64,000 bases of DNA from assembly GCA_945860245.1 (NCBI GenBank), contig CAMAPO010000001.1, forward strand, positions 124,001 to 188,000, read 5' to 3'. The notes below the pieces were generated by a model. The model was given only the letters and a program-made list of their open reading frames with translations, did not search any database and had not been told where the DNA came from. Both the position numbers and the translations under genes were made by a program. This document shows, one piece after another, positions 1-64,000 of this stretch (positions within the stretch are counted from its first letter, which is position 1; every line of letters begins with the position of its first letter). The stretch comes from Bifidobacterium breve. Its GTDB lineage: Bacteria > Actinomycetota > Actinomycetes > Nanopelagicales > Nanopelagicaceae.

Positions 1-214
1 TCGTGGCGTTGGAATTCGTACCGAGATCGCTTTTGGTGATCGCGCTTTGAAGGGGACGATGAAAGCTGCTGATAAGAGTGGATCTCGCTATGTAGTGATT
101 ATTGGAGATGATGAGGTTGCATCTGGCAGCGTTGAACTTAAGCGTATGAGCGATGGCACGATAACTTCAGTTAAGATTAGCGAATTGCAGAAAGCCCTAA
201 TCGGGGCTCTCTAA
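1..214 (+). CDS. hisS: Histidine--tRNA ligase, C-terminal end (partial)
   Basis: An open frame runs in from the left edge (first full codon at 2) and stops with TAA at 212-214, giving about 70 residues. The segments GIRTEIAFGDRALKGTMKAA and YVVIIGDDEVASGSVELK resemble the anticodon-binding domain at the end of HisRS, where a Rossmann-like fold reads the tRNA-His anticodon. The position directly before aspS fits, because hisS and aspS are neighbours in many bacteria. Only this domain is visible, so the catalytic core cannot be judged. Confidence 0.75.
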   Translation, partial: RGVGIRTEIAFGDRALKGTMKAADKSGSRYVVIIGDDEVASGSVELKRMSDGTITSVKISELQKALIGAL

Positions 215-247
215 AGTTTTACAACCTTAAAGGCGGGCAAAGAAGAG

Positions 248-1996
248 ATGTTACGTACTCACGACGCTGGCTCATTGCGCGCAACGGATGCGGGTCAAGT
301 TGTTTCCTTGGCTGGTTGGGTTGCGCGTCGCCGCGATCACGGTGGGGTGGCATTTATCGATCTTCGCGACGCTACGGGTTCGGTGCAGGTTGTAATTCGT
401 GACGAGGCGCTTGCTGGGCAACTTCGTGCCGAATGGTGTCTGCAAATCACAGGTGAAGTTGTGCTTCGGCCAGAAGGAAATGCGAATTCTGCTCTTCCAA
501 CAGGTGCGATCGAGATTATGGGCGATGATGTAAAAGTTCTGAGCGAATCTGCGGCTTTGCCATTTCCTGTGGATAGTGGCAACGACTCAGAAATTTCAGA
601 GGAAGTTCGCTTGAAGTATCGCTATCTAGATCTGCGTCGTGAAAAGCCGGCTGCCAATTTAAGATTGCGTTCAAAGGTAACCTCAACGATTCGTCGCGTG
701 ATGGAAGATCTAGATTTTCTAGAAATTGAAACGCCATATTTAACACGTAGCACACCCGAAGGCGCGCGTGACTTTCTAGTTCCGGTTCGCCTCCAGCCTG
801 GCAGTTGGTATGCACTTCCTCAGTCCCCACAATTATTTAAGCAGTTATTGATGGTGGCTGGCATGGAGCGTTACTACCAAATAGCACGTTGCTTCCGTGA
901 TGAAGATTTCCGTGCAGATCGCCAACCTGAATTTACGCAACTAGATATCGAAATGTCATTTATCGATCAGGCCGATATTTTGGCAGTAGCCGAGAAGTTG
1001 CTTGTTAAAATTTGGAGAGAAGCTGTTGGCTACGATATCAAGACGCCGATTCGCCACATGACTTACGCCGATGCGATGCAGAATTATGGCTCCGATAAGC
1101 CAGATCTTCGTTTTGATTTAAAATTGGTAGAACAAACTCAATTCTTCGCTAAGACTGAGTTTCGAGTATTCCAAGCGCCGTATATTGGCAGCGTAGTAAT
1201 GCCGGGAGGTGCAACTTCGCCGCGTCGTGAATTAGATGCTTGGCAAGATTGGGCGAAGGCTCGTGGCGCAAAGGGTCTGGCGTACATTCTTGTTAATGAA
1301 GATGGAACATTGGGTGGGCCGGTCTCGAAGAATATTTCACAGGACGAGCAAGATGGGATCGTTGCGGCAGCTGGCGCAAAAGCGGGAGATGCAATCTTCT
1401 TCGCAGCGGGAGAACGCAGTGCGGCACTTGCCTTACTAGGCGCGGTTCGTCTTGAGATCGGTAAACGTTGTAACTTAATTGCTGAGGGAGCTTGGGAATT
1501 TCTCTGGGTTGTAGATGCTCCAATGTTTGAACCAACGGATAACGGTGGTTGGACTGCAGTTCACCATCCATTTACCGGCCCTAAACCAGAGTTTGCCCAG
1601 AGCTTTAAATCAGATCCAGCTAGCGCTTTGGCTTACGCCTATGACATTGTTCTAAATGGAACCGAACTTGGTGGGGGTTCGATACGTATTCACGATCGCC
1701 AAATTCAGAAAGATGTCTTTAACGTTATTGGTTTAAGTGATGAAGAAGCGGCAAGCAAATTCGGCTTCTTATTAGAAGCATTTAATTACGGTCCGCCTCC
1801 ACACGGTGGAATCGCCCTTGGTTTAGATCGTGTCTGCGCCTTGCTAACGGGGAGTGATTCAATCCGAGAGGTGATTGCATTTCCGAAGACCGCCAGCGGT
1901 GGCGATCCGCTTACTGGTGCACCAACTCCGATTACGCCAGCGCAGCGAAAAGAGAGTGGAATTGACGGGCTACCGAAAGCCGAAAGCAAGGGCTAA
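248..1996 (+). CDS. aspS: Aspartate--tRNA ligase
   Basis: Class II aminoacyl-tRNA synthetase that charges tRNA-Asp in the cytoplasm; 582 residues, normal for the bacterial type. The N-terminal OB-fold (about 1-105, with [19 protein letters not shown]) binds the anticodon. Motif 2 is seen in [18 protein letters not shown] and motif 3 in GIALGLDRV near residue 525. The insertion between motifs 2 and 3 is the bacterial GAD-type domain. The ATG follows a purine-rich AAAGAAGAG. Whether it is discriminating or also charges tRNA-Asn cannot be settled here and depends on asnS or gatCAB elsewhere. Confidence 0.95.
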
Positions 1997-2058
1997 GGCC
2001 TCTCTCGGGTAGGCTCTGCCTAACTTAAGTTTATTTAATTTGGCGAAAGGTTCAGAAA

Positions 2059-2427
2059 ATGGTTACAGGTCCAGGCGGAGTTGCAACGATCATTGCTGCC
2101 TGCTCGCTTCTCGTAATAGCTATTGCTATTTCGTACGCCGTCATTCGTATCGGTCGATTTATTGATGAGGCAAAGATCTCTCTAAAGACTATGACCGATG
2201 AGACTGCACCACTAATCCACGAGTCAACTAGAACGGTGGAGTTGATAAATAGCCCACTAGAAAGTTTTGCTCGTATCACCAAGAATGTGGAAGATGTAAC
2301 TACAAAAGTTGCTGATGCCACCACAGGATTTATGGATAAGAGTGGACCAGCGGTGAAAGTGGCTGGCGCGATAATTAGCGCAGCGGGTATGAAGAAGACG
2401 CGTGCAAAAAAGAAGAAGGCGAAGTAA
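2059..2427 (+). CDS. DUF948-family membrane-anchored protein
   Basis: A 122-residue protein with one N-terminal transmembrane helix (about residues 8-29), a helical stretch likely to form a coiled coil, and a lysine-rich tail (KKTRAKKKKAK). This matches the DUF948 proteins found between aspS and alaS in many Actinobacteria. No enzymatic motif is seen and the function is unknown; a membrane-tethered scaffold is the most that can be inferred. An AAAGG Shine-Dalgarno lies 9 nt before the ATG. It ends 9 bp before alaS, so the two are probably co-transcribed. Confidence 0.75.
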   Translation: MVTGPGGVATIIAACSLLVIAIAISYAVIRIGRFIDEAKISLKTMTDETAPLIHESTRTVELINSPLESFARITKNVEDVTTKVADATTGFMDKSGPAVKVAGAIISAAGMKKTRAKKKKAK

Positions 2428-2436
2428 GCCTACAAA

Positions 2437-5112
2437 GTGGAATCCGCCGAGATCCGTTCGCGCTGGCTACGCTTTTTCGAAAGCGATAACCGCGAAGGCT
2501 TAAATCACACCGTTGTGCCATCGGCCTCTCTTATTGCTGATGACCCCAACTTGCTCCTAGTTAACGCTGGAATGGTGCCATTTAAACCTTACTTTCTTGG
2601 CGAAATTACCCCGCCCTTTAAGCGCGCAACTTCCGTTCAAAAATGTGTTCGTACTTTAGATATAGATGAAGTTGGAAAAACTACTCGTCACGCCTCTTTC
2701 TTTCAGATGTGCGGCAACTTCTCTTTCGGCGATTATTTTAAAGAGGGCGCTATCGCTCTAGCTTGGGATTTATTGACCCGTCCAATTTCCGATGGGGGAT
2801 ATGGCTTTCCTGAAGATAAGTTGTGGGTGACGGTCTATCTCACCGATGATGAAGCAGCAGATATTTGGCATAAGAAGATTGGCATTCCCAAGGAGCGTAT
2901 CCAACGCCGCGACATGGCGGATAACTTTTGGTCGATGGGCGTTCCTGGCCCTTGCGGACCGTGTTCTGAGATTTACTTTGACCGCGGACCCGCCTACGGA
3001 CGTGATGGTGGTCCGATTGCTGATGAGAATAGATATCTCGAAATTTGGAACCTGGTGTTCATGCAAAATGAACGTGGTGCAGGTGGTGGTAAAGATGGTT
3101 ACCCGATTCTTGGCGAACTACCCGCAAAGAGTATTGATACCGGTCTCGGCCTAGAACGAACAGCGGCTCTATTGCAAGGTGTGGATAATATTTACGAGAT
3201 TGATACCACGATGCAGATTGTGCAGCGTGCTATGGATCTTAGTGGCGTCAAATACGGTGCGAATGAGAGATCTGATATCTCACTGCGCGTCATCGCAGAT
3301 CACGCGCGTACATCAGCAATGTTAATTGGTGATGGTGTGACGCCAGGTAATGAAGGACGAGGTTATGTTCTTCGTCGCATGATGCGCCGCACAATTAGAA
3401 ATATGCGCCTTCTCGGAACCAACGATCCAATTATGTCCGAACTCACCGTTGCTGCCATCGGTGCCATGGGCACGCAATATCCAGAGTTGATTAGCGATAA
3501 GAAGCGAATTTTAGAAGTATCGGTATCTGAGGAAGAATCTTTCTTACAGACTTTAAAGAGTGGAACACAGATTTTCGACCTTGCTTCTGCGCAATTGAAG
3601 AGCGAGAAGAAGAGAGTCTTGCCTGGAGAGGAAGTCTTTAAGCTCCACGATACCTACGGTTTTCCTTTCGATTTAACCCTGGAAATGGCCCGTGAAGCAG
3701 GTTTGGAGGTAGATGAAGCTGGGTTTACTAGGCTGATGAAAGAACAACGCGATCGCGCTAAATCAGATGCGAAGGCGAAGAAAAGTGGTCACACAGATTT
3801 GAGCGAGTATAAGAAGATCGCTGATTCTAAAGGTGTGGGCGAATTTATTGGTTATACAAATACACAATCTGAAGCAAAGTTAAATGGAATTCTGGTCAAC
3901 GGTCTAAGCGTTTCGAGCGCTAGCGCTGGAGATGGCGTTGAAATCGTTTTAGACCGAACTCCTTTCTATGCCGAGGGTGGCGGGCAATTGGCTGATGGTG
4001 GAACAATCACGTTGGCCAGTGGCGCAGTAATTGAGATTGATGATGTGCAGATGCCAATTAAGGATCTTTCAGTACATCGTGGTCGCGTGCTATCTGGTGC
4101 AATTGCATTGGGAGATAGCGCTCTAGCTGAGATTGATGGTGAGCGACGCAGCGCGATCTCTCGTTCACATACAGCGACACATATGGTTCATAAAGCCTTT
4201 CGGGAATTTCTGGGTGAGACAGCTACCCAAGCAGGTTCAGAAAATTCACCAGGTCGTTTTCGCTTCGATTTCCCCGCAACGGGCGCGGTTCCAGATAGCG
4301 TCTTAAGCGATGTAGAAGCACGTGTAAATACTTTACTCCTTGATGATTTAGAAGTTAGCGCGGAGGTAATGTCACAAGAAGCTGCGAAAAAAATTGGCGC
4401 AATGGCACTTTTTGGTGAGAAGTATGGCGATCAAGTGAGAGTAATTAGCGTTGGAGATTGGGCGCGTGAACTTTGTGGGGGCACACACGTAGCTCGCTCG
4501 GGTCAGCTTGGAGTAATAAAACTCCTGAGCGAATCTTCTATTGGAGCAGGAGTCCGACGTGTAGAAGCGCTCGTCGGTGTCGACGCCTATAAATTCCTAG
4601 CACGCGAACATCTCTTATTGAATTCACTTACCGATTTAATAAAAGGTTCGCGCGCCGAAGAGTTACCAGAGCGGATTTCAGATCTCTTGGCGAAGATGAA
4701 GGAAATTGAGAAGGAGTTAGCGGCGGTACGTTCGGCGGCGGCAATGTCTGATCTATCCTCGTTAGCTGCGAAAGCGAAAATGGTTAACGGAACTTCATTT
4801 ATTGCACTCAAGATTGCAGATGGAGTCGTTGTCGATGATCTACGTAAGATCGCTCTAGATTTACGTAACCGAAACGCTAAATCGGTGGTTGTTTTAATAA
4901 GTGTGACAGATGGTAAACCAGTACTGGTTGCCGCTGTTAGTGATGGCGCAAGAGCTCAAGGCATTAAGGCGGGCGCTCTTGTAAAGATTGGTTCGACGAT
5001 CCTTGGCGGTGGCGGTGGCGGCAAGGATGATTTTGCACAAGGTGGAGGAACATCTACTTCTGAAGTTACCAACGCTTTAACAGCAATCGAGAAAGCTCTT
5101 TCGGGAAATTAA
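2437..5112 (+). CDS. alaS: Alanine--tRNA ligase
   Basis: Charges tRNA-Ala and clears mischarged Ser/Gly-tRNA. The 891 residues hold the full architecture: class II aminoacylation core (about 1-260), tRNA recognition region, editing domain with zinc-site motifs HTATH and CGGTH, and a C-terminal glycine-rich DHHA1 domain ([15 protein letters not shown]). The GTG start at 2437 gives the expected N-terminus ([14 protein letters not shown]). No clear Shine-Dalgarno lies in the 9 bp after the preceding gene, so translational coupling is likely. Its stop overlaps the ruvX start as TAATG. Confidence 0.96.
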
Positions 5113-5534
5113 TGGCGCGCATCGGGCGTCGAATTGCATTCGATTACGGTGATGTGCGCATCGGCGTTGCAATCTGCGATCCTGATGGAATTCTCGCAAC
5201 GCCGATCGCCACTTTGCAAAGTAAGAACCCTGCCCTGAAGAGCGAGATTGCTAAATTATTGAATGAGTATGAACCCGTTAAGGCGTACGTCGGTAACCCC
5301 AAGTTATTAAGCGGGGCCGATGGCGAAGCAGTTGCAAAAGTTTTGGCCTTCACCGAGTTCTTAACTGCAAACTTTGACCTACCTATAACGCTCGTTGATG
5401 AGCGACTATCCACGGTTTCAGCGGCGCGGCAGCTGCGCGAATCAGGCCTAGATTCAAAAAGTGCAAAGTCATTAATTGATGCAGCAGCTGCCGTTGCAAT
5501 TCTCGAGCAAGGCTTGGCAAATGAGAGTAAATAA
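5112..5534 (+). CDS. ruvX: Putative pre-16S rRNA nuclease / Holliday junction resolvase (YqgF/RuvX)
   Basis: 140-residue RNase H-fold protein. The N-terminal FDYGDVRIGVAICDPDG carries the first catalytic aspartate, VDERLST in the middle is the family signature, and the C-terminal DSKSAKSLIDAAAA leads to the last acidic residue. In E. coli the orthologue matures the 16S 5' end; a role at Holliday junctions has also been proposed. The alaS-ruvX-mltG-aroE order is standard in Actinobacteria. The start overlaps the alaS stop by one base, and its 3' end overlaps the chosen mltG start by 14 bp. Confidence 0.9.
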   Translation: MARIGRRIAFDYGDVRIGVAICDPDGILATPIATLQSKNPALKSEIAKLLNEYEPVKAYVGNPKLLSGADGEAVAKVLAFTEFLTANFDLPITLVDERLSTVSAARQLRESGLDSKSAKSLIDAAAAVAILEQGLANESK

Positions 5535-6555
5535 ACCTGCCCTCTTACGTGTGATTGCCGCCTTGGCTGTTGTATTCATTTTTACAGGTGGTCTCCACGA
5601 AATGCGCAAAAGCGGTGGGAGAGCGCCGGACTTTCCTTGCCAATTGAGCGATAGTAAAGATGTGACAATTTCTATTGGTAAAGGGGCAACTGGTGCGGTA
5701 ATAGCGCAGCAACTTTTTGAAGCTGATGTTATTAAATCTAGTTCATCTTTCTTCCAAGCGGCAGTTATTGATAAACGTTCCGAAAGAATTGCACCCGGTT
5801 CTCACAGAATTCAAATAAATCTATGTGCAAAAGACGCGCTAGATCAGCTTTTGGATCCCAAGCGAATCACAAGCCTGATAAGTGTTATTGAGGGTGCGTG
5901 GAGCACTGAAATCGCAGATGCAATGGTGGCTGCCGGATTTTCTCGAAGCGAAGTTACTAAGGCAATCAAGTCGGTTGACCTTCCTCCTGGCTTCAAAATG
6001 CTAGAAGGCTTGCTCTTTCCAGCGCAGTATTCATTCGAAGATAAGACATCAGCGCTGAGTGCATTATCTTCAATGATTGATCAGGCCTTAGTAAAGATTG
6101 AGAACTCTGGAATCGCAGCAGGCAGTGGAAATTTCTCACCAGAACAATTATTAATCATTGCCTCGATTATTCAAGCAGAAGGAGAACCCAAGGACTTCAG
6201 TAAAGTCTCGCAAGTTATTCGTAATCGCTTGAAAATAGGTATGCCCTTGCAGATGGATTCAACAGTTCACTATATTCAAAAACTGCGGGGCAACATTTTT
6301 CTCAGTACGAAATCAACTCTTATTAAGTCTGAATACAACACCTATCGTAAGTACGGATTGCCTCCTGGTCCCATTGGAAATCCAGGGCTAGCGGCGATGG
6401 TCGCCGCAGTAAGCCCTGAAGTTGGGGACTGGATCTACTTCATAACGGTCGCACCAGGCGACACGCGTTTCACAGCATCGCTGGATAAGTTTAATATATG
6501 GAAGGCTGAGTACAAGAAGAATTTACGTGCTGGAGTATTTGGGAGCGCCAAGTGA
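5521..6555 (+). CDS. mltG: Endolytic peptidoglycan transglycosylase MltG
   Basis: Membrane-bound lytic transglycosylase that cuts nascent glycan strands. The ATG at 5521 gives 344 residues with a short basic N-terminus followed at once by a transmembrane helix (about 8-26), as expected; an upstream in-frame ATG at 5476 would put 15 extra residues inside ruvX. A LysM-like/YceG region follows. The catalytic glutamate is about residue 220 in IIASIIQAEG, and LPPGPIGNPG is the conserved C-terminal motif. The stop overlaps the aroE GTG by 4 bp (GTGA). Confidence 0.9.
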   Translation: MRVNKPALLRVIAALAVVFIFTGGLHEMRKSGGRAPDFPCQLSDSKDVTISIGKGATGAVIAQQLFEADVIKSSSSFFQAAVIDKRSERIAPGSHRIQINLCAKDALDQLLDPKRITSLISVIEGAWSTEIADAMVAAGFSRSEVTKAIKSVDLPPGFKMLEGLLFPAQYSFEDKTSALSALSSMIDQALVKIENSGIAAGSGNFSPEQLLIIASIIQAEGEPKDFSKVSQVIRNRLKIGMPLQMDSTVHYIQKLRGNIFLSTKSTLIKSEYNTYRKYGLPPGPIGNPGLAAMVAAVSPEVGDWIYFITVAPGDTRFTASLDKFNIWKAEYKKNLRAGVFGSAK

Positions 6556-7373
6556 GTCAGGAATCTTTGCGTGGTGCGGTCCTTGGATACCCGATTAACC
6601 ACTCGCTCTCGCCTCTTTTACATAAGAAAGCCTATGACTTATTGGGAATCAGTGGTGAATATACCGCGATAGAAGTAAAAAGTGGTGAACTACTAGATTT
6701 CATCAACAAGCGCGGAAATGATTTTGATTATTTTTCACTAACGATGCCGCTGAAGGAAGAGGCGCTCGATTTAAAACTGGATATTAAGATCGATGAATTG
6801 GGGAGACGAATTCAGTCGCTCAACACGTTGATACGCACCGACAACACCTGGAGCGCAACTAGTACAGACGGTTCAGGCTTTATTAAGTCACTCAACAACG
6901 CAGGCTATTCACAATTTAATAGAGTTTTAGTTTTAGGTGCAGGAGGGACGGCCCGTGCAGTTGCCGGCGCTCTTGATGACATCGCAATATCCGTTGATGT
7001 AATGCGTCGTAGCGTGAGACGGAGTTCTGCGATTGCCGCTTGCTTTGAGAAGATCGAGTGTAATTTTCTAGATTGGGACGACTTAGTCGATCTAAGTGAC
7101 TATGACTTGGTGGTAAACACCACGCCATCAGGGGCTGCGGACTTAGTGGCCGAGAATCTACCGCGCCAAATAAAGGGTCTACTCTTCGATGTTTTGTATA
7201 AGCCCTGGCCCACCCTTTTGGCGCGACGCTGGGGAGATGCCGGCGGTAAAACTCTAAGTGGGTATGAGTTGTTGCTCTACCAAGGAATCGATCAACTTGG
7301 TTTGGTTACGAATATGGATGGGAGATCAATAGATCAGGAGTTACGTATCGCCTTGACGAACGCAGCTATTTGA
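6552..7373 (+). CDS. aroE: Shikimate dehydrogenase
   Basis: Reduces 3-dehydroshikimate to shikimate with NADPH. 273 residues, typical length. The N-terminal GYPINHSLSPLLHKKAYDLL contains the SxS substrate-binding serines; the lysine of LTMPLKEEAL sits where the catalytic lysine is expected; VLGAGGTARAV is the NADPH-binding loop; GYELLLYQG closes the active site. The GTG start overlaps the mltG stop by 4 bp. It is the first of the shikimate genes here; aroC, aroK, aroB and aroQ follow after the prepilin peptidase. Confidence 0.93.
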   Translation: MSQESLRGAVLGYPINHSLSPLLHKKAYDLLGISGEYTAIEVKSGELLDFINKRGNDFDYFSLTMPLKEEALDLKLDIKIDELGRRIQSLNTLIRTDNTWSATSTDGSGFIKSLNNAGYSQFNRVLVLGAGGTARAVAGALDDIAISVDVMRRSVRRSSAIAACFEKIECNFLDWDDLVDLSDYDLVVNTTPSGAADLVAENLPRQIKGLLFDVLYKPWPTLLARRWGDAGGKTLSGYELLLYQGIDQLGLVTNMDGRSIDQELRIALTNAAI

Positions 7374-7408
7374 TCCACAGCGTCTAAATCCCTTTACTCA
7401 TTGATAAC

Positions 7409-7414
7409 TATGCT
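7409..7414 (+). promoter_or_regulatory. Probable -10 element of a leaderless promoter (prepilin peptidase)
   Basis: TATGCT fits TAnnnT and ends 6 nt before the GTG at 7421, so transcription would begin at or next to the start codon. No Shine-Dalgarno is present, which supports leaderless translation and the choice of GTG. Confidence 0.5.
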
Positions 7415-7420
7415 TTTCTG

Positions 7421-7819
7421 GTGTATCTGGCACTTATTGGATTTTCTCTTTATATTTCATATATAGATCTAAAGAGCCATCGCATATCTAACAGATCTCT
7501 AGCGCTGGCATTTCCGCTCTTTCTAACACTCGCATATGTGCAGGGTCAATCACTGTATCTGAAGAGCGCTCTATTATGCGCTGCGATATCCCCTTTACTT
7601 ATCAAAGCAAAGATTGGAGCTGGTGATGTCAAATTGCTCATCTTACTTGCTCTCTTTTTTCTTCCTAACACTTTGTTGATCTGGAGTGATTTTCTATCTC
7701 TTTTTTCAACGATTTCCGTCGCCCTAATTTTGCACACCGGCCTAAAGGAGAGAACGCTGCAATCGAGTATCGCTCTTGCGCCCGCTATTTGCGGCGCGGT
7801 TATTTGGTGCGCAAGTTAG
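7421..7819 (+). CDS. Prepilin peptidase-like protein (A24 family, catalytic domain only)
   Basis: A 132-residue hydrophobic protein with about four to five membrane helices. Both aspartates of the A24 aspartyl protease family are present: one in [12 protein letters not shown] and one in the GAGDVKLL motif. Family members cut the leader of type IV pilin-like precursors at the inner membrane. The N-terminal methyltransferase part of full PilD is absent, as in short archaeal/TadV-type and actinobacterial forms. It lies between aroE and aroC, as in Mycobacterium. No pilin or tad gene is nearby, so its substrate is unknown. Confidence 0.75.
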
Positions 7820-7844
7820 AGCCATTATCTGCGACAATATGCCA

Positions 7845-9026
7845 ATGCGTTGGCTTACAGCAGGTGAATCCCATGGGCAGGCTCTCTCTGCCATTATTGA
7901 AGGAATTCCGGCAAGCGTTGCGCTGACTTCGAAAGAAATTGATTACCATCTAATGCGTCGACGACTTGGTTTTGGTCGGGGAGCTAGGCAGAATTTCGAA
8001 GCAGATAAGATCACAATTCTCGGTGGTATTCGCTTGGGGCTGACTCAAGGTGGACCGATATCAATTCAAGTAGGAAATTCGGAATGGCCAAAGTGGGAAA
8101 AAGTTATGTCGGCTGATCCGGTTCCACTCGATGAGATAAAAGATCTAGCGCGTAATGCTCCACTTTCGCGCCCACGACCAGGTCATGCTGATCTCGTTGG
8201 AATGCAAAAATATGATTTAGATGATGCTCGGCCAATTTTAGAACGGGCAAGTGCGCGCGAAACTGCCGCCCGAGTCGCGCTCGGCGCTGTTGCAAGAGCA
8301 TTTTTAGAGCAGAGCGTTGGAATTACTATTTTGAGCCATGTTGTCTCTATCGGCAAAGCAAGAATTCCTGAGGGAACTGCGTTACCACTTGCCTCCGATA
8401 TGGAACGGATCGATTCTGACCCGGTGCGTTGTGCAGATCCGGCGACAAGTTTGAAAATGGTCGCTGAAATTGAAGCCGCGCATTCAGATGCAGACACTCT
8501 AGGCGGCGTGTGTGAAGTTCTCGCTTTCAACTTGCCTCCAGGGCTAGGCTCGCACGTTCATTGGGACCGCAGATTAGACGCCCGATTAGCTGGTGCAATG
8601 ATGGGGATTCAAGCAATTAAAGGCGTAGAAATTGGTGATGGATTTCGCACGGCAGAGCGTCGCGGATCTGTAGCACATGATGAAATTGAACGCGGTGCAG
8701 ATGGACTCATAACTCGACGAACCGATCGCGCTGGCGGCACCGAAGGCGGCATGTCTAATGGTGAAATTTTGCGAGTAAGTGTTGCGATGAAACCCATTTC
8801 AACCGTCCCCAAAGCTCTTGACACTATTGATGTAAAAACAGGTGAAGCCGCTAAAGCTATTAACCAAAGATCTGATGTGTGTGCAGTTCCTGCAGCGGGT
8901 GTGGTTGCCGAAGCTATGGCAGCCCTGGTTCTCGCCGAAGCAGTTCTTGAGAAGTTCGGTGGAGATAGCGTCACTGAAACAAGACGTAATTACGAAGCAT
9001 ATCTCGCTAATCTTCGATTTAAGTAG
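7845..9026 (+). CDS. aroC: Chorismate synthase
   Basis: Last step to chorismate: removes phosphate from EPSP using reduced FMN. The ATG at 7845 gives 393 residues starting [11 protein letters not shown], the usual N-terminus; the frame stays open upstream to 7776 and a second ATG lies at 7839, but these extensions lack family similarity. Conserved stretches are the early [15 protein letters not shown] with its conserved histidine, [12 protein letters not shown], and the C-terminal [13 protein letters not shown]. It lies 5 bp before aroK. Confidence 0.95.
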
Positions 9027-9031
9027 TCGTT

Positions 9032-9538
9032 GTGGCTAAATCAATAATTCTTATTGGTCCTCCCGGTTCTGGTAAGTCAACAATTGGTAGGGCGCTTTCG
9101 CGCAAATTGAATATCTCATTCACAGATACCGATGATCTTATTGAAGTCCGCGCCGGATCGAGTATTTCTCAAATATTTATTGATAGAGGCGAACCTTGGT
9201 TTCGCGAATTGGAGGAAGCAGTTTTGAAAGAAGAGTTAGCCAGATTAGATGGCGTTCTTTCACTTGGGGGAGGAGCACCACTTTCTGAAACCGCGCAAGA
9301 ACTTCTTCGCAGGATTGACGATGCAGTTGTTTATCTCGATGTTTCGCTAGCGACAGCAGCTCCGCGCGTAGGGTTTAATCGCGATCGTCCTCTGTTACTC
9401 AATAATCCACGAGGCGCTTGGCAGGAGTTGATGGATAAACGACGTCCAATTTATGAAGCGCTGGCAACTTATGTAGTGAAAGTTGATGAGCGCGCTCCAA
9501 AGGATATTGTTGCTGAGATCGTTAGACTTACACAATGA
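9032..9538 (+). CDS. aroK: Shikimate kinase
   Basis: Phosphorylates shikimate at the 3-OH with ATP. 168 residues, family length. Walker A is GPPGSGKST near residues 9-17; TDTDDLIE holds the Mg/shikimate aspartates; FRELEEAVLKE and LGGGAPLS are the shikimate-binding motifs; the lid arginine is in NRDRPLL. GTG start. Its stop overlaps the aroB start as ATGA, so the aroK-aroB-aroQ genes are probably translationally coupled. Confidence 0.94.
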   Translation: MAKSIILIGPPGSGKSTIGRALSRKLNISFTDTDDLIEVRAGSSISQIFIDRGEPWFRELEEAVLKEELARLDGVLSLGGGAPLSETAQELLRRIDDAVVYLDVSLATAAPRVGFNRDRPLLLNNPRGAWQELMDKRRPIYEALATYVVKVDERAPKDIVAEIVRLTQ

Positions 9539-10590
9539 GCACGATCGAGGTAAGTGCAGAACATAACTATGGGATTTTGATTGATGTTGATTGGAAATCA
9601 GAGTTATCCAGATTGCTCGTGGGGCGTACTCGTGCTGCCTTTATAGTCTCGCAAGAAATGCAATCGCGTCTCGGAGATATTGATAGCGGAGATACTGAGA
9701 TTTTTACCTTTCCGATTCCTGATGGTGAGGGTGGAAAATCAGCGTCTACCTTGTTGCAAGTATGGAATTGGCTCGGTGCTGCTGGATTCACTCGTAACGA
9801 TGTAGTTGTTGCACTTGGTGGTGGTGCGACTACAGACTTTGGTGGTTTTGCGGCGGCATCTTGGCTGCGGGGAATTGATTGGGTAGCAGTTCCTACTACT
9901 GTGGCAGGAATGGTAGATGCTGCAGTCGGTGGAAAAACCGCTATCAATAGTGAGTACGGAAAAAATTTGATTGGCGCATTTCATAGCCCCGTTGCAGTTG
10001 TAATTGATTTCTCGTGGCTGGAAACTTTGACCGATCGTGATTACGCAGCGGGTTTAGCCGAAGTTGTTAAAGCAGGATTTATTGCAGATGGTGTAATTCT
10101 GGATTTATTACGTGGCAAAAGCTTGGGTGCAATCCGTGGAGATCGTGAAGCGGTCAAAGAGATATTCACGCGCGCGATAGCGGTTAAGGCCAATGTTGTG
10201 TCACAGGATTTCAAAGAAAGTTTTGCACGAGAGGCCTTAAATTATGGCCACACTCTTGGCCATGCTATTGAACTGGAATGTAAGTTTTCGATGCGCCATG
10301 GTGAATGTGTTTCGATAGGAATGGCCTTTATGGCTCAGGTTCAGTTGGCATTAGGGTTAATCACATCAGAGCTAGCCCAAGATCATTTAGATATCTTGCA
10401 AGGACTGGGTCTTCCTGTTTCATATAAACGGAGCTCTTGGCCGGTTCTGCTTGCGAATATGTCACTCGATAAAAAAGCCCGCGGGAAGTCTCTTCGCTTC
10501 GTTACAATTACGGCTATTGGTAAGACTGATCGTTTGGAGAATCCAGATGATAATCTTCTATTTACGGCATATGAGAAGGTGAGCTTATGA
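9535..10590 (+). CDS. aroB: 3-Dehydroquinate synthase
   Basis: Makes 3-dehydroquinate from DAHP using NAD+ and a divalent metal. 351 residues. DGEGGKS binds NAD; ALGGGATTDFGGFAA and the VPTTVAGMVDAAVGGKTAIN region are signature motifs; the metal ligands are expected in LAEVVKAG (Glu), NYGHTLGHAIE and HGECVSIGM (His). It overlaps aroK and aroQ by 4 bp each. No aroA or DAHP synthase lies in the window, so the pathway is completed elsewhere. Confidence 0.95.
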   Translation: MSTIEVSAEHNYGILIDVDWKSELSRLLVGRTRAAFIVSQEMQSRLGDIDSGDTEIFTFPIPDGEGGKSASTLLQVWNWLGAAGFTRNDVVVALGGGATTDFGGFAAASWLRGIDWVAVPTTVAGMVDAAVGGKTAINSEYGKNLIGAFHSPVAVVIDFSWLETLTDRDYAAGLAEVVKAGFIADGVILDLLRGKSLGAIRGDREAVKEIFTRAIAVKANVVSQDFKESFAREALNYGHTLGHAIELECKFSMRHGECVSIGMAFMAQVQLALGLITSELAQDHLDILQGLGLPVSYKRSSWPVLLANMSLDKKARGKSLRFVTITAIGKTDRLENPDDNLLFTAYEKVSL

Positions 10591-11018
10591 AGGTTTTAAT
10601 CATTAATGGACCAAATCTGGCTCGCCTAGATATACGTGACTCTGCGATCTACGGTGAGATGAGCTACCCACAATTGGTCGCTCATATAGAGAGCGCTGCA
10701 AAGACACATGGTTTTACGGCTGATGTCCGTCAAAGTGATGATGAAGCAATAATAATATCTTGGTTGCACGAAGCAGCCGATGGTTTGATTCCAGTTATCA
10801 TCAATCCCGCAGCATTTACTCATTATTCCTATGCCATTAGAGATGCCGCTGAATTGGTTAAGTCGCCGCTGATTGAAGTACATCTTTCAAATCCTTTGGC
10901 GCGTGAAGAGTTTAGACACACATCGGTAATCTCGGGAGTCGCGAATGGGACTATCGGAGGATTTGGGCCAAATTCCTATGTATTGGCGCTGATCGCTCTT
11001 AAGGCTCTGATCGCTTAA
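10587..11018 (+). CDS. aroQ: 3-Dehydroquinate dehydratase, type II
   Basis: Dehydrates 3-dehydroquinate to 3-dehydroshikimate. 143 residues, a type II dodecameric enzyme by length and motifs. NGPNLARLDIRDSAIYG holds the catalytic arginine and tyrosine; NPAAFTHYSYAIRDA and EVHLSNPLAREEFRH hold substrate-binding residues, the last with conserved histidine and arginine. Some usual positions differ: NLNxLG reads NLARLD, and the common SNHEGE segment reads SDDEAI. ATGA overlap with aroB. The gene ends the aro run. Confidence 0.88.
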   Translation: MKVLIINGPNLARLDIRDSAIYGEMSYPQLVAHIESAAKTHGFTADVRQSDDEAIIISWLHEAADGLIPVIINPAAFTHYSYAIRDAAELVKSPLIEVHLSNPLAREEFRHTSVISGVANGTIGGFGPNSYVLALIALKALIA

Positions 11019-11042
11019 ATCTTCAGGTAAACTTCACTAATA

Positions 11043-11061
11043 GCCTTCGAGAATCGAAGGC
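11043..11061. other. Perfect inverted repeat between aroQ and efp
   Basis: An 8-bp perfect stem (GCCTTCGA / TCGAAGGC) with a GAA loop lies 24 bp after the aroQ stop and about 70 bp before efp. It could end aro transcription, although no T-run follows, or act as a protein-binding palindrome. The rest of this 114-bp gap holds only the efp leader. Confidence 0.45.
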
Positions 11062-11132
11062 CAACCTCGCGTGGTAATTCTTTCAAGCGCATTCGGTTGA
11101 TGAATTGCGCTGATGCGCGAACTGGAGTCATC

Positions 11133-11693
11133 GTGGCAACAACTAATGATTTAAAAAATGGCATGACCTTAGATATTGATGGTCAACTATGGACTGTTGT
11201 TGAATTCCAACACGTGAAGCCAGGTAAGGGTCCAGCCTTTGTGCGATCCAAGTTGAAGCAGGTTTTAACTGGGAAAGTAGTAGATAAGACTTTTAACGCT
11301 GGAGTAAAGATAGAAATAGCCATTTTAGAGAAGCGAGAGATGAACTTCCTCTATAAAGAGGGCGAAGATTTCGTATTTATGGATAATAAAACCTTTGATC
11401 AGATGAATATAAGTTCGGCCACGGTGGGTGATTCGGCGCAATATATGTTGGAGAACACCGAAGCGATTGTGGCTATTCATGAGAATAACCCGCTCTATAT
11501 AGAGCTACCAGCGTCGGTAGTTCTCACTATTACCTATACCGAGCCTGGCCTACAAGGTGATCGCTCTTCAGGTGGAACTAAACCTGCAACAGTCGAGACT
11601 GGAATTCAAATTCAAGTACCACTTTTTATCAAGCAAGATGAAAAGGTCTTAGTTGATACTCGTGATGGATCATATTTGGGTCGCGCGAACTAG
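11133..11693 (+). CDS. efp: Translation elongation factor P
   Basis: Relieves ribosome stalling at polyproline. The GTG at 11133 is preferred because it gives the family N-terminus ([10 protein letters not shown]) and has GGAG 6 nt upstream; the open frame extends back to 11097 without similarity. 186 residues in three beta domains. The loop at the ribosomal P-site tip reads PGKGP (30-34) with Lys32 at the apex, the actinobacterial form reported to work without lysine modification. The C-terminal [16 protein letters not shown] is typical. It overlaps the nusB GTG by one base (TAGTG). Confidence 0.95.
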
Positions 11694-12115
11694 TGTCTGC
11701 CAGAAGTAAGGCCCGCAAACATTGCCTAGATCTACTTTATGAAGGCGATATTCGTGGTTTAGCACCGGCTGATCTTTTGGCGATACGAGATATTGACGAT
11801 GATGGCCCTGATGCACGGCCGATACGCGAATATACTAAAGAGTTGATTTTAGGAGTCGCAGATAATCGCCGGAAGATCGATGAATTGATATCTACTTACG
11901 CGCAAGGCTGGGATATGGATCGGCTTCCTGCGGTAGATCGAAATATTCTGCGGCTAGGCATATATGAAATTTTATGGTGTAAAGATTTGGAAGATGCGAT
12001 TGCAATTGATGAAGCGCTCAACCTAGCTAGAGAGCTCTCCACAGATGACTCAGCAACCTATATCCATGGCGTTCTTGGCCGAATAGCATCAATCAAAGAT
12101 AGTTTGGCAATCTAG
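11693..12115 (+). CDS. nusB: Transcription antitermination factor NusB
   Basis: All-helical RNA-binding protein that, with NusE (S10), forms the antitermination complex on rRNA operons. 140 residues. The N-terminal SKARKHCLDLLYEGD, the central RLPAVDRNILRLGIYEI and the C-terminal YIHGVLGRIA match the family. GTG start overlapping the efp stop. efp-nusB adjacency is standard in Actinobacteria. It converges with bldD, leaving 2 bp between the stops. Confidence 0.92.
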   Translation: MSARSKARKHCLDLLYEGDIRGLAPADLLAIRDIDDDGPDARPIREYTKELILGVADNRRKIDELISTYAQGWDMDRLPAVDRNILRLGIYEILWCKDLEDAIAIDEALNLARELSTDDSATYIHGVLGRIASIKDSLAI

Positions 12116-12117
12116 CC

Positions 12118-12612
12118 TCACCCCAAGGTAATCTTCCATTCGCTCAGCCATTGCGATAACTGACTCTGGTTCATCTCCAAAAGAAGCGTTAAGTTATCTA
12201 AATCGGTGAAACGCAAGGTCAAGATTTCGCCATTCCAGTCACCTCTACGCTGTGCAATGGCGATTAGAAATCTATGAATTTTATTGAATCTTTCGTCGTC
12301 GCCTTCTTCCATTAGCTGGCCAACTCGCCTCTGATCAAATCTGCGAGACTTTAAATTCAGATCGTGCACTGGGTTGGAACCGCTCAATAGATCAACTATT
12401 GGTATTCCAAATAGATTGGCTAACTCCAATGCCCGAGCCAGGGATATTGCGCGGGTGCCACGTTCGTAAGAACCCATAACAACGGCCTTGATCGAGCCAC
12501 CAGATCTGGCTTCGATATCGTTGAGAGTCCAGCCGCGCGACTTGCGTATAGAACGCAGACGTAGCGAGACTGATTCTGGAGTGGGCTGGCTAAATGCCGG
12601 GGTAGTTTTCAT
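12118..12612 (-). CDS. bldD: BldD-like transcriptional regulator with cyclic-di-GMP motif
   Basis: Homologue of the Streptomyces developmental repressor BldD. The ATG at 12612 (164 residues) is preferred over the GTG at 12645 because TAACCT sits 7 nt upstream and the length matches BldD. The N-terminal XRE-type helix-turn-helix (about 16-78) contains AVVMGSYERGTRAIS, close to the BldD family sequence. The C-terminal domain contains Arg123-Gly-Asp125, eight residues, then Arg134-x-x-Asp137, the RxD-X8-RxxD pattern that binds tetrameric cyclic-di-GMP. The gene sits after nusB and before the pyr operon, as in other Actinobacteria. Confidence 0.85.
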   Translation of the reverse strand: MKTTPAFSQPTPESVSLRLRSIRKSRGWTLNDIEARSGGSIKAVVMGSYERGTRAISLARALELANLFGIPIVDLLSGSNPVHDLNLKSRRFDQRRVGQLMEEGDDERFNKIHRFLIAIAQRRGDWNGEILTLRFTDLDNLTLLLEMNQSQLSQWLSEWKITLG

Positions 12613-12619
12613 ACGCGGT

Positions 12620-12625
12620 AGGTTA
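12620..12625 (-). promoter_or_regulatory. Probable -10 element of bldD (leaderless)
   Basis: Minus-strand TAACCT ends 7 nt before the ATG at 12612. It would exclude the longer GTG-initiated reading. Confidence 0.5.
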
Positions 12626-12657
12626 AGGCGATCGGCACCGTTCACACTTCCGGCTGT

Positions 12658-12670
12658 CCACAGGATGTGG
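12658..12670. promoter_or_regulatory. CCAC-N5-GTGG palindrome upstream of bldD
   Basis: The perfect dyad CCAC AGGAT GTGG keeps the ACnnnnnGT core of the Streptomyces BldD box. It lies about 45 bp upstream of the proposed bldD start and just before the pyrR promoter region. It may be an autoregulatory site. This is inference from spacing and symmetry. Confidence 0.35.
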
Positions 12671-12681
12671 CTCCGGCGGTG

Positions 12682-12687
12682 TACTAT
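12682..12687 (+). promoter_or_regulatory. Candidate -10 element of the pyr operon
   Basis: TACTAT fits TAnnnT and would start transcription near 12694, giving an untranslated leader of about 45 nt that includes the PyrR-binding hairpin. No convincing -35 was found. Confidence 0.4.
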
Positions 12688-12704
12688 TTGCCAACATCCT
12701 TTAA

Positions 12705-12732
12705 CGACCCGTCCTGCGAGGCGGGGAAGGAG
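12705..12732 (+). promoter_or_regulatory. PyrR-binding RNA hairpin overlapping the pyrR ribosome site
   Basis: The leader holds CCCG-(T)-CCT, loop GCG, AGG-CGGG (12708-12725), directly followed by GAAGGAG (12726-12732), the Shine-Dalgarno for the ATG at 12739. The TCCTGCGAGGC segment resembles the conserved loop bound by PyrR with UMP. In mycobacteria PyrR bound at this place blocks ribosome access, so translational repression by uridine nucleotides is the likely mechanism. Confidence 0.75.
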
Positions 12733-12738
12733 ATTTAA

Positions 12739-13272
12739 ATGAGCCTTGTCCTGCCTGCGCCAGATATATCCCGCGCACTTACTCGAATTTCACATGAGAT
12801 CCTGGAACGAAATGCTGGCTCCAAGGCCATCACATTATTGGGGATTCCAACTCGTGGTGCGCATCTAGCTAAACGTATCGCCGAAATAATTAGCAAGATC
12901 GAGAATCTCCCGATCCAAGTGGGCACCCTAGATATCACGCTACATCGCGATGACCTGCGGTTGCGTCCTCCTCGGGCTTTGATGCCAACCATGATTCCTT
13001 CATTAGGGGTTGAAGGTAGAAATGTAATCCTGGTTGATGACGTTCTCTTCTCTGGCAGAACAATCCGTGCCGCTCTAGATGCGCTCGGAGAAATTGGTCG
13101 ACCAAAGAGCGTGCAGTTAGCGATCTTGGTAGATCGAGGTCATCGAGAGCTACCGATTCGTGCAGATTATGTTGGTAAAAATATTCCAACCTCAATTTCC
13201 CAAAGCGTGATTGTTCATCTAACTGAGCTCGATGGTGTTGATGAAGTGTTGATTGAAGGTAGCAGCGAATGA
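12739..13272 (+). CDS. pyrR: Pyrimidine operon regulatory protein PyrR
   Basis: RNA-binding regulator of the pyr operon, with weak uracil phosphoribosyltransferase activity in some species. 177 residues. The PRPP-binding loop is [33 protein letters not shown] and [20 protein letters not shown] are family signatures. Strong GAAGGAG 6 nt before the ATG, within its own target hairpin. It overlaps pyrB by 4 bp (ATGA), so repression of pyrR should spread to the coupled genes. Confidence 0.95.
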
Positions 13273-14216
13273 AACATCTCTTATCGATAAATGATCTCTC
13301 TAAATCTGATGCGATTTCCATCTTAGATACGGCGCAAGAGTTGGCACGAGTAAGTGACGGACCAATGAAGAAACTGCCAACGCTGCGCGGCCGAACAATA
13401 GTTAACCTCTTCGCCGAAGATTCCACACGTACTCGAATCTCCTTTGAGGCCGCTGCGAAACGCTTATCTGCAGATGTAATCAACTTTTCCGCAAAAGGAT
13501 CGAGCATAAGCAAGGGCGAGTCTCTAAAAGATACTGCGCAAACTCTTCAAGCAATGGGTGCTGATGCGGTAATTATCCGGCATGGCGCATCCGGTGCCGC
13601 CCAGCGCTTAGCAGATTCTCAATGGATGTCTGGATCAGTTATAAATGCGGGGGATGGAACTCACGAGCATCCCAGCCAAGCCTTATTAGATGCTTTCACT
13701 ATCCGCAAACATTTATCTAAGGGTGGGAGTGATCTTTCAGGTTTGCGAGTTGCCATCGTTGGCGATGTTCTACATTCTCGAGTCGCCAGATCTAACGTAC
13801 TTTTATTATCAATGCTGGGAGCGCAGGTTGTTCTCGTAGCCCCACCTACTTTGCTGCCAGTCGGCGTTGAAAGTTGGCCTTGCGAGATTTCATACGATTT
13901 AGATGATGTGATAAGTACCGTTGATGCGGTGATGATGTTGCGAATCCAACTGGAGCGAATGAACGAACTCTTCTTTCCAAACGCCCGTGAGTATTCTAGA
14001 TATTTTGGACTAAACAGTGATCGAATTCGGACGCTAAAGCAAAGTGCGATTGTTATGCATCCGGGGCCAATGAATCGTGGTTTGGAAATTACCGCTGACG
14101 CTGCAGATGGAGCACGGTCTGTGATTGTTGAACAAGTAGCAAATGGAGTAAGTATCCGAATGGCAATTTTATATCTACTTCTGGCTGGTAGCCAAGAGAT
14201 TGGAGCAGCGCTGTGA
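13269..14216 (+). CDS. pyrB: Aspartate carbamoyltransferase catalytic chain
   Basis: Condenses carbamoyl phosphate with aspartate. 315 residues. STRTRISFE binds carbamoyl phosphate; [24 protein letters not shown] and MRIQLERMN follow in order; [11 protein letters not shown] ends the aspartate domain. No regulatory pyrI gene is nearby, as is usual in Gram-positive bacteria. The stop overlaps the pyrC GTG by 4 bp. Confidence 0.96.
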
Positions 14217-15523
14217 CACAGGTAAATTTCCTTCTTAAAGGTTTAACACTTCCTGATGGAAGTAAGAGCGATATTGAAGTTCGCGATGGAAAGATTGCAG
14301 CGATAGCCAAATCATTGCCTAAGGGTGGTGGCGTTGTTGAAATTGATTTATCTGGCTCGATCGTTCTACCCGGGCTGGTAGATCTGCACACCCATCTACG
14401 CGAACCTGGTAAGGAAGATGCAGAGACTGTTTTGTCGGGGACAATGGCGGCAGCTAAGGGTGGGTATGTAGCAGTCTCTGCGATGGCTAATACTTCTCCG
14501 GTTGCTGACACAGCAGGTGTTGTCGAACAAGTTTATGCCTTAGGGCAGAGTTCGGGTTTTGCAGATGTTTTTCCAATTGGTGCGGTTACGCAAGGGTTGC
14601 TAGGTCAGAACCTTTCTGAAATTGGTGCGATGGCGGATTCTCGAGCACGAGTTCGAATCTTTAGCGATGATGGTAATTGCGTATTTGATCCACTAGTTAT
14701 GCGTCGGGCTTTGGAATATGTGAAGAAATTTGATGGCGTTATCGCTCAACACGCGCAGGAACCACGTTTAACCCTTGGCGCACAGATGAATGAAGGTGAG
14801 ATCTCATCTCGTTTAGGTTTAAAGGGTTGGCCAGCGGTAGCCGAGGAGGCGATCATTGCACGTGATATTTTAATTGCAGATCACGTGAAATCGCGCTTAC
14901 ATATCTGCCATCTGACGACGGCTGGGGGAGTTGAAATTATTCGTTGGGCAAAAGCGCGAGGTATCGATGTAACCGCTGAGGTGACCCCGCACCACTTGCT
15001 TTTAACCGATGAAAAAGCGCTGAGCTATGATCCAATTTTCAAAGTTAATCCTCCGCTGCGCACCCAACGTGATATTGAGGCGTTACGTGAAGGACTTGCC
15101 GACGGAACTATTGATATTGTCGCTACCGATCATGCTCCGCATCCAGCGGAGGCGAAAGAGTGTGAATGGCAGGAAGCGGCCTTTGGAATGTTGGGGTTGG
15201 AGAGCGCACTTGCAATTATTAACCAGACTATGGTGGCCACAGGGTTAATGGATTGGGAGGCTGTGGCGGATCGCATGAGTTATGCGCCGGCGCGGATTGG
15301 CCGATATGTAGATCATGGCCAGAAAATTGCGGTTGGCAACGTTGCGAATTTAACTTTAATAAACCCAACCCAGATTTATCGAGTCGATCGCGATTTAGTC
15401 GCGTCCCGTAGTCGCAATACTCCCTTCCATGGAATGGACCTGCCGGGAGTCATCACCGCTACCTTCTATCGGGGTTTGCCAACCTATCTTGAGGGAAAAC
15501 TTCATCCGCAGGGTGGCAAGTAG
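14213..15523 (+). CDS. pyrC: Dihydroorotase (class I)
   Basis: Cyclises carbamoyl-aspartate to dihydroorotate. 436 residues, amidohydrolase fold. [16 protein letters not shown] holds the HxH metal ligands; the central FSDDGNCV has the bridging Asp found in class I enzymes in place of carboxylated lysine; ICHLTTAG and TPHHLLLTD carry His ligands; VATDHAPH carries the catalytic Asp. GTG start inside the pyrB stop; its own stop overlaps carA as TAGTG. Confidence 0.95.
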
Positions 15524-16650
15524 TGGCTAAAGCATTTCTCGTATTAGATGATGGCAGAATATTTGAAGGTAACTCTTGGGCTGCCACTGGGCGTACTTTT
15601 GGCGAAGCGGTATTCCAAACCGGTATGACTGGCTACCAAGAGACGTTAACTGATCCAAGTTATCATCGACAAGTAGTTGTTATGACTGCACCGCATATCG
15701 GAAATACTGGGATAAATACCCCTGATAATGAATCGAAGAAGATTTGGGTGGCCGGATTCGTCGTTCGCAACCCTTCTACAATTTCCAGTAATTGGCGTAG
15801 CGAAAAAGAGTTAGAAGTTGAATTAATTGAACAAGGGGTTGTTGGAATCCAAGGTATAGATACACGAGCCTTAACACGGCATCTGCGAGATCGTGGAGCG
15901 ATGCGCGTAGGCATCTTTTCAGATTTAGAAATTTCGCGTGACGAGATGGTTATTGAGGTACGTAAGATCGATGCGATGTCAGGGGCGTATTTAAGTGCAG
16001 ATGTATCGACGGATAAGCCATATATCGTTCCAGCTGTTGGTGCAAAGAGATATACCGTTGCAGCTATTGATCTGGGGATCAAGGGAGCAACTCCAAGAGC
16101 GTTAGCCGTGCGTGGAGTTGAGGTTCATGTCTTGCCTTTTAACTCTAGTTTAGAAGATATTAAGAGCGTTCGACCTGATGGGGTTTTTCTTTCAAACGGT
16201 CCAGGAGATCCCGCAACAATGGATGGCGTCGTTGATCTTGTTCGTGAGATTCTGATCGAAGAGATTCCTATCTTTGGAATTTGCTTTGGGCATCAAATTC
16301 TGGGTCGAGCGCTAGGTTTCGATACCTACAAATTACAGTTTGGTCATCGGGGAATTAACCAACCAGTTTTAGATAAGAAGACTGGAAAAGTCGAAATCAC
16401 AGCGCACAATCATGGTTTCGCAATTAAGGCGCCGATTGATGGAGTGTTCAATACAGTCTTCGGTTCGGGTGAAGTAACACACGTTGGGCTAAACGATGGC
16501 GTTGTTGAAGGCCTACAACTTCTAGAACGGGGCGCATTTAGCGTTCAGTACCACCCAGAAGCTGCCGCTGGTCCACATGATGCGGCATATCTCTTTGATC
16601 GTTTTATAGATTTGATGGTTAAGTATCCACGCAAGGGTGGTTCACTTTAA
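15523..16650 (+). CDS. carA: Carbamoyl-phosphate synthase small chain
   Basis: Glutaminase subunit that feeds ammonia to CarB. 375 residues. The N-terminal CPSase domain is followed by a class I amidotransferase domain with the nucleophilic cysteine in [10 protein letters not shown] and the His-Glu pair in [14 protein letters not shown] start. Its stop overlaps the carB ATG by one base (TAATG). Serves both arginine and pyrimidine synthesis, but its position ties expression to PyrR. Confidence 0.96.
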
Positions 16651-19600
16651 TGCCACGCGATTTATCAATAAAAAGTGTTCTGGTAATTGGATCTGGGCCA
16701 ATTGTTATTGGCCAGGCCTGTGAGTTTGATTATTCAGGAACTCAAGCCTGTCGGGTCTTGCGCGCAGAAGGAATTCGAGTGATTCTAGTTAACTCAAATC
16801 CTGCAACGATTATGACCGATCCAGAATTTGCAGATGCAACATATATTGAACCTATAACTCCAGAATTTATCGAGAATATTATTGCCAAAGAGCGACCCGA
16901 TGCAGTTCTGGCAACCCTTGGTGGTCAAACAGCGCTAAATGCAGCGATTGGTTTACATAAAGCGGGAACGTTAGAACGTTATGGAACTCATTTGATCGGG
17001 GCAGATGTTGATGCGATTGAACGTGGAGAGAATCGTGAACTATTCCGAGCTATCGTTGAAAAGATCGGTGGCGAGTCGGCAAAGTCAGTTATCTGTCATA
17101 CGATGGAAGAGGTGATTGCAGGAGCCGCAGTTCTGCATTACCCGGTAGTTGTTCGCCCATCTTTTACGATGGGTGGACTTGGATCAGGTATAGCCTTTGA
17201 TGAGGAGAACTTACGACAGATTGCAGGTGCTGGTCTTCGTTATAGTCCAACATCTGAGGTACTCCTGGAAGAATCAATCTTGGGATGGAAAGAGTTCGAA
17301 TTAGAAGTAATGCGAGATGCATCAGATAACGTGGTGATTGTCTGCAGCATTGAAAATATCGATCCGATGGGTGTGCACACCGGTGATTCAATCACTGTTG
17401 CGCCCGCGCTCACTCTGACCGATGTGGAGTTCCAGAAATTACGTAATCTTTCTATAGATATTATTCGTGAAGTTGGAGTTGCAACTGGTGGTTGCAATAT
17501 TCAATTTGCAGTAAACCCAGATAACGGCCGAATTATCGTAATAGAGATGAATCCACGTGTCTCACGCTCTAGCGCCTTGGCATCCAAAGCGACCGGCTTT
17601 CCAATTGCTAAAATCGCCACCAAACTGGCCATTGGTTACACCTTGGACGAGATCAAAAATGACATTACTCAAGTAACCCCCGCATCTTTTGAGCCGACCT
17701 TAGATTACATAGTCGTAAAGGCTCCACGCTTTGCCTTCGAAAAGTTTGCCGATGCTGATCCACGACTTACTACAACAATGAAGAGCGTTGGCGAGGCGAT
17801 GGCTATTGGTCGCTCGTTCCCCGAAGCGTTAATGAAGGCACTGAGATCCTTAGAACGGAAAGAGGCGATCTTCCAATTCCCTGTAGATATTTCGAAGATA
17901 GATAAAGCTGCCTTGCTGCAGGCAATGCAGATACCGACTGAATATCGTTTGCAACAAGTGCAGAAGGCGATGTGGATTGGGGCAGATATTGATGAGATAT
18001 TCGCGGCGACTAAGATCGATCGCTGGTTCTTGCATCAAATTGATTTGATAAATATCCGCGCCAAAGAGTTAGCCCAGCCCGGTGAGTTATCGCTGCAGCT
18101 TTTACGATCAGGTAAGGAGATGGGCTTTTCGGATGCTCAGATCGCAACTCTGCGAGGATTGAAAGAAGAGGATGTTCGCAAAGCACGTCATCACGCCAAT
18201 ATTCGTCCGGTCTATAAGACCGTCGATACTTGCGCCGCCGAATTTGAGGCATTTACTCCTTATCATTATTCAAGTTATGAAGAAGAGACGGAAGTCCGAG
18301 CTCGGACAAAACCTGCAGTAATTATTTTAGGTAGTGGCCCGAATCGAATCGGCCAGGGTATTGAGTTCGATTACTCCTGTGTCCATGCCTCATTTACTTT
18401 ACGTGAGGCGGGGTTTGAAACAATTATGATCAATTGCAACCCCGAGACGGTATCTACTGATTACGACACTTCAGATCGTCTCTACTTTGAGCCACTAACG
18501 CTAGAAGATGTTCTAGAAGTAGTTCATGCCGAAACGCTGGCGGGGCCACTACTTGGCGTCATCACGCAACTCGGTGGACAAACACCCTTGGGATTAGCCG
18601 CTGGTTTAAAGGCAGCAGGAGTAAATATTTTAGGTACTTCACCGGAAGCGATTAACCTGGCGGAAGAGCGTGGCGCATTCGGCCAAGTTCTAATGGAACA
18701 GGCTCTTACTGCGCCAGAGTTTGGAATGGCGGCATCCCAGATGGAAGCATTAGATATCGCAGCGCGCATTGGATATCCAGTTTTGGTTCGCCCATCTTTC
18801 GTTCTCGGTGGTCGAGGAATGGAAATTGTCTATGATGATGTAGCTCTTTCATCATTTATTAGCCGTGCCACCGATATCACACCAGATCATCCAGTCCTCG
18901 TGGATCGTTTCTTAGATAGCGCAATCGAGATTGATGTTGATGCGCTCTATGACGGAAATGAACTCTTCCTCGGTGGGGTAATGGAGCATATCGAGGAAGC
19001 AGGCATTCACTCAGGTGATAGCGCGTGCGTTCTTCCAGCAGCGACGATTACACCGGCACAGCAGAAAGCGATCCGTGAAGCAACGCTTAAAATCGCCCAA
19101 GGCGTTGGAGTATTAGGTCTAATAAATATTCAATTCGCAATCGCTGAAGATGTTCTATATGTCTTAGAAGCGAACCCACGTGCATCTCGAACAGTACCTT
19201 TTGTGAGTAAAGCAACTGGAGTTCCTTTAGCGAAAGCTGCGGCGAGAATATCTGTGGGCTCAACTATCGCTGAGTTAAAGAGTGAAGGTTTATTACCTAA
19301 TACTCTCGATGGAGTTGCAAAAGGAATTTCCGTTAAGGAAGCAGTTCTGCCGTGGAACCGCTTTAGACGAACTGATGGACGTGGAGTTGATGCTGTTCTG
19401 GGTCCAGAGATGCGTTCCACTGGTGAAGTTATGGGTATTGCCGAAACATTTGGCGAAAGCTACGCCAAGTCGCAGATAAGCGCTTTTGGTCCATTGCCTA
19501 AAGCGGGAACGGTCTTTATCTCCTTGGCAGATAAAGATAAATCTTCAGGAATTGCTCCTGCAAAAGCGCTTCTAGCGCTAGGTTTTAATCTATTAGCAAC

Positions 19601-19916
19601 TGGAGGCACAGCGGATTTCCTCGCTCTAAATGGAGTCTTGTCCCATAAGGTACGTAAGTATTCCGAAGGTTCAGGTCCAATGGGGGAGCGCACAATCGTG
19701 GAGCTTTTAAATAGCGGTGATGTGGATCTAGTGATTAACACTCCTGTAGGGCGAGGTACTCGTGCTGATGGATGGGCGATCCGCACTGCGGCGGTGCAGC
19801 GGTCAATTCCTTGCATAACCACAACTGCAGGTTTTAGCGCAGCAGTTGAAGGCATTAAAGCGTTGCAACGTGGTGAACTTAGCGTGTCGCCTATTCAAGA
19901 ATGGTTGAAGAGATAA
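16650..19916 (+). CDS. carB: Carbamoyl-phosphate synthase large chain
   Basis: Makes carbamoyl phosphate from bicarbonate, two ATP and ammonia. 1088 residues: first ATP-grasp half (about 1-400), oligomerisation region (400-550), second ATP-grasp half (about 550-940), and an MGS-like allosteric domain at the C-terminus. The paired motifs [17 protein letters not shown] and [17 protein letters not shown] show the internal duplication. Full length. Stop overlaps the next ATG as TAATG at 19916. Confidence 0.97.
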
Positions 19917-20764
19917 TGTCGCTAATAAATCGTTCTGCAGCGCAAATGAACGCTACGGTTTTAGCCAATAAAAGAGTTGGGCAATATCACCAAATCGTTT
20001 TTGGTATTGGAGATTTAGTTAAATCTTGTAGACCTGGCAATTTCGTTGCTATTAAAGTTGGTGGTGAATCCTCGCGCATGATTTTGCGACGCGCCTTTGC
20101 AATCTCACGGGTGGCGGAGAGCGTTAGCTTTGGTGGAACTATGGAGTTGATTGTTGCTCCGCATGGGGCTGGTTCTAAATGGCTCTGTTCGCAGGCAGAG
20201 GGTTCCGAGGTAGATATCATCGCACCGCTTGGCACCGCATTTGGTATACCAACGCAGTCAGTAAAAGCGCTTCTTGTCGGTGGTGGTTATGGTTCTGCTC
20301 CACTATTTGGTTTAGCTGAAGTTTTGAAAGCTCGGGGATGCCAAGTAGATATGTTGCTTGGAGCATCTACTGGCGCAAAGATTTATGCGCCTATGGAAGG
20401 TAAACGCTCCGTCAATTCGTTAAAGATTTATACTGAAGATGGTTCGATGGGCGAAATCGGAAGAGTCACTGAACCGATCAAAGCGCTTATTGAAAAGAGA
20501 GAAGTAGATGTAATTTACTCCTGCGGGCCTATGGGTATGTTAAGTGCGATTTCAGCTTTAGCTGCGGGAAGTGATGTTGTTCACCAATGCGCAGTTGAAG
20601 AAGCGATGGCGTGTGGAGTCGGTATTTGTATGACCTGCGTTCTTCCAGTATTGGGAGAAGATGGCAAGGTTGCGATGTTGCGCTCGTGTATAGATGGCCC
20701 AGTAATGGATGGCGCACAAGTTCAGTGGAATATGGTCGGGCAAGTTCCCGAGGTGACATCTTGA
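19916..20764 (+). CDS. pyrK: Dihydroorotate dehydrogenase electron transfer subunit
   Basis: FAD and [2Fe-2S] subunit that passes electrons from class 1B PyrD to NAD+. The ATG at 19916 (282 residues) overlaps the carB stop by one base; the frame also opens at 19901, but those residues lie inside carB. RRAFAIS is the flavin RxxS motif, VGGGYGSAPL binds the nucleotide, and Cys233, Cys238, Cys241 and Cys258 form the C-x4-C-x2-C-x16-C cluster. It immediately precedes pyrD. Confidence 0.88.
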   Translation: MSLINRSAAQMNATVLANKRVGQYHQIVFGIGDLVKSCRPGNFVAIKVGGESSRMILRRAFAISRVAESVSFGGTMELIVAPHGAGSKWLCSQAEGSEVDIIAPLGTAFGIPTQSVKALLVGGGYGSAPLFGLAEVLKARGCQVDMLLGASTGAKIYAPMEGKRSVNSLKIYTEDGSMGEIGRVTEPIKALIEKREVDVIYSCGPMGMLSAISALAAGSDVVHQCAVEEAMACGVGICMTCVLPVLGEDGKVAMLRSCIDGPVMDGAQVQWNMVGQVPEVTS

Positions 20765-21699
20765 GCAACTTTGATTTCTCCACCACTCTCGGAAATGCCT
20801 TCTTCAATACCCCAATCTTTACCGCCAGCGGATGTGCCAGTTCAGGTAAAGAGTTAGCGCAATTCTTTGACTTGCGAGATATCGGTGCTGTTGTAACTAA
20901 ATCGGTAATGAATAAGCCTCGCTATGGCAGACCGACGCCACGAATGGCTGAAACACCCTCTGGCATGCTTAACTCCATCGGATTGCAAGGTCCAGGAATC
21001 GATGCATTTTTAGCCAAAGATGTTCCGTGGCTGATTGAGCAGAAGTCGCGGGTGATCGTCTCGATCGCCGGTGAAACCGTTGAGGAGTACGCAACTCTGG
21101 CCCGTAAAGTTCGATCAGTTGCTGGCATAAGCGCGCTCGAAGTAAATATCTCTTGTCCAAATGTTGAAAATCGTGGTCTGGTCTTTGCTTGTGATCCAGA
21201 TGCATCGCGTCGCGTGATTGATGGAGTCCGTCGCACAATTGGTGGCGAGATTCCTATTATCGCCAAACTTTCTCCGGATGTAACTAATCTGCCTGAAATC
21301 GCGCGAGGAGTAGTTGATGCTGGCGCTGATGCTTTAGCTCTTATTAATACCGTTCTTGGAATGGTCATCAATATAGATTCGATGCGACCACATCTTGGGG
21401 GAAAGACCGGTGGACTATCTGGTCCTGCTATACGTCCAGTTGCAGTACGTGCTATTTATCAGGTTCATGCGGCCATGCCTACCGTTCCGATTTTAGGAAT
21501 GGGCGGAGTAACTTCAGGCAGAGATGCTTTGGAATTGATTCTGGCAGGAGCCTCAGGGGTTAGCGTTGGTACCGCTAGTTTCGGAAATCCACTGGCGGTA
21601 ATTGAGATTCAGCGAGAGTTGCGCGAACTCTTGACCGCAAAGGGCTTTCCAACTTTAAAATCTGCTATCGGTTATGCCCATCGTGTGGAGGATCAATGA
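20761..21699 (+). CDS. pyrD: Dihydroorotate dehydrogenase, class 1B catalytic subunit
   Basis: Oxidises dihydroorotate to orotate with FMN. The TTG at 20761 gives 312 residues and overlaps the pyrK stop as TTGA, with GAGGTG 6 nt upstream; the open frame runs back to 20611 inside pyrK, so the rare TTG is the best start. Class 1 is shown by Cys132 in VNISCPNVE as the catalytic base (class 2 uses Ser). FMN-binding segments are ALINTVLGM and GMGGVTSGRDALELILAGA. The paired PyrK means NAD+, not quinone, is the acceptor. Confidence 0.9.
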   Translation: MSNFDFSTTLGNAFFNTPIFTASGCASSGKELAQFFDLRDIGAVVTKSVMNKPRYGRPTPRMAETPSGMLNSIGLQGPGIDAFLAKDVPWLIEQKSRVIVSIAGETVEEYATLARKVRSVAGISALEVNISCPNVENRGLVFACDPDASRRVIDGVRRTIGGEIPIIAKLSPDVTNLPEIARGVVDAGADALALINTVLGMVINIDSMRPHLGGKTGGLSGPAIRPVAVRAIYQVHAAMPTVPILGMGGVTSGRDALELILAGASGVSVGTASFGNPLAVIEIQRELRELLTAKGFPTLKSAIGYAHRVEDQ

Positions 21700-22406
21700 A
21701 AGCGCCGATAATTCTTGCAGTTGATACCTCTGATTTTGAAACTGCAATCTCTTGGATAGAGGCTACGCAAGAGTCGGTTAGCGTTTTTAAGTTGGGTCTA
21801 GAATTTTTTTTGAATTTCGGCGCCCCAGGTGTAGAAGAAGTTGTAAAGCGTACTGGTGCGCAAATTTTCTTAGATCTAAAGTTGCACGATATTCCACATA
21901 CGGTTTCTGGTTCAGCTAAGGCGATTTCTCATCTCAACCCAATGTTTTTAACTGTGCATGCCAGTGGTGGCCGAGCGATGATAAATGCCGCCGCCCAGGC
22001 GGTACCGAATGTCGCAATTACTGCGGTCACGATATTAACTTCACTTTCTGAATCAGATTTATTTGAAATTGGATATGCAAATCCGGCGCTAGAGAGTGCT
22101 GTCGCTCTTGCCAAGATGGCAGTTGAATCTGGAGCCAAAGCGCTAGTCTGTTCTCCCTTGGAAACCGCAGCGATTCGAAGCGCGGTTGGAAGCGAACCAG
22201 TCATTATTACACCAGGAGTAAGACCTCTTGCAGAGCAAGGCGGTGATGATCAAGTGCGAACTATGACGCCAGGTGATGCGATAGCCGCCGGTGCTAACTT
22301 TGTTGTGATTGGACGTCCAATTACCAACTCCTGGGCTGATGGACCTACAGCGATGGGTAAAAAGGCGCAGTCGATTGCTGATGAAATTCTGACCGCTCTT
22401 GCGTAG
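21696..22406 (+). CDS. pyrF: Orotidine 5'-phosphate decarboxylase (short type)
   Basis: Final step to UMP. 236 residues. The catalytic motif FLDLKLHDIP carries the Asp-Lys-Asp tetrad members; the early AVDTSDFE and late TPGVRPL and FVVIGRPIT bind UMP phosphate. By length and motif spacing it is the E. coli/Bacillus-like type 1, whereas mycobacteria and streptomycetes carry a longer type 2 form. ATGA overlap with pyrD. Its stop codon TAG is part of the proposed -10 element of the next gene. Confidence 0.92.
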   Translation: MKAPIILAVDTSDFETAISWIEATQESVSVFKLGLEFFLNFGAPGVEEVVKRTGAQIFLDLKLHDIPHTVSGSAKAISHLNPMFLTVHASGGRAMINAAAQAVPNVAITAVTILTSLSESDLFEIGYANPALESAVALAKMAVESGAKALVCSPLETAAIRSAVGSEPVIITPGVRPLAEQGGDDQVRTMTPGDAIAAGANFVVIGRPITNSWADGPTAMGKKAQSIADEILTALA

Positions 22407-22409
22407 AGT
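22404..22409 (+). promoter_or_regulatory. Probable -10 element of the mIHF-Gmk gene (leaderless)
   Basis: TAGAGT overlaps the pyrF stop codon and ends 6 nt before the ATG at 22416. It would free the nucleoid-protein/kinase gene from PyrR control. Confidence 0.45.
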
Positions 22410-22415
22410 TAAATA

Positions 22416-23294
22416 ATGCCAATTCCTCCCAAGTTAACTGCAGAACAACGTGCAGCCGCGCTGGCAAAATCGACTGCAGCTCGTCAAGTCAGAGCGGCAA
22501 CCAAGGCTCGGGTAAAGAGTGGAGAGCTCTCGCTTTCAGCCATTTTTGATTTAGCAAAGAGTGATGAGGCTATTGCGAAGATGCGAGTAGTGGAATTGCT
22601 TGAATCGTTCTCAGGCGTAGGTAAAGTTCGTGCGATAGCCACGCTAGATCGTTTACAAATTTCTCAGACGCGACGAGTTCAAGGTCTAGGAATCGCGCAA
22701 CGCAAAAATTTACTTAATGAATTTCCAGATCGTGTTGCAGCGGCGCAGCGCGGAAAATTACTGGTTCTCTCAGGTCCTGGGGGAGTTGGTAAGAGCACGG
22801 TAGCTAAAGCTCTAAAAGATACTAATACATTTTGGGTAAGCGTCTCGGCCACAACGCGCAGCGCCAGACACAATGAAGTTGATGGTGTTGATTACTATTT
22901 CTATAGCAATGATGAATTTGATAGCGCGATTAAATCTGTACTTTTTCTGGAATGGGCGGAATTCGCAGGTAATAGATACGGCACTCCTCGTAAGCCAGTC
23001 GAAGATGCTTTACGTGATGGAAAGAATGTACTTCTTGAGATTGAAATTGCGGGAGCTAAGCAAGTTAAAGAGAGTGCATCGGAGGCGATATTAGTTTTTC
23101 TGCAGCCGCCTTCTTGGGAAGAGTTGGTCTCTCGTTTAGAAGGGCGGGGGACTGATTCACCGGAAAGACGTGCCGCACGCCTTGCTCTAGCGCAGGAGGA
23201 ACTGGCACAGGCAGGTCTATTTGACCTCTCCTTAGTAAATGAGCGAGTAGAAGAGGTCGTCGAACGCCTGATAGGATTAACCAATAATTCGTAG
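22416..23294 (+). CDS. gmk: Fused mIHF nucleoid protein - guanylate kinase
   Basis: 292 residues in one frame. Residues 1 to about 105 match actinobacterial integration host factor (mIHF): [20 protein letters not shown], the DNA-binding [16 protein letters not shown], and [15 protein letters not shown]. Residues from about 113 are guanylate kinase (GMP to GDP): P-loop GPGGVGKS (120-127), [32 protein letters not shown], and the lid segment [11 protein letters not shown]. In mycobacteria and Streptomyces these are two adjacent genes. No in-frame ATG, GTG or TTG lies between residue 61 and the P-loop, so the kinase cannot be started separately by usual codons. Confidence 0.88.
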
Positions 23295-23321
23295 CTTTTA
23301 ACCGTAATTGCGTGCGTACCC

Positions 23322-23327
23322 AGGAGG
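23322..23327 (+). promoter_or_regulatory. Strong ribosome binding site of rpoZ
   Basis: AGGAGG lies 5 nt before the ATG at 23333, fixing that start over the upstream in-frame GTG at 23312. It is one of the few consensus sites in the window. Confidence 0.8.
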
Positions 23328-23332
23328 TCCAA

Positions 23333-23581
23333 ATGGACGGAATCACTAACCCACCAATCGATGAACTTCTCGATAAGAGCGGATCTAAGTACAGCTTGGT
23401 GCTCTATGCCGCAAAGCGCGCCCGTCAGATAAATGCCTATTACTCACAACTTGGTGAAGGCCTTCTTGAATATGTTGGTCCACTTGTCGAAACACACGTA
23501 CACGAGAAGCCACTGTCGATAGCACTTCGTGAAATCAACGAAGGACTTTTGACGATCGAAAATCTCGAACCAACAGCGTAA
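23333..23581 (+). CDS. rpoZ: RNA polymerase omega subunit
   Basis: 82 residues. Helps assemble RNA polymerase by holding the beta-prime C-terminus. [20 protein letters not shown] is the conserved core helix and [18 protein letters not shown] the second conserved block. Start set by AGGAGG at 23322-23327. The order mihF/gmk-rpoZ-coaBC-metK-priA is a conserved actinobacterial block. Confidence 0.93.
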
Positions 23582-23605
23582 GCAACCTTTCTCTCCTTCA
23601 CTCAG

Positions 23606-24802
23606 ATGGCCAAAGTTCGAGAAGTAATTCTCGGCGTTGGTGGCGGTATTGCCGCATATAAATCTTGCGATCTCTTACGACGGCTGCAGGATCGGGGATA
23701 TCAAATCACGGTAGTTCCAACCCCATCGAGTCTTAATTTCGTAGGCGCGGCAACTTGGGAAGCGCTCTCACACCGCGCAGTTACCACCCAAGTTTGGGAA
23801 CGAGTTGATGAAGTGCGACATATTTCATTAGCAAGTAAGGCTGATGCTTTAATAATTGCACCAGCTACCGCCGACTTAATTGCCAGGATAACTACAGGTC
23901 GCGCCGATGATTTATTAACCAACCTAGTTCTTGCCATTGATGTTCCGGTATTTATGGTTCCGGCGATGCATCCTCAGATGTGGCAAGACCCTGCAACGCA
24001 AGAGAATGTAGAGACTTTGCGAGCACGTGGTTTCACAATCATGGAACCAGCGATCGGAAGGCTAACTGGAGATGATATAGGCCAAGGTAGATTCCCCGAC
24101 ACAGAAGCAATTATTGGAGAATTCGAAAAATTGATTGATGTAGAAAAAGATTATCTAGGTAAGCGTGTTCTTGTCACAGCGGGCGGAACACGTGAAGCAA
24201 TTGATCCAGTGCGCTTTATCGGCAATCGTTCCAGCGGGCGACAAGGCGCTGCCGTAGCACGTGCAGCCCGTGATCGAGGAGCTCAAGTGAAGATGATCTT
24301 TGCTAACCCACAGCTCTCTGAAGAAGAGATCGAAGCTCTTTCTGGAATTGAAATTCTGCAGGTTGAGACTGCAACCCAAATGCATTCTGCGTTAGAGATT
24401 GAATTTCCTTCCACCGATTTATTGGTCATGAGTGCGGCTGTGGCAGATGCGCGGCCTTCGCAATACTCGGAAGGCAAAATTAAGAAAGGTTTATTTCTAG
24501 ATATTCCACTGGTTGAAAATCCTGATCTTTTGAAGTCCATCGCCCAGCTTCGTCAGAAGCAGATAGTTATCGCTTTTGCTGCCGAGACTAATGATGACTT
24601 AATCGCAGCTGAGGCTAAAAGGGTTTCTAAGGGCGCTAATATTCTCTATCTAAACAATGTGTCAAATGGCGCAATATTCGGCGCTTCAGATACAGAAGGT
24701 TTTATAATCACGAGCAATGGCGCTCAAATCCCAGTTCCGCTCACCAGCAAAGACACGCTTGCCGAGTTATTGCTTGATCAGGCTTTAAACCAGTTAGGTT
24801 GA
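23606..24802 (+). CDS. coaBC: Bifunctional phosphopantothenoylcysteine decarboxylase / phosphopantothenate--cysteine ligase
   Basis: Two consecutive steps of coenzyme A synthesis. 398 residues. The N-terminal CoaC flavoprotein (about 1-180) has [18 protein letters not shown], the catalytic-histidine region around EVRHISLA, and PAMHPQMW, the substrate clamp with His where E. coli has Asn. The C-terminal CoaB (about 185-398) has [20 protein letters not shown] and the CTP-binding FAAETND segment. It ends 4 bp before metK. Confidence 0.94.
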
Positions 24803-24806
24803 TCCA

Positions 24807-25997
24807 ATGTCAAAACGCTTATTTACCTCTGAATCAGTAACAGAAGGCCATCCAGATAAGATCGCAGATCAAATTTCTGACGCCATTCTGGATTCACTGC
24901 TTTCACAAGATGCATCTAGTCGCGTTGCGGTGGAGACCTTGATTACGACTGGTCAGGTGCATGTAGCGGGTGAGGTTACAACTAATGGGTATGCCGATGT
25001 AATGGGAATTGTTCGCGACACGGTAATCGCTATCGGTTATGACTCATCAGTGAAAGGCTTCGATGGCAACAGCTGTGGCGTTTCTATCTCTATTGGACAG
25101 CAATCTCAGGATATTGCGCAGGGTGTTGATGATGCTTACGAAAATCGCGTTTCATCTTCGGTTGATCCACTAGACCTGCAAGGTGCTGGCGATCAAGGTT
25201 TGATGTTTGGATATGCCTGTGATGACACCAAGGAGTTAATGCCGCTTCCTATTTGGCTAGCGCATGAATTAGCCCAACAACTCTCATCTGTCCGCAAATC
25301 AGGAGCTCTGTCATATCTTCGTCCCGATGGTAAGACCCAAGTGACAATTGAATACGATGGCGATAAAGCGGTTGCTTTAGATACTGTTGTCATTTCAAGT
25401 CAGCACGCTGAAGAAGTTGACGTTGTGAAGAAGTTAACACCAGAAATTATTGAATATGTGATTGAACCAGTTCTATCCAAGATTGATCTGCCGCGCAAAG
25501 ATATGCGCACCTTAATCAACCCAACTGGGCGTTTTGTTATTGGTGGGCCGATGGGCGATGCCGGCTTAACTGGACGAAAGATAATCGTAGATACCTACGG
25601 GGGAATGGCCCGCCATGGTGGTGGTGCCTTCTCCGGAAAAGATCCATCAAAGGTAGATCGCTCTGCAGCGTATGCGATGCGCTGGGTGGCCAAGAACGTG
25701 GTTGCCTCTGGCTTAGCCCGACGTTGTGAGGTGCAGGTTGCCTATGCAATCGGTAAGGCGCAACCAGTTGGTGTCTTCGTAGAGACATTTGGTACCGAAA
25801 CCGTGTCAGTACAGAGGATCCAAGATGCAGTAACAACTGTCTTTGATCTGCGTCCTGCAGCAATCATTCGTGATCTCAATTTACTCCGTCCTATCTACGC
25901 TCAAACAGCTGCCTATGGTCACTTCGGGCGAGAACTACCCAATTTCACTTGGGAGTTAACCTCGCGAGTAGATCAACTACGCGCAGCCGTTAATTAG
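24807..25997 (+). CDS. metK: S-adenosylmethionine synthase
   Basis: Makes AdoMet from methionine and ATP. 396 residues, tetrameric family. [34 protein letters not shown] and the P-loop-like [16 protein letters not shown] are all intact. The 4-bp gap from coaBC leaves no room for a SAM riboswitch, so regulation must be at an upstream promoter. Works with MetH, encoded at 47383, in the methyl cycle. Confidence 0.97.
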
Positions 25998-26000
25998 ATC

Positions 26001-26006
26001 TAAGGT
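26001..26006 (+). promoter_or_regulatory. Probable -10 element of priA (leaderless)
   Basis: TAAGGT ends 6 nt before the GTG at 26013, and no Shine-Dalgarno is visible. Confidence 0.5.
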
Positions 26007-26012
26007 TTAGCC

Positions 26013-27890
26013 GTGTCAACTACGCGGCCGCTTCGTCTTAAGACCCAGACGGCGAAACGAATTGAGAAGGTCGCGGCAGATTTCGCACCGATCGCCAAGG
26101 TTTGGGTTGATAACTCGGTTGCTCATTTAGATGGAGTCTTTGACTACTTAATTCCGACTCGTATGGATGCCGATGTACGTGTCGGCGTTCGGGTTAGCGT
26201 GGATTTCGCCGGTCGTGAATGTGAAGCGCTCGTTGTTGCGAGAGGTGACGAAGGCGTACCTGCGGGCTTAAAATTTATATCGAAAGTTCTTTCGCCGACA
26301 ATTGTTGCACCAAGAGAACTCCTGCAGTTGGTAGAAAGTGCCTGCGCGCAGTGGATTAGCCACCCTTATGACGTGCTGCGCAGTGCAATTCCACCCCGAG
26401 CGGCCAATGTAGATAAGGCGCAACGCGCCGTTGATCGAGATGTAAAAGAGGCGGTCGCGGCTAAGGCAGGTAAAACCTTTCTTCACCTGCAACCGCACGA
26501 GGACGCTATTGCGAAACTCGCTGAATTCGCTCTGCTTAAAGTTAAATTAGGATCGGTGCTCATCATCACCCCTGAAGAGCGAGAGCTCCATCTCTTGTCG
26601 CAGGCGTTGGGGGATAAGGCCTGCGTTCTATCCGCATCGCTGAGTCGAAGTGAGAGATATCAGAATTATTTGCGATCTATAAGTGAAAACAATCTGATAA
26701 CAATCGGAACTAGAAGTGCAGTTTTCTCTTTCCCGCCTGACCTGCAGACGATTGTCATATTCCGCGAAGGAGCACAGTCGCATTACGAACCAAGATCACC
26801 TGGATGGAACACGAGGGATCTAGCTTTGATGCGTTCTGCGCAGAGCGGAGTTGACCTTTTCTTTGTTGGGTATTCGCCTTCCTTAGAGATCGGTGCGCTA
26901 ATTGAAGAGGGCGAGGTAAGACTCTTAGGCAAGAGCAATCGCTTAAAGGTAAGTAATTTGGAATCTCTAAATGGAGAACTACTTCCAAATCGCATCTTCC
27001 CACCGATTCGTAAGGCGCTTAATTCTGGACCTGTTCTCTTCTTAGTTCCTCGCAAAGGTTATGCGAGTTCATTGATGTGTAAAAAGTGTCGCAATATCGC
27101 GACATGTGATTGTGGCGGAAAGCTTTCACGCCGAAAGGCGAATATAGATCCTGAATGTTTTCTATGCGGAAAGCTTCATGCTTCGTTCAAATGCAGATGG
27201 TGTAAGAGTGATGTGATGATGGCGTTAGGACGTGGAAGTGAGCGCCACTCTGAGGAGATTGGTCGTGCTTTTCCAAACTTCCCGACTTATCTATCTACGG
27301 CAGAGTCGCAGATTCTTAATTTGCCAGATACCCCAGCGTTAGTAATCGCCACTGCAGGTATGGAACCAAAAATAGTTGGTGGCTACTCAGCAGTTGTTCT
27401 CACCGAAGGAGATTCTTTCTTTTCATATTCAGATTTACGTGCCCAGGAGCGGGCGCGTGAGACATTCTTTGCTGCAGCGGCGTTGGTAGGCGAAAGTGGT
27501 GAAGTCATAACTGTTGTAAATTCCTCCAACCCGATCACCTCAGCACTTGCACAGTGGAATCCAAAGACTATGACGATACGTGAACTCGCCGAGCTGCGTG
27601 AAGTGAGCTTTCCACCTTTTGCTAGAGCAGTACTGATGGAAGTGGAGAGTTCGGAGGCGACTACTCTCGTGGCTGGGTTTAAGAAAGCGCTGCTTGAGAA
27701 GCGTTTGCCGGTAAGCGCCAAAGTCCTGGGACCTGCGCAACGCAGCGGAACAAGATCTCGGATACTGCTTACCGCAGATTTAGCTGATAGTGATCTCTTA
27801 CTCAAATTTATCGCAGAATATATTCGCCACCGCGCGATCACAAAGAAGAAGAACCTTTATCTGCGAGTGGATCCATATTCACTAACGTAA
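26013..27890 (+). CDS. priA: PriA-like primosomal protein N' without helicase motifs
   Basis: 625 residues. The N-terminal 3'BD domain (AKVWVDNSVAHLDGVFDYLI), the eight cysteines in four CxxC or CxC pairs around 355-397 (two zinc sites), and the C-terminal domain identify PriA, which reloads the replisome at stalled forks. ATPase motifs are absent: no GSGKT Walker A, and the DEEH box is replaced by FREG near 249. Other actinobacterial PriA proteins are also predicted to be helicase-dead, so it may act as a DNA-structure scaffold. GTG start. Confidence 0.85.
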   Translation: MSTTRPLRLKTQTAKRIEKVAADFAPIAKVWVDNSVAHLDGVFDYLIPTRMDADVRVGVRVSVDFAGRECEALVVARGDEGVPAGLKFISKVLSPTIVAPRELLQLVESACAQWISHPYDVLRSAIPPRAANVDKAQRAVDRDVKEAVAAKAGKTFLHLQPHEDAIAKLAEFALLKVKLGSVLIITPEERELHLLSQALGDKACVLSASLSRSERYQNYLRSISENNLITIGTRSAVFSFPPDLQTIVIFREGAQSHYEPRSPGWNTRDLALMRSAQSGVDLFFVGYSPSLEIGALIEEGEVRLLGKSNRLKVSNLESLNGELLPNRIFPPIRKALNSGPVLFLVPRKGYASSLMCKKCRNIATCDCGGKLSRRKANIDPECFLCGKLHASFKCRWCKSDVMMALGRGSERHSEEIGRAFPNFPTYLSTAESQILNLPDTPALVIATAGMEPKIVGGYSAVVLTEGDSFFSYSDLRAQERARETFFAAAALVGESGEVITVVNSSNPITSALAQWNPKTMTIRELAELREVSFPPFARAVLMEVESSEATTLVAGFKKALLEKRLPVSAKVLGPAQRSGTRSRILLTADLADSDLLLKFIAEYIRHRAITKKKNLYLRVDPYSLT

Positions 27891-27909
27891 TAGCCTCGTG
27901 CCCCTACGC

Positions 27910-27915
27910 TAGACT
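27910..27915 (+). promoter_or_regulatory. Probable -10 element of def (leaderless)
   Basis: TAGACT ends 6 nt before the ATG at 27922 in the 31-bp gap after priA. Confidence 0.5.
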
Positions 27916-27921
27916 TAGCTC

Positions 27922-28482
27922 ATGTCAATCCAACCGATCCGATACTTTGGTGATCCGGTATTGACCACGCCTGCAGTTGAAGTTATTGATTTTGATAAAG
28001 AGTTACGAACCCTGGTTGCAGATTTAACAGAGACCATGCTGGAAGCACCTGGTGCGGGGTTAGCAGCGCCACAGATCGGTGTCGGCTTACGTGTCTTTGT
28101 CTGGGATGTCGATGAGGCCTTGGGCCATCTGATCAATCCCACTTTAGAGTTGAGTACGGAGATGCAAGAAGGCGAAGAGGGTTGCCTATCTTTTCCGGCG
28201 CTTAGTTATGAAACGCCGCGCGCTTTTCGAGCGGTGGCTAAGGGATTTAATATGTATGGAGAGCCCATGACGGTAGAAGGAACTGAACTGCTTGCTCGCT
28301 GTCTGCAACACGAGACCGATCACTTAGATGGCATTGTATTTATAGATCGCCTCTCAAAAGAGGCTAGAAAGTTAGCGATGAAAGAGATCCGAGAATCCGA
28401 ATGGTTTGGCGCTGCGCAGAGCATCGGCCAAGATCCAATTATTAAAGTTTCTCCGCATAATACTTTTGGCAGAGGTCTTTAG
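27922..28482 (+). CDS. def: Peptide deformylase
   Basis: Removes the formyl group from nascent proteins. 186 residues. The three family motifs are intact: GAGLAAPQIG, EEGCLSFP with the metal-binding cysteine, and QHETDHLDG with two metal histidines and the catalytic glutamate. The stop overlaps the fmt GTG by one base (TAGTG), pairing the enzymes that add and remove the formyl group. Confidence 0.96.
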   Translation: MSIQPIRYFGDPVLTTPAVEVIDFDKELRTLVADLTETMLEAPGAGLAAPQIGVGLRVFVWDVDEALGHLINPTLELSTEMQEGEEGCLSFPALSYETPRAFRAVAKGFNMYGEPMTVEGTELLARCLQHETDHLDGIVFIDRLSKEARKLAMKEIRESEWFGAAQSIGQDPIIKVSPHNTFGRGL

Positions 28483-29387
28483 TGCGTATTGCTGTGGCGG
28501 CAACGCCTGCAGTAGCAATTCCGACCCTAGATGCGCTTCTCGCATCCGAGCATGAATTGGTTTCGATCATTACCAAAGCCGATGCACCTTCCGGGCGTGG
28601 AAGAACCTTGCGCTCGAGTCCAGTCTCGGATTGGGCCGATAGAAATAAAGTAAAAGTTTTCAAACCAGATTCAAAAGAAGAACTGGGTGAATTGGTAAAA
28701 GGGCTAGATCTCGTCGTGACTATTGGTTATGGATTGTTGATACCTGCAGAAATATTGCAGATACCCCGATATGGCTTTATCAATTTACATTTCTCACTCT
28801 TACCTCGTTGGCGCGGCGCTGCGCCTGTGCAGAGAGCGGTTGAGGCTGGTGATAGCTTCACGGGAGTTACAGTATTTCAACTAGATGCAGGAATGGATAC
28901 TGGCCCGATTTATCAGTCGGCGCAAATCCCTCTGCCGTCATCAGCTACTTCGGAAGATCTCTTTAATATATTGGCAAAGTTAGGTGTTGATCCGGTGATA
29001 AAAACGTTAGATCAAATTTCACGGGGAGCCGAACCATCTGCGCAAAGTAAAGAGGGAGTTACGAGGGCCAATAAATTGAGCAAGGGAGAGGGCCAAATTG
29101 ATTGGAGATCTGATGCGGAGTCGATCCTGCGTAAAATCCGTGCCTTTGATCCCAACCCAGGTGCGTGGTCCCAATTTCGAGGACAACTCCTTAAGATAAA
29201 TAAAGCTCGATTATCAAATGAAAGTGCACCTCCCGCCTCAGTCATAGCTAAAGAGAAATCAATCTTTGTTGGCACATCTACTTCGGCGCTAGAACTCTTG
29301 GAAGTAACACCAGCGGGTAAATCACAGATGCAGGCGATATCTTGGGTCAACGGAGCCCGTCTTAACGCAAATGATTTGTTGCAGTAG
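28482..29387 (+). CDS. fmt: Methionyl-tRNA formyltransferase
   Basis: Formylates initiator Met-tRNA using 10-formyl-THF. 301 residues. The Rossmann-like catalytic domain contains NLHFSLLPRWRGAAPVQRA, with the Asn and His of the active site, and the downstream Asp in FQLDAGMDTGPI; the C-terminal OB-fold starts near 205. GTG start overlaps def. Two bases separate it from rsmB. Confidence 0.95.
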   Translation: MRIAVAATPAVAIPTLDALLASEHELVSIITKADAPSGRGRTLRSSPVSDWADRNKVKVFKPDSKEELGELVKGLDLVVTIGYGLLIPAEILQIPRYGFINLHFSLLPRWRGAAPVQRAVEAGDSFTGVTVFQLDAGMDTGPIYQSAQIPLPSSATSEDLFNILAKLGVDPVIKTLDQISRGAEPSAQSKEGVTRANKLSKGEGQIDWRSDAESILRKIRAFDPNPGAWSQFRGQLLKINKARLSNESAPPASVIAKEKSIFVGTSTSALELLEVTPAGKSQMQAISWVNGARLNANDLLQ

Positions 29388-29389
29388 CC

Positions 29390-30757
29390 ATGGTTGAAGC
29401 TAGGCGTAATACCTTTAAATCTCCCAAGCCGGATGCTGTGCGCTTGCTTGTTTATGATATTTTGCGAGAGGTTAATCGCTCTGATGGATATTCAAATTTA
29501 CTTCTTCCTCAAGCACTTTCTGGTTCTAATTTCGAACAGCGCGATAAAGGTTTTGCTACCGAGTTGCTTTATGGCACGTTACGGATGCAGGGTCGACATG
29601 ACTATATTGCGGCGCAAGTTTCAGATCGCCCATGGAGTGAGGTGGATGCGGGGATAGTTGATGTTGTTCGACTTGGCGCCCACCAACTATTTGAAATGCG
29701 AGTTCCATCTCATGCCGCAGTTTCAGCGACAGTTGAATTAGCGCGTAAGGTGATCGGTGAATCGAAAGCCTCCTTTGTAAACGCCTTGCTTCGCAAGATG
29801 AGTGCAAAAACCTTGGATGAGTGGTTAGAGCCGGCTCAATTTTTATCAGATCCGATAGAGCGTCTATCCATTATCTACTCTCATCCACAATGGATAGTCT
29901 CGGCTTACTTTGACTTACTTCGTGACTTCGCAGAGGTTGAATCTCTCTTATCTGCAAATAATCTGGCTGCGACTCCAACAATTGTCTGGTGGCCAGGTAG
30001 ATCTAGTGCGCAAGAACTTATCTCTCTCGGAGGCGAACCCACGAAGTATTCGGATTACGGATTAAAATTTGATAGCGCTCCTTCCACTCTTGAAGCGGTT
30101 CGCCATCGCAGGGCTGGCGTGCAAGATGAAGGATCGCAACTTGTGGCACAGATCTTTGCCAGAGTTGCAGCTGAGAGTGATAACTGGCTCGATCTTTGTT
30201 CAGGACCTGGCGGTAAAGCTGCACTTTTATCTTCTATAGCAAAAGAGAGCGGTAAAAAGTTTACAGCTAATGAAATATCCGCCCCGCGTGCAAAGTTGGT
30301 CGAGCAAGTTATTGGTGGTGCGCGAGTTTTAGTAGGCGATGGACGTGAAATAAATTCATTGGGGGAGAAGTTCGGAGCGGTCTTAGCAGATGTGCCGTGT
30401 ACCGGACTTGGAGCCTTACGCAGACGTCCTGAAGTTCGATGGCGTCGCACAGTCAGCGATTTACGCGAGTTGACTCAGTTACAACGAGATCTCTCCGATG
30501 CCGCCATTTCAGTGTTAGAAGATGGCGGGTACTTTGGTTATGCAACGTGTTCGCCGCACCTAGCAGAAACTAGCATTGCAGTAAGCGATATCTTACGTAA
30601 ATATCCGGAACTTGAGTTAGTCGATCTCCAGCCCTACCTTCCACCAGGGTTAGAGCAAGCGCTACGCGATAAATCGCTCTCTTTATGGACCCATCGCCAC
30701 GAAACGGATGCCATGTTTCTTGCAGTTTTTCGCAAGAAGTTAGCCAATGAGAAATAG
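29390..30757 (+). CDS. rsmB: 16S rRNA (cytosine-C5)-methyltransferase RsmB
   Basis: Methylates C967 (E. coli numbering) of 16S rRNA. 455 residues. The N-terminal NusB-like RNA-binding domain (about 15-150) is followed by an AdoMet methyltransferase domain with DLCSGPGGKAALL (motif I), DVPCTGLGALRRRPEVRW (Cys for product release) and YATCSPHLAET (catalytic Cys). fmt-rsmB-rpe order is widely conserved. Confidence 0.94.
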   Translation: MVEARRNTFKSPKPDAVRLLVYDILREVNRSDGYSNLLLPQALSGSNFEQRDKGFATELLYGTLRMQGRHDYIAAQVSDRPWSEVDAGIVDVVRLGAHQLFEMRVPSHAAVSATVELARKVIGESKASFVNALLRKMSAKTLDEWLEPAQFLSDPIERLSIIYSHPQWIVSAYFDLLRDFAEVESLLSANNLAATPTIVWWPGRSSAQELISLGGEPTKYSDYGLKFDSAPSTLEAVRHRRAGVQDEGSQLVAQIFARVAAESDNWLDLCSGPGGKAALLSSIAKESGKKFTANEISAPRAKLVEQVIGGARVLVGDGREINSLGEKFGAVLADVPCTGLGALRRRPEVRWRRTVSDLRELTQLQRDLSDAAISVLEDGGYFGYATCSPHLAETSIAVSDILRKYPELELVDLQPYLPPGLEQALRDKSLSLWTHRHETDAMFLAVFRKKLANEK

Positions 30758-30760
30758 GAT

Positions 30761-31426
30761 ATGCACGTGTATCACGATCTGCGAATAACGCCAAGTATTT
30801 TAAACGCCGATCACACCAATCTGAGTGCAGAAATCGCGAAGATTGCAGTTGACTCAGATCTTATTCATTTAGATATTATGGATAATCTCTTCGTTCCAAA
30901 CGCAACTTGGGATTTTGCTGCGGCTGAGAAAATTATCGCCAACTGCCCGATTCCAGTTGATGCGCATCTGATGATTAACGATGTTGATCGCATCGCTCTT
31001 GACTATGCTCACGCCGGTGCCGGTAGCGTAACTATCCATATTGAGGCGGCTCAGACCCCGACACAAACTTTAAGAAATCTCCGCAAGATCGGAGCGCGCG
31101 CAGGAATGGCGCTGAAGCCCGGTACAGATATTGAAAGTTATGCAGATCTCTTGGATGAAATTGATATGTTACTGATTATGACTGTTGAGCCTGGCTTCGG
31201 TGGGCAGAAATTTATGGCAGATATGATGGATAAAGTTCGTAAATCTAAGGTTTTAATTGGCGATAGGCCGATATGGATTCAGGTTGACGGCGGGGTTTCT
31301 ATGGAAACTATCGCGATCGCACGTGAGGCAGGTGCGGATACTTTCGTCGCTGGCTCTGCGGTATTTAACTCGCCAGATCCTGCTGAGATGGTGAAAATGC
31401 TGCGACATCGCGCAAGTGATCTCTAG
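30761..31426 (+). CDS. rpe: Ribulose-phosphate 3-epimerase
   Basis: Interconverts ribulose-5-P and xylulose-5-P. 221 residues, TIM barrel. PSILNADHTNL, the metal ligands in HLDIMDNLFVPNATWD, DAHLMI, MTVEPGFGGQKF and QVDGGVSMET are all present. The usual FVPNITxG reads FVPNATWD, a mild variant. In many Actinobacteria riboflavin genes lie between rpe and hisE; here hisE follows after 12 bp. Confidence 0.94.
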   Translation: MHVYHDLRITPSILNADHTNLSAEIAKIAVDSDLIHLDIMDNLFVPNATWDFAAAEKIIANCPIPVDAHLMINDVDRIALDYAHAGAGSVTIHIEAAQTPTQTLRNLRKIGARAGMALKPGTDIESYADLLDEIDMLLIMTVEPGFGGQKFMADMMDKVRKSKVLIGDRPIWIQVDGGVSMETIAIAREAGADTFVAGSAVFNSPDPAEMVKMLRHRASDL

Positions 31427-31432
31427 TAAACT
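31427..31432 (+). promoter_or_regulatory. Probable -10 element of hisE
   Basis: TAAACT begins at the rpe stop codon and ends 6 nt before the ATG at 31439. AAGG in the spacer could also act as a weak ribosome site, so leaderless use is less certain than at other genes. Confidence 0.4.
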
Positions 31433-31438
31433 CAAGGT

Positions 31439-31702
31439 ATGAAATCTTTTGATCAGCTCTGGGATGAACTCTCACAAAAGGTCGCAACCGGGGACCCAAC
31501 CTCAGGCACAGTCGTTGAGGTAAACGCGGGCGTGCACGCGATCGGAAAGAAGATTCTCGAAGAGGCCGGTGAGGTTTGGTTAGCCGCAGAACATGAAAGC
31601 GATGAAGCCCTAGCTGAAGAAATTAGTCAACTTATTTATCACCTACAGGCGCTGATGTTGGCCCGTGGATTAAGCCCTACTGACATTTATCGCTACCTAT
31701 AG
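31439..31702 (+). CDS. hisE: Phosphoribosyl-ATP pyrophosphatase
   Basis: Second step of histidine synthesis: hydrolyses PR-ATP to PR-AMP. 87 residues, all-alpha MazG-like fold. [20 protein letters not shown] holds the acidic metal ligands and [19 protein letters not shown] the second helix pair. Paired with hisG, the preceding enzyme of the pathway, 12 bp downstream; the remaining his genes are outside the window. Confidence 0.92.
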
Positions 31703-31714
31703 AATCGAGTTACA

Positions 31715-32560
31715 GTGTTAAAGATTGCAGTTCCCAATAAAGGTTCGCTTGCAGATGCCTCAATAGAGATTCTTAAAGAGGCTGGGTATAGACAGCGAGT
31801 AGATTCGCGCGACCTAGTTTTGAGTGATCCAGAAAATGGCGTCGAGTTTTATTATCTGCGTCCGCGCGATATCGCGTTATATGTAGGCTCAGGCGAATTA
31901 GAGGCCGGTATTACTGGAAGAGATTTACTGATTGACTCCGCAGCAGATGCGAAAGAGATTCTGGCGCTAGATTTTGGTGGTTCAACATTTCGCTTCGCCG
32001 GACCTGCAGCAAAGAGTTGGAAGGTGGAAGATCTTTCAGGTAAGAGAGTTGCCACCGCATACCCTGGTTTGGTGGAGAGCTATTTATCTAAGTTAGGAAT
32101 TAGCGCGAGCGTCGTGCGACTCGATGGAGCAGTTGAAAGTAGTGTGCGTCTCGGAGTTGCTGATGTGATCGCCGACGTTGTGAGCACAGGTAATACTCTG
32201 AAACAGGCTGGATTATCAATCTTTGGAGATCCGATATTGCGGAGTGAAGCGATTCTTATCTCGCGCCAAGGAATTGGTTTACCAGATGAGCTAGAAATTC
32301 TCTTGCGCCGTCTGCAAGGTGTAGTAACTGCAAGACAGTATGTTCTACTTGATTACGATATCCCGCGAGTTAGCGTGGATCAAGCGTGTGCAATTACACC
32401 CGGGTTAGAGTCACCGACAATTTCACCACTTCAGAAAGAAGATTGGGTAGCAGTGCGCGCAATGGTCTTGCGTAAAGATACCAACCGATTGATGGATGAA
32501 CTTTGGGCGCTCGGAGCACGGGGAATATTAGTAACCGATATCCACGCGTGCCGTCTATAA
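31715..32560 (+). CDS. hisG: ATP phosphoribosyltransferase, long form
   Basis: First committed step of histidine synthesis. 281 residues, the long form with its own C-terminal ACT-like regulatory domain (about 210-281), so no HisZ partner is needed. KIAVPNKGSL at the N-terminus, GITGRDLL, and DVIADVVSTGNTLKQAGL are the PRPP/ATP motifs. GTG start, with TAGAAT 9 nt upstream. The 3' end overlaps the convergent serB by 6 bp. Confidence 0.94.
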   Translation: MLKIAVPNKGSLADASIEILKEAGYRQRVDSRDLVLSDPENGVEFYYLRPRDIALYVGSGELEAGITGRDLLIDSAADAKEILALDFGGSTFRFAGPAAKSWKVEDLSGKRVATAYPGLVESYLSKLGISASVVRLDGAVESSVRLGVADVIADVVSTGNTLKQAGLSIFGDPILRSEAILISRQGIGLPDELEILLRRLQGVVTARQYVLLDYDIPRVSVDQACAITPGLESPTISPLQKEDWVAVRAMVLRKDTNRLMDELWALGARGILVTDIHACRL

Positions 32561-33802
32561 AGAGTCTAAATCTTCCACTTCTTCGCGGGTAATTCCTAAT
32601 AAGTAAAGAACTGAATCTAAGTAAGGAGCAGTAACAGAACTATCTGCAGCTGCTTTAACCGCAGGTTTTGCATTAAAAGCAATTCCTAGACCAGCTAGCG
32701 CGATCATATCTAGGTCATTTGCGCCGTCTCCGATCGCTATTGTCTGCTCCAGCGCAATTGAATGAAGTGCGGCAAATTCGCGTAAGGCGGCTGCTTTTCC
32801 GGCACGATCGATAATTGGACCAGAGAGTGCGCCAGTAAGTTTTCCGTCAACGATCTCCAAATTATTAGCTCGCATATGCGCAATCCCCAGCTCCGCCATT
32901 AAGGGAGCGATAACTGGTTCGAAACCACCAGAGACGAGTGCGACGTGATGGCCTAGTTTGTGCAAGGTACGAATTAAGGTGCGAGCACCGGGAGTTAGCG
33001 ATATCTCACTCTGAACTTCCGTTAGCACTGATGCCGGCAGACCTTTTAATAGAGCAACTCGGGCGCGCAAACTATCTGCGAAATCCAACTCGCCACGCAT
33101 CGCTGACTCCGTTATCGCGGCTATTTCTGCGCCCTTACCCGCCCTAGCGCCTAAGAGTTCGATAACCTCCTGCTGAATTAGGGTTGAGTCAACATCCATA
33201 ACCACCAGCTTTTTCGCCCAACGCATTAGCCCGCCGGGAGAGATTGCGATATCAATTGAGTTTTCAATACCAACGCGCGCCAGCTCTGTGCGCAACTTGC
33301 TTTGCTCAACACCCGAGACGGTAAATTCGATAGCGGTGACTGGGTAACTTGCAGTTCGGTGAATCCGCTCAATATTTCCATCATTGATGGCGATTGCACT
33401 TGCCACAGCGTTTATCGCGCTCGGCTTCAATTCTTGGGCCAGGATTACTACGTGCAGAAGAGATTTTTTCACATCAATATCCGTGGCGCCACTGATTTCA
33501 AAGGCGGAGGCGATGTCCACGCCAAGTGTCGCGGCACATTCTTCCAAATCGCTCTCAATCGCTGCCGCATGCGCCGGCGCACAAGAGATGAGGACAGTCA
33601 AAATAACTCTTCCACGTATAACGACCTGTTCAATATCTAGGATGTTTACTGCAAAGGGGGAAAGGGTTTGAAAAAGGGTCTCGGTTATTCCGGGCTTATC
33701 TACTCCGGAGAGGAGGATTAGACCAGTAAATTGCTCATTTTTATCCTTGATAACCATATTGAGGAGAAGATTAGCGTGAATCACAGGCGATAAGACTGGC
33801 AT
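32555..33802 (-). CDS. serB: Phosphoserine phosphatase with tandem ACT domains
   Basis: Last step of serine synthesis. 415 residues: two N-terminal ACT domains (about 25-100 and 113-185), typical of actinobacterial SerB, then the HAD domain with DVDST (203-207), VALVSGGFEPVI, and GDGANDLDMIALAGLGIAF. The start is uncertain: ATG 33802, GTG 33784 and ATG 33757 are in frame, and neither a ribosome site nor a TAnnnT at leaderless distance decides between them. Confidence 0.93.
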   Translation of the reverse strand: MPVLSPVIHANLLLNMVIKDKNEQFTGLILLSGVDKPGITETLFQTLSPFAVNILDIEQVVIRGRVILTVLISCAPAHAAAIESDLEECAATLGVDIASAFEISGATDIDVKKSLLHVVILAQELKPSAINAVASAIAINDGNIERIHRTASYPVTAIEFTVSGVEQSKLRTELARVGIENSIDIAISPGGLMRWAKKLVVMDVDSTLIQQEVIELLGARAGKGAEIAAITESAMRGELDFADSLRARVALLKGLPASVLTEVQSEISLTPGARTLIRTLHKLGHHVALVSGGFEPVIAPLMAELGIAHMRANNLEIVDGKLTGALSGPIIDRAGKAAALREFAALHSIALEQTIAIGDGANDLDMIALAGLGIAFNAKPAVKAAADSSVTAPYLDSVLYLLGITREEVEDLDSL

Positions 33803-33829
33803 TTACGATGATTCGTCAATGATTAGCGC

Positions 33830-33835
33830 TATCTT
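33830..33835 (+). promoter_or_regulatory. Possible -10 element of the ABC ATPase gene
   Basis: TATCTT ends 8 nt before the ATG at 33844, in the 41-bp gap between divergent serB and this gene. Confidence 0.35.
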
Positions 33836-33843
33836 TTTCATCT

Positions 33844-34641
33844 ATGGATGCAACGGGTGAATTGACGGTGCTATCAATGCACGGGGTAAAGGTCACCCGT
33901 GGCCAGCGAACAATTTTGGGCCCGATAGATTTTCAGATCCGAAGTGGCGAACGTTGGGTGATCCTTGGCCCCAACGGTGCAGGCAAATCTACGCTGTTAA
34001 ACATTTTAGCCACTCGAATCTTTCCAACATCCGGAACGGTAAAAATTCTTGAACAAGAGATGGGCAGAGTAGATCTCTTTGAATTGCGTACTCGCATTGG
34101 GGTTTGTGCAACGCTAACTGCGGAGAATATTCCTGATGACGAGCTAGTGCGTGATGTAGTGCTCACCGCGGCGTACGCAGTATTGGGGCGATGGAATGAA
34201 GAATATGATCTTTGGGACGAATCACGCGCAGTGGCGTTGCTAACCACTTTCGGGGTGCGCGATATGGCAGATCGTCGTTACTACACATTAAGTGATGGTG
34301 AGAAAAAACGGGTACAGATTGCGCGTGCTCTTATGTGTGATCCGGAACTTCTTCTCTTAGATGAGCCAACTGCAGGACTGGATTTGGGGGGACGCGAAGA
34401 TTTGCTACGTCGCTTCGCCGCCTTTTCCTCAGATCCGTTGGCTCCCGCAAGCATCGTTGTCACTCACCATATCGAAGAGATTCCGATCGGCACTACACAC
34501 GCTTTGATAATCAAAAACGGAACCATTGCTGTTTCTGGTCCGGTAGCAGATGTGATTACCACGGAGCATATGAGTGCGGTCTTCGGAATCAATATCGAGG
34601 TAAGTTCGGCAAATGGAAGGTTTTTTGCACGAAGCTCATGA
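33844..34641 (+). CDS. Orphan ABC transporter ATP-binding protein
   Basis: 265-residue ABC ATPase. Walker A GPNGAGKST, Walker B LLLLDEP, and the switch histidine in VVTHHIEE are intact. The signature is LSDGEKKR rather than LSGGQ, as in ModF-like or non-canonical ABC proteins. No permease gene is nearby, so the transported substrate, if any, cannot be named. The stop overlaps ung by 4 bp. Divergent serB lies 41 bp upstream. Confidence 0.8.
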   Translation: MDATGELTVLSMHGVKVTRGQRTILGPIDFQIRSGERWVILGPNGAGKSTLLNILATRIFPTSGTVKILEQEMGRVDLFELRTRIGVCATLTAENIPDDELVRDVVLTAAYAVLGRWNEEYDLWDESRAVALLTTFGVRDMADRRYYTLSDGEKKRVQIARALMCDPELLLLDEPTAGLDLGGREDLLRRFAAFSSDPLAPASIVVTHHIEEIPIGTTHALIIKNGTIAVSGPVADVITTEHMSAVFGINIEVSSANGRFFARSS

Positions 34642-35282
34642 AGTTTCGTGAGCAGCTGCATCCATCTTGGAGAAAATTATTGCAGCAGGATTTGACACTT
34701 TTAGATGAGATTGAAGAGAAGATCGCACTAGAAAAATATTTGCCAGTTCATGGTTTGGTCATGCGCGCACTCTCTTTCGATTTCAGCGCTGCGAAAGTCC
34801 TGATACTTGGCCAAGATCCCTATCCCAACCCGATTTATCCAACTGGATTAGCCTTTTCGGTTCCATCTGATGCGGTGAGAATTCCTTCTTCACTAAAAAA
34901 TATATTTAAGGAACTGCACTCAGATCTAAATATCTCTCCTTCCGGAAGTGGTGATTTATCGCCTTGGGCCAACCAAGGAGTGGTCCTGTTAAATCGCACC
35001 TTAACCTGTCAATCCGGTGAAAGTAATTCACATCTCGACCTTGGCTGGAGGACTTTTACTGAGCGCTGTGTTGAGCTACTGGCAGAAGCCGGAGTAGTAG
35101 CGATCCTTTGGGGAAATAACGCGCAAGAATGCAGCAAATATTTCGCAGCAGATAAGTTGATTGCTTCGCCACATCCGAGCCCACTATCGGCACATCGTGG
35201 CTTCTTTGGATCCAAGCCCTTTAGCCGAGCAAACTCCGCACTGATTGCTACAGGTAAAACTCCGATCGATTGGTCTCTATAA
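34638..35282 (+). CDS. ung: Uracil-DNA glycosylase
   Basis: Removes uracil from DNA to start base excision repair. 214 residues, family 1. GQDPYPNP (Asp60, water-activating), the uracil-pocket motif LLNRTLT, and the DNA-intercalation loop HPSPLSAHRG with the catalytic histidine are all present. ATGA overlap with the ABC ATPase gene suggests co-translation, with no obvious functional link. A terminator hairpin follows 3 bp after the stop. Confidence 0.96.
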   Translation: MKFREQLHPSWRKLLQQDLTLLDEIEEKIALEKYLPVHGLVMRALSFDFSAAKVLILGQDPYPNPIYPTGLAFSVPSDAVRIPSSLKNIFKELHSDLNISPSGSGDLSPWANQGVVLLNRTLTCQSGESNSHLDLGWRTFTERCVELLAEAGVVAILWGNNAQECSKYFAADKLIASPHPSPLSAHRGFFGSKPFSRANSALIATGKTPIDWSL

Positions 35283-35285
35283 AGC

Positions 35286-35319
35286 GCAACGCCCTGCAGA
35301 ACAATCCACAGGGCGTTGC
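35286..35319. terminator. Bidirectional terminator between ung and the purine permease
   Basis: Perfect 11-bp inverted repeat GCAACGCCCTG / CAGGGCGTTGC with a 12-nt loop. It sits in the 58-bp gap between convergent genes and can serve both strands. No long T-run follows on either side. It is the clearest terminator-like structure in the window. Confidence 0.75.
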
Positions 35320-35340
35320 TTAACTACTTTAATTAACTAT

Positions 35341-36780
35341 CTATCCCACCCAAGTATTAATTGGTGAAGATAGGAAGTAGACCATAAATAGGCCAGATAC
35401 CAAGAGAAGAAGTGGATGCACTTCCTTGCCACGGCCCTGGATGTATCGGATAGCAACGTGTGTAACGAAGCCTGCGCCGATACCTACTGAGATGTTATAT
35501 GTGAATGGCATCAAGATAATTGTTAAGAATGCTGGAATCGCGATTCCGTAATCATCCCAATCAATTGCCTTGATCTGTGCCATCATCAAGAAACCAACAA
35601 TAACAAGTGCTGGAGTTGCCGCTTCATAGGGAATAATTGCGACAAGTGGCGCTAGAAATGTTGTGAGGAGGAAGCAGATTCCTGTAACAACAGATGCTAA
35701 GCCAGTACGAGCGCCTTCTCCCACACCAGCAGCAGATTCTATATAGCTGGTATTGGATGAAATACTTCCGGCTCCTCCGGCTACTGCTGCAAGTGAGTCA
35801 ACAAGAAGGATACGGTCGATATTTTCGACATTACCATCTTTATCCGCAAGACCTGCTTCGTGGCCAATTGCAGTAACGGTTCCAACTGTGTCAAAGAAAT
35901 CTGATAGCAGTAGGGTAAAGACCAGAAGGATGACAGTAATCAACGGAACTCGATCGAGAGATCCGAAGAGATTAAATTGTCCCAAGAGAGAGAAATCTGG
36001 GGTCGCTACGATCTTCTCTGGCATAGCGGGAACGTTTAGATTCCAGCCCTTTGGATTTACCGCTCCAGTTGCACCGTTAAATAGTGGGCCGATCTTTAGA
36101 GAGGTTTCAATCGCCACCGCCGCGACAGTTGCAATTACAATTCCGATGAGGATTGCACCCTTAACCTTTTTCACGATCAAACCGATCGTAAGAAATAGAC
36201 CGAGAGCAAATACGAGGATTGGCCAGCCAACCAGAGTTCCGCCATCGCCGAGAGTTACTGGAACCGGACCTGTGCCAGGTGTTTTACGAACGAAGCCGGC
36301 GTCAACCAGACCTATAAGTGCGATAAATAGACCAATTCCGACTGAGATAGCGATCTTCAACTGGGCTGGAACTGCCTTAAATACTGCGGTTCTAAATCCA
36401 GTGAGAACGAGGATGGTAATAATTATTCCCTCAAGAACAATTAGCCCCATGGCATCGGCCCAAGTCATTTGTGATGCGATACCTACCGCCACAAAGGTAT
36501 TGAGACCTAATCCAGTTGCGATTGCTAGCGGGTATTTACCGATTACTCCCATCAGAATGGTGAGCACACCTGCCATTAGCGCGGTCATCGCCGCAACAAG
36601 TGCAAGGTTCGGGGCATCTCCGCCGCCGATATATTTTCCATCAACATCTTTTGAGAGACCGATGATTAGTGGATTAAGCGCCACGATATAAGCCATAGTG
36701 AAGAAGGTGACTATTCCGCCACGGACTTCTCTTCCTACTGTGGAGCCACGTTGTGATATTTTGAAATAACTATCGAGCAT
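35341..36780 (-). CDS. NCS2-family purine permease (AzgA/PbuG-like)
   Basis: 479-residue membrane protein with about 12 helices. The NCS2 AzgA-like branch is indicated by TFFTMAYIVALNP, GLGLNTFVAVG, SDFFDTVGTVTAIG and SNTSYIESAAGV. Family members import hypoxanthine, guanine or adenine by proton symport; substrate choice cannot be read here. AGGAAAGG precedes the ATG at 36780. It overlaps the upstream YczE-like gene by 11 bp. The apt gene at 40159 could use imported adenine. Confidence 0.88.
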   Translation of the reverse strand: MLDSYFKISQRGSTVGREVRGGIVTFFTMAYIVALNPLIIGLSKDVDGKYIGGGDAPNLALVAAMTALMAGVLTILMGVIGKYPLAIATGLGLNTFVAVGIASQMTWADAMGLIVLEGIIITILVLTGFRTAVFKAVPAQLKIAISVGIGLFIALIGLVDAGFVRKTPGTGPVPVTLGDGGTLVGWPILVFALGLFLTIGLIVKKVKGAILIGIVIATVAAVAIETSLKIGPLFNGATGAVNPKGWNLNVPAMPEKIVATPDFSLLGQFNLFGSLDRVPLITVILLVFTLLLSDFFDTVGTVTAIGHEAGLADKDGNVENIDRILLVDSLAAVAGGAGSISSNTSYIESAAGVGEGARTGLASVVTGICFLLTTFLAPLVAIIPYEAATPALVIVGFLMMAQIKAIDWDDYGIAIPAFLTIILMPFTYNISVGIGAGFVTHVAIRYIQGRGKEVHPLLLLVSGLFMVYFLSSPINTWVG

Positions 36781-37561
36781 GACGTGCCTTTCCTGATTTT
36801 GTTATCGGGGGTGGTTGCGACCCCGTGTGAAGTGACGGCTCACAGACCGAGGGATAAGAGCATCTAATCCGATTTTTGGGCGACTTCGAGGTAAGGCGCG
36901 CTACAACTCCGAAAGAGATTGCAACTGATTGACCGATCAGCAGAGCAAAGAGCGCTGTGCCCAGCCCAATGCGACCCCCTAAGAGCGCGCCAATGATCAA
37001 AACTGTTACCTCGATACCCATTCGCACTCGTCCGACTCGTATACCGGTGCGGTTATGAACTCCCGTCATCGCGCCATCTCTCGGTCCCGAACCTAACCCG
37101 CAAGTTATATAAAGAGCGGATCCTATTCCAACCAGAGTGATTCCGAAGAGAGCTGAAGCAACCCCGCCCAAGAAGGTGGTTTGCAAAGGAAAGATCAACA
37201 CACCAGTTTGTATCGATGCAGAAATGATTACGATATTGCTGATAGTTCCAAACCCAGGACGCTCGCGTAGCGGAATCCAAATTAATAGAACTACAAAGCC
37301 TATATAAAAAGTAGCCCACCCTAAGGATAAGCCAGTCTTAAAACTCAACCCTTGGGCAAAGACTGTCCACGGAGCATTGCCCAAATTAGACTGCACAACT
37401 AAGGCATCGCCTAAACCGAAAAGAGCTAAACCAAAAAAGAGGATCAGAACTCGAGTGAAGGAAAGATCCCATAGATGTTTAGCCCGCCAAGGAGTAATTG
37501 GAACTGTCTTATGGGGGCGAAGATGGGAGATTAGGGCTTTAAAAGTCGAGCGCTTCTCCAT
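36770..37561 (-). CDS. YczE/YitT-family membrane protein
   Basis: 263 residues with about five membrane helices. VQSNLGNAPWTVFAQGLS, LGSGPRDGAMTG and the closing SFGVVARL region match the YczE/YyaS/YitT membrane family (COG2364), whose role is unknown. The last 45 residues are hydrophilic, rich in Ser/Pro/basic residues, and lie near and over the start of the purine permease, so they may reflect drift to a late stop. Divergent from the DUF554 gene. Confidence 0.75.
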   Translation of the reverse strand: MEKRSTFKALISHLRPHKTVPITPWRAKHLWDLSFTRVLILFFGLALFGLGDALVVQSNLGNAPWTVFAQGLSFKTGLSLGWATFYIGFVVLLIWIPLRERPGFGTISNIVIISASIQTGVLIFPLQTTFLGGVASALFGITLVGIGSALYITCGLGSGPRDGAMTGVHNRTGIRVGRVRMGIEVTVLIIGALLGGRIGLGTALFALLIGQSVAISFGVVARLTSKSPKNRIRCSYPSVCEPSLHTGSQPPPITKSGKARHAR

Positions 37562-37567
37562 TTGGGG

Positions 37568-37573
37568 AGTTTA
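37568..37573 (-). promoter_or_regulatory. Probable -10 element of the YczE-like gene (leaderless)
   Basis: Minus-strand TAAACT ends 6 nt before the ATG at 37561; an overlapping TATAAA would be 8 nt away. Confidence 0.45.
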
Positions 37574-37599
37574 TAGCAAGGGCTGCGAATTATTTCCCC

Positions 37600-37605
37600 T
37601 ATTGT
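37600..37605 (+). promoter_or_regulatory. Probable -10 element of the DUF554 gene (leaderless)
   Basis: TATTGT ends 7 nt before the ATG at 37613, in the 51-bp divergent gap with no Shine-Dalgarno. Confidence 0.45.
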
Positions 37606-37612
37606 TACCGCT

Positions 37613-38347
37613 ATGTTCGTAGGCTTTGGTACAACGGTAAATATCGCAACCATCATCGGGGGAGCGGCGCTTGGAGTTTTAGTCGGCGCACGTATGCCAT
37701 CGCGCACTAGAACGCTAATTACTGAAGTTCTAGGCTTAATCACAATTCTCGGATCGGTCAGCGCCTTAGCCCCGATGTGGTCAGAGAGATATATATCAGC
37801 GCTGCCAAAAGGCTGGACGCTACTTGCAATTCTCGCGTCGCTTTTAATCGGTGGGCTAATCGGATCAGCACTTAACCTGGAGACCAAACTTGATGGCCTT
37901 GGTGAAAGTCTACGTAGAAGATTCCGAGCAAAAGAAGAGAGCACCTTTGTGGAAGGTTTTGTCTCCGCTTCACTCCTTTTTATTATTGGACCTTTAGCAA
38001 TTTTAGGATCGATTAGCGATGGAATGTCTACTGGCGTCGACCAACTAATTTTGAAGTCGAGTCTCGACTTTTTCGCAGCAATTGCCTTTGCAGCAAGCTT
38101 AGGTTGGGGAGTAGCTGCATCAGCGATTCCGGTGGGAATTTATCAAGGGCTTTGGACTCTGATCGGCTTAGGCTTAGGAAATATTTTGACCGGCTACCAG
38201 ATTGATGCGATGACAATTACAGGTGGGTTGATGCTGGCCTGTATTGGGCTAAGACTTCTAAAGATTAAGGATATCGCCGTCGGCAATTTACTTCCGGCAC
38301 TGGTCATCGCGCCAGTCTTAGTCCAGATTCTGAATACCTTCGTTTAG
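37613..38347 (+). CDS. DUF554 family membrane protein (YdfK-like)
   Basis: 244 residues, about six to seven membrane helices. GTTVNIATIIGGAALGVLVG at the N-terminus, EGFVSASLLFIIGPLAILG and DQLILKSSLDFFAAIAFA match the DUF554 family. A transport role is often assumed but not shown. It converges with the alcohol dehydrogenase gene, 9 bp apart. Confidence 0.85.
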   Translation: MFVGFGTTVNIATIIGGAALGVLVGARMPSRTRTLITEVLGLITILGSVSALAPMWSERYISALPKGWTLLAILASLLIGGLIGSALNLETKLDGLGESLRRRFRAKEESTFVEGFVSASLLFIIGPLAILGSISDGMSTGVDQLILKSSLDFFAAIAFAASLGWGVAASAIPVGIYQGLWTLIGLGLGNILTGYQIDAMTITGGLMLACIGLRLLKIKDIAVGNLLPALVIAPVLVQILNTFV

Positions 38348-38356
38348 GCAAAATTC

Positions 38357-39397
38357 CTAAAATGTTGTCGCATCAATTACGAAGCGATACTTAACGTCGC
38401 TAGCAACAGTGCGTTCATAGGCAACGTTGATGTAATCAGCTGTGATTACTTCGACATCGCTGACGATATTGTGCTTGCCGCAGAAGTTGAGCATCTCTTG
38501 CATCTCTGGAATTCCACCGATCATTGAGCCCGAAAGGGAACGTCGCGCTGGAAGGAGCGCGCCAACTTCCACCGCATATGGCTTGCCTGGTAGTCCAATT
38601 ACTACCAATGTGCCGTCAACGTTTAGCATCTCCAGATAAATATTGATATCCAATTCGGCGCTGACGGTATTTAGGATCAGATCAAAGTGTTTTCTATATT
38701 GCTTACTAAAATCAGCCTCTTTAGTAGATACGAAATGATGCGCGCCCATTGCTTTAGCATCTGCCTCCTTCGCTGGTGAGTGAGAGAAAACAGTTACTTC
38801 AGCGCCAAGTGCAACTGCAAATTTCACGCCCATATGTCCGAGTCCGCCCAGACCCATAACTGCAACTTGCTTTCCAGGTCCGATTTTCCAATGCTTGATC
38901 GGCGAATAGAGAGTTATTCCCGCGCAGAGAAGCGGCGCGACTCCATCGAGTGGCAAATTATCTGGAATTGAAACTGCATAATCTTCATTTATAACCATGA
39001 CATTTGAGTAGCCGCCCATTGCCGGAGTCTTACCATCACGCTCTAGCTGATTATATGTACCAGTCATTCCTTCAATGCAGTACTGCTGCAATCCTTTTAA
39101 GCAAGGGGGACAATTACGGCAAGAATCAACGAAGACTCCGACGCCGATACGGTCACCAACTTTAAACTTACTTACTGAGGGCCCAACGTGTGTAACAAGT
39201 CCGGCGATTTCGTGGCCTGGGACCATTGGAAAGATCGCAGGTCCCCATTCTTCCCACACCTGGTGGATATCCGAATGACAAATGCCAGAGTATTTAATGT
39301 GTAGGGCGATATCGTTTGCGCCAAGTTCGCGACGATCAAACTCCCAAGGCTTTAGCTCTGCCTTAGCTTCCATTGCTGCATATCCACGAACCTTCAT
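38357..39397 (-). CDS. Zinc-dependent alcohol dehydrogenase (CAD/YahK type)
   Basis: 346-residue medium-chain dehydrogenase/reductase. Catalytic zinc ligands are in GICHSDIH and PGHEIAG and the later Cys of LLCAGIT; the structural zinc site is CRNCPPCLKGLQQYC. NAD(P) binds at GLGGLGHMG. The cinnamyl-alcohol-dehydrogenase subgroup commonly reduces aldehydes with NADPH; the true substrate is unknown. Its start overlaps the tdk stop by 4 bp, so both are probably on one transcript. Confidence 0.88.
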   Translation of the reverse strand: MKVRGYAAMEAKAELKPWEFDRRELGANDIALHIKYSGICHSDIHQVWEEWGPAIFPMVPGHEIAGLVTHVGPSVSKFKVGDRIGVGVFVDSCRNCPPCLKGLQQYCIEGMTGTYNQLERDGKTPAMGGYSNVMVINEDYAVSIPDNLPLDGVAPLLCAGITLYSPIKHWKIGPGKQVAVMGLGGLGHMGVKFAVALGAEVTVFSHSPAKEADAKAMGAHHFVSTKEADFSKQYRKHFDLILNTVSAELDINIYLEMLNVDGTLVVIGLPGKPYAVEVGALLPARRSLSGSMIGGIPEMQEMLNFCGKHNIVSDVEVITADYINVAYERTVASDVKYRFVIDATTF

Positions 39398-40122
39398 TTT
39401 CTATCTCCCTTAGTACTTTTATCCTTTGGCATATTGTTTTCTGGCATATTCTCTTTTAGAAGGTCATCTTCTTGGTTAAATGGTAAAGACATTGGCGAGG
39501 TATGTCCTGCGCGTGATGCACGCGCGGTGACCTGGCGCATATGGTGTCGGCGGCAAAGAACTTCGTAAGCGATTTCTGATCCGGGTGCTACATCGCCAAC
39601 TACAACTTGCTCGCCTTCGGTCACCATTACACCCCCAAGTGTTCGAGCGTTGTGGGTGGCACGAGAACCACACCAGCAGAGCGCTTCGACCTGCAGGGCA
39701 TTTACGCGATCGGCTAACTCCACTAAACGTGCAGAACCGGGAAAGAGTTTGGTACGAAAGTCGGCGAGTATTCCAAAGGCAAAAACATCGATACCTAATC
39801 CATCAACGATCTTGGCCAAACCTTCGATCTGGATTGGTTGATAGAATTGAGCTTCATCGCAGATTATGTAATCAATGCGATCGCCTAAAGATAGCCGTTC
39901 TACTACTAACTGATGAATATCTAAATCCGAATCCACTTCTATGGCGCTACTTTGCAACCCTAAACGTGAAGAGATAATGCCACTGCCCGCTCGATCTTTG
40001 CTGGTAAAAATCAGCCCAGTTCGGCCACGACTCTTATGGTTGTGGGCGGTCTGTAAAGCTAGCGTTGATTTGCCGCTATCCATAGTTCCGCAGTAATAAA
40101 TTAATTCAGCCACAGGCGGCAT
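39394..40122 (-). CDS. tdk: Thymidine kinase (type II)
   Basis: Salvages thymidine to dTMP. 242 residues. Walker A GTMDSGKST, DEAQFYQ (Walker B-like with catalytic Glu), the lasso/zinc cysteines in CWCGSRATHNART and CRRHH. The core ends near 200; the remaining roughly 40 residues form a charged, low-complexity tail with a near-repeat (ENMPE-NNMPK). With the purine permease and apt it forms a loose nucleoside/base salvage group. Confidence 0.9.
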   Translation of the reverse strand: MPPVAELIYYCGTMDSGKSTLALQTAHNHKSRGRTGLIFTSKDRAGSGIISSRLGLQSSAIEVDSDLDIHQLVVERLSLGDRIDYIICDEAQFYQPIQIEGLAKIVDGLGIDVFAFGILADFRTKLFPGSARLVELADRVNALQVEALCWCGSRATHNARTLGGVMVTEGEQVVVGDVAPGSEIAYEVLCRRHHMRQVTARASRAGHTSPMSLPFNQEDDLLKENMPENNMPKDKSTKGDRK

Positions 40123-40158
40123 CCTGCCACTCTTCTGGATCCTGCGCAGTACACACGC

Positions 40159-40686
40159 TCATACGTGCGCCAGAGTGATGATCTCTATCTCAGGAAATCT
40201 TTCTTTAATCTTACTGCGGCCTTCTAAGAAATCAATTTCTAAAAGAACCAAAACTCTATCTACGACTGCGCCACATCCGCGCGCTAAAGCGATAGCTGCC
40301 AGAAGCGTTCCGCCAGTCGCTAAAACATCGTCGATGATCAGCACGCGCTGACCAGGCGTAAAGGCATCGACATGGACTTCTAATTTATCCTCGCCATATT
40401 CAAGGCCATATTTTTCGCCGTGCGTTTGATATGGCAACTTTCCACTCTTGCGAAATGGAACGAAACCTTTCTTGAGAGAACCGGCAAGCGCTGCCGCGAG
40501 TATGAATCCACGCGCTTCTATCCCGCCGATGATCTCCACATCGTGAAGTGATTTCGCCATTTCGGAGATAACGACAGAAAATGCAGCGGGATCTGCAAGA
40601 ACTGGAGTGATATCTTGAAAGATAATTCCGGCTTTGGGAAAGTCAGGGACCACGCGAATCAAATTGAGGGCTTCTGCGAATTCCAT
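40159..40686 (-). CDS. apt: Adenine phosphoribosyltransferase
   Basis: Converts adenine and PRPP to AMP. 175 residues. Family motifs in order: VVPDFPKAGIIFQDITP, GIEARGFILAAALA, and the PRPP loop VLIIDDVLATGGTLLA. In many Actinobacteria apt lies near relA and secDF; here its neighbours are tdk and a tRNA gene. No promoter motif could be fixed upstream. Confidence 0.95.
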   Translation of the reverse strand: MEFAEALNLIRVVPDFPKAGIIFQDITPVLADPAAFSVVISEMAKSLHDVEIIGGIEARGFILAAALAGSLKKGFVPFRKSGKLPYQTHGEKYGLEYGEDKLEVHVDAFTPGQRVLIIDDVLATGGTLLAAIALARGCGAVVDRVLVLLEIDFLEGRSKIKERFPEIEIITLAHV

Positions 40687-40713
40687 AACCCACCCATTCC
40701 ATCATGAAAATCG

Positions 40714-40797
40714 TGTCCGAGAGGGGACTTGAACCCCTAAGCCCTTGCGGGCACTAACACCTCAAGCTAGCGCGTCTGCCAATTCCGCCACCCGGAC
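40714..40797 (-). tRNA. tRNA-Leu (anticodon GAG)
   Basis: 84-nt class II tRNA. The acceptor arm GTCCGGG pairs with CTCGGAC (one G-U), discriminator A. The D-arm holds GGCGGAATTGGCAGACGC; the anticodon stem CTAGC/GTTAG encloses TTGAGGT, giving GAG at 34-36; a long variable arm (TGCCCGCAAGGGCTT) and the T-arm GGGGTTCAAGTCCCC follow. The 3' CCA is not encoded. It reads CUC and CUU. Confidence 0.95.
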
Positions 40798-40869
40798 GAG
40801 TGCGAGGACAACGGTATCAACGGTGAGGGCCCCGAAGCAAAGTGGCGATTCTATAAATCTGAGAGAAGG

Positions 40870-42246
40870 GTGGAAAGAGTGCCAGGAGGGGATAAATATC
40901 CAGATTTAGTAGAGAATATGGAGATGAGCACAGATGCAGGATTAGATCTACTTTCGGTAGAAGAAGATGCGATAAAAATTTGCCAAGAGTTGATTCGGAT
41001 TCCGAGTGTGAATTTTGGCGAAGGCAAGGGCGATGAAAGTGTTGCAGCTGCCTATGTTGTCAAATCTTTAGCAGAAGCCGGTATCGAAGCGAAGATTTAT
41101 GAAGGAGCGCCTAATCGCTGTAATGTTATTGCGCGAATAAAGGGGAGTGACTCATCTCGCCCAGGTTTGGTTGTGCACGGTCACATTGATGTTGTCCCGG
41201 CAAACGCTGATGATTGGTCAGTTGATCCCTTTAGTGGAGTTATTAAAGAGGGAATGATTTGGGGTCGTGGCGCGGTAGATATGAAGAATATGGATGCCAT
41301 GATTTTAGCGATTGTGCGTGGTTGGGCCAGACGCGGCTATAAGCCAAAACGCGACATAGTCTTAGCTTTCTTTGCTGATGAAGAAGCGGGAATGACTTTT
41401 GGCTCTCGTTACATGAGCGCCAACCATCCGGAAGTCTTTGCCGGTTGCACAGAAGCAATCTCTGAAGTTGGTGGCTTCTCAGTAACTCTCGCCGACGGGA
41501 AACGCCTTTACTTCGTGGAAGCAGCACAGAAAGGTATTCATTGGATGCGGCTAACTGCGCAAGGTCGCGCAGGTCACGGTTCTATGATGAATGATGAAAA
41601 TGCGATAACTGTTATGACGGAAGCGGTAGCTAAAATTGGCCGATTTCAATGGCCACAACGATATACGCAGACAGTGAAGGATCTCTTCCGTGAAGTCGCG
41701 CGTGTTACCGGACGAGAATATAACGAGAAAGATCTTCGCCCGTTATTGAAGGAGATCGGTTCAACTGCGCGCATGATCGGCGCAACTTTGCAGAACACCG
41801 CTAATCCAACGATGTTAGATGCGGGATATAAGGCAAATGTCATACCAGGATCAGCGAGTGCGGTAATCGATGGTCGTTTCCTCCCTGGCTATGAAGAAGA
41901 GTTGAACTCAACGATTCGCGCCATAATTGGCCCTGATATTGTGATTGAAACTATCTCGCACGATATTGCACTTGAAGTTGACTTCAATTCACCGTTAGTT
42001 GAAGCGATGAAGGCAGCGCTGTTAAGCCAAGACCCGGAAGGGATTCCAGTTCCATATTTGATGAGCGGTGGAACCGATAATAAAGCCCTTTCCGAATTAG
42101 GAATTGTTGGTTATGGATTCTCTCCCTTACGTCTACCTGCCGATTTAGATTTTATGTCACTATTCCACGGAGTCGACGAGCGCGTGCCAATAGAAGGGCT
42201 GAGATTCGGAGTGCGTGTACTCTCAGATTTTCTAGAGAACGCGTAA
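40870..42246 (+). CDS. M20 family metallopeptidase
   Basis: 458 residues. Dinuclear zinc motifs are complete: VVHGHIDVVP, GRGAVDMKNMDA, ADEEAGMTFGS, and the late FHGVDER histidine. A lid/dimerisation domain is inserted at about 215-345. Related proteins hydrolyse dipeptides or N-acyl amino acids; the exact substrate is not predictable. The start is unsure: GTG 40870, GTG 40879 and ATG 40918 or 40924 are in frame. GAAGGG 9 nt before 40879 slightly favours that one. Confidence 0.88.
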   Translation: MERVPGGDKYPDLVENMEMSTDAGLDLLSVEEDAIKICQELIRIPSVNFGEGKGDESVAAAYVVKSLAEAGIEAKIYEGAPNRCNVIARIKGSDSSRPGLVVHGHIDVVPANADDWSVDPFSGVIKEGMIWGRGAVDMKNMDAMILAIVRGWARRGYKPKRDIVLAFFADEEAGMTFGSRYMSANHPEVFAGCTEAISEVGGFSVTLADGKRLYFVEAAQKGIHWMRLTAQGRAGHGSMMNDENAITVMTEAVAKIGRFQWPQRYTQTVKDLFREVARVTGREYNEKDLRPLLKEIGSTARMIGATLQNTANPTMLDAGYKANVIPGSASAVIDGRFLPGYEEELNSTIRAIIGPDIVIETISHDIALEVDFNSPLVEAMKAALLSQDPEGIPVPYLMSGGTDNKALSELGIVGYGFSPLRLPADLDFMSLFHGVDERVPIEGLRFGVRVLSDFLENA

Positions 42247-42253
42247 TCTGGAT

Positions 42254-43198
42254 TTAGCCAGAGATTTCATCGAGGGCTTTACGCACAACTTCTGGAAGTG
42301 CAATCTCTTCACTAAGTAAAATTCCGCGCATTTGCGCACCGGTACGCGCTCCAACTACCGCAGATGTTACGCCGGGAAAATCCCTAACCCAGGCTAAAGC
42401 AACTTCTAGTGGAGAGTAGCCCAGCCCCTGTGCGGCAACGCTAACTGCCTCGACGATCCTGCGCGATCTCTCATTTAAATAGGGTTCCATAAATGGTGCG
42501 AAATGTGGCGTTGCAGCGCGAGAGTCTGCTGGTATGCCGTTTCGGTATTTGCCAGTCAGCGCGCCTCGTCCGAGAGGAGACCAAGCGATAAAACCACGAT
42601 GCAAATTAATTGCACAGTTAAGTACATCTTCTTCAACATTTCTAGCAAGTAGAGAGAACTCATTCTGCATGGAGATGATCGGCGCTTTAGCAGAATTTGC
42701 TTCCTGCAGAGAAATGGCGCGGGAGCTCTGCCATCCATTGAAATTTGAAATCCCAACATAGCGAGCGCGACCACTGGTGTAGGCCCAATCTAGAGCGGAG
42801 AGTGAATCTTCGAGTGGTACTTTCTCATCCCAAATCTGCACCTGCCACAAATCAACGTGATCTGTTCCTAATCGCGCTAACGATTGATCAAGTGCGGACA
42901 TCAGCGCTGGGCGTGATGCATCGCTCTGAAGAGCGCCGCTTTCGTAGGAAAATCCAGCCTTCGTTGATATGACTACATCCTCACGGCGAAAGAGAGTTCC
43001 GATAAGGCCGCCGATAACTCTTTCAGAATCACCGTTACCGTACTGGCTCGCCGAATCTAAAAAATTGCCGCCCGCTTCAATATATGCGCGCGCTTGATCT
43101 GCTGCTTCATGAGTGTCGGTATCACGACCCCAAGTCATGGTGCCAAGGCCTAAGCGCGAGATTTCCAGCCCTGAGTTGCCTACCATTCGCATTTCCAT
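42254..43198 (-). CDS. Aldo/keto reductase with His-to-Gln change
   Basis: 314-residue TIM-barrel oxidoreductase using NADPH. Catalytic Asp48, Tyr53 (SASQYGNG) and Lys80 (STKAG) are present, but the fourth residue, normally His in the LWQVH-type motif, is Gln121 (LWQVQIW). The C-terminal VVGARTGAQM segment binds the 2'-phosphate of NADPH in relatives. Substrate unknown. Divergent from the phosphomutase gene. Confidence 0.88.
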   Translation of the reverse strand: MEMRMVGNSGLEISRLGLGTMTWGRDTDTHEAADQARAYIEAGGNFLDSASQYGNGDSERVIGGLIGTLFRREDVVISTKAGFSYESGALQSDASRPALMSALDQSLARLGTDHVDLWQVQIWDEKVPLEDSLSALDWAYTSGRARYVGISNFNGWQSSRAISLQEANSAKAPIISMQNEFSLLARNVEEDVLNCAINLHRGFIAWSPLGRGALTGKYRNGIPADSRAATPHFAPFMEPYLNERSRRIVEAVSVAAQGLGYSPLEVALAWVRDFPGVTSAVVGARTGAQMRGILLSEEIALPEVVRKALDEISG

Positions 43199-43204
43199 GG
43201 CGCG

Positions 43205-43210
43205 ACCCTA
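43205..43210 (-). promoter_or_regulatory. Probable -10 element of the aldo/keto reductase gene (leaderless)
   Basis: Minus-strand TAGGGT ends 6 nt before the ATG at 43198. Confidence 0.45.
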
Positions 43211-43235
43211 GCAAGACGAGAGGTTAAATTACGGA

Positions 43236-43241
43236 TAACCT
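43236..43241 (+). promoter_or_regulatory. Probable -10 element of the phosphomutase-DUF3090 operon (leaderless)
   Basis: TAACCT ends 6 nt before the ATG at 43248, within the 49-bp divergent gap. Confidence 0.5.
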
Positions 43242-43247
43242 TCCAAC

Positions 43248-43934
43248 ATGACACGGATACTTCTAATACGTCATGCCCACTCTGTTGCAAATGAACGCGG
43301 CATTCTTGCTGGTCGAACTGATGGGGTTTATCTGACCAGTAAAGGTGAAGCTCAAGCTGCAGAACTCGCTAAACGTTTATCTGGAAGCAAGATTTCGAAG
43401 GTACATATAAGCCCGCTAGAGCGCTGTCATTTAACTATTAACCCACTTTTAAAATCTATTCCTGTGAAAGAAAGACCAAAAATTCAGATCAATGAAGATC
43501 TTTCGGAAGTTGATTACGGAAAGTGGACCGGCAAGAAATTAACGTCTCTCTATCGCGAAAAGCTTTGGAAAATAGTGCAAAGTCGACCTAGTGCCATGTA
43601 TTTTCCGGAAGGTGAAGGCTTGGCGCAGATGCAAGTTCGCGCGATGCGCGCTGTACACGCCGCTGCGGCCGAGGGTGGTCTTCAGATTATCGTGAGCCAC
43701 GGAGATGTGATTAAGAGCGTGGTTGCAGCGGTCTTAGGAACTCACTTGGATAATTTTCAGAAGATTGTTATCGATCCCGCTTCGATTACTGTTCTAGACT
43801 ATGACGGAAGTGATTTTCGGATCTTGACTTTAAATAACACCGCAACTCCAATTGTAGATTTCGCTAAGGCGTCTAGCGCTAAGCGCGTAACCAGAGCGCT
43901 ACTTGGTGGCGGAGCGGGAAAGAAAAGTAAGTAA
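43248..43934 (+). CDS. Histidine phosphatase-family protein (MSMEG_4193-type)
   Basis: 228 residues. LIRHAHSVANERG holds the phospho-accepting histidine, SPLERCHLT an arginine pocket, and IVSHGDVIKS the second catalytic histidine. This is the actinobacterial putative phosphomutase family that precedes DUF3090 and SCO1664-like genes. The physiological substrate is unknown. The C-terminus is basic. The stop overlaps the next ATG by one base (TAATG). Confidence 0.88.
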   Translation: MTRILLIRHAHSVANERGILAGRTDGVYLTSKGEAQAAELAKRLSGSKISKVHISPLERCHLTINPLLKSIPVKERPKIQINEDLSEVDYGKWTGKKLTSLYREKLWKIVQSRPSAMYFPEGEGLAQMQVRAMRAVHAAAAEGGLQIIVSHGDVIKSVVAAVLGTHLDNFQKIVIDPASITVLDYDGSDFRILTLNNTATPIVDFAKASSAKRVTRALLGGGAGKKSK

Positions 43935-44482
43935 TGTCGCCACGCATCTTTCTCTTTGATCCAGTCGAGCGATTCGTGGTCGGTACAGTGGGAATACCAG
44001 GGGAGCGAACCTTCTTCATCCAGGCAAGGACTGGAACAAGACTGGTTTCAGTAGCTTTAGAAAAGGCGCAAGTTGCTGCAATCGCAGATCGCATCCTCCA
44101 GATTTTGCGAGAAATCCGGATAAGCGAACCATTAGCCATCTTTGAAAGGGTTTCCTACGATGATCAGCCGCTAGAGACTCCCATAGATGAAGAGTTTCGG
44201 GTGGGAGTAATTGGTTTGGCCTATCTTGCTGATCGTCGCCTTATCGAAATAGATCTGCAGGCGATCACTGAGTCAGAGAGCACCGAAGATGAGATGTTGG
44301 AGATTGACACCTCTTCTGATCAGGAGATCCTGCGGGTCTTAATGACTTTGGGTTACTCCGAAAGTTTTGCGAAGCGATCAAATGCTGTCGTTGCTGCCGG
44401 ACGCGCTCCCTGCCCCTTCTGTGGCGGCCCAATCGATCCAAGTGGACATCTCTGTCCACGTGCAAATGGATATCGCAGATGA
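43934..44482 (+). CDS. DUF3090 family protein
   Basis: 182 residues. RIFLFDPVERFVVGTVG at the N-terminus and the cysteine-containing tail CPFCGGPIDPSGHLCPR (three cysteines, zinc-ribbon-like) match DUF3090, an actinobacteria-specific family of unknown function. Always found with the preceding phosphatase and the following SCO1664-like protein, which suggests a joint pathway near mycothiol synthesis. ATGA overlap with the next gene. Confidence 0.88.
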   Translation: MSPRIFLFDPVERFVVGTVGIPGERTFFIQARTGTRLVSVALEKAQVAAIADRILQILREIRISEPLAIFERVSYDDQPLETPIDEEFRVGVIGLAYLADRRLIEIDLQAITESESTEDEMLEIDTSSDQEILRVLMTLGYSESFAKRSNAVVAAGRAPCPFCGGPIDPSGHLCPRANGYRR

Positions 44483-45225
44483 GCGAGACCAATATTGACC
44501 CCGCACAGATTGAGAGAGATTTAGTTGATTTAAATAATGGTGTTTTAACAGTTACGGGTCGATTGGTAGATGCATCAAATGCGACGCTATATGCGATGTG
44601 TAGCGTTAAGAGTTCTACCAAAGATCGTGAATTTCCCTGCATTTATAAACCTATTGCGGGGGAGCGTCCGCTTTGGGATTTCCCAGATGGTTCACTGGCT
44701 AATCGTGAGTATCTGACTTTTCTAGTCAGCCATTGGCTGGAACTTCATTTAGTACCACCAACGATTTTGCGTGATGGACCATACGGAACGGGGATGGTTC
44801 AAAAATGGATCGATATAGATCCCGAAGTTGATCTAATGGAATTTTATCAATGTGGCGATCCTAAATTAAGGCTTCTAGCTCTGCTGGATATAATTATCAA
44901 TAACACAGATCGTAAGATTGGACATTTAATTCCGATTGCAGGAGGTCATCTTTACGGATGTGACCACGGGGTTACTTTCCATGTGGATGACAAATTGCGT
45001 ACCGTCTTATGGCAATGGGCTGGGTTGGGATTTTCTGAAGAAGAAAAGGCGTTGTTGCTGCAAGCCCGTGAGCTCTTTAGTGTGACAAAGTGTGAAATTA
45101 TCGCTGGCTTAATAGAAGAAGAAGAGATCGCCGCAACGATCGCGCGTATTGATCGCGCGATAATTGAGGAGGCTTTTCCTCTTCCTAATCCCGATTGGCC
45201 CGCGGTCCCATGGCCGCCGTTCTAG
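44479..45225 (+). CDS. SCO1664 family protein (kinase-like fold)
   Basis: 248 residues. CIYKPIAGERPLWDFPDGSL resembles the phosphate-binding part of PI3/4-kinase-like folds, and LLDIIINNTDRKIGHLI with CDHGVTFH resembles a catalytic loop with acidic residues. The family is conserved in Actinobacteria and its function is not established. It overlaps DUF3090 by 4 bp and ends 9 bp before mshC. Confidence 0.85.
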   Translation: MSETNIDPAQIERDLVDLNNGVLTVTGRLVDASNATLYAMCSVKSSTKDREFPCIYKPIAGERPLWDFPDGSLANREYLTFLVSHWLELHLVPPTILRDGPYGTGMVQKWIDIDPEVDLMEFYQCGDPKLRLLALLDIIINNTDRKIGHLIPIAGGHLYGCDHGVTFHVDDKLRTVLWQWAGLGFSEEEKALLLQARELFSVTKCEIIAGLIEEEEIAATIARIDRAIIEEAFPLPNPDWPAVPWPPF

Positions 45226-45228
45226 GAT
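45223..45228 (+). promoter_or_regulatory. Probable -10 element of mshC
   Basis: TAGGAT starts at the stop codon of the SCO1664-like gene and ends 6 nt before the ATG at 45235. GAGG in the spacer could instead be a weak ribosome site. Confidence 0.4.
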
Positions 45229-45234
45229 GAGGCT

Positions 45235-46476
45235 ATGAACTCCTGGGCGCAAGTTGCGATCCCCCCTGTTGCCATCAGATTTTCATTTCCGGAGTTAAAC
45301 CTCTTTGATACCGCCTTGAAATCTGTACACACAATTGCGAAAAAAGATAAGTATCGAATCTATGTATGTGGGATTACTCCTTATGATGCAACTCATTTGG
45401 GTCATGCCAATACCTATCTCGCATTTGATCTAATCAATAGATACTTAAAAGCCATGGGGAGCGAAGTGCTCTTTGTGCAAAATATTACCGATATTGATGA
45501 TCCGCTTCTGGAACGAGCCAATCGTGATGGTATTGATTGGCGTGATTTAGCCACTTCACAAATCGATCTTTTCCGTTCAGATATGGTGGCGCTACATATT
45601 CTTCCACCAGATCATTACATCGGCGCAGTTGAAGCAATGCCACTTGTAATTGATGCCATAACATCTCTAGAAAGTGCGGGCACGGTCTATCAAGTCAAAA
45701 GCGATTATTACTTCAAAGTACGCAGTGATAGCGATTTTGGTAGACGTTCACACCTTTCTGAGAGTCAGATGTTAGAAATTTTTAGTCAACGTGGGGGAGA
45801 TCCACAACGTGAAGGTAAGCAGGATCCGCTAGATGCCCTGCTTTGGTTAGCCCAACGTCCTAATGAGCCTGGATGGGAGAGTCGTTACGGAGTCGGCAGA
45901 CCTGGATGGCATATCGAATGCTGCGCAATTGCGCTGGGTTATTTAGATATCGATCCTCGCGACAATACTTCTATTGATATTCAAGGTGGCGGAAGCGATT
46001 TGATTTTTCCGCATCACGAGATGTCGGCTGCACAAGGTAAGGCGATCAACGGCAAGGAGTTCGCTGCTAGTTATATCCACGCCGGAATGATCGGGTTAGA
46101 TGGTGAAAAGATGAGTAAGTCAAAAGGAAACTTAGTCTTTGTTTCAAAGCTACTGCACGAAGGCGTTGACCCGATGGCTATTCGAATCGCACTTATGTCG
46201 CACCATTATCGCCAAGACCATATGTGGCAAGAAAGTGATTTAACAGCTGCGCAGGAATTTTTAAGTAACTTGCAGATCGCGCTGTCTCGGATGGAGGTAG
46301 CCCCTACCGATGGAGTTATAGATCAGATCATTTCCGCGCTCTCACAGGATATTGATACCCCACGCGCATTAAAATCAATTCAGAGTTGGATTATTGAGAC
46401 CAATAAAGGTGGTAGCGGTGGTAAACCAGGTGAGTTAAGTCGCGCGATAGATGCACTCCTTGGAATTGCGATCTAA
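45235..46476 (+). CDS. mshC: Cysteine--1-D-myo-inosityl 2-amino-2-deoxy-alpha-D-glucopyranoside ligase
   Basis: Joins cysteine to GlcN-inositol in mycothiol synthesis; related to cysteinyl-tRNA synthetase. 413 residues, the MshC length. Zinc ligand and HIGH-like region in CGITPYDATHLGHA, zinc Cys in HIECCAIA, KMSKS motif as GEKMSKSKG. It lacks the tRNA-binding extension of CysRS. The gene shows that this organism uses mycothiol, a thiol restricted to Actinobacteria. Convergent with the PAC2 gene, overlapping by 4 bp. Confidence 0.93.
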   Translation: MNSWAQVAIPPVAIRFSFPELNLFDTALKSVHTIAKKDKYRIYVCGITPYDATHLGHANTYLAFDLINRYLKAMGSEVLFVQNITDIDDPLLERANRDGIDWRDLATSQIDLFRSDMVALHILPPDHYIGAVEAMPLVIDAITSLESAGTVYQVKSDYYFKVRSDSDFGRRSHLSESQMLEIFSQRGGDPQREGKQDPLDALLWLAQRPNEPGWESRYGVGRPGWHIECCAIALGYLDIDPRDNTSIDIQGGGSDLIFPHHEMSAAQGKAINGKEFAASYIHAGMIGLDGEKMSKSKGNLVFVSKLLHEGVDPMAIRIALMSHHYRQDHMWQESDLTAAQEFLSNLQIALSRMEVAPTDGVIDQIISALSQDIDTPRALKSIQSWIIETNKGGSGGKPGELSRAIDALLGIAI

Positions 46477-47354
46477 TTCCCACTTTGACGGCGTAGAAAA
46501 CGTTCCAACTCACGCGCTAATTCTTCCCCCGAAACATCTGATAAAAGCGCGGAGTCTTTACTCTCCTCCAGCGATTTAACATACTCTGCCACATCGCTAT
46601 CTTCGCGGGCGAGTTCATCGACTTCAGATTCCCATTCCAGCGACTCTGCATGGAGCTCACCTTGTGGAAGTGATATCTCCAGGAAATCTTCTAATGCGTT
46701 TATGAGAGCTAACGTCGCTTTTGGGCTTGGAGAGTTGCTGGCGTAGTGAGGAATTGCCGCCCAAAGTGAGATCGCATCAATGCCGCGACGGATGCAGGCA
46801 TCAGCAATTACTCCGAGAATTCCGGTAGGGCCTTCATACTTGCTCACTTCAACGCCAAGCCTTTTTGCAAGATCGGGGTGCGCACCGCTGCCGGTTACGG
46901 TTATAGGTCGAGAGTGAGGTGCATCGGCGAGCATTGATCCAAGAGTTATGATCATTTGCACCTCTAAATCATCGGCTAAATCGAGCAGATTGTGCGTAAA
47001 AGTCTTCCATTTCATGGAAGGCTCGACTCCGCGAACAACAATGAAGTCAAAGTCATAATTCGGTGTTGGTAATCCAAATACTTGCGTTCCTGGCCATGTA
47101 AGTGAACGAATTTCGGATTCATCTACTTCAACTAGTGGGCGATTTACTTGAAAGTCGTAGAACTCTTCAGGATCTATATCAGCGATTAGTTCGGGTACAA
47201 CACCAACTTCATCACTAATTACGTGCTCGGTACCAGTCCAAGAAGCAAGGATGTGCGATGTGGCGCTAGTCGCCGCTTCAGCGGCATCGTTCCATCCTGA
47301 AAATGCGATTATCATCACTGGATTTCGAAGAGCTGGAATTTTATGAATCTCCAC
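46473..47354 (-). CDS. PAC2 family protein
   Basis: 293 residues. MIIAFSGWNDAAEAATSA, YDFQVNRPLVE, ITLGSMLADAPHSRP and SLWAAIPHY match the PAC2 family, named after eukaryotic proteasome assembly chaperone 2. Bacterial members have no proven role. The C-terminus is acidic. GTG start, with TAAGGT 6 nt upstream. It shares a 28-bp divergent gap with metH, as in other Actinobacteria. Confidence 0.85.
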   Translation of the reverse strand: MEIHKIPALRNPVMIIAFSGWNDAAEAATSATSHILASWTGTEHVISDEVGVVPELIADIDPEEFYDFQVNRPLVEVDESEIRSLTWPGTQVFGLPTPNYDFDFIVVRGVEPSMKWKTFTHNLLDLADDLEVQMIITLGSMLADAPHSRPITVTGSGAHPDLAKRLGVEVSKYEGPTGILGVIADACIRRGIDAISLWAAIPHYASNSPSPKATLALINALEDFLEISLPQGELHAESLEWESEVDELAREDSDVAEYVKSLEESKDSALLSDVSGEELARELERFLRRQSGN

Positions 47355-47360
47355 ATCGCC

Positions 47361-47366
47361 ACCTTA
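47361..47366 (-). promoter_or_regulatory. Probable -10 element of the PAC2 gene (leaderless)
   Basis: Minus-strand TAAGGT ends 6 nt before the GTG at 47354. Confidence 0.5.
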
Positions 47367-47369
47367 CGG

Positions 47370-47375
47370 TAACCT
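47370..47375 (+). promoter_or_regulatory. Probable -10 element of metH (leaderless)
   Basis: TAACCT ends 7 nt before the GTG at 47383, only 3 bp from the opposing PAC2 element. There is no room for a cobalamin riboswitch. Confidence 0.5.
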
Positions 47376-47382
47376 CGCTCAT

Positions 47383-50300
47383 GTGACGAGTCAGAATCGC
47401 AATAGAAGCGCTGGGCCCTTGCGCCTAGCCCTAGCTTCGCGCACGGTGATTGCCGATGGCGCTATGGGCACGATGCTTCAGGCGGCAGATCCGACCCTCG
47501 AAGATTTTCAAGGCCACGAGGGCTGTAATGAAATCTTAAATGTTTCCCGTCCAGATATCGTTCGCGCAGTCCATGAGCAGTATTTAGCTTCCGGCGTCGA
47601 TGCGATTGAAACAAATACATTTGGCGCTAATTGGGCAAACCTGGCGGAATACGGAATCGAAGATCGTATTTATGAGTTGGCTTATGCTGGTGCAGTTATT
47701 GCACGCGAGGCTGCGGATAAGGTGAGCACTCCAGAAAGACCCCGCTTTGTATTGGGTTCTTTAGGGCCCGGAACGAAACTTCCCTCACTCGGACATACCA
47801 CCTATCAATTTCTTAAAGACGCTTATTACATAGCATCAAAGGGTTTATTGGACGGTCGCTGCGATGCGTTGCTGATTGAGACTACGCAAGATTTGTTGCA
47901 AGCCAAGGCTGCAATTAATGGAGCACGTCAAGCGATCGCAGAGGTTGGCTACGATGTTGTTCTTATCGCACAAGTGACTGTTGAAACAACTGGCACAATG
48001 TTGTTGGGATCTGAAATAGGTGCCGCACTCAATGCCCTTGAGCCTTTAGAGATTGATCTAATCGGGCTCAATTGCGCCACAGGTCCGGCAGAAATGTCGG
48101 AACATCTTCGTTATCTCTCAAAGTACTCCAACTGCGCTATTTCAGTAATGCCAAATGCGGGCTTACCAATCCTTGGAGCAAAGGGCGCGGAATATCCGCT
48201 CGGACCTGATGAAATGGCGCAAGCGCTAGAAACATTTGTTGGTGATTACGGTATTGCACTTATCGGCGGATGTTGTGGCACAACTCCAGAGCATATGGCG
48301 GCGGTAGTAAAGAAGTTAGGCGCGAAAGCGTTGCCACAACGCAAAAGTGATTTAGATCCTGGCGCATCCTCGCTCTACCAATATGTGCCATTTAGACAAC
48401 AGAATACTTATATGGCAATTGGGGAACGCACCAATGCCAACGGTTCACGCGCCTTTCGCGATGCTCTGGTTAGTGAAGATTGGGAGACCTGCGTTGAAAT
48501 AGCGCGCGATCAGATTCGAGATGGCGCGCATATGCTAGATCTTTCTGTTGATTATGTGGGTCGCGACGGCGCCAAAGATATGATGGAACTTGCAACTCGC
48601 TTCGCTACCGCATCAACTTTGCCGATAGTTTTGGATTCAACTGAACCTGCCGTTTTGAAGGCAGGACTAGAAGCTCTCGGGGGAAGAAGCGTAATTAATT
48701 CCGTTAATTATGAAGATGGCGATGGACCAACGTCGCGATTCGCGCGGATTATGCCTTTAGTGAAAGAACATGGCGCCTCTGTCGTTGCACTCACCATTGA
48801 TGAAGAAGGACAGGCACGTGATTGCGAATGGAAGTTACGCGTTGCTCGCCGATTAATAAATGACCTTAATAAGAATTGGCAGATGAATACTGGTGATATT
48901 TTAATTGACTGCCTCACTTTTCCAATTGCAACGGGACAAGAAGAGACGCGTCGCGATGGAATAGAAACAATTAACGCGATTCGTGCTTTGAAAGCCGAGT
49001 TTCCGCAGGTTCAGACAACGCTGGGTGTATCTAATGTTTCTTTCGGATTAAATCCCGCAGCGCGTGTTGTGCTTAACTCGGTTTTTCTCCACGAATGTGT
49101 TGTAGCAGGCTTAGATTCAGCGATAGTTCATCCATCCAAGATCACACCGCTGGTTCGTATCGAGCAGCGTCAGCGAGAAGTTGCGCTCGATCTTATTTAT
49201 GATCGACGTCAATACGACGGCGAAGTATGTATCTATGATCCGCTAACGGAGTTTCTACAACTCTTTGAAGGCGTTGAGCTTGCAGTATCGCGAAACATCC
49301 GGGCATCCGAACTTGCAGCTCTCCCACTCACCGAACGTTTGCAGCGCCGCATCATTGATGGCGAAAAGGTAGGCCTAACTGATGATTTAGAGTTGGCGAT
49401 GCGAGAAGGCATCAAGCCGCTTTTGATCATCAACGACCATTTACTCGAGGGCATGAAAGTAGTCGGTGAACTCTTTGGCAAAGGTGAGATGCAACTGCCA
49501 TTCGTCTTGCAGAGCGCTGAGGTGATGAAGGCGGCCGTTGCTTACCTCGAACCATTTATGGAGAAGAGTGATGATGGTGGTCGTGGCACGATGCTCTTGG
49601 CCACAGTGAAGGGAGATGTCCACGATATCGGTAAGAATCTTGTCGATATCATCCTGTCGAATAACGGTTATACAGTGGTAAATATCGGCATTAAGCAGAC
49701 CATCAATCAAATTCTTGATGCTGCGCAATCTTCAGATGTAGATGCCATTGGAATGAGCGGCTTGCTTGTTAAATCAACGGTCATCATGAAAGAGAATTTA
49801 GAAGAGATTACCAACCGCGGATTAGCCGAGAAATGGCCAATTGTTCTTGGGGGAGCGGCTCTGACTCGCGCTTTCGTGGAACAAGATCTTGCTGCAGTTT
49901 TTCCAGGTGAGGTTAGATACGCCCGCGATGCCTTTGAAGGCTTGCGTTTAATGGATGCAATTATGGCGGTAAAGAAAGGCGTTCCGGGGGCGGCTCTACC
50001 GGAGCTGCGAGAGCGAAAAGTTCCACTACGTGCGCAGAAGGCAGAAGTTCAAGTTATCGATACAGAACGCAGTGATGTCGCCACAGATGTTGATATTCCC
50101 TCCGCTCCATTCTTTGGTTCGCGCATCATCAAAGGTGTTCCGTTAGCTGATTATGTAGGCATGCTCGATGAGAGAGCGCTCTATGTTGGGCAATGGGGCC
50201 TCAAGGGTGCCCGCGGTGAATTCGATCTAATGGCTGAGAATGAGGGACGCCCTCGCTTGCGCGCATTACTTAATCAAGTCCAATCTAAGGGTTGGCTAAA

Positions 50301-50889
50301 TGCCGCTGTCGTATACGGATACTTCCCTTGTTACAGCGAAGGAAATGATTTAGTAATTCTGCACCACGAGGGTGAGAAGAAGGGGCAAGAGAGAACTCGA
50401 TTCTCATTCCCACGTCAATCCCGTGATCGCCGATTGTGTTTAAGCGATTTCTTCGCTTCCAAAGATTCTGGTAAGACTGATGTAGTTGCATTTCACGTCG
50501 TAACAATGGGATCTGAGATCAGTAAGGCAGCGGCAGAGCTATTCGCCGCTAATAGTTACCGTGAATACCTTGAGCTACACGGTTTATCGGTTCAATTAAC
50601 TGAAGCCCTGGCCGAACATTGGCACGCTCGAGTGCGTGAAGAATTTAAGGTGCGGGGTGATGATGCAGCAGATCTGCAAGGAATCCTAGACCAGGGTTAT
50701 CGCGGCTCACGTTACTCATTTGGTTATCCAGCCTGCCCCAATTTGGAAGATCAAATTCAACTTTGTGAACTTCTGGAACCCGGTCGCATCGGTGTAGAGC
50801 TATCAGAGGAGTTCCAGTTACATCCCGAACAGAGCACATCAGCAATAATTGTTCATCATCCGGAAGCGAAATATTTCAACGCAAATTAG
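47383..50889 (+). CDS. metH: Cobalamin-dependent methionine synthase
   Basis: Methylates homocysteine with 5-methyl-THF through B12. 1168 residues in four modules: homocysteine domain with zinc cysteines (LNCATGPAEM; GGCCGTTP), pterin domain (from about 345, GERTNANGSRAF), B12 cap and Rossmann domain with the histidine ligand in DVHDIGKNL, and the C-terminal reactivation domain (AEHWHARVREEF; SFGYPACPNLEDQ). GTG start. B12 must be made elsewhere or imported. Confidence 0.96.
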   Translation: MTSQNRNRSAGPLRLALASRTVIADGAMGTMLQAADPTLEDFQGHEGCNEILNVSRPDIVRAVHEQYLASGVDAIETNTFGANWANLAEYGIEDRIYELAYAGAVIAREAADKVSTPERPRFVLGSLGPGTKLPSLGHTTYQFLKDAYYIASKGLLDGRCDALLIETTQDLLQAKAAINGARQAIAEVGYDVVLIAQVTVETTGTMLLGSEIGAALNALEPLEIDLIGLNCATGPAEMSEHLRYLSKYSNCAISVMPNAGLPILGAKGAEYPLGPDEMAQALETFVGDYGIALIGGCCGTTPEHMAAVVKKLGAKALPQRKSDLDPGASSLYQYVPFRQQNTYMAIGERTNANGSRAFRDALVSEDWETCVEIARDQIRDGAHMLDLSVDYVGRDGAKDMMELATRFATASTLPIVLDSTEPAVLKAGLEALGGRSVINSVNYEDGDGPTSRFARIMPLVKEHGASVVALTIDEEGQARDCEWKLRVARRLINDLNKNWQMNTGDILIDCLTFPIATGQEETRRDGIETINAIRALKAEFPQVQTTLGVSNVSFGLNPAARVVLNSVFLHECVVAGLDSAIVHPSKITPLVRIEQRQREVALDLIYDRRQYDGEVCIYDPLTEFLQLFEGVELAVSRNIRASELAALPLTERLQRRIIDGEKVGLTDDLELAMREGIKPLLIINDHLLEGMKVVGELFGKGEMQLPFVLQSAEVMKAAVAYLEPFMEKSDDGGRGTMLLATVKGDVHDIGKNLVDIILSNNGYTVVNIGIKQTINQILDAAQSSDVDAIGMSGLLVKSTVIMKENLEEITNRGLAEKWPIVLGGAALTRAFVEQDLAAVFPGEVRYARDAFEGLRLMDAIMAVKKGVPGAALPELRERKVPLRAQKAEVQVIDTERSDVATDVDIPSAPFFGSRIIKGVPLADYVGMLDERALYVGQWGLKGARGEFDLMAENEGRPRLRALLNQVQSKGWLNAAVVYGYFPCYSEGNDLVILHHEGEKKGQERTRFSFPRQSRDRRLCLSDFFASKDSGKTDVVAFHVVTMGSEISKAAAELFAANSYREYLELHGLSVQLTEALAEHWHARVREEFKVRGDDAADLQGILDQGYRGSRYSFGYPACPNLEDQIQLCELLEPGRIGVELSEEFQLHPEQSTSAIIVHHPEAKYFNAN

Positions 50890-50907
50890 CCTTTGAAAGG
50901 TCTTTCC

Positions 50908-51582
50908 ATGTTCCAGGCGGTTCTCTTTGATATGGATGGCCTCTTCATCGATTCTGAACCCGAATGGCACGCTGCGGAATCGGAAATGATGCGCTCCAAC
51001 GGATACGACTGGACTCCGGAAGATCAGCTCAGGTGCTTAGGTGGTCCACTACAGCGTGTTACTGAATATATGTCTGAGTGTTTAAATGGCGCCAAAACAC
51101 CGGAGCAATTAGGAGACTTGATTGTCGAAGAGATGAAGAGGCGTATGGCCGGAAAGGTTTCGCTGATGCCGGGCGCCTTGGAATTTTCGAGAAAGTTAAG
51201 CAAGGCGCGAATTGCCCAAGCTTTAGTGTCTGCGAGTCCGCGTTTGATCGTCGATGCCGTCTTGATTGGTATGGATGAAAAATATTTCGTACACTCGGTC
51301 GCCGCTGGCGATATCGAACGAACCAAACCTTTCCCAGACCCTTATCTACACGCCGCGAAATTGTTAGGCGTAGATATCGAGGACTGCCTGATCTTTGAAG
51401 ATTCTCCGACTGGATTGGCCGCAGCCAGAGCAAGTGGTGCATTTGTAGTAGGGATTCCACACCTTGTAGAGGTGCCAGAAGAACCAAGGCTAAAGATAAT
51501 TGAGAGTTTCAACGGTGTAAGCATCAAGAGTTTAGAGAATTGGTCAGTGATCAACCAACGTGAGCTGGGCAGATCGTCTTAA
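50908..51582 (+). CDS. HAD hydrolase, phosphoglucomutase-like subfamily
   Basis: 224 residues from the ATG at 50908, which has AAAGG 7 nt upstream; an in-frame TTG lies at 50893. The HAD motifs are FDMDGLFIDSE (nucleophile and acid Asp), LVSASPR (Thr/Ser), KPFPDPYL (Lys) and IFEDSPTGLAAARASG. The cap at about 15-80 puts it near beta-phosphoglucomutase and sugar-phosphatase families. Substrate unknown. It follows metH and overlaps the convergent nuclease gene by 32 bp. Confidence 0.87.
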   Translation: MFQAVLFDMDGLFIDSEPEWHAAESEMMRSNGYDWTPEDQLRCLGGPLQRVTEYMSECLNGAKTPEQLGDLIVEEMKRRMAGKVSLMPGALEFSRKLSKARIAQALVSASPRLIVDAVLIGMDEKYFVHSVAAGDIERTKPFPDPYLHAAKLLGVDIEDCLIFEDSPTGLAAARASGAFVVGIPHLVEVPEEPRLKIIESFNGVSIKSLENWSVINQRELGRSS

Positions 51583-52306
51583 AGAAACACCAATCGCATA
51601 AACGTGTCGGCCTTGGTCGAAATTCATTTCGATCAATGGCGCGCAAGATATCTTCCGCGATATCGAAGAGAATTCTCTCGGTCTTAATCAGATCAGCTTC
51701 AGTTGGGATATTTTTCACAAGTCGGGTATCTCCAAGGTAAATCAACTGCAGCAACTTTGGGATAACACCGTGGTTCTTCCAATAGAGCAGAGCATAAACT
51801 CGTAATTGAAAAAGCGCTTTCTCTTCCCAACCAGGTTTAGGCGACTTACCAGTTTTGTAATCAACGATTCGCACTTCACCGGTAGGAGCCACATCGAGGC
51901 GATCTACATAACCGTGCAGGTAAAGTTTCTCAGATAGATCCATCTCTAAGTGAAGTTCGCGATAGGTCGGCTCAAAAGTTGCGGGAGATTCAAGTGCGAA
52001 ATAATTTCCGAGTAACTCTTCTGCCCGCTTAAACCACGCGCCTTGATCTAAAACCAACTCGGCAATTGCTGGCTTAGCCGCGATTTGCGCCTGCCAGCGA
52101 CTGGGTAATAATTCTGCAGCTCTTGCGAGGTCGCGATCGGGGGCTGGCAGCTCAAAGAGATCTTCTAACACGGTGTGAATTAAAGTTCCTCGTTCTGCGT
52201 CGATACTTGGCGGCTCAGGCAGCAAGTCGATCGTTCGATATTTATAGAGTTGTGGACAGTTGTTGAAATCACTTATGCGGCTGGGAGATAGGCGCAACTG
52301 GTCCAT
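51551..52306 (-). CDS. RecB-like PD-(D/E)XK nuclease with predicted Fe-S cluster
   Basis: 251 residues. The nuclease motifs are His44 (GTLIHTVLE), Asp135 (GYVDRLD), and Asp149-x-Lys151 (IVDYKTGK). Cys17, Cys237, Cys240 and Cys246 give the split 1+3 cysteine pattern of AddB/Cas4-like 4Fe-4S nucleases. A stand-alone homologue lies beside trmI in mycobacteria. No cas genes or CRISPR repeats are near, so a Cas4 role is unlikely; DNA repair is the best inference. Confidence 0.88.
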   Translation of the reverse strand: MDQLRLSPSRISDFNNCPQLYKYRTIDLLPEPPSIDAERGTLIHTVLEDLFELPAPDRDLARAAELLPSRWQAQIAAKPAIAELVLDQGAWFKRAEELLGNYFALESPATFEPTYRELHLEMDLSEKLYLHGYVDRLDVAPTGEVRIVDYKTGKSPKPGWEEKALFQLRVYALLYWKNHGVIPKLLQLIYLGDTRLVKNIPTEADLIKTERILFDIAEDILRAIDRNEFRPRPTRLCDWCFFKTICPAHVG

Positions 52307-52313
52307 AAGAAGG

Positions 52314-52319
52314 AAGATA
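52314..52319 (-). promoter_or_regulatory. Probable -10 element of the RecB-like gene (leaderless)
   Basis: Minus-strand TATCTT ends 7 nt before the ATG at 52306. Confidence 0.45.
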
Positions 52320-52341
52320 CAGCCTTTGCGGGGTTAACGCT

Positions 52342-52347
52342 TAAGAT
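52342..52347 (+). promoter_or_regulatory. Probable -10 element of trmI (leaderless)
   Basis: TAAGAT ends 6 nt before the GTG at 52354; no ribosome site is visible. Confidence 0.5.
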
Positions 52348-52353
52348 GCTCCT

Positions 52354-53244
52354 GTGCCAAAGCCACCAAAAGATATAGCCAGTAGCGCTGAAATGCGTAA
52401 CCGTGGATTTTTTGTGGCCGGCGATCGTGTGCAACTCACCGATTCAAAGGGAAAGATTTACAGCATCACAATTACGCCAGGGAAAGAGTGGCACACCCAT
52501 AAGGGCTGGATTGTTCACGACGATCTGATCGGTCTTCCAGAAGGTTCCGTTGTCAGTACAAGTGCAGGGTTAAAGTTCACCGCATTCATTCCACTATTAA
52601 CTGACTACGTTCTCTCTATGCCACGCGGTGCAACGATTGTCTATCCAAAAGATGCGGCGATGATTATCGGATTTGCGGATATCTTTCCTGGCGCGCGCGT
52701 TCTTGAAGCAGGCGTCGGAAGTGGAGCACTGACTCTCTCCCTACTTCGTGCAGTCGGTACTAACGGTCACGTTCATTCAGTTGAACGGCGTGAGGAGTTT
52801 GCTGATAATGCGAAATCAAATATTGAGAATTACTTCGGTGGCCCGCCGGCCAATTGGTCCTTAGATATCGGATCAGTGCAAGAGAAGGAGTTTGACGAGA
52901 ATTTCGACCGTGTCGTACTAGATATGTTGGCACCATGGGAATGTGTGGAGCTTGCAGCAACGGTGCTTCGTCCGGGTGGTGTTTTTATGGCCTATGTCGC
53001 AACGACGACACAATTATCGGCGACGGCAGAGGCGCTTAAGAGCGATGGACACTTTACCGAACCGGAGAGCTTCGAAAGTATGGTTCGCGGTTGGCACCAT
53101 GAAGGTTTAGCGGTGAGACCGCAACAACGAATGATTGGCCACACAGGTTTTCTAATCTTTGCCAGACGAATGGCACCTGGCATTGAAGTCTTGGCGCGCC
53201 GTCGACGTCCTGCGAAAGGTGCTTACGGTGTCACGGAAGACTGA
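52354..53244 (+). CDS. trmI: tRNA (adenine-N1)-methyltransferase TrmI
   Basis: Makes m1A58 in the T-loop of tRNAs. 296 residues. The N-terminal beta domain is followed by the AdoMet fold with VLEAGVGSGALTLSLL (motif I), VHSVERREEFADNA, and DRVVLDMLAPWE (catalytic Asp). GTG start. Orthologue of mycobacterial Rv2118c. It overlaps pafB by 17 bp, whereas in mycobacteria the proteasome genes lie between the two. Confidence 0.93.
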   Translation: MPKPPKDIASSAEMRNRGFFVAGDRVQLTDSKGKIYSITITPGKEWHTHKGWIVHDDLIGLPEGSVVSTSAGLKFTAFIPLLTDYVLSMPRGATIVYPKDAAMIIGFADIFPGARVLEAGVGSGALTLSLLRAVGTNGHVHSVERREEFADNAKSNIENYFGGPPANWSLDIGSVQEKEFDENFDRVVLDMLAPWECVELAATVLRPGGVFMAYVATTTQLSATAEALKSDGHFTEPESFESMVRGWHHEGLAVRPQQRMIGHTGFLIFARRMAPGIEVLARRRRPAKGAYGVTED

Positions 53245-54178
53245 ACGTTTGGTGAATCTAACTATCGCATTACTCGCCACAAAACGCTATATAACTAAAT
53301 CAGAAATATTTCGTACCGTTGATGGTTACGAAGGTACTGATGATAGTAAAGAGCGAATGTTCGAACGTGACAAAGACGATTTGCGAAACCTGGGAATCGA
53401 AATTGAGGTTGGAACATTTGATCCGCTATTTGAAGATGAATCTGGCTATCGAATCAAGCCCGAAAATTATCAATTTCAATTAGGTGAGGTAAACGCCCGA
53501 GAAATCACCTTGCTCTCACTGGCGGCGGAAGCATGGCGTGGTGCTTCGATGGGCCCATCAGCCTTGAGCGCGCTAAATAAGCTGCACGCAATCGGTATTG
53601 AGAGCGATACAGAATTACTTCTTGATCTTGCTCCGGCAATTATCGCCCAGGATGCTAATTTAACGATTGCTATTTCAGCAATCACCTCAAAGACAGTGCT
53701 TTCTTTCGCGTATTTAAATGAAGATTTGCAGCCACAGAGCAGGGTTTTGGAGCCATACGCGGTGACATCACGTTATGGGCATTGGTATGTATTCGGAAAT
53801 GATTTAGATCGCAAAGCGACTCGCCTCTTTCGTTTAGATCGTATTTCAGGTGAGTTTAAGTTGCAGGGCAGATCCGGCACATATGAAATACCTTCTGATC
53901 TAGATGTAAATAACGCCTTCGCTAAATCAGCAGAGCTTTCTACCGCCATTCTCTTCCTAAGGGATGGGCGTGGCCTGAATTTACGCAGCCGAGGTCTACA
54001 AAGTGCTAGTACAAACGCACCTATTGGGTGGCAAGAATTTTCGGTGCAGTATCGAGATCGGGAACGTTTCGTTGAGGAGATTCTCTGGTACGGAAACGAT
54101 GTAATCGTCTCAGGACCGACGGATTTGCGAGCTGAAATCTTGAGCCATTTGAAAGCGGGGGTGGCGACTTATGGCTAA
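53228..54178 (+). CDS. pafB: WYL-domain regulator PafB
   Basis: 316 residues from GTG 53228. The N-terminal winged helix (SRKTERLVNLTIALLATKRY) is followed by WYL and WCX domains; the SFAYLNEDLQPQSRVLEPYA segment fits the WYL fold. PafB works with PafC: in mycobacteria PafBC activates the LexA-independent DNA-damage response. The frame is open back to 53159 but that part lies inside trmI. It overlaps pafC by 8 bp. Named for its usual neighbour pafA, which is missing here. Confidence 0.88.
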   Translation: MSRKTERLVNLTIALLATKRYITKSEIFRTVDGYEGTDDSKERMFERDKDDLRNLGIEIEVGTFDPLFEDESGYRIKPENYQFQLGEVNAREITLLSLAAEAWRGASMGPSALSALNKLHAIGIESDTELLLDLAPAIIAQDANLTIAISAITSKTVLSFAYLNEDLQPQSRVLEPYAVTSRYGHWYVFGNDLDRKATRLFRLDRISGEFKLQGRSGTYEIPSDLDVNNAFAKSAELSTAILFLRDGRGLNLRSRGLQSASTNAPIGWQEFSVQYRDRERFVEEILWYGNDVIVSGPTDLRAEILSHLKAGVATYG

Positions 54179-55103
54179 GACTCAATCCACTCCTGTTGAA
54201 AAGGCTGCCCGACTTTTAGATTTGGTTCCATTTATTTCTACACATCAAGGGATTGCGCTAAGTGAATTAGCAGAGGAATTCAACCTCTCGGAAAATGAAT
54301 TGTTGAGTGACCTAAATACTTTATGGATGTGTGGCCTACCAGGTTACACGCCACTAGAGCTGATAGATCTGGAATTTGAATCTGGCTATGTGAGTATCCG
54401 TAATGCCGAAGTGTTGCAGAGAGTTCGGCTTCTTACTAAACAGGAATTGGTGATTATTCTGTTGGGACTAGACATTTTACGCAGTTCACTTGATTCGGAG
54501 CGCACTGATTTGCAAGACGCTATATCCGGTTTGACCAGAAAGATAAAGGAAATTATTGGAAATATTGCAACCGCGTCTCCGATAGTCGATTCGACCCATC
54601 GCGCGATAATCACTCAAGCAATTGGTAGCAGAATGGATCTGATAGTTAAATACCATTCTGCAATTCGAGATACCGTAACGGAACGCGTGATCACACCTCT
54701 TGAGCTATCACTTGATCATGGCTTTGAAATATTAAATGCCTACTGCCAGAGTGCAGAAGGTTTCCGTACCTTTCGCTTAGATAATATGAGATCGGTAGAA
54801 TTAGCTGGCTCATCCGTTAGCGTCCCAGAGCAAGGCGAGATCACTGACTATCAATGGCAGTTACTCATTAAGTCACGCTTTCGCACATCATCCGAAAGAT
54901 TTAGGTCTATTTATAAGGCGCGAGAATCTACTGAGGGGGAGCAAGTGAGCGTCAACTCCTTCAGCCAAGATTGGTTGCTAAGAAATGCAATGAGCACACT
55001 GGCATCGGTGGAGGTGCAGACTCCGCTATCGGCGCGAACACTGATAGCGCAGAAGTGCCAGCAATCTTTGGAACTTTATGAGAGTTGGTCCTTTCCTAAG
55101 TAA
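54171..55103 (+). CDS. pafC: WYL-domain regulator PafC
   Basis: 310 residues. N-terminal winged helix (EKAARLLDLVPFISTHQGIA, LSELAEEFNLSENELLSDLN) and a C-terminal WYL region from about 145. Partner of PafB; in some Actinobacteria the two are fused. The 8-bp overlap suggests coupled, balanced synthesis. The tatA gene follows 47 bp later. Confidence 0.87.
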   Translation: MAKTQSTPVEKAARLLDLVPFISTHQGIALSELAEEFNLSENELLSDLNTLWMCGLPGYTPLELIDLEFESGYVSIRNAEVLQRVRLLTKQELVIILLGLDILRSSLDSERTDLQDAISGLTRKIKEIIGNIATASPIVDSTHRAIITQAIGSRMDLIVKYHSAIRDTVTERVITPLELSLDHGFEILNAYCQSAEGFRTFRLDNMRSVELAGSSVSVPEQGEITDYQWQLLIKSRFRTSSERFRSIYKARESTEGEQVSVNSFSQDWLLRNAMSTLASVEVQTPLSARTLIAQKCQQSLELYESWSFPK

Positions 55104-55150
55104 TCCGCCCTCAGGCGCGCAAGGAAGTGGTGATGCGCTAAGGAGCGCCC

Positions 55151-55366
55151 ATGCGCTACCTTTTAGCCATGCCTTTCCTACGCGAACCGAGCCACATACT
55201 CTTACTTCTACTCGTGGTCATCATTCTCTTTGGTGCTAAGCGACTTCCAGATTCAGCGCGATCGCTAGGTCGTTCGCTCCGTATCTTTAAGAGCGAGATG
55301 AAAGATATGAAGAACGATGATAAAAACGAGAATAAGGACGATACTGACGGCTCTGCCGCTCGTTAA
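55151..55366 (+). CDS. tatA: Sec-independent translocase subunit TatA
   Basis: 71 residues. A short membrane helix (about 14-27), the hinge [20 protein letters not shown] forming the amphipathic helix, and an acidic/basic tail match TatA, which forms the Tat export pore. ATG 55151 has AAGGAG 5 nt upstream; an internal ATG at 55169 would trim the first six residues. tatC follows after 5 bp. No tatB lies here. Confidence 0.93.
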
Positions 55367-55371
55367 CCGCT

Positions 55372-56151
55372 ATGACGACCTCCGTCGGCGGTCGCATGCC
55401 GCTAATAGAACATCTCCGAGAGTTTCGTAAACGAGTTGTTCGCTCCGCGCTTGCGATTTCTATGGGTTCAGTTATTGGATGGTTCTTTTACAACGAGATA
55501 ATAACCAAGTTAGCCGAGCCAGTCTGCGATCTCGCCGCCGCCCAAGCCAGCGGAGCTAACAATTGTGGCGCTCTCTACATCAACGGTGTCCTAGGTCCGC
55601 TAAATTTACAGATCAAGGTAGCAATTTTATCTGGAGTTATCTTAACTGCGCCTATTTGGCTCTACCAACTCTGGGCGTTTATCGCACCCGCCCTGCACCG
55701 TCGCGAAAAGAAGTATTCAGTCTTCTTTCTAATTGCGGCAACTCCTTTCTTCGCGGCTGGAACATATCTTGGTTACTCAATCCTTCCAGTTGCGGTACGA
55801 GTATTGTTTGGATTTACTCCTGATGCCCTAAACAACTTAGTCAGATTTGATGATTATCTTGATTTTGTTATGCGAGCAATCTTGCTCTTCGGCATCGCCT
55901 TCGAGTTACCAGTCTTCTTAGTGACATTTAATTTAATCGGCTTCCTAAGTGGAATGGCGATCTTGAAACCGTGGCGTATCTGGGTCTTTGCAATAACTCT
56001 CTTCGTCGCAGGCTTCACGCCTAGCGCTGATCCGCTTTCTATGGCCGCGCTAGCACTGCCACTGATTGGGTTCTATCTACTGGCGGGAGTGATCGCTTTA
56101 TTAAATGATCGTCGTAGGGCGAAAAAGAGCGCACTTACCGAGCAGATATAA
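55372..56151 (+). CDS. tatC: Sec-independent translocase subunit TatC
   Basis: 259 residues, six membrane helices. MPLIEHLREFRKRVVRSALA is the conserved cytoplasmic N-terminus that recognises the twin-arginine signal; LYQLWAFIAPALHRREKK and FGIAFELPVFLV with its conserved glutamate are family motifs. pafBC-tatAC-helicase order matches mycobacteria. Confidence 0.96.
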   Translation: MTTSVGGRMPLIEHLREFRKRVVRSALAISMGSVIGWFFYNEIITKLAEPVCDLAAAQASGANNCGALYINGVLGPLNLQIKVAILSGVILTAPIWLYQLWAFIAPALHRREKKYSVFFLIAATPFFAAGTYLGYSILPVAVRVLFGFTPDALNNLVRFDDYLDFVMRAILLFGIAFELPVFLVTFNLIGFLSGMAILKPWRIWVFAITLFVAGFTPSADPLSMAALALPLIGFYLLAGVIALLNDRRRAKKSALTEQI

Positions 56152-56156
56152 ATAGT

Positions 56157-57029
56157 ATGTGGGCGGTAGTTGTTAATCCTATTTCAGGAGCGGGTAGAGG
56201 AGCAGTTGTTGGTTCTGAAGTTGCTGGGTATTTTGCGAGTAAAAAGGTGCTTTATCAAGTAATCACTGCAACCTCTGCAGATAAGCTGCGAATTAATCTA
56301 GAAGCTTTCCTTGATAAAAATAGTGATATATGTCGCGGAGTTGTCGCAGTTGGGGGAGATGGTCTGGCCCATCTTGTTTTACAGCTAGTCGTTCCTCGTA
56401 AGATCCCATTTGCAGTGATACCAGCGGGAACTGGAAATGATTTTGTCCGGGCACAGGGATGGGATCTCCAAGCTGTAGATCGTCAATTAGATGCCGTAAT
56501 TTCGAGACCACCGCAAGTGATCGATCTTGGTTTAGTTGATTCTGAATGGTTTGGTGCTGTTCTATCCACCGGCTTTGATTCGGTTGTGAACGAGAAGGCG
56601 AATACTCTGAAATGGCCTAAGGGTCCAATGAAATATAACCTGGCAATCGCCCTGGAACTTCCCAATTTTAAACCGCTTAGATACAGGATCGAGCTAGATA
56701 ACCAAACTATAGAAACAGAAGCTATGTTGATAGCTGTAGGCAATGGCAATAGTTATGGCGGGGGCATGAAAGTCTGTCCGGGCGCCGTAATGTCAGATGG
56801 TCTCTTTGATGTCATGGTTCTACGACCTGTTAGTAAGGTTGAGTTCATTCGCGTCTTTCCTAAAGTTTTTAGTGGAAAGCACATTGAACATCCTCAAGTA
56901 GAGATCTTTAAAAGTAGACGGGTCTCGCTCCACGCTGACGCTATCGCATATGCCGATGGTGATCGGATAGGTGGATTGCCGGTTCGTGCTGAATGTATCG
57001 CTGGCGCTGGACTATCGTGGCACCCATGA
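56157..57029 (+). CDS. Diacylglycerol/lipid kinase family protein
   Basis: 290 residues of the DagK catalytic family. NPISGAGRGA at the start, VGGDGLAHLVLQ (GGDG nucleotide loop) and VIPAGTGNDFVRA are the phosphate and ATP motifs; NGNSYGGGMKVCPGAVMSDG is the conserved lower domain. It phosphorylates a lipid hydroxyl at the membrane, possibly for phosphatidate or inositol-lipid metabolism. ATGA overlap with the helicase gene. Confidence 0.88.
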   Translation: MWAVVVNPISGAGRGAVVGSEVAGYFASKKVLYQVITATSADKLRINLEAFLDKNSDICRGVVAVGGDGLAHLVLQLVVPRKIPFAVIPAGTGNDFVRAQGWDLQAVDRQLDAVISRPPQVIDLGLVDSEWFGAVLSTGFDSVVNEKANTLKWPKGPMKYNLAIALELPNFKPLRYRIELDNQTIETEAMLIAVGNGNSYGGGMKVCPGAVMSDGLFDVMVLRPVSKVEFIRVFPKVFSGKHIEHPQVEIFKSRRVSLHADAIAYADGDRIGGLPVRAECIAGAGLSWHP

Positions 57030-59401
57030 CGACGCCAGCGGCAAAGTACGCGGCGGCAAAGTCTCGCAGCAAGCATCAGGTTACCTCCGATTTCATTGCG
57101 CAATTCGACTTTGCCTTTGATGAGTTTCAGATTGAGGCGTGTCACGCGGTTGAGAGTGGACATGGAGTTCTCGTGGCGGCACCAACCGGTGCTGGCAAAA
57201 CTGTTGTCGGCGAATTTGCTGCTTTTTTGGCGATTCGCAATGGTAAGAAATGTTTCTATACAACCCCAATCAAAGCCCTATCGAATCAGAAGTTTCAAGA
57301 GTTTGTGGCGCGCTTTGGGGAAGAGAAGGTGGGTCTATTAACTGGTGATACCAATATAAATTCTGAAGCCGATATATTGGTGATGACCACCGAGGTTCTG
57401 CGAAATATGCTCTATGCCAATTCGAGTACTCTGGTCAACCTTGGATCGGTTGTGATGGATGAAGTGCATTTTCTAGCCGATAAATTTCGCGGGGCTGTCT
57501 GGGAAGAAGTCTTGATTCACCTGATGGAATCAGTTCAAGTTATCTCGCTATCTGCGACAGTTTCCAATGCAGAAGAATTTGGGGAGTGGTTAGGCGAGGT
57601 TCGCGGTGAAACTGAGGTGATAGTAAGCGAACATCGCCCCATACCTTTGTATCAACATGTTCTGATCAATGACAATCTGGTTGATCTCTTTAGCCAGCCA
57701 GGAAAGATCAATCCAGAGATATTGGCGCTCGAACGGGAAGCGCTACGCAAGGTTCGTATCCCCAGACATCGCCGCGAACAATGGGGAGCGCAAGAATCTC
57801 GATTATCGCGCGCTGAAATAATTGAGAAATTAAGTCGCGAGAATCTTCTTCCAGCTATCACCTTTATCTTTTCGCGGATGGGTTGTGATGCCGCTGTGAA
57901 ACAATGCTTGGCTGCGGGTTTGAAGCTAACCAATGCTCAAGAGCGAGCCGAGATTCTAGCTACTGCAGAGCGATTTACTGCAAATTTGCCCGAAGAAGAT
58001 TTGGAAGTTCTTGGCTATCGCGAATGGATAGCTGCGCTGGAGCGCGGGATCGCAGCACACCACGCTGGATTGCTGCCAAGTTTTAAGAACGCCATTGAAG
58101 ATCTCTTTCAGAGAGGACTGGTAAAGGCGGTCTTTGCTACCGAAACTTTAGCGTTAGGTATAAATATGCCGGCGCGCACTGTGGTTTTAGAGAAGTTAAG
58201 TAAATGGAATGGTGAAGCCCACGTTCCAATTACTCCGGGGGAGTACACCCAATTAACTGGCAGAGCCGGTCGCCGCGGCATAGATATTGAAGGTAATGCA
58301 GTTGTGCAATGGTCCCCGACTGTGGATTCTGCAACGGCTGCCGGCTTGGCATCAACGCGCACATATCCTTTGCGATCTTCTTTTACTCCCACATACAACA
58401 TGGCGATTAACTTGATCGCTCGTTTTGGTCGCGAACGCGCTCACGGGAGTCTGGAATCTTCATTTGCACAATTCCAAGCCGATCGGGCAGTAGTTACTCT
58501 GGTGCGACAGATAAAGAAGAATGAATCGGCACGAGATGAGTTACTAGAAAGTGCAAAGTGTCATCTCGGAGATTTTGAAAGTTATGCCGCTCTACGCTTG
58601 GAGATCAAAGAGTTGGAGAAATTACTATCTAAACGAGATGGAAAAAAGAGCTTTGATAACCGCCAGCGTGCTCACATGGAAGGTGAGATCGATAACTTAC
58701 GCAGGCGCCTGCGCAATCACGCCTGTCATTCGTGTAACGATCGCGAAACCCACGCGCGCTTTGCCGAGAGAGCAGAGCGCCTGGCACGCGAATCTGATGG
58801 CTTACGTGCGCGAGTTGAGAATAGAACCAATGTGATCGCCAAGACCTTTGATCGTATCTGCGACGTACTGACGCATCTAGGTTATATCGAGGGGGAGAAG
58901 CCGCTGGCACAAGGTCAAATTCTGGCCAAGATTTATGCCGAATCAGATTTGCTTTTAACTGAGACGATTCGCGCAGGAATTCTAGATAACCTTACCGCGC
59001 CAGAGCTTCTCTCCGTTGCATCTTCGATGATCTTCCAATCGAGATCTCGCGAAGATTACGCGCCGAAGATGCCACACCAGAACGTTGCCAATGCGTTGGT
59101 TGAGATAACGCGATTATGGGCAAAGTTGGAAGCGATTGAGAGTGAATTTGATGTAAAGACCCAGAAAGAACCAGATTTTGGTTTCGCATATATTTCTTAT
59201 CGCTGGGCGCAAGGTAATTCGCTAACAAATGTTTTAAAGGGCAGTGATATGTCAGTTGGAGACTTTGTCCGATCTACCAAACAGTTGATGGATCTTTTGA
59301 TGCAGATTGCTGGTGCTAGCCAAGCGCTCCGACCAGTATGTCGAGAGGCGATTAAACGTTTAGATCGTGGCGTTGTTTCATATATGGCCGATGACTTATG
59401 A
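57026..59401 (+). CDS. helY: Ski2-like DEAD/DEAH helicase (HelY)
   Basis: 791 residues from ATG 57026, which overlaps the lipid kinase stop by 4 bp; the longer open frame from 56993 lies inside that gene. Walker A APTGAGKT (52-59), DEVH (145-148), SAT (176-178), and motif VI QLTGRAGRRG are intact, followed by the winged-helix and helical C-terminal domains. A cysteine group CHSCNDRETH lies near 577. Orthologous to HelY but shorter than mycobacterial forms of about 900 residues. RNA unwinding is the likely role. Confidence 0.9.
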   Translation: MTTPAAKYAAAKSRSKHQVTSDFIAQFDFAFDEFQIEACHAVESGHGVLVAAPTGAGKTVVGEFAAFLAIRNGKKCFYTTPIKALSNQKFQEFVARFGEEKVGLLTGDTNINSEADILVMTTEVLRNMLYANSSTLVNLGSVVMDEVHFLADKFRGAVWEEVLIHLMESVQVISLSATVSNAEEFGEWLGEVRGETEVIVSEHRPIPLYQHVLINDNLVDLFSQPGKINPEILALEREALRKVRIPRHRREQWGAQESRLSRAEIIEKLSRENLLPAITFIFSRMGCDAAVKQCLAAGLKLTNAQERAEILATAERFTANLPEEDLEVLGYREWIAALERGIAAHHAGLLPSFKNAIEDLFQRGLVKAVFATETLALGINMPARTVVLEKLSKWNGEAHVPITPGEYTQLTGRAGRRGIDIEGNAVVQWSPTVDSATAAGLASTRTYPLRSSFTPTYNMAINLIARFGRERAHGSLESSFAQFQADRAVVTLVRQIKKNESARDELLESAKCHLGDFESYAALRLEIKELEKLLSKRDGKKSFDNRQRAHMEGEIDNLRRRLRNHACHSCNDRETHARFAERAERLARESDGLRARVENRTNVIAKTFDRICDVLTHLGYIEGEKPLAQGQILAKIYAESDLLLTETIRAGILDNLTAPELLSVASSMIFQSRSREDYAPKMPHQNVANALVEITRLWAKLEAIESEFDVKTQKEPDFGFAYISYRWAQGNSLTNVLKGSDMSVGDFVRSTKQLMDLLMQIAGASQALRPVCREAIKRLDRGVVSYMADDL

Positions 59402-60300
59402 CGCTGATGCTCCTTGATAGCGCCTCGCTTTGGTATCGCGCTTACTACGGAATGCCCGACACCATGTTGGCACCCGATGGCACCCCTGTAAATGCCATTC
59501 GTGGCTACTTGGATATGACCGCGCGTTTAATAACTATGTACTCACCAAAACGTATCGTGGCTTGTATTGAAGGCGATTGGCGTCCGTCTTGGCGCGTGGA
59601 GCTATTTCCTGATTACAAGGCAAATCGTTTGGAAGAAGATGGCGAAGGTGAAGAAGAACCTGATTTACTTACTCCGCAGATTCCGATTCTCTTAGATTTA
59701 TTAGATGAATTCGGTATTCCAATGGTTGGTGTTGATGATTACGAGGCCGATGATGTGATGGCGACATTCGCGGTAAGAGAGAAAGGACCGATCCGGATTG
59801 TCACTGGTGATCGCGATCTCTTCCAACTTGTAGATGATAAAAGGGATGTGAAAGTCGTCTATCTCGCAAAGGGTTTATCCCAGCACGATCTAGTGGATAA
59901 AGCCTGGGTAGCGCGTAAATATGCAATTCCTGGTGATCGCTATGCCCTCTTTGCAATGTTCCGCGGAGATCCATCCGATGGCCTTCCCGGTGTCAAAGGC
60001 ATCGGCGAGAAAGGCGCGGCGCTAATTGCCAATGCCTTTGCCGATGTCGATGAGGCGTTGCAAGGTGCGCACGACGCGCACCAGGCGCTGACACCGGCGC
60101 TGGCTAAGAAAATTATCGCCGGCTCAGATTATTTAAAGATCGCACCAACGTTGGTGAACTGCGCAAAGGATGTTGCGCTTCCAACTCTTGATATTGCTAT
60201 GCCAAAGGCTCCAGCTGATCTTTCGAAGATTTATGCGATTAAAGAGCGTTACGGTCTGGGGGCTAGCGTAGATCGATTGATAGCGGCACTCAAATGGTAA
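59398..60300 (+). CDS. 5'-3' exonuclease (FEN/PolI N-terminal type)
   Basis: 300 residues. LLDSASLWYRAYYGMPDTML, VDDYEADDVMATFA, VTGDRDLFQLVDD and GDPSDGLPGVKGIGEKGAA carry the acidic metal ligands and the helix-hairpin-helix of the FEN family. It is a stand-alone version of the Pol I 5' nuclease domain, probably for flap or RNA-primer removal. ATGA overlap with helY; this order matches Rv2092c-Rv2090. Confidence 0.92.
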   Translation: MTLMLLDSASLWYRAYYGMPDTMLAPDGTPVNAIRGYLDMTARLITMYSPKRIVACIEGDWRPSWRVELFPDYKANRLEEDGEGEEEPDLLTPQIPILLDLLDEFGIPMVGVDDYEADDVMATFAVREKGPIRIVTGDRDLFQLVDDKRDVKVVYLAKGLSQHDLVDKAWVARKYAIPGDRYALFAMFRGDPSDGLPGVKGIGEKGAALIANAFADVDEALQGAHDAHQALTPALAKKIIAGSDYLKIAPTLVNCAKDVALPTLDIAMPKAPADLSKIYAIKERYGLGASVDRLIAALKW

Positions 60301-61682
60301 TGATGGCGGGAGCAGCGTTCTTAGCAAGCGCCGCCTTTGCACCGATTGGTATCTGGTTTTTGGCAGTGTTTGGCTATTGCCTTTTCTTGTACCAATTATC
60401 GAAATCTGCGAGACCGTTATGGCATGCCTTTACCTTCGGTTTTATCTACAACGCCATAGTTTTATATTGGTCAGGCAAGTATGTGGGCGCGCTACCTTGG
60501 TTGCTCTTATCGCTGCTGCAGGCGCTCTTCTATATTCCGGTAGGCGCTGTTGCCAAACGCTGGAACAACTCTTGGTGGACAATCGCAGCGTTATTGTTAA
60601 TGGAGGAGTTGCGGTCAGTCTTTCCATTTGGAGGTTTTGGATGGACACGGATCGCATTCAGCCAAATTGAATCACCAGCATCGGCCTTCTTGCCTTATGG
60701 GGGAGTGCTCTCCCTTTCCGCCCTAACACTAATCTTTGCTGCACTAGCGTCGCGAATTAGCGCGGGTAATCTCGCAAAAATTGCGCTCTTGTTAATCGCA
60801 CTTACTCTCATTCCAGGCAATCCGCAGGGGAGTGGTTCGGTGAAATTGCTTGCGATACAAGGAAATACCCCTAGCGTTGGTTTGGATTTCAATTCTCGCG
60901 CTCAAGCGGTCTTTAACCTGCATCGGGATGCAACATATAAGTATGCGAACGGTAAGTACGATGCAATTGTTTGGCCAGAAAATGCGATTGATATTGATCC
61001 GAATATGTATCCAAAGGTAGCTGCAGATATCGCTAAATTAACAGATGAAAGACAGGCTCCACTTATCGCCGGGGTAGTATTAAAAGTAGATGGATCACCA
61101 GTTAACGCATCAGTTATGTATCAGCCAGGCGGCGCTGTGAGCAGTACATATATCAAGCGTGGATTAACTCCCTTTGGTGAATATATGCCGCTGCGCAAAT
61201 TGGCAGAAATAATTTCGCCGTATGCTAAATCTGTTGTCGATTTTAGGGGCGGAAGTGAGTTGGTCACACATCAGGTGGCAGGCGCTGCGCTAGGACCAAT
61301 CATTTGTTATGAAATCATCAATGATCGACTTGTTTCAGAGATGAGTGCTAGTTCTAAAGCTTTGATTGTGCAGACAAATAGCGCCACCTTCTCGGGTACT
61401 GCTGAAAGTCGACAACAGCTGGCGATAACACGCATTCGCGCCAAGGAATACGCGAGAAATATCTTAAGTGTCTCGACAATCGGAATTTCGGCATTTATCG
61501 ACAGTAATGGTGAAGTAGTAGATGAAATAGGTGAAAATGTTCAAAGTTATTTGACGGGGGATTTGCTCCTGAGTGATCACGCCACAAATGCAAGCAAATG
61601 GGGGACGCTGATTAAGATCGTAATCTTATCTTTAGTTGCTCTCTTCGGTCTGCGATCCTTTCGTAAGAATAGAGCGGTATGA
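60294..61682 (+). CDS. lnt: Apolipoprotein N-acyltransferase
   Basis: Adds a third acyl chain to lipoproteins. 462 residues, with about six N-terminal membrane helices and a nitrilase-like domain. The catalytic triad is visible: Glu near 228 (WPENAID), Lys near 288 (YIKRGLTPFGEYMP) and Cys near 339 (IICYEIIN). Starts at ATG 60294, 60300 or 60303 are possible; 60300 would give a TAATG overlap. ATGA overlap with ppm1. Confidence 0.93.
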   Translation: MVMMAGAAFLASAAFAPIGIWFLAVFGYCLFLYQLSKSARPLWHAFTFGFIYNAIVLYWSGKYVGALPWLLLSLLQALFYIPVGAVAKRWNNSWWTIAALLLMEELRSVFPFGGFGWTRIAFSQIESPASAFLPYGGVLSLSALTLIFAALASRISAGNLAKIALLLIALTLIPGNPQGSGSVKLLAIQGNTPSVGLDFNSRAQAVFNLHRDATYKYANGKYDAIVWPENAIDIDPNMYPKVAADIAKLTDERQAPLIAGVVLKVDGSPVNASVMYQPGGAVSSTYIKRGLTPFGEYMPLRKLAEIISPYAKSVVDFRGGSELVTHQVAGAALGPIICYEIINDRLVSEMSASSKALIVQTNSATFSGTAESRQQLAITRIRAKEYARNILSVSTIGISAFIDSNGEVVDEIGENVQSYLTGDLLLSDHATNASKWGTLIKIVILSLVALFGLRSFRKNRAV

Positions 61683-62431
61683 AGAAATTAGTGATTTTAA
61701 TTCCGACATTTAATGAATCTTTCACGATAGTTGAGCAACTTAGAAAATTGGAAATATATCGAAGTTCAAGTACAGATGAGATTAGCGTTTTGGTTATCGA
61801 TGATAATTCTCCAGATGCAACCGCAGATTTAGTCGACAATTTAAACTTGTCTTGGGTAGAAGTTCTTCGCCGGCCAGCTAAGGCCGGATTGGGCGCCGCG
61901 TATCGCGCCGGCTTTGCAAAAGTGTTGGGAACAAATCTCTTTACCCATGTGGTCACGATGGATGCCGATGGTTCACATCGCGTGGAGGATCTGCCCGCAA
62001 TGATTTCAGCGATTAAGCCTGGCAGATCGATTACCTTGGGAGCGCGTTGGATCCCAGGTGGCAGCGTCAAAAATTGGCCAAAGTCGCGCCAAGTAATCTC
62101 AAAAACTGGAACCCGGTATGCCAAATTTGCTTTAAAGATAAATTTGAACGATTTAACTGGTGGATATCGAATTTATAGCGTCGAACTGCTTAACGCTCTA
62201 AACCTTAAAGATATGCAAGCAACTGGTTATTGTTTTCAAATAGAGATGGCCATGGCAGCAGATTTAGCTGGCGCTGTGGCAACAGAAGTTCCGATCACCT
62301 TTGTGGAGCGGATAAACGGCGTTTCCAAGATGACGAAGGCGATTGTCCTTGAGGCGCTTATTCAGATAACCCGTTGGGGCTTGGTACGCAGGCTTCGACC
62401 GAACGCCGATAAGTTACATTATGTTAAGTAA
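61679..62431 (+). CDS. ppm1: Polyprenol monophosphomannose synthase
   Basis: 250-residue GT2 glycosyltransferase that moves mannose from GDP-mannose to polyprenyl phosphate. IPTFNESFTI, VIDDNSPDATADL, MDADGSHRVEDLP (DxD metal site) and GARWIPGGSVKNWP are in order. No membrane anchor is seen. In M. tuberculosis, Ppm1 carries an N-terminal Lnt-like domain; here the two parts are separate overlapping genes. Supplies mannose for lipoglycans or protein mannosylation. Confidence 0.93.
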   Translation: MKKLVILIPTFNESFTIVEQLRKLEIYRSSSTDEISVLVIDDNSPDATADLVDNLNLSWVEVLRRPAKAGLGAAYRAGFAKVLGTNLFTHVVTMDADGSHRVEDLPAMISAIKPGRSITLGARWIPGGSVKNWPKSRQVISKTGTRYAKFALKINLNDLTGGYRIYSVELLNALNLKDMQATGYCFQIEMAMAADLAGAVATEVPITFVERINGVSKMTKAIVLEALIQITRWGLVRRLRPNADKLHYVK

Positions 62432-62469
62432 TGTGAATCCAGCCCATCCCCACGCCTTTTGAGCGTGAA

Positions 62470-64000
62470 TCAGGAGCTGTAGGCCTCTATCGGCAGGCAA
62501 GAACAGACTAAATTACGGTCACCAAAGGCGCCATCAATGCGGCCAACTGTCGGCCAGTACTTGCCTCTACTCCCAATCAACTCACCCGGTATCAGCCCAG
62601 TATTAGTAGCTGGAAAGGCTCCCGCTTCACGTGAGTAATTACGATCCCAATTAGTCGCTGAGATCGCTCCTATGGTGTGTGGCGCTTGTCTTAGAGGTGA
62701 ATCTTCAACCTTTTGCTTGCCATCAATGATCTGATCAATCTCAGAGCGGATAGCGATCATGGCATCGATAAAGCGGTTCATCTCAAGAATATCTTCAGAC
62801 TCAGTTGGCTCAATCATTAAGGTGCCAGCGACAGGAAAGGACATAGTCGGTGCGTGGAAACCAAAGTCCATTAATCGTTTAGCGATATCGTCGACGGTGA
62901 CGCCAGATATCTTCGTGATCTCGCGAATATCGAGGATACATTCGTGTGCAATTAAGCCTTTTGCGCCGGTGTAAAGAATTGGATATGAAGAACGGAGTCG
63001 GGCGGCCATGTAATTAGCGTTAAGGATGGCCACCTCCGTTGCATGAGTTAAGCCCTCTCCCCCCATCAAACGGATATAGGCCCAAGAAATCGGCAAGATA
63101 CTCGCTGAACCAAATGGCGCAGAAGATACCGGGCCAGGGCCAGTTGCGGGGCCTGCGGATTTATCAAGCGGATGATTCGGTAGGAATGGCGCCAAATGTG
63201 ACTTAACTATTACTGGACCAACGCCCGGTCCCCCACCACCATGTGGAATACAGAAAGTCTTATGCAAATTCAAATGTGAAACATCGGCTCCGAATTTTCC
63301 AGGTTGCGCAGTACCTACAAGCGCGTTGAGATTTGCACCGTCGACATAAACCTGTCCGCCAGAATCGTGCACCATTGCACAAATTTCCGAGATAGCCGAT
63401 TCGAATACTCCGTGAGTTGATGGGTAGGTCACCATAAGCGCAGCGAGCGTCTTACTATTTTGCGAAATCTTCTCTTTGAGATCTGCAAGACTGACGTTTC
63501 CTTCCTCATCGCACTCGATCACGATCACCTTCATTCCCGCCATGACAGCACTTGCGGCATTTGTTCCGTGCGCACTTGAAGGAATCAAGCAGATATTTCG
63601 ATCCCGATCGCCGCGAGAATCGTGATAGTTGCGGATCGCTAGAAGACCCGCAAACTCACCTTGGCTACCAGCATTTGGTTGAAGTGATACTGCATCGTAT
63701 CCAGTGATTTCAACCAACCATTTAGATAATTGATCAATTAAGAGACGTGAGCCCTTCGATTGATCTGCGGGTGCGAAGGGATGCAGCGATGAGAACTCCG
63801 GCCAAGTTACCGCCTCCATTTCAGTTGCGGCATTTAACTTCATCGTGCAAGATCCGAGAGGAATCATTGTGCGATCAAGTGCCAAATCGCGATCGGCCAA
63901 GGTACGTAAATATCTCATCATCGAGGTTTCAGATCTGTAGGTATTGAATACTGGGTGCATTAGATAGAACGATTTCCGTAGAAAATTCTCTGCGATCTTC
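62470..64000 (-). CDS. gcvP: Glycine dehydrogenase (decarboxylating), C-terminal part (partial)
   Basis: P-protein of the glycine cleavage system. The frame continues past the ATG at 63960 to the window edge ([13 protein letters not shown] precedes [11 protein letters not shown]), so the N-terminal half lies outside. SCTMKLNA, the PLP lysine in [17 protein letters not shown], and [20 protein letters not shown] are typical. Some 510 of about 950 residues are visible. Convergent with ppm1, with 38 bp between; gcvT and gcvH are not seen. Confidence 0.95.

Follow-up and report, generated by a model that had tools for sequence, protein, structure and literature searches.

A nucleoid protein and a nucleotide kinase are encoded in one polypeptide in the window, by which we mean the whole stretch of 64,000 nucleotides that was analysed. 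The gene at 22416..23294 on the plus strand is an mihF-gmk fusion, and its full-length product counts as an mIHF-Gmk fusion and not as an mIHF. This fusion is real, conserved and repeated in evolution, and we regard it as moderately novel. From its ATG start the single open frame encodes 292 amino acids and is stop-free across the domain junction. The mIHF domain occupies residues 5-103 (22428..22724, plus strand), where the curated profile NF041260 (actino_IHF) scores 115.2 bits (1.6e-33) against a cut-off of 60 bits, and its H2TH part, residues 33-103, matches PF22525 (H2TH_5; 2.8e-24). An interdomain linker, residues 104-112 (22725..22751, plus strand), lies between both family matches and contains no ATG, GTG or TTG. 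It is followed by the guanylate kinase domain at residues 113-287 (22752..23276, plus strand), with 209.6 bits for TIGR03263 (2.8e-62; curated cut-off 160 bits), a match to PF00625, and the P-loop GPGGVGKST at residues 120-128 (22773..22799, plus strand). The sequence-only reading, which had seen an mIHF domain at about 1-105 running straight into a complete guanylate kinase at about 113-290, is thus borne out. Instead of encoding a free protein of some 105 residues, the frame continues into Gmk; NF041260 is typed as an equivalog_domain model, so the longer frame is no bar to membership of the mIHF domain family, and this domain type suggests that longer mIHF-bearing proteins are known to annotators. 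The gene lies at position 146416 of a 208-kb contig (G000:C1:146416) and is the only match to the fused-protein query in its genome. On the plus strand between 21696 and 24802 the genes are, in order, pyrF, the fusion, rpoZ and coaBC, and rpoZ has a probable ATG at 23333 with AGGAGG upstream.

The predicted model of the fused protein has two confident domains (mean pLDDT 87, pTM 0.61), and the pTM is as expected for a flexible domain pair; the lowest block of the model besides the C-terminus is at residues 101-110, with a pLDDT of 66. When compared with DNA-bound sIHF (6bek_D), the N-terminal part gives a Z of 16.1 and an rmsd of 0.8 over 89 residues, and this alignment together with the PF22525 match identifies the H2TH fold of sIHF. 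The C-terminal part aligns with M. tuberculosis Gmk (1s4q) at a Z of 25.7, an rmsd of 1.9 and 45% identity. Among solved structures, those closest to the C-terminal part are of Gmk, and the N-terminal part is closest to mIHF 6tob and sIHF 4itq/6bek. The P-loop, GMP-binding and lid residues of Gmk are all present (G120-T128, S144, R148, R151, Y160, E179, Y188, T190, E208, R240, R244, R255 and N275), and their retention in the sole Gmk match of the genome suggests that the protein has GMP kinase activity. The glycine that replaces serine in the P-loop is found in most of the order, in fused and separate kinases alike.

The mIHF part of the window protein keeps Arg86, Arg87 and the GLG turn, and has Gln at position 89. 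All fused groups keep the basic pair 86-87, Gln95 and a net charge near +8 in the mIHF part; the turn is likewise kept, with Gly92 present in every fused group and the first glycine lost only in one genus outside the order (f32/g93). Most families outside the order have the last arginine of an RR.R motif at position 89, and the separate genes there code for a basic residue at it. Within the order, fused proteins have Q, G, A or K at this position and separate ones Q, R, K or G; since it also varies in the separate mIHFs, the change is not tied to fusion. With this position altered, the DNA affinity of the predicted DNA-binding part may differ. In the closest clade dN/dS is about 0.04 for the mIHF part and about 0.05 for the Gmk part, ratios that are rough since dS is saturated, and that point to purifying selection on both.

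The fusion is found beyond the acI bacteria, in other actinobacterial families too. We searched 254 genomes of the order, all at least 70% complete, and nearly all genomes of the window's genus, one-contig genomes included, gave a full-length match that is stop-free between the domains; more than 100 species of that genus are fused. The fusion is also present on two named closed chromosomes, those of IMCC26103 and Ca. Planktophila lacus MMS-21-148. At the loci examined, 11 genera of the order are fused (g1, g18, g19, g20, g25-g29, g32 and g33) and six have separate genes (g21, g22, g23, g24, g30 and g31). Across the class 394 genomes were sampled, and there most families gave two matches, meaning separate genes, at times in one frame with one stop. 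The listed matches run through both domains in f32/g93 and in f34, a family that is probably Microbacteriaceae, where long Gmk annotations occur; NF041260 and TIGR03263 both score over cut-off in one example from each. Single long tblastn matches in Schaalia/Actinomyces were rejected as fusions, as a stop lies between the domains. An apparent stop within the match in two genomes (G155 and G182) was also set aside: both are fused (L055 and L054), and the TAA is the gene's own terminal stop.

The sequence-only reading had proposed mapping the spread of the fusion among related genomes on a tree, and doing so reveals repeated origins. A tree of mIHF and Gmk with the linker left out (83 rows, built by a quick method with SH-aLRT support only) requires four changes of state for the fused label, at least three of which are forced by starred branches. 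Both f34 and f32/g93 are placed apart from the order's fusions, which means that the fusion has more than one origin. For the order itself, the tree allows either a single fusion that was later split or two fusions. The genes mihF and gmk, the latter coding for an essential enzyme, are neighbours in most of the actinobacteria sampled. Where they are unfused in the order, they are separated by short gaps (g21, g22, g23 and g30), by a TGA that overlaps the kinase start in the ATGA manner (g31 and most of g24), or, in part of g24, by an in-frame TAG followed directly by ATG. In several other families the two genes share one frame with a single stop between them. A single substitution or a small deletion would fuse such adjoining genes.

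The window's own genome contains one mIHF match and one Gmk match, with no second copy of either found elsewhere in it, and both functions would thus rest wholly on one chain at a fixed 1:1 ratio. It also holds one HU-family protein. An mIHF model scan of 46 genomes included 38 with the fusion, spanning all three fused lineages, and each time the only convincing mIHF was in the fused frame, with a score slightly below the cut-off in a single f34 genome (G581). The scores were 114-128 bits in the window's genus, 83-87 in g25 and 56-79 in f34, and 95-141 for the four separate genes in the scan. Three genomes, G318 and G418 (f32, g63) and G028 (f5, g5), have gmk without an mIHF over the family cut-off, and mIHF seems to have been lost outright in these lineages. 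Two phage proteins, BFVD A0A8S5SC97 and A0A8S5VG65, are named Integration host factor MIHF and have predicted structures that match the N-terminal domain; some phages may carry mIHF-like proteins.

A promoter TAGAGT had been proposed just upstream of the gene, and it is supported in that place as a predicted -10 box. The hexamer (22404..22409, plus strand) is a predicted -10 element of the TANNNT type at -12 to -7 from the ATG, and it overlaps the pyrF stop codon (22404-22406). TANNNT occurs at exactly -12 in 51 of 56 loci of the genus, where shuffled sequences gave a mean of 1.1 and a maximum of 4. The distance to the pyrF stop varies among these loci, whereas the position of TANNNT is conserved. 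This conserved placement fits a predicted -10 box with transcription starting at the ATG, that is, a leaderless mRNA. Throughout the window TANNNT peaks at -12 before candidate starts (12 cases, versus 0-5 at other offsets), with plus-strand examples at 9535, 22416, 24807 (metK), 26013, 27922, 30767 and 43248; leaderless promoters seem common in this genome, judging from a count made on the window.

We suggest that neighbouring mihF and gmk genes lost the stop between them and came to encode one 31-kDa bifunctional protein. Its mIHF (H2TH) domain would bind DNA, and the kinase domain, carried on a short linker, would make GDP from GMP. The gene would be driven by its own promoter, probably leaderless and overlapping the end of pyrF. 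A bifunctional polypeptide produced by stop loss between coupled neighbouring genes, with its stoichiometry locked, is in our judgement the probable explanation; that there is a single uncleaved product, that both activities are present and why the fusion was kept are the steps that we infer. In M. smegmatis, where IHF binds DNA only transiently, the essential protein has been replaced by fusions to EGFP, mNeonGreen, PAmCherry or HaloTag with growth near wild type (PMC10028186), and a permanent partner on mIHF should therefore be tolerable. That mIHF accepts partners at its C-terminus is the probable reason why the fusion was tolerated. M. tuberculosis cannot do without mIHF, one of its ten most abundant proteins, and deletion of mihF there required that the downstream gmk and rpoZ be supplied (PMC6155035). 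We believe that the main effect of fusion would be to lock together the amounts of two important products, not to site GDP synthesis at the nucleoid. The idea that fusion places the synthesis of GDP or of a (p)ppGpp precursor at the nucleoid finds no support in this analysis and is physically weak. A molecule the size of GDP needs far less than a millisecond to spread through a cell of sub-micrometre size, and thus location alone should hardly matter; the merely transient DNA binding of the mycobacterial homologue (PMC10028186) also speaks against it.

Several other explanations must be weighed against a bifunctional polypeptide. An assembly error that merged two genes would have undone the sequence-only reading, and the window's genome is indeed split into 47 contigs; however, more than 100 species, one-contig genomes and two named closed chromosomes share the fusion, and the junction evolves like the remainder of the gene. 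The closed genomes refute such an error, and an assembly or binning artefact is virtually inconceivable. We consider it unlikely that the product is a polyprotein split post-translationally, or that a non-standard internal start yields Gmk as well, with free mIHF and free Gmk in the cells as is the case in other actinobacteria. It is true that model confidence, the C-terminus aside, is lowest in the linker, that the sequence and length of the linker differ among genera, and that an in-frame ATG occurs in or near it in many relatives, such as EFMK at -16 codons from the P-loop in part of the genus. Indeed, 73 of 83 relatives have some in-frame start codon within 25 codons before the P-loop, at shifting positions, and internal initiation is possible in those. 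In the window protein, however, codon reading found no in-frame ATG, GTG or TTG between residue 61 (a TTG) and the P-loop at 120, as had been claimed from the sequence, and scanning the 36 codons that precede the P-loop gave the same result, with one ATC and one CTG as the only rarer starts there. Four other fused loci (L017, L021, L043 and L093) also lack ATG, GTG and TTG in these 36 codons. Moreover, the linker shows no conservation at synonymous sites (pS 0.71-0.79 at codons 96-115), which are about as variable as those elsewhere in the gene. There is thus no sign of a common internal start or ribosome site; an internal start for Gmk that is conserved was rejected on these grounds together with its absence in the window and its shifting positions in relatives. 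Constant separation of the two parts would also make it difficult to account for a stop-free frame over most of an order.

That the mIHF part no longer binds DNA, and serves as a structural or oligomerising extension of Gmk, is quite unlikely. The lower mIHF profile scores in f34 (56-79 bits) and g25 (83-87 bits) would be in keeping with it, as would the genomes of g63 in f32 and g5 in f5 that have no mIHF over cut-off, which point to a domain dispensable in some lineages. Yet the mIHF part is as strictly constrained as the kinase (dN/dS about 0.04), the scores of the window's genus (114-128 bits) fall within the separate-gene range, and every fused group retains the basic pair 86-87, Gly92, Gln95 and a positive net charge. 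The model also overlays DNA-bound sIHF at 0.8 A, and there is no second mIHF to take over. A regulatory link between nucleotide and DNA binding is a more interesting possibility than the siting of GDP synthesis. We think it very unlikely that the fusion evolved repeatedly as a link of guanine-nucleotide state to chromosome organisation, with kinase-bound nucleotide or (p)ppGpp tuning the sole mIHF, or DNA tuning the kinase. There is only a slender chance that the fusion is a sensor, in which guanine-nucleotide or (p)ppGpp binding at Gmk alters DNA binding by mIHF, or DNA binding alters the kinase. The same fusion in three separate lineages could mean selection, and regulation of Gmk by (p)ppGpp has been studied in another bacterium, as the title of PDB 4qrh states; but the linker is poorly conserved, the pTM of 0.61 gives no fixed domain interface, and adjacency with a frequently shared frame makes accidental fusion easy.

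With a bifunctional polypeptide as the favoured explanation, abundant freshwater bacteria and, separately, other actinobacterial families must contain equal numbers of a nucleoid protein and a nucleotide kinase that usually occur independently of each other. Nature has thereby set up an experiment: can an enzyme be a permanent attachment of a global DNA-binding protein, and is nucleotide metabolism coupled to the state of the chromosome? Cultures of Ca. Planktophila put the question of the fusion within reach of a test. No paper linking mIHF and guanylate kinase as a fusion was found in a literature search, which had most subscription journals outside its reach.

Compared with actinobacterial IHF (mIHF of M. 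tuberculosis, Rv1388, and sIHF of S. coelicolor, SCO1480), the window protein has the complete domain, the sIHF fold and the RR..GLG motif that is common to both, and its neighbours are like those of M. tuberculosis mIHF, with gmk and rpoZ downstream (PMC6155035). In contrast to these proteins, it has no stop after the domain, the kinase follows, and the third basic residue of the motif is Gln. Relative to bacterial Gmk (M. tuberculosis Rv1389), the kinase is whole, with the P-loop and the GMP-binding and lid arginines, and M. tuberculosis Gmk is its best structural match; it differs in bearing an N-terminal domain of a DNA-binding type, and in its P-loop, GPGGVGKST, which is GPSGVGKST in most families outside the order. 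The fusions of f34 and f32/g93 have the same domain order as that of the window, but they are of separate origin by the tree and have a more diverged mIHF part, and the P-loop of f34 is GPTAVGKGT.
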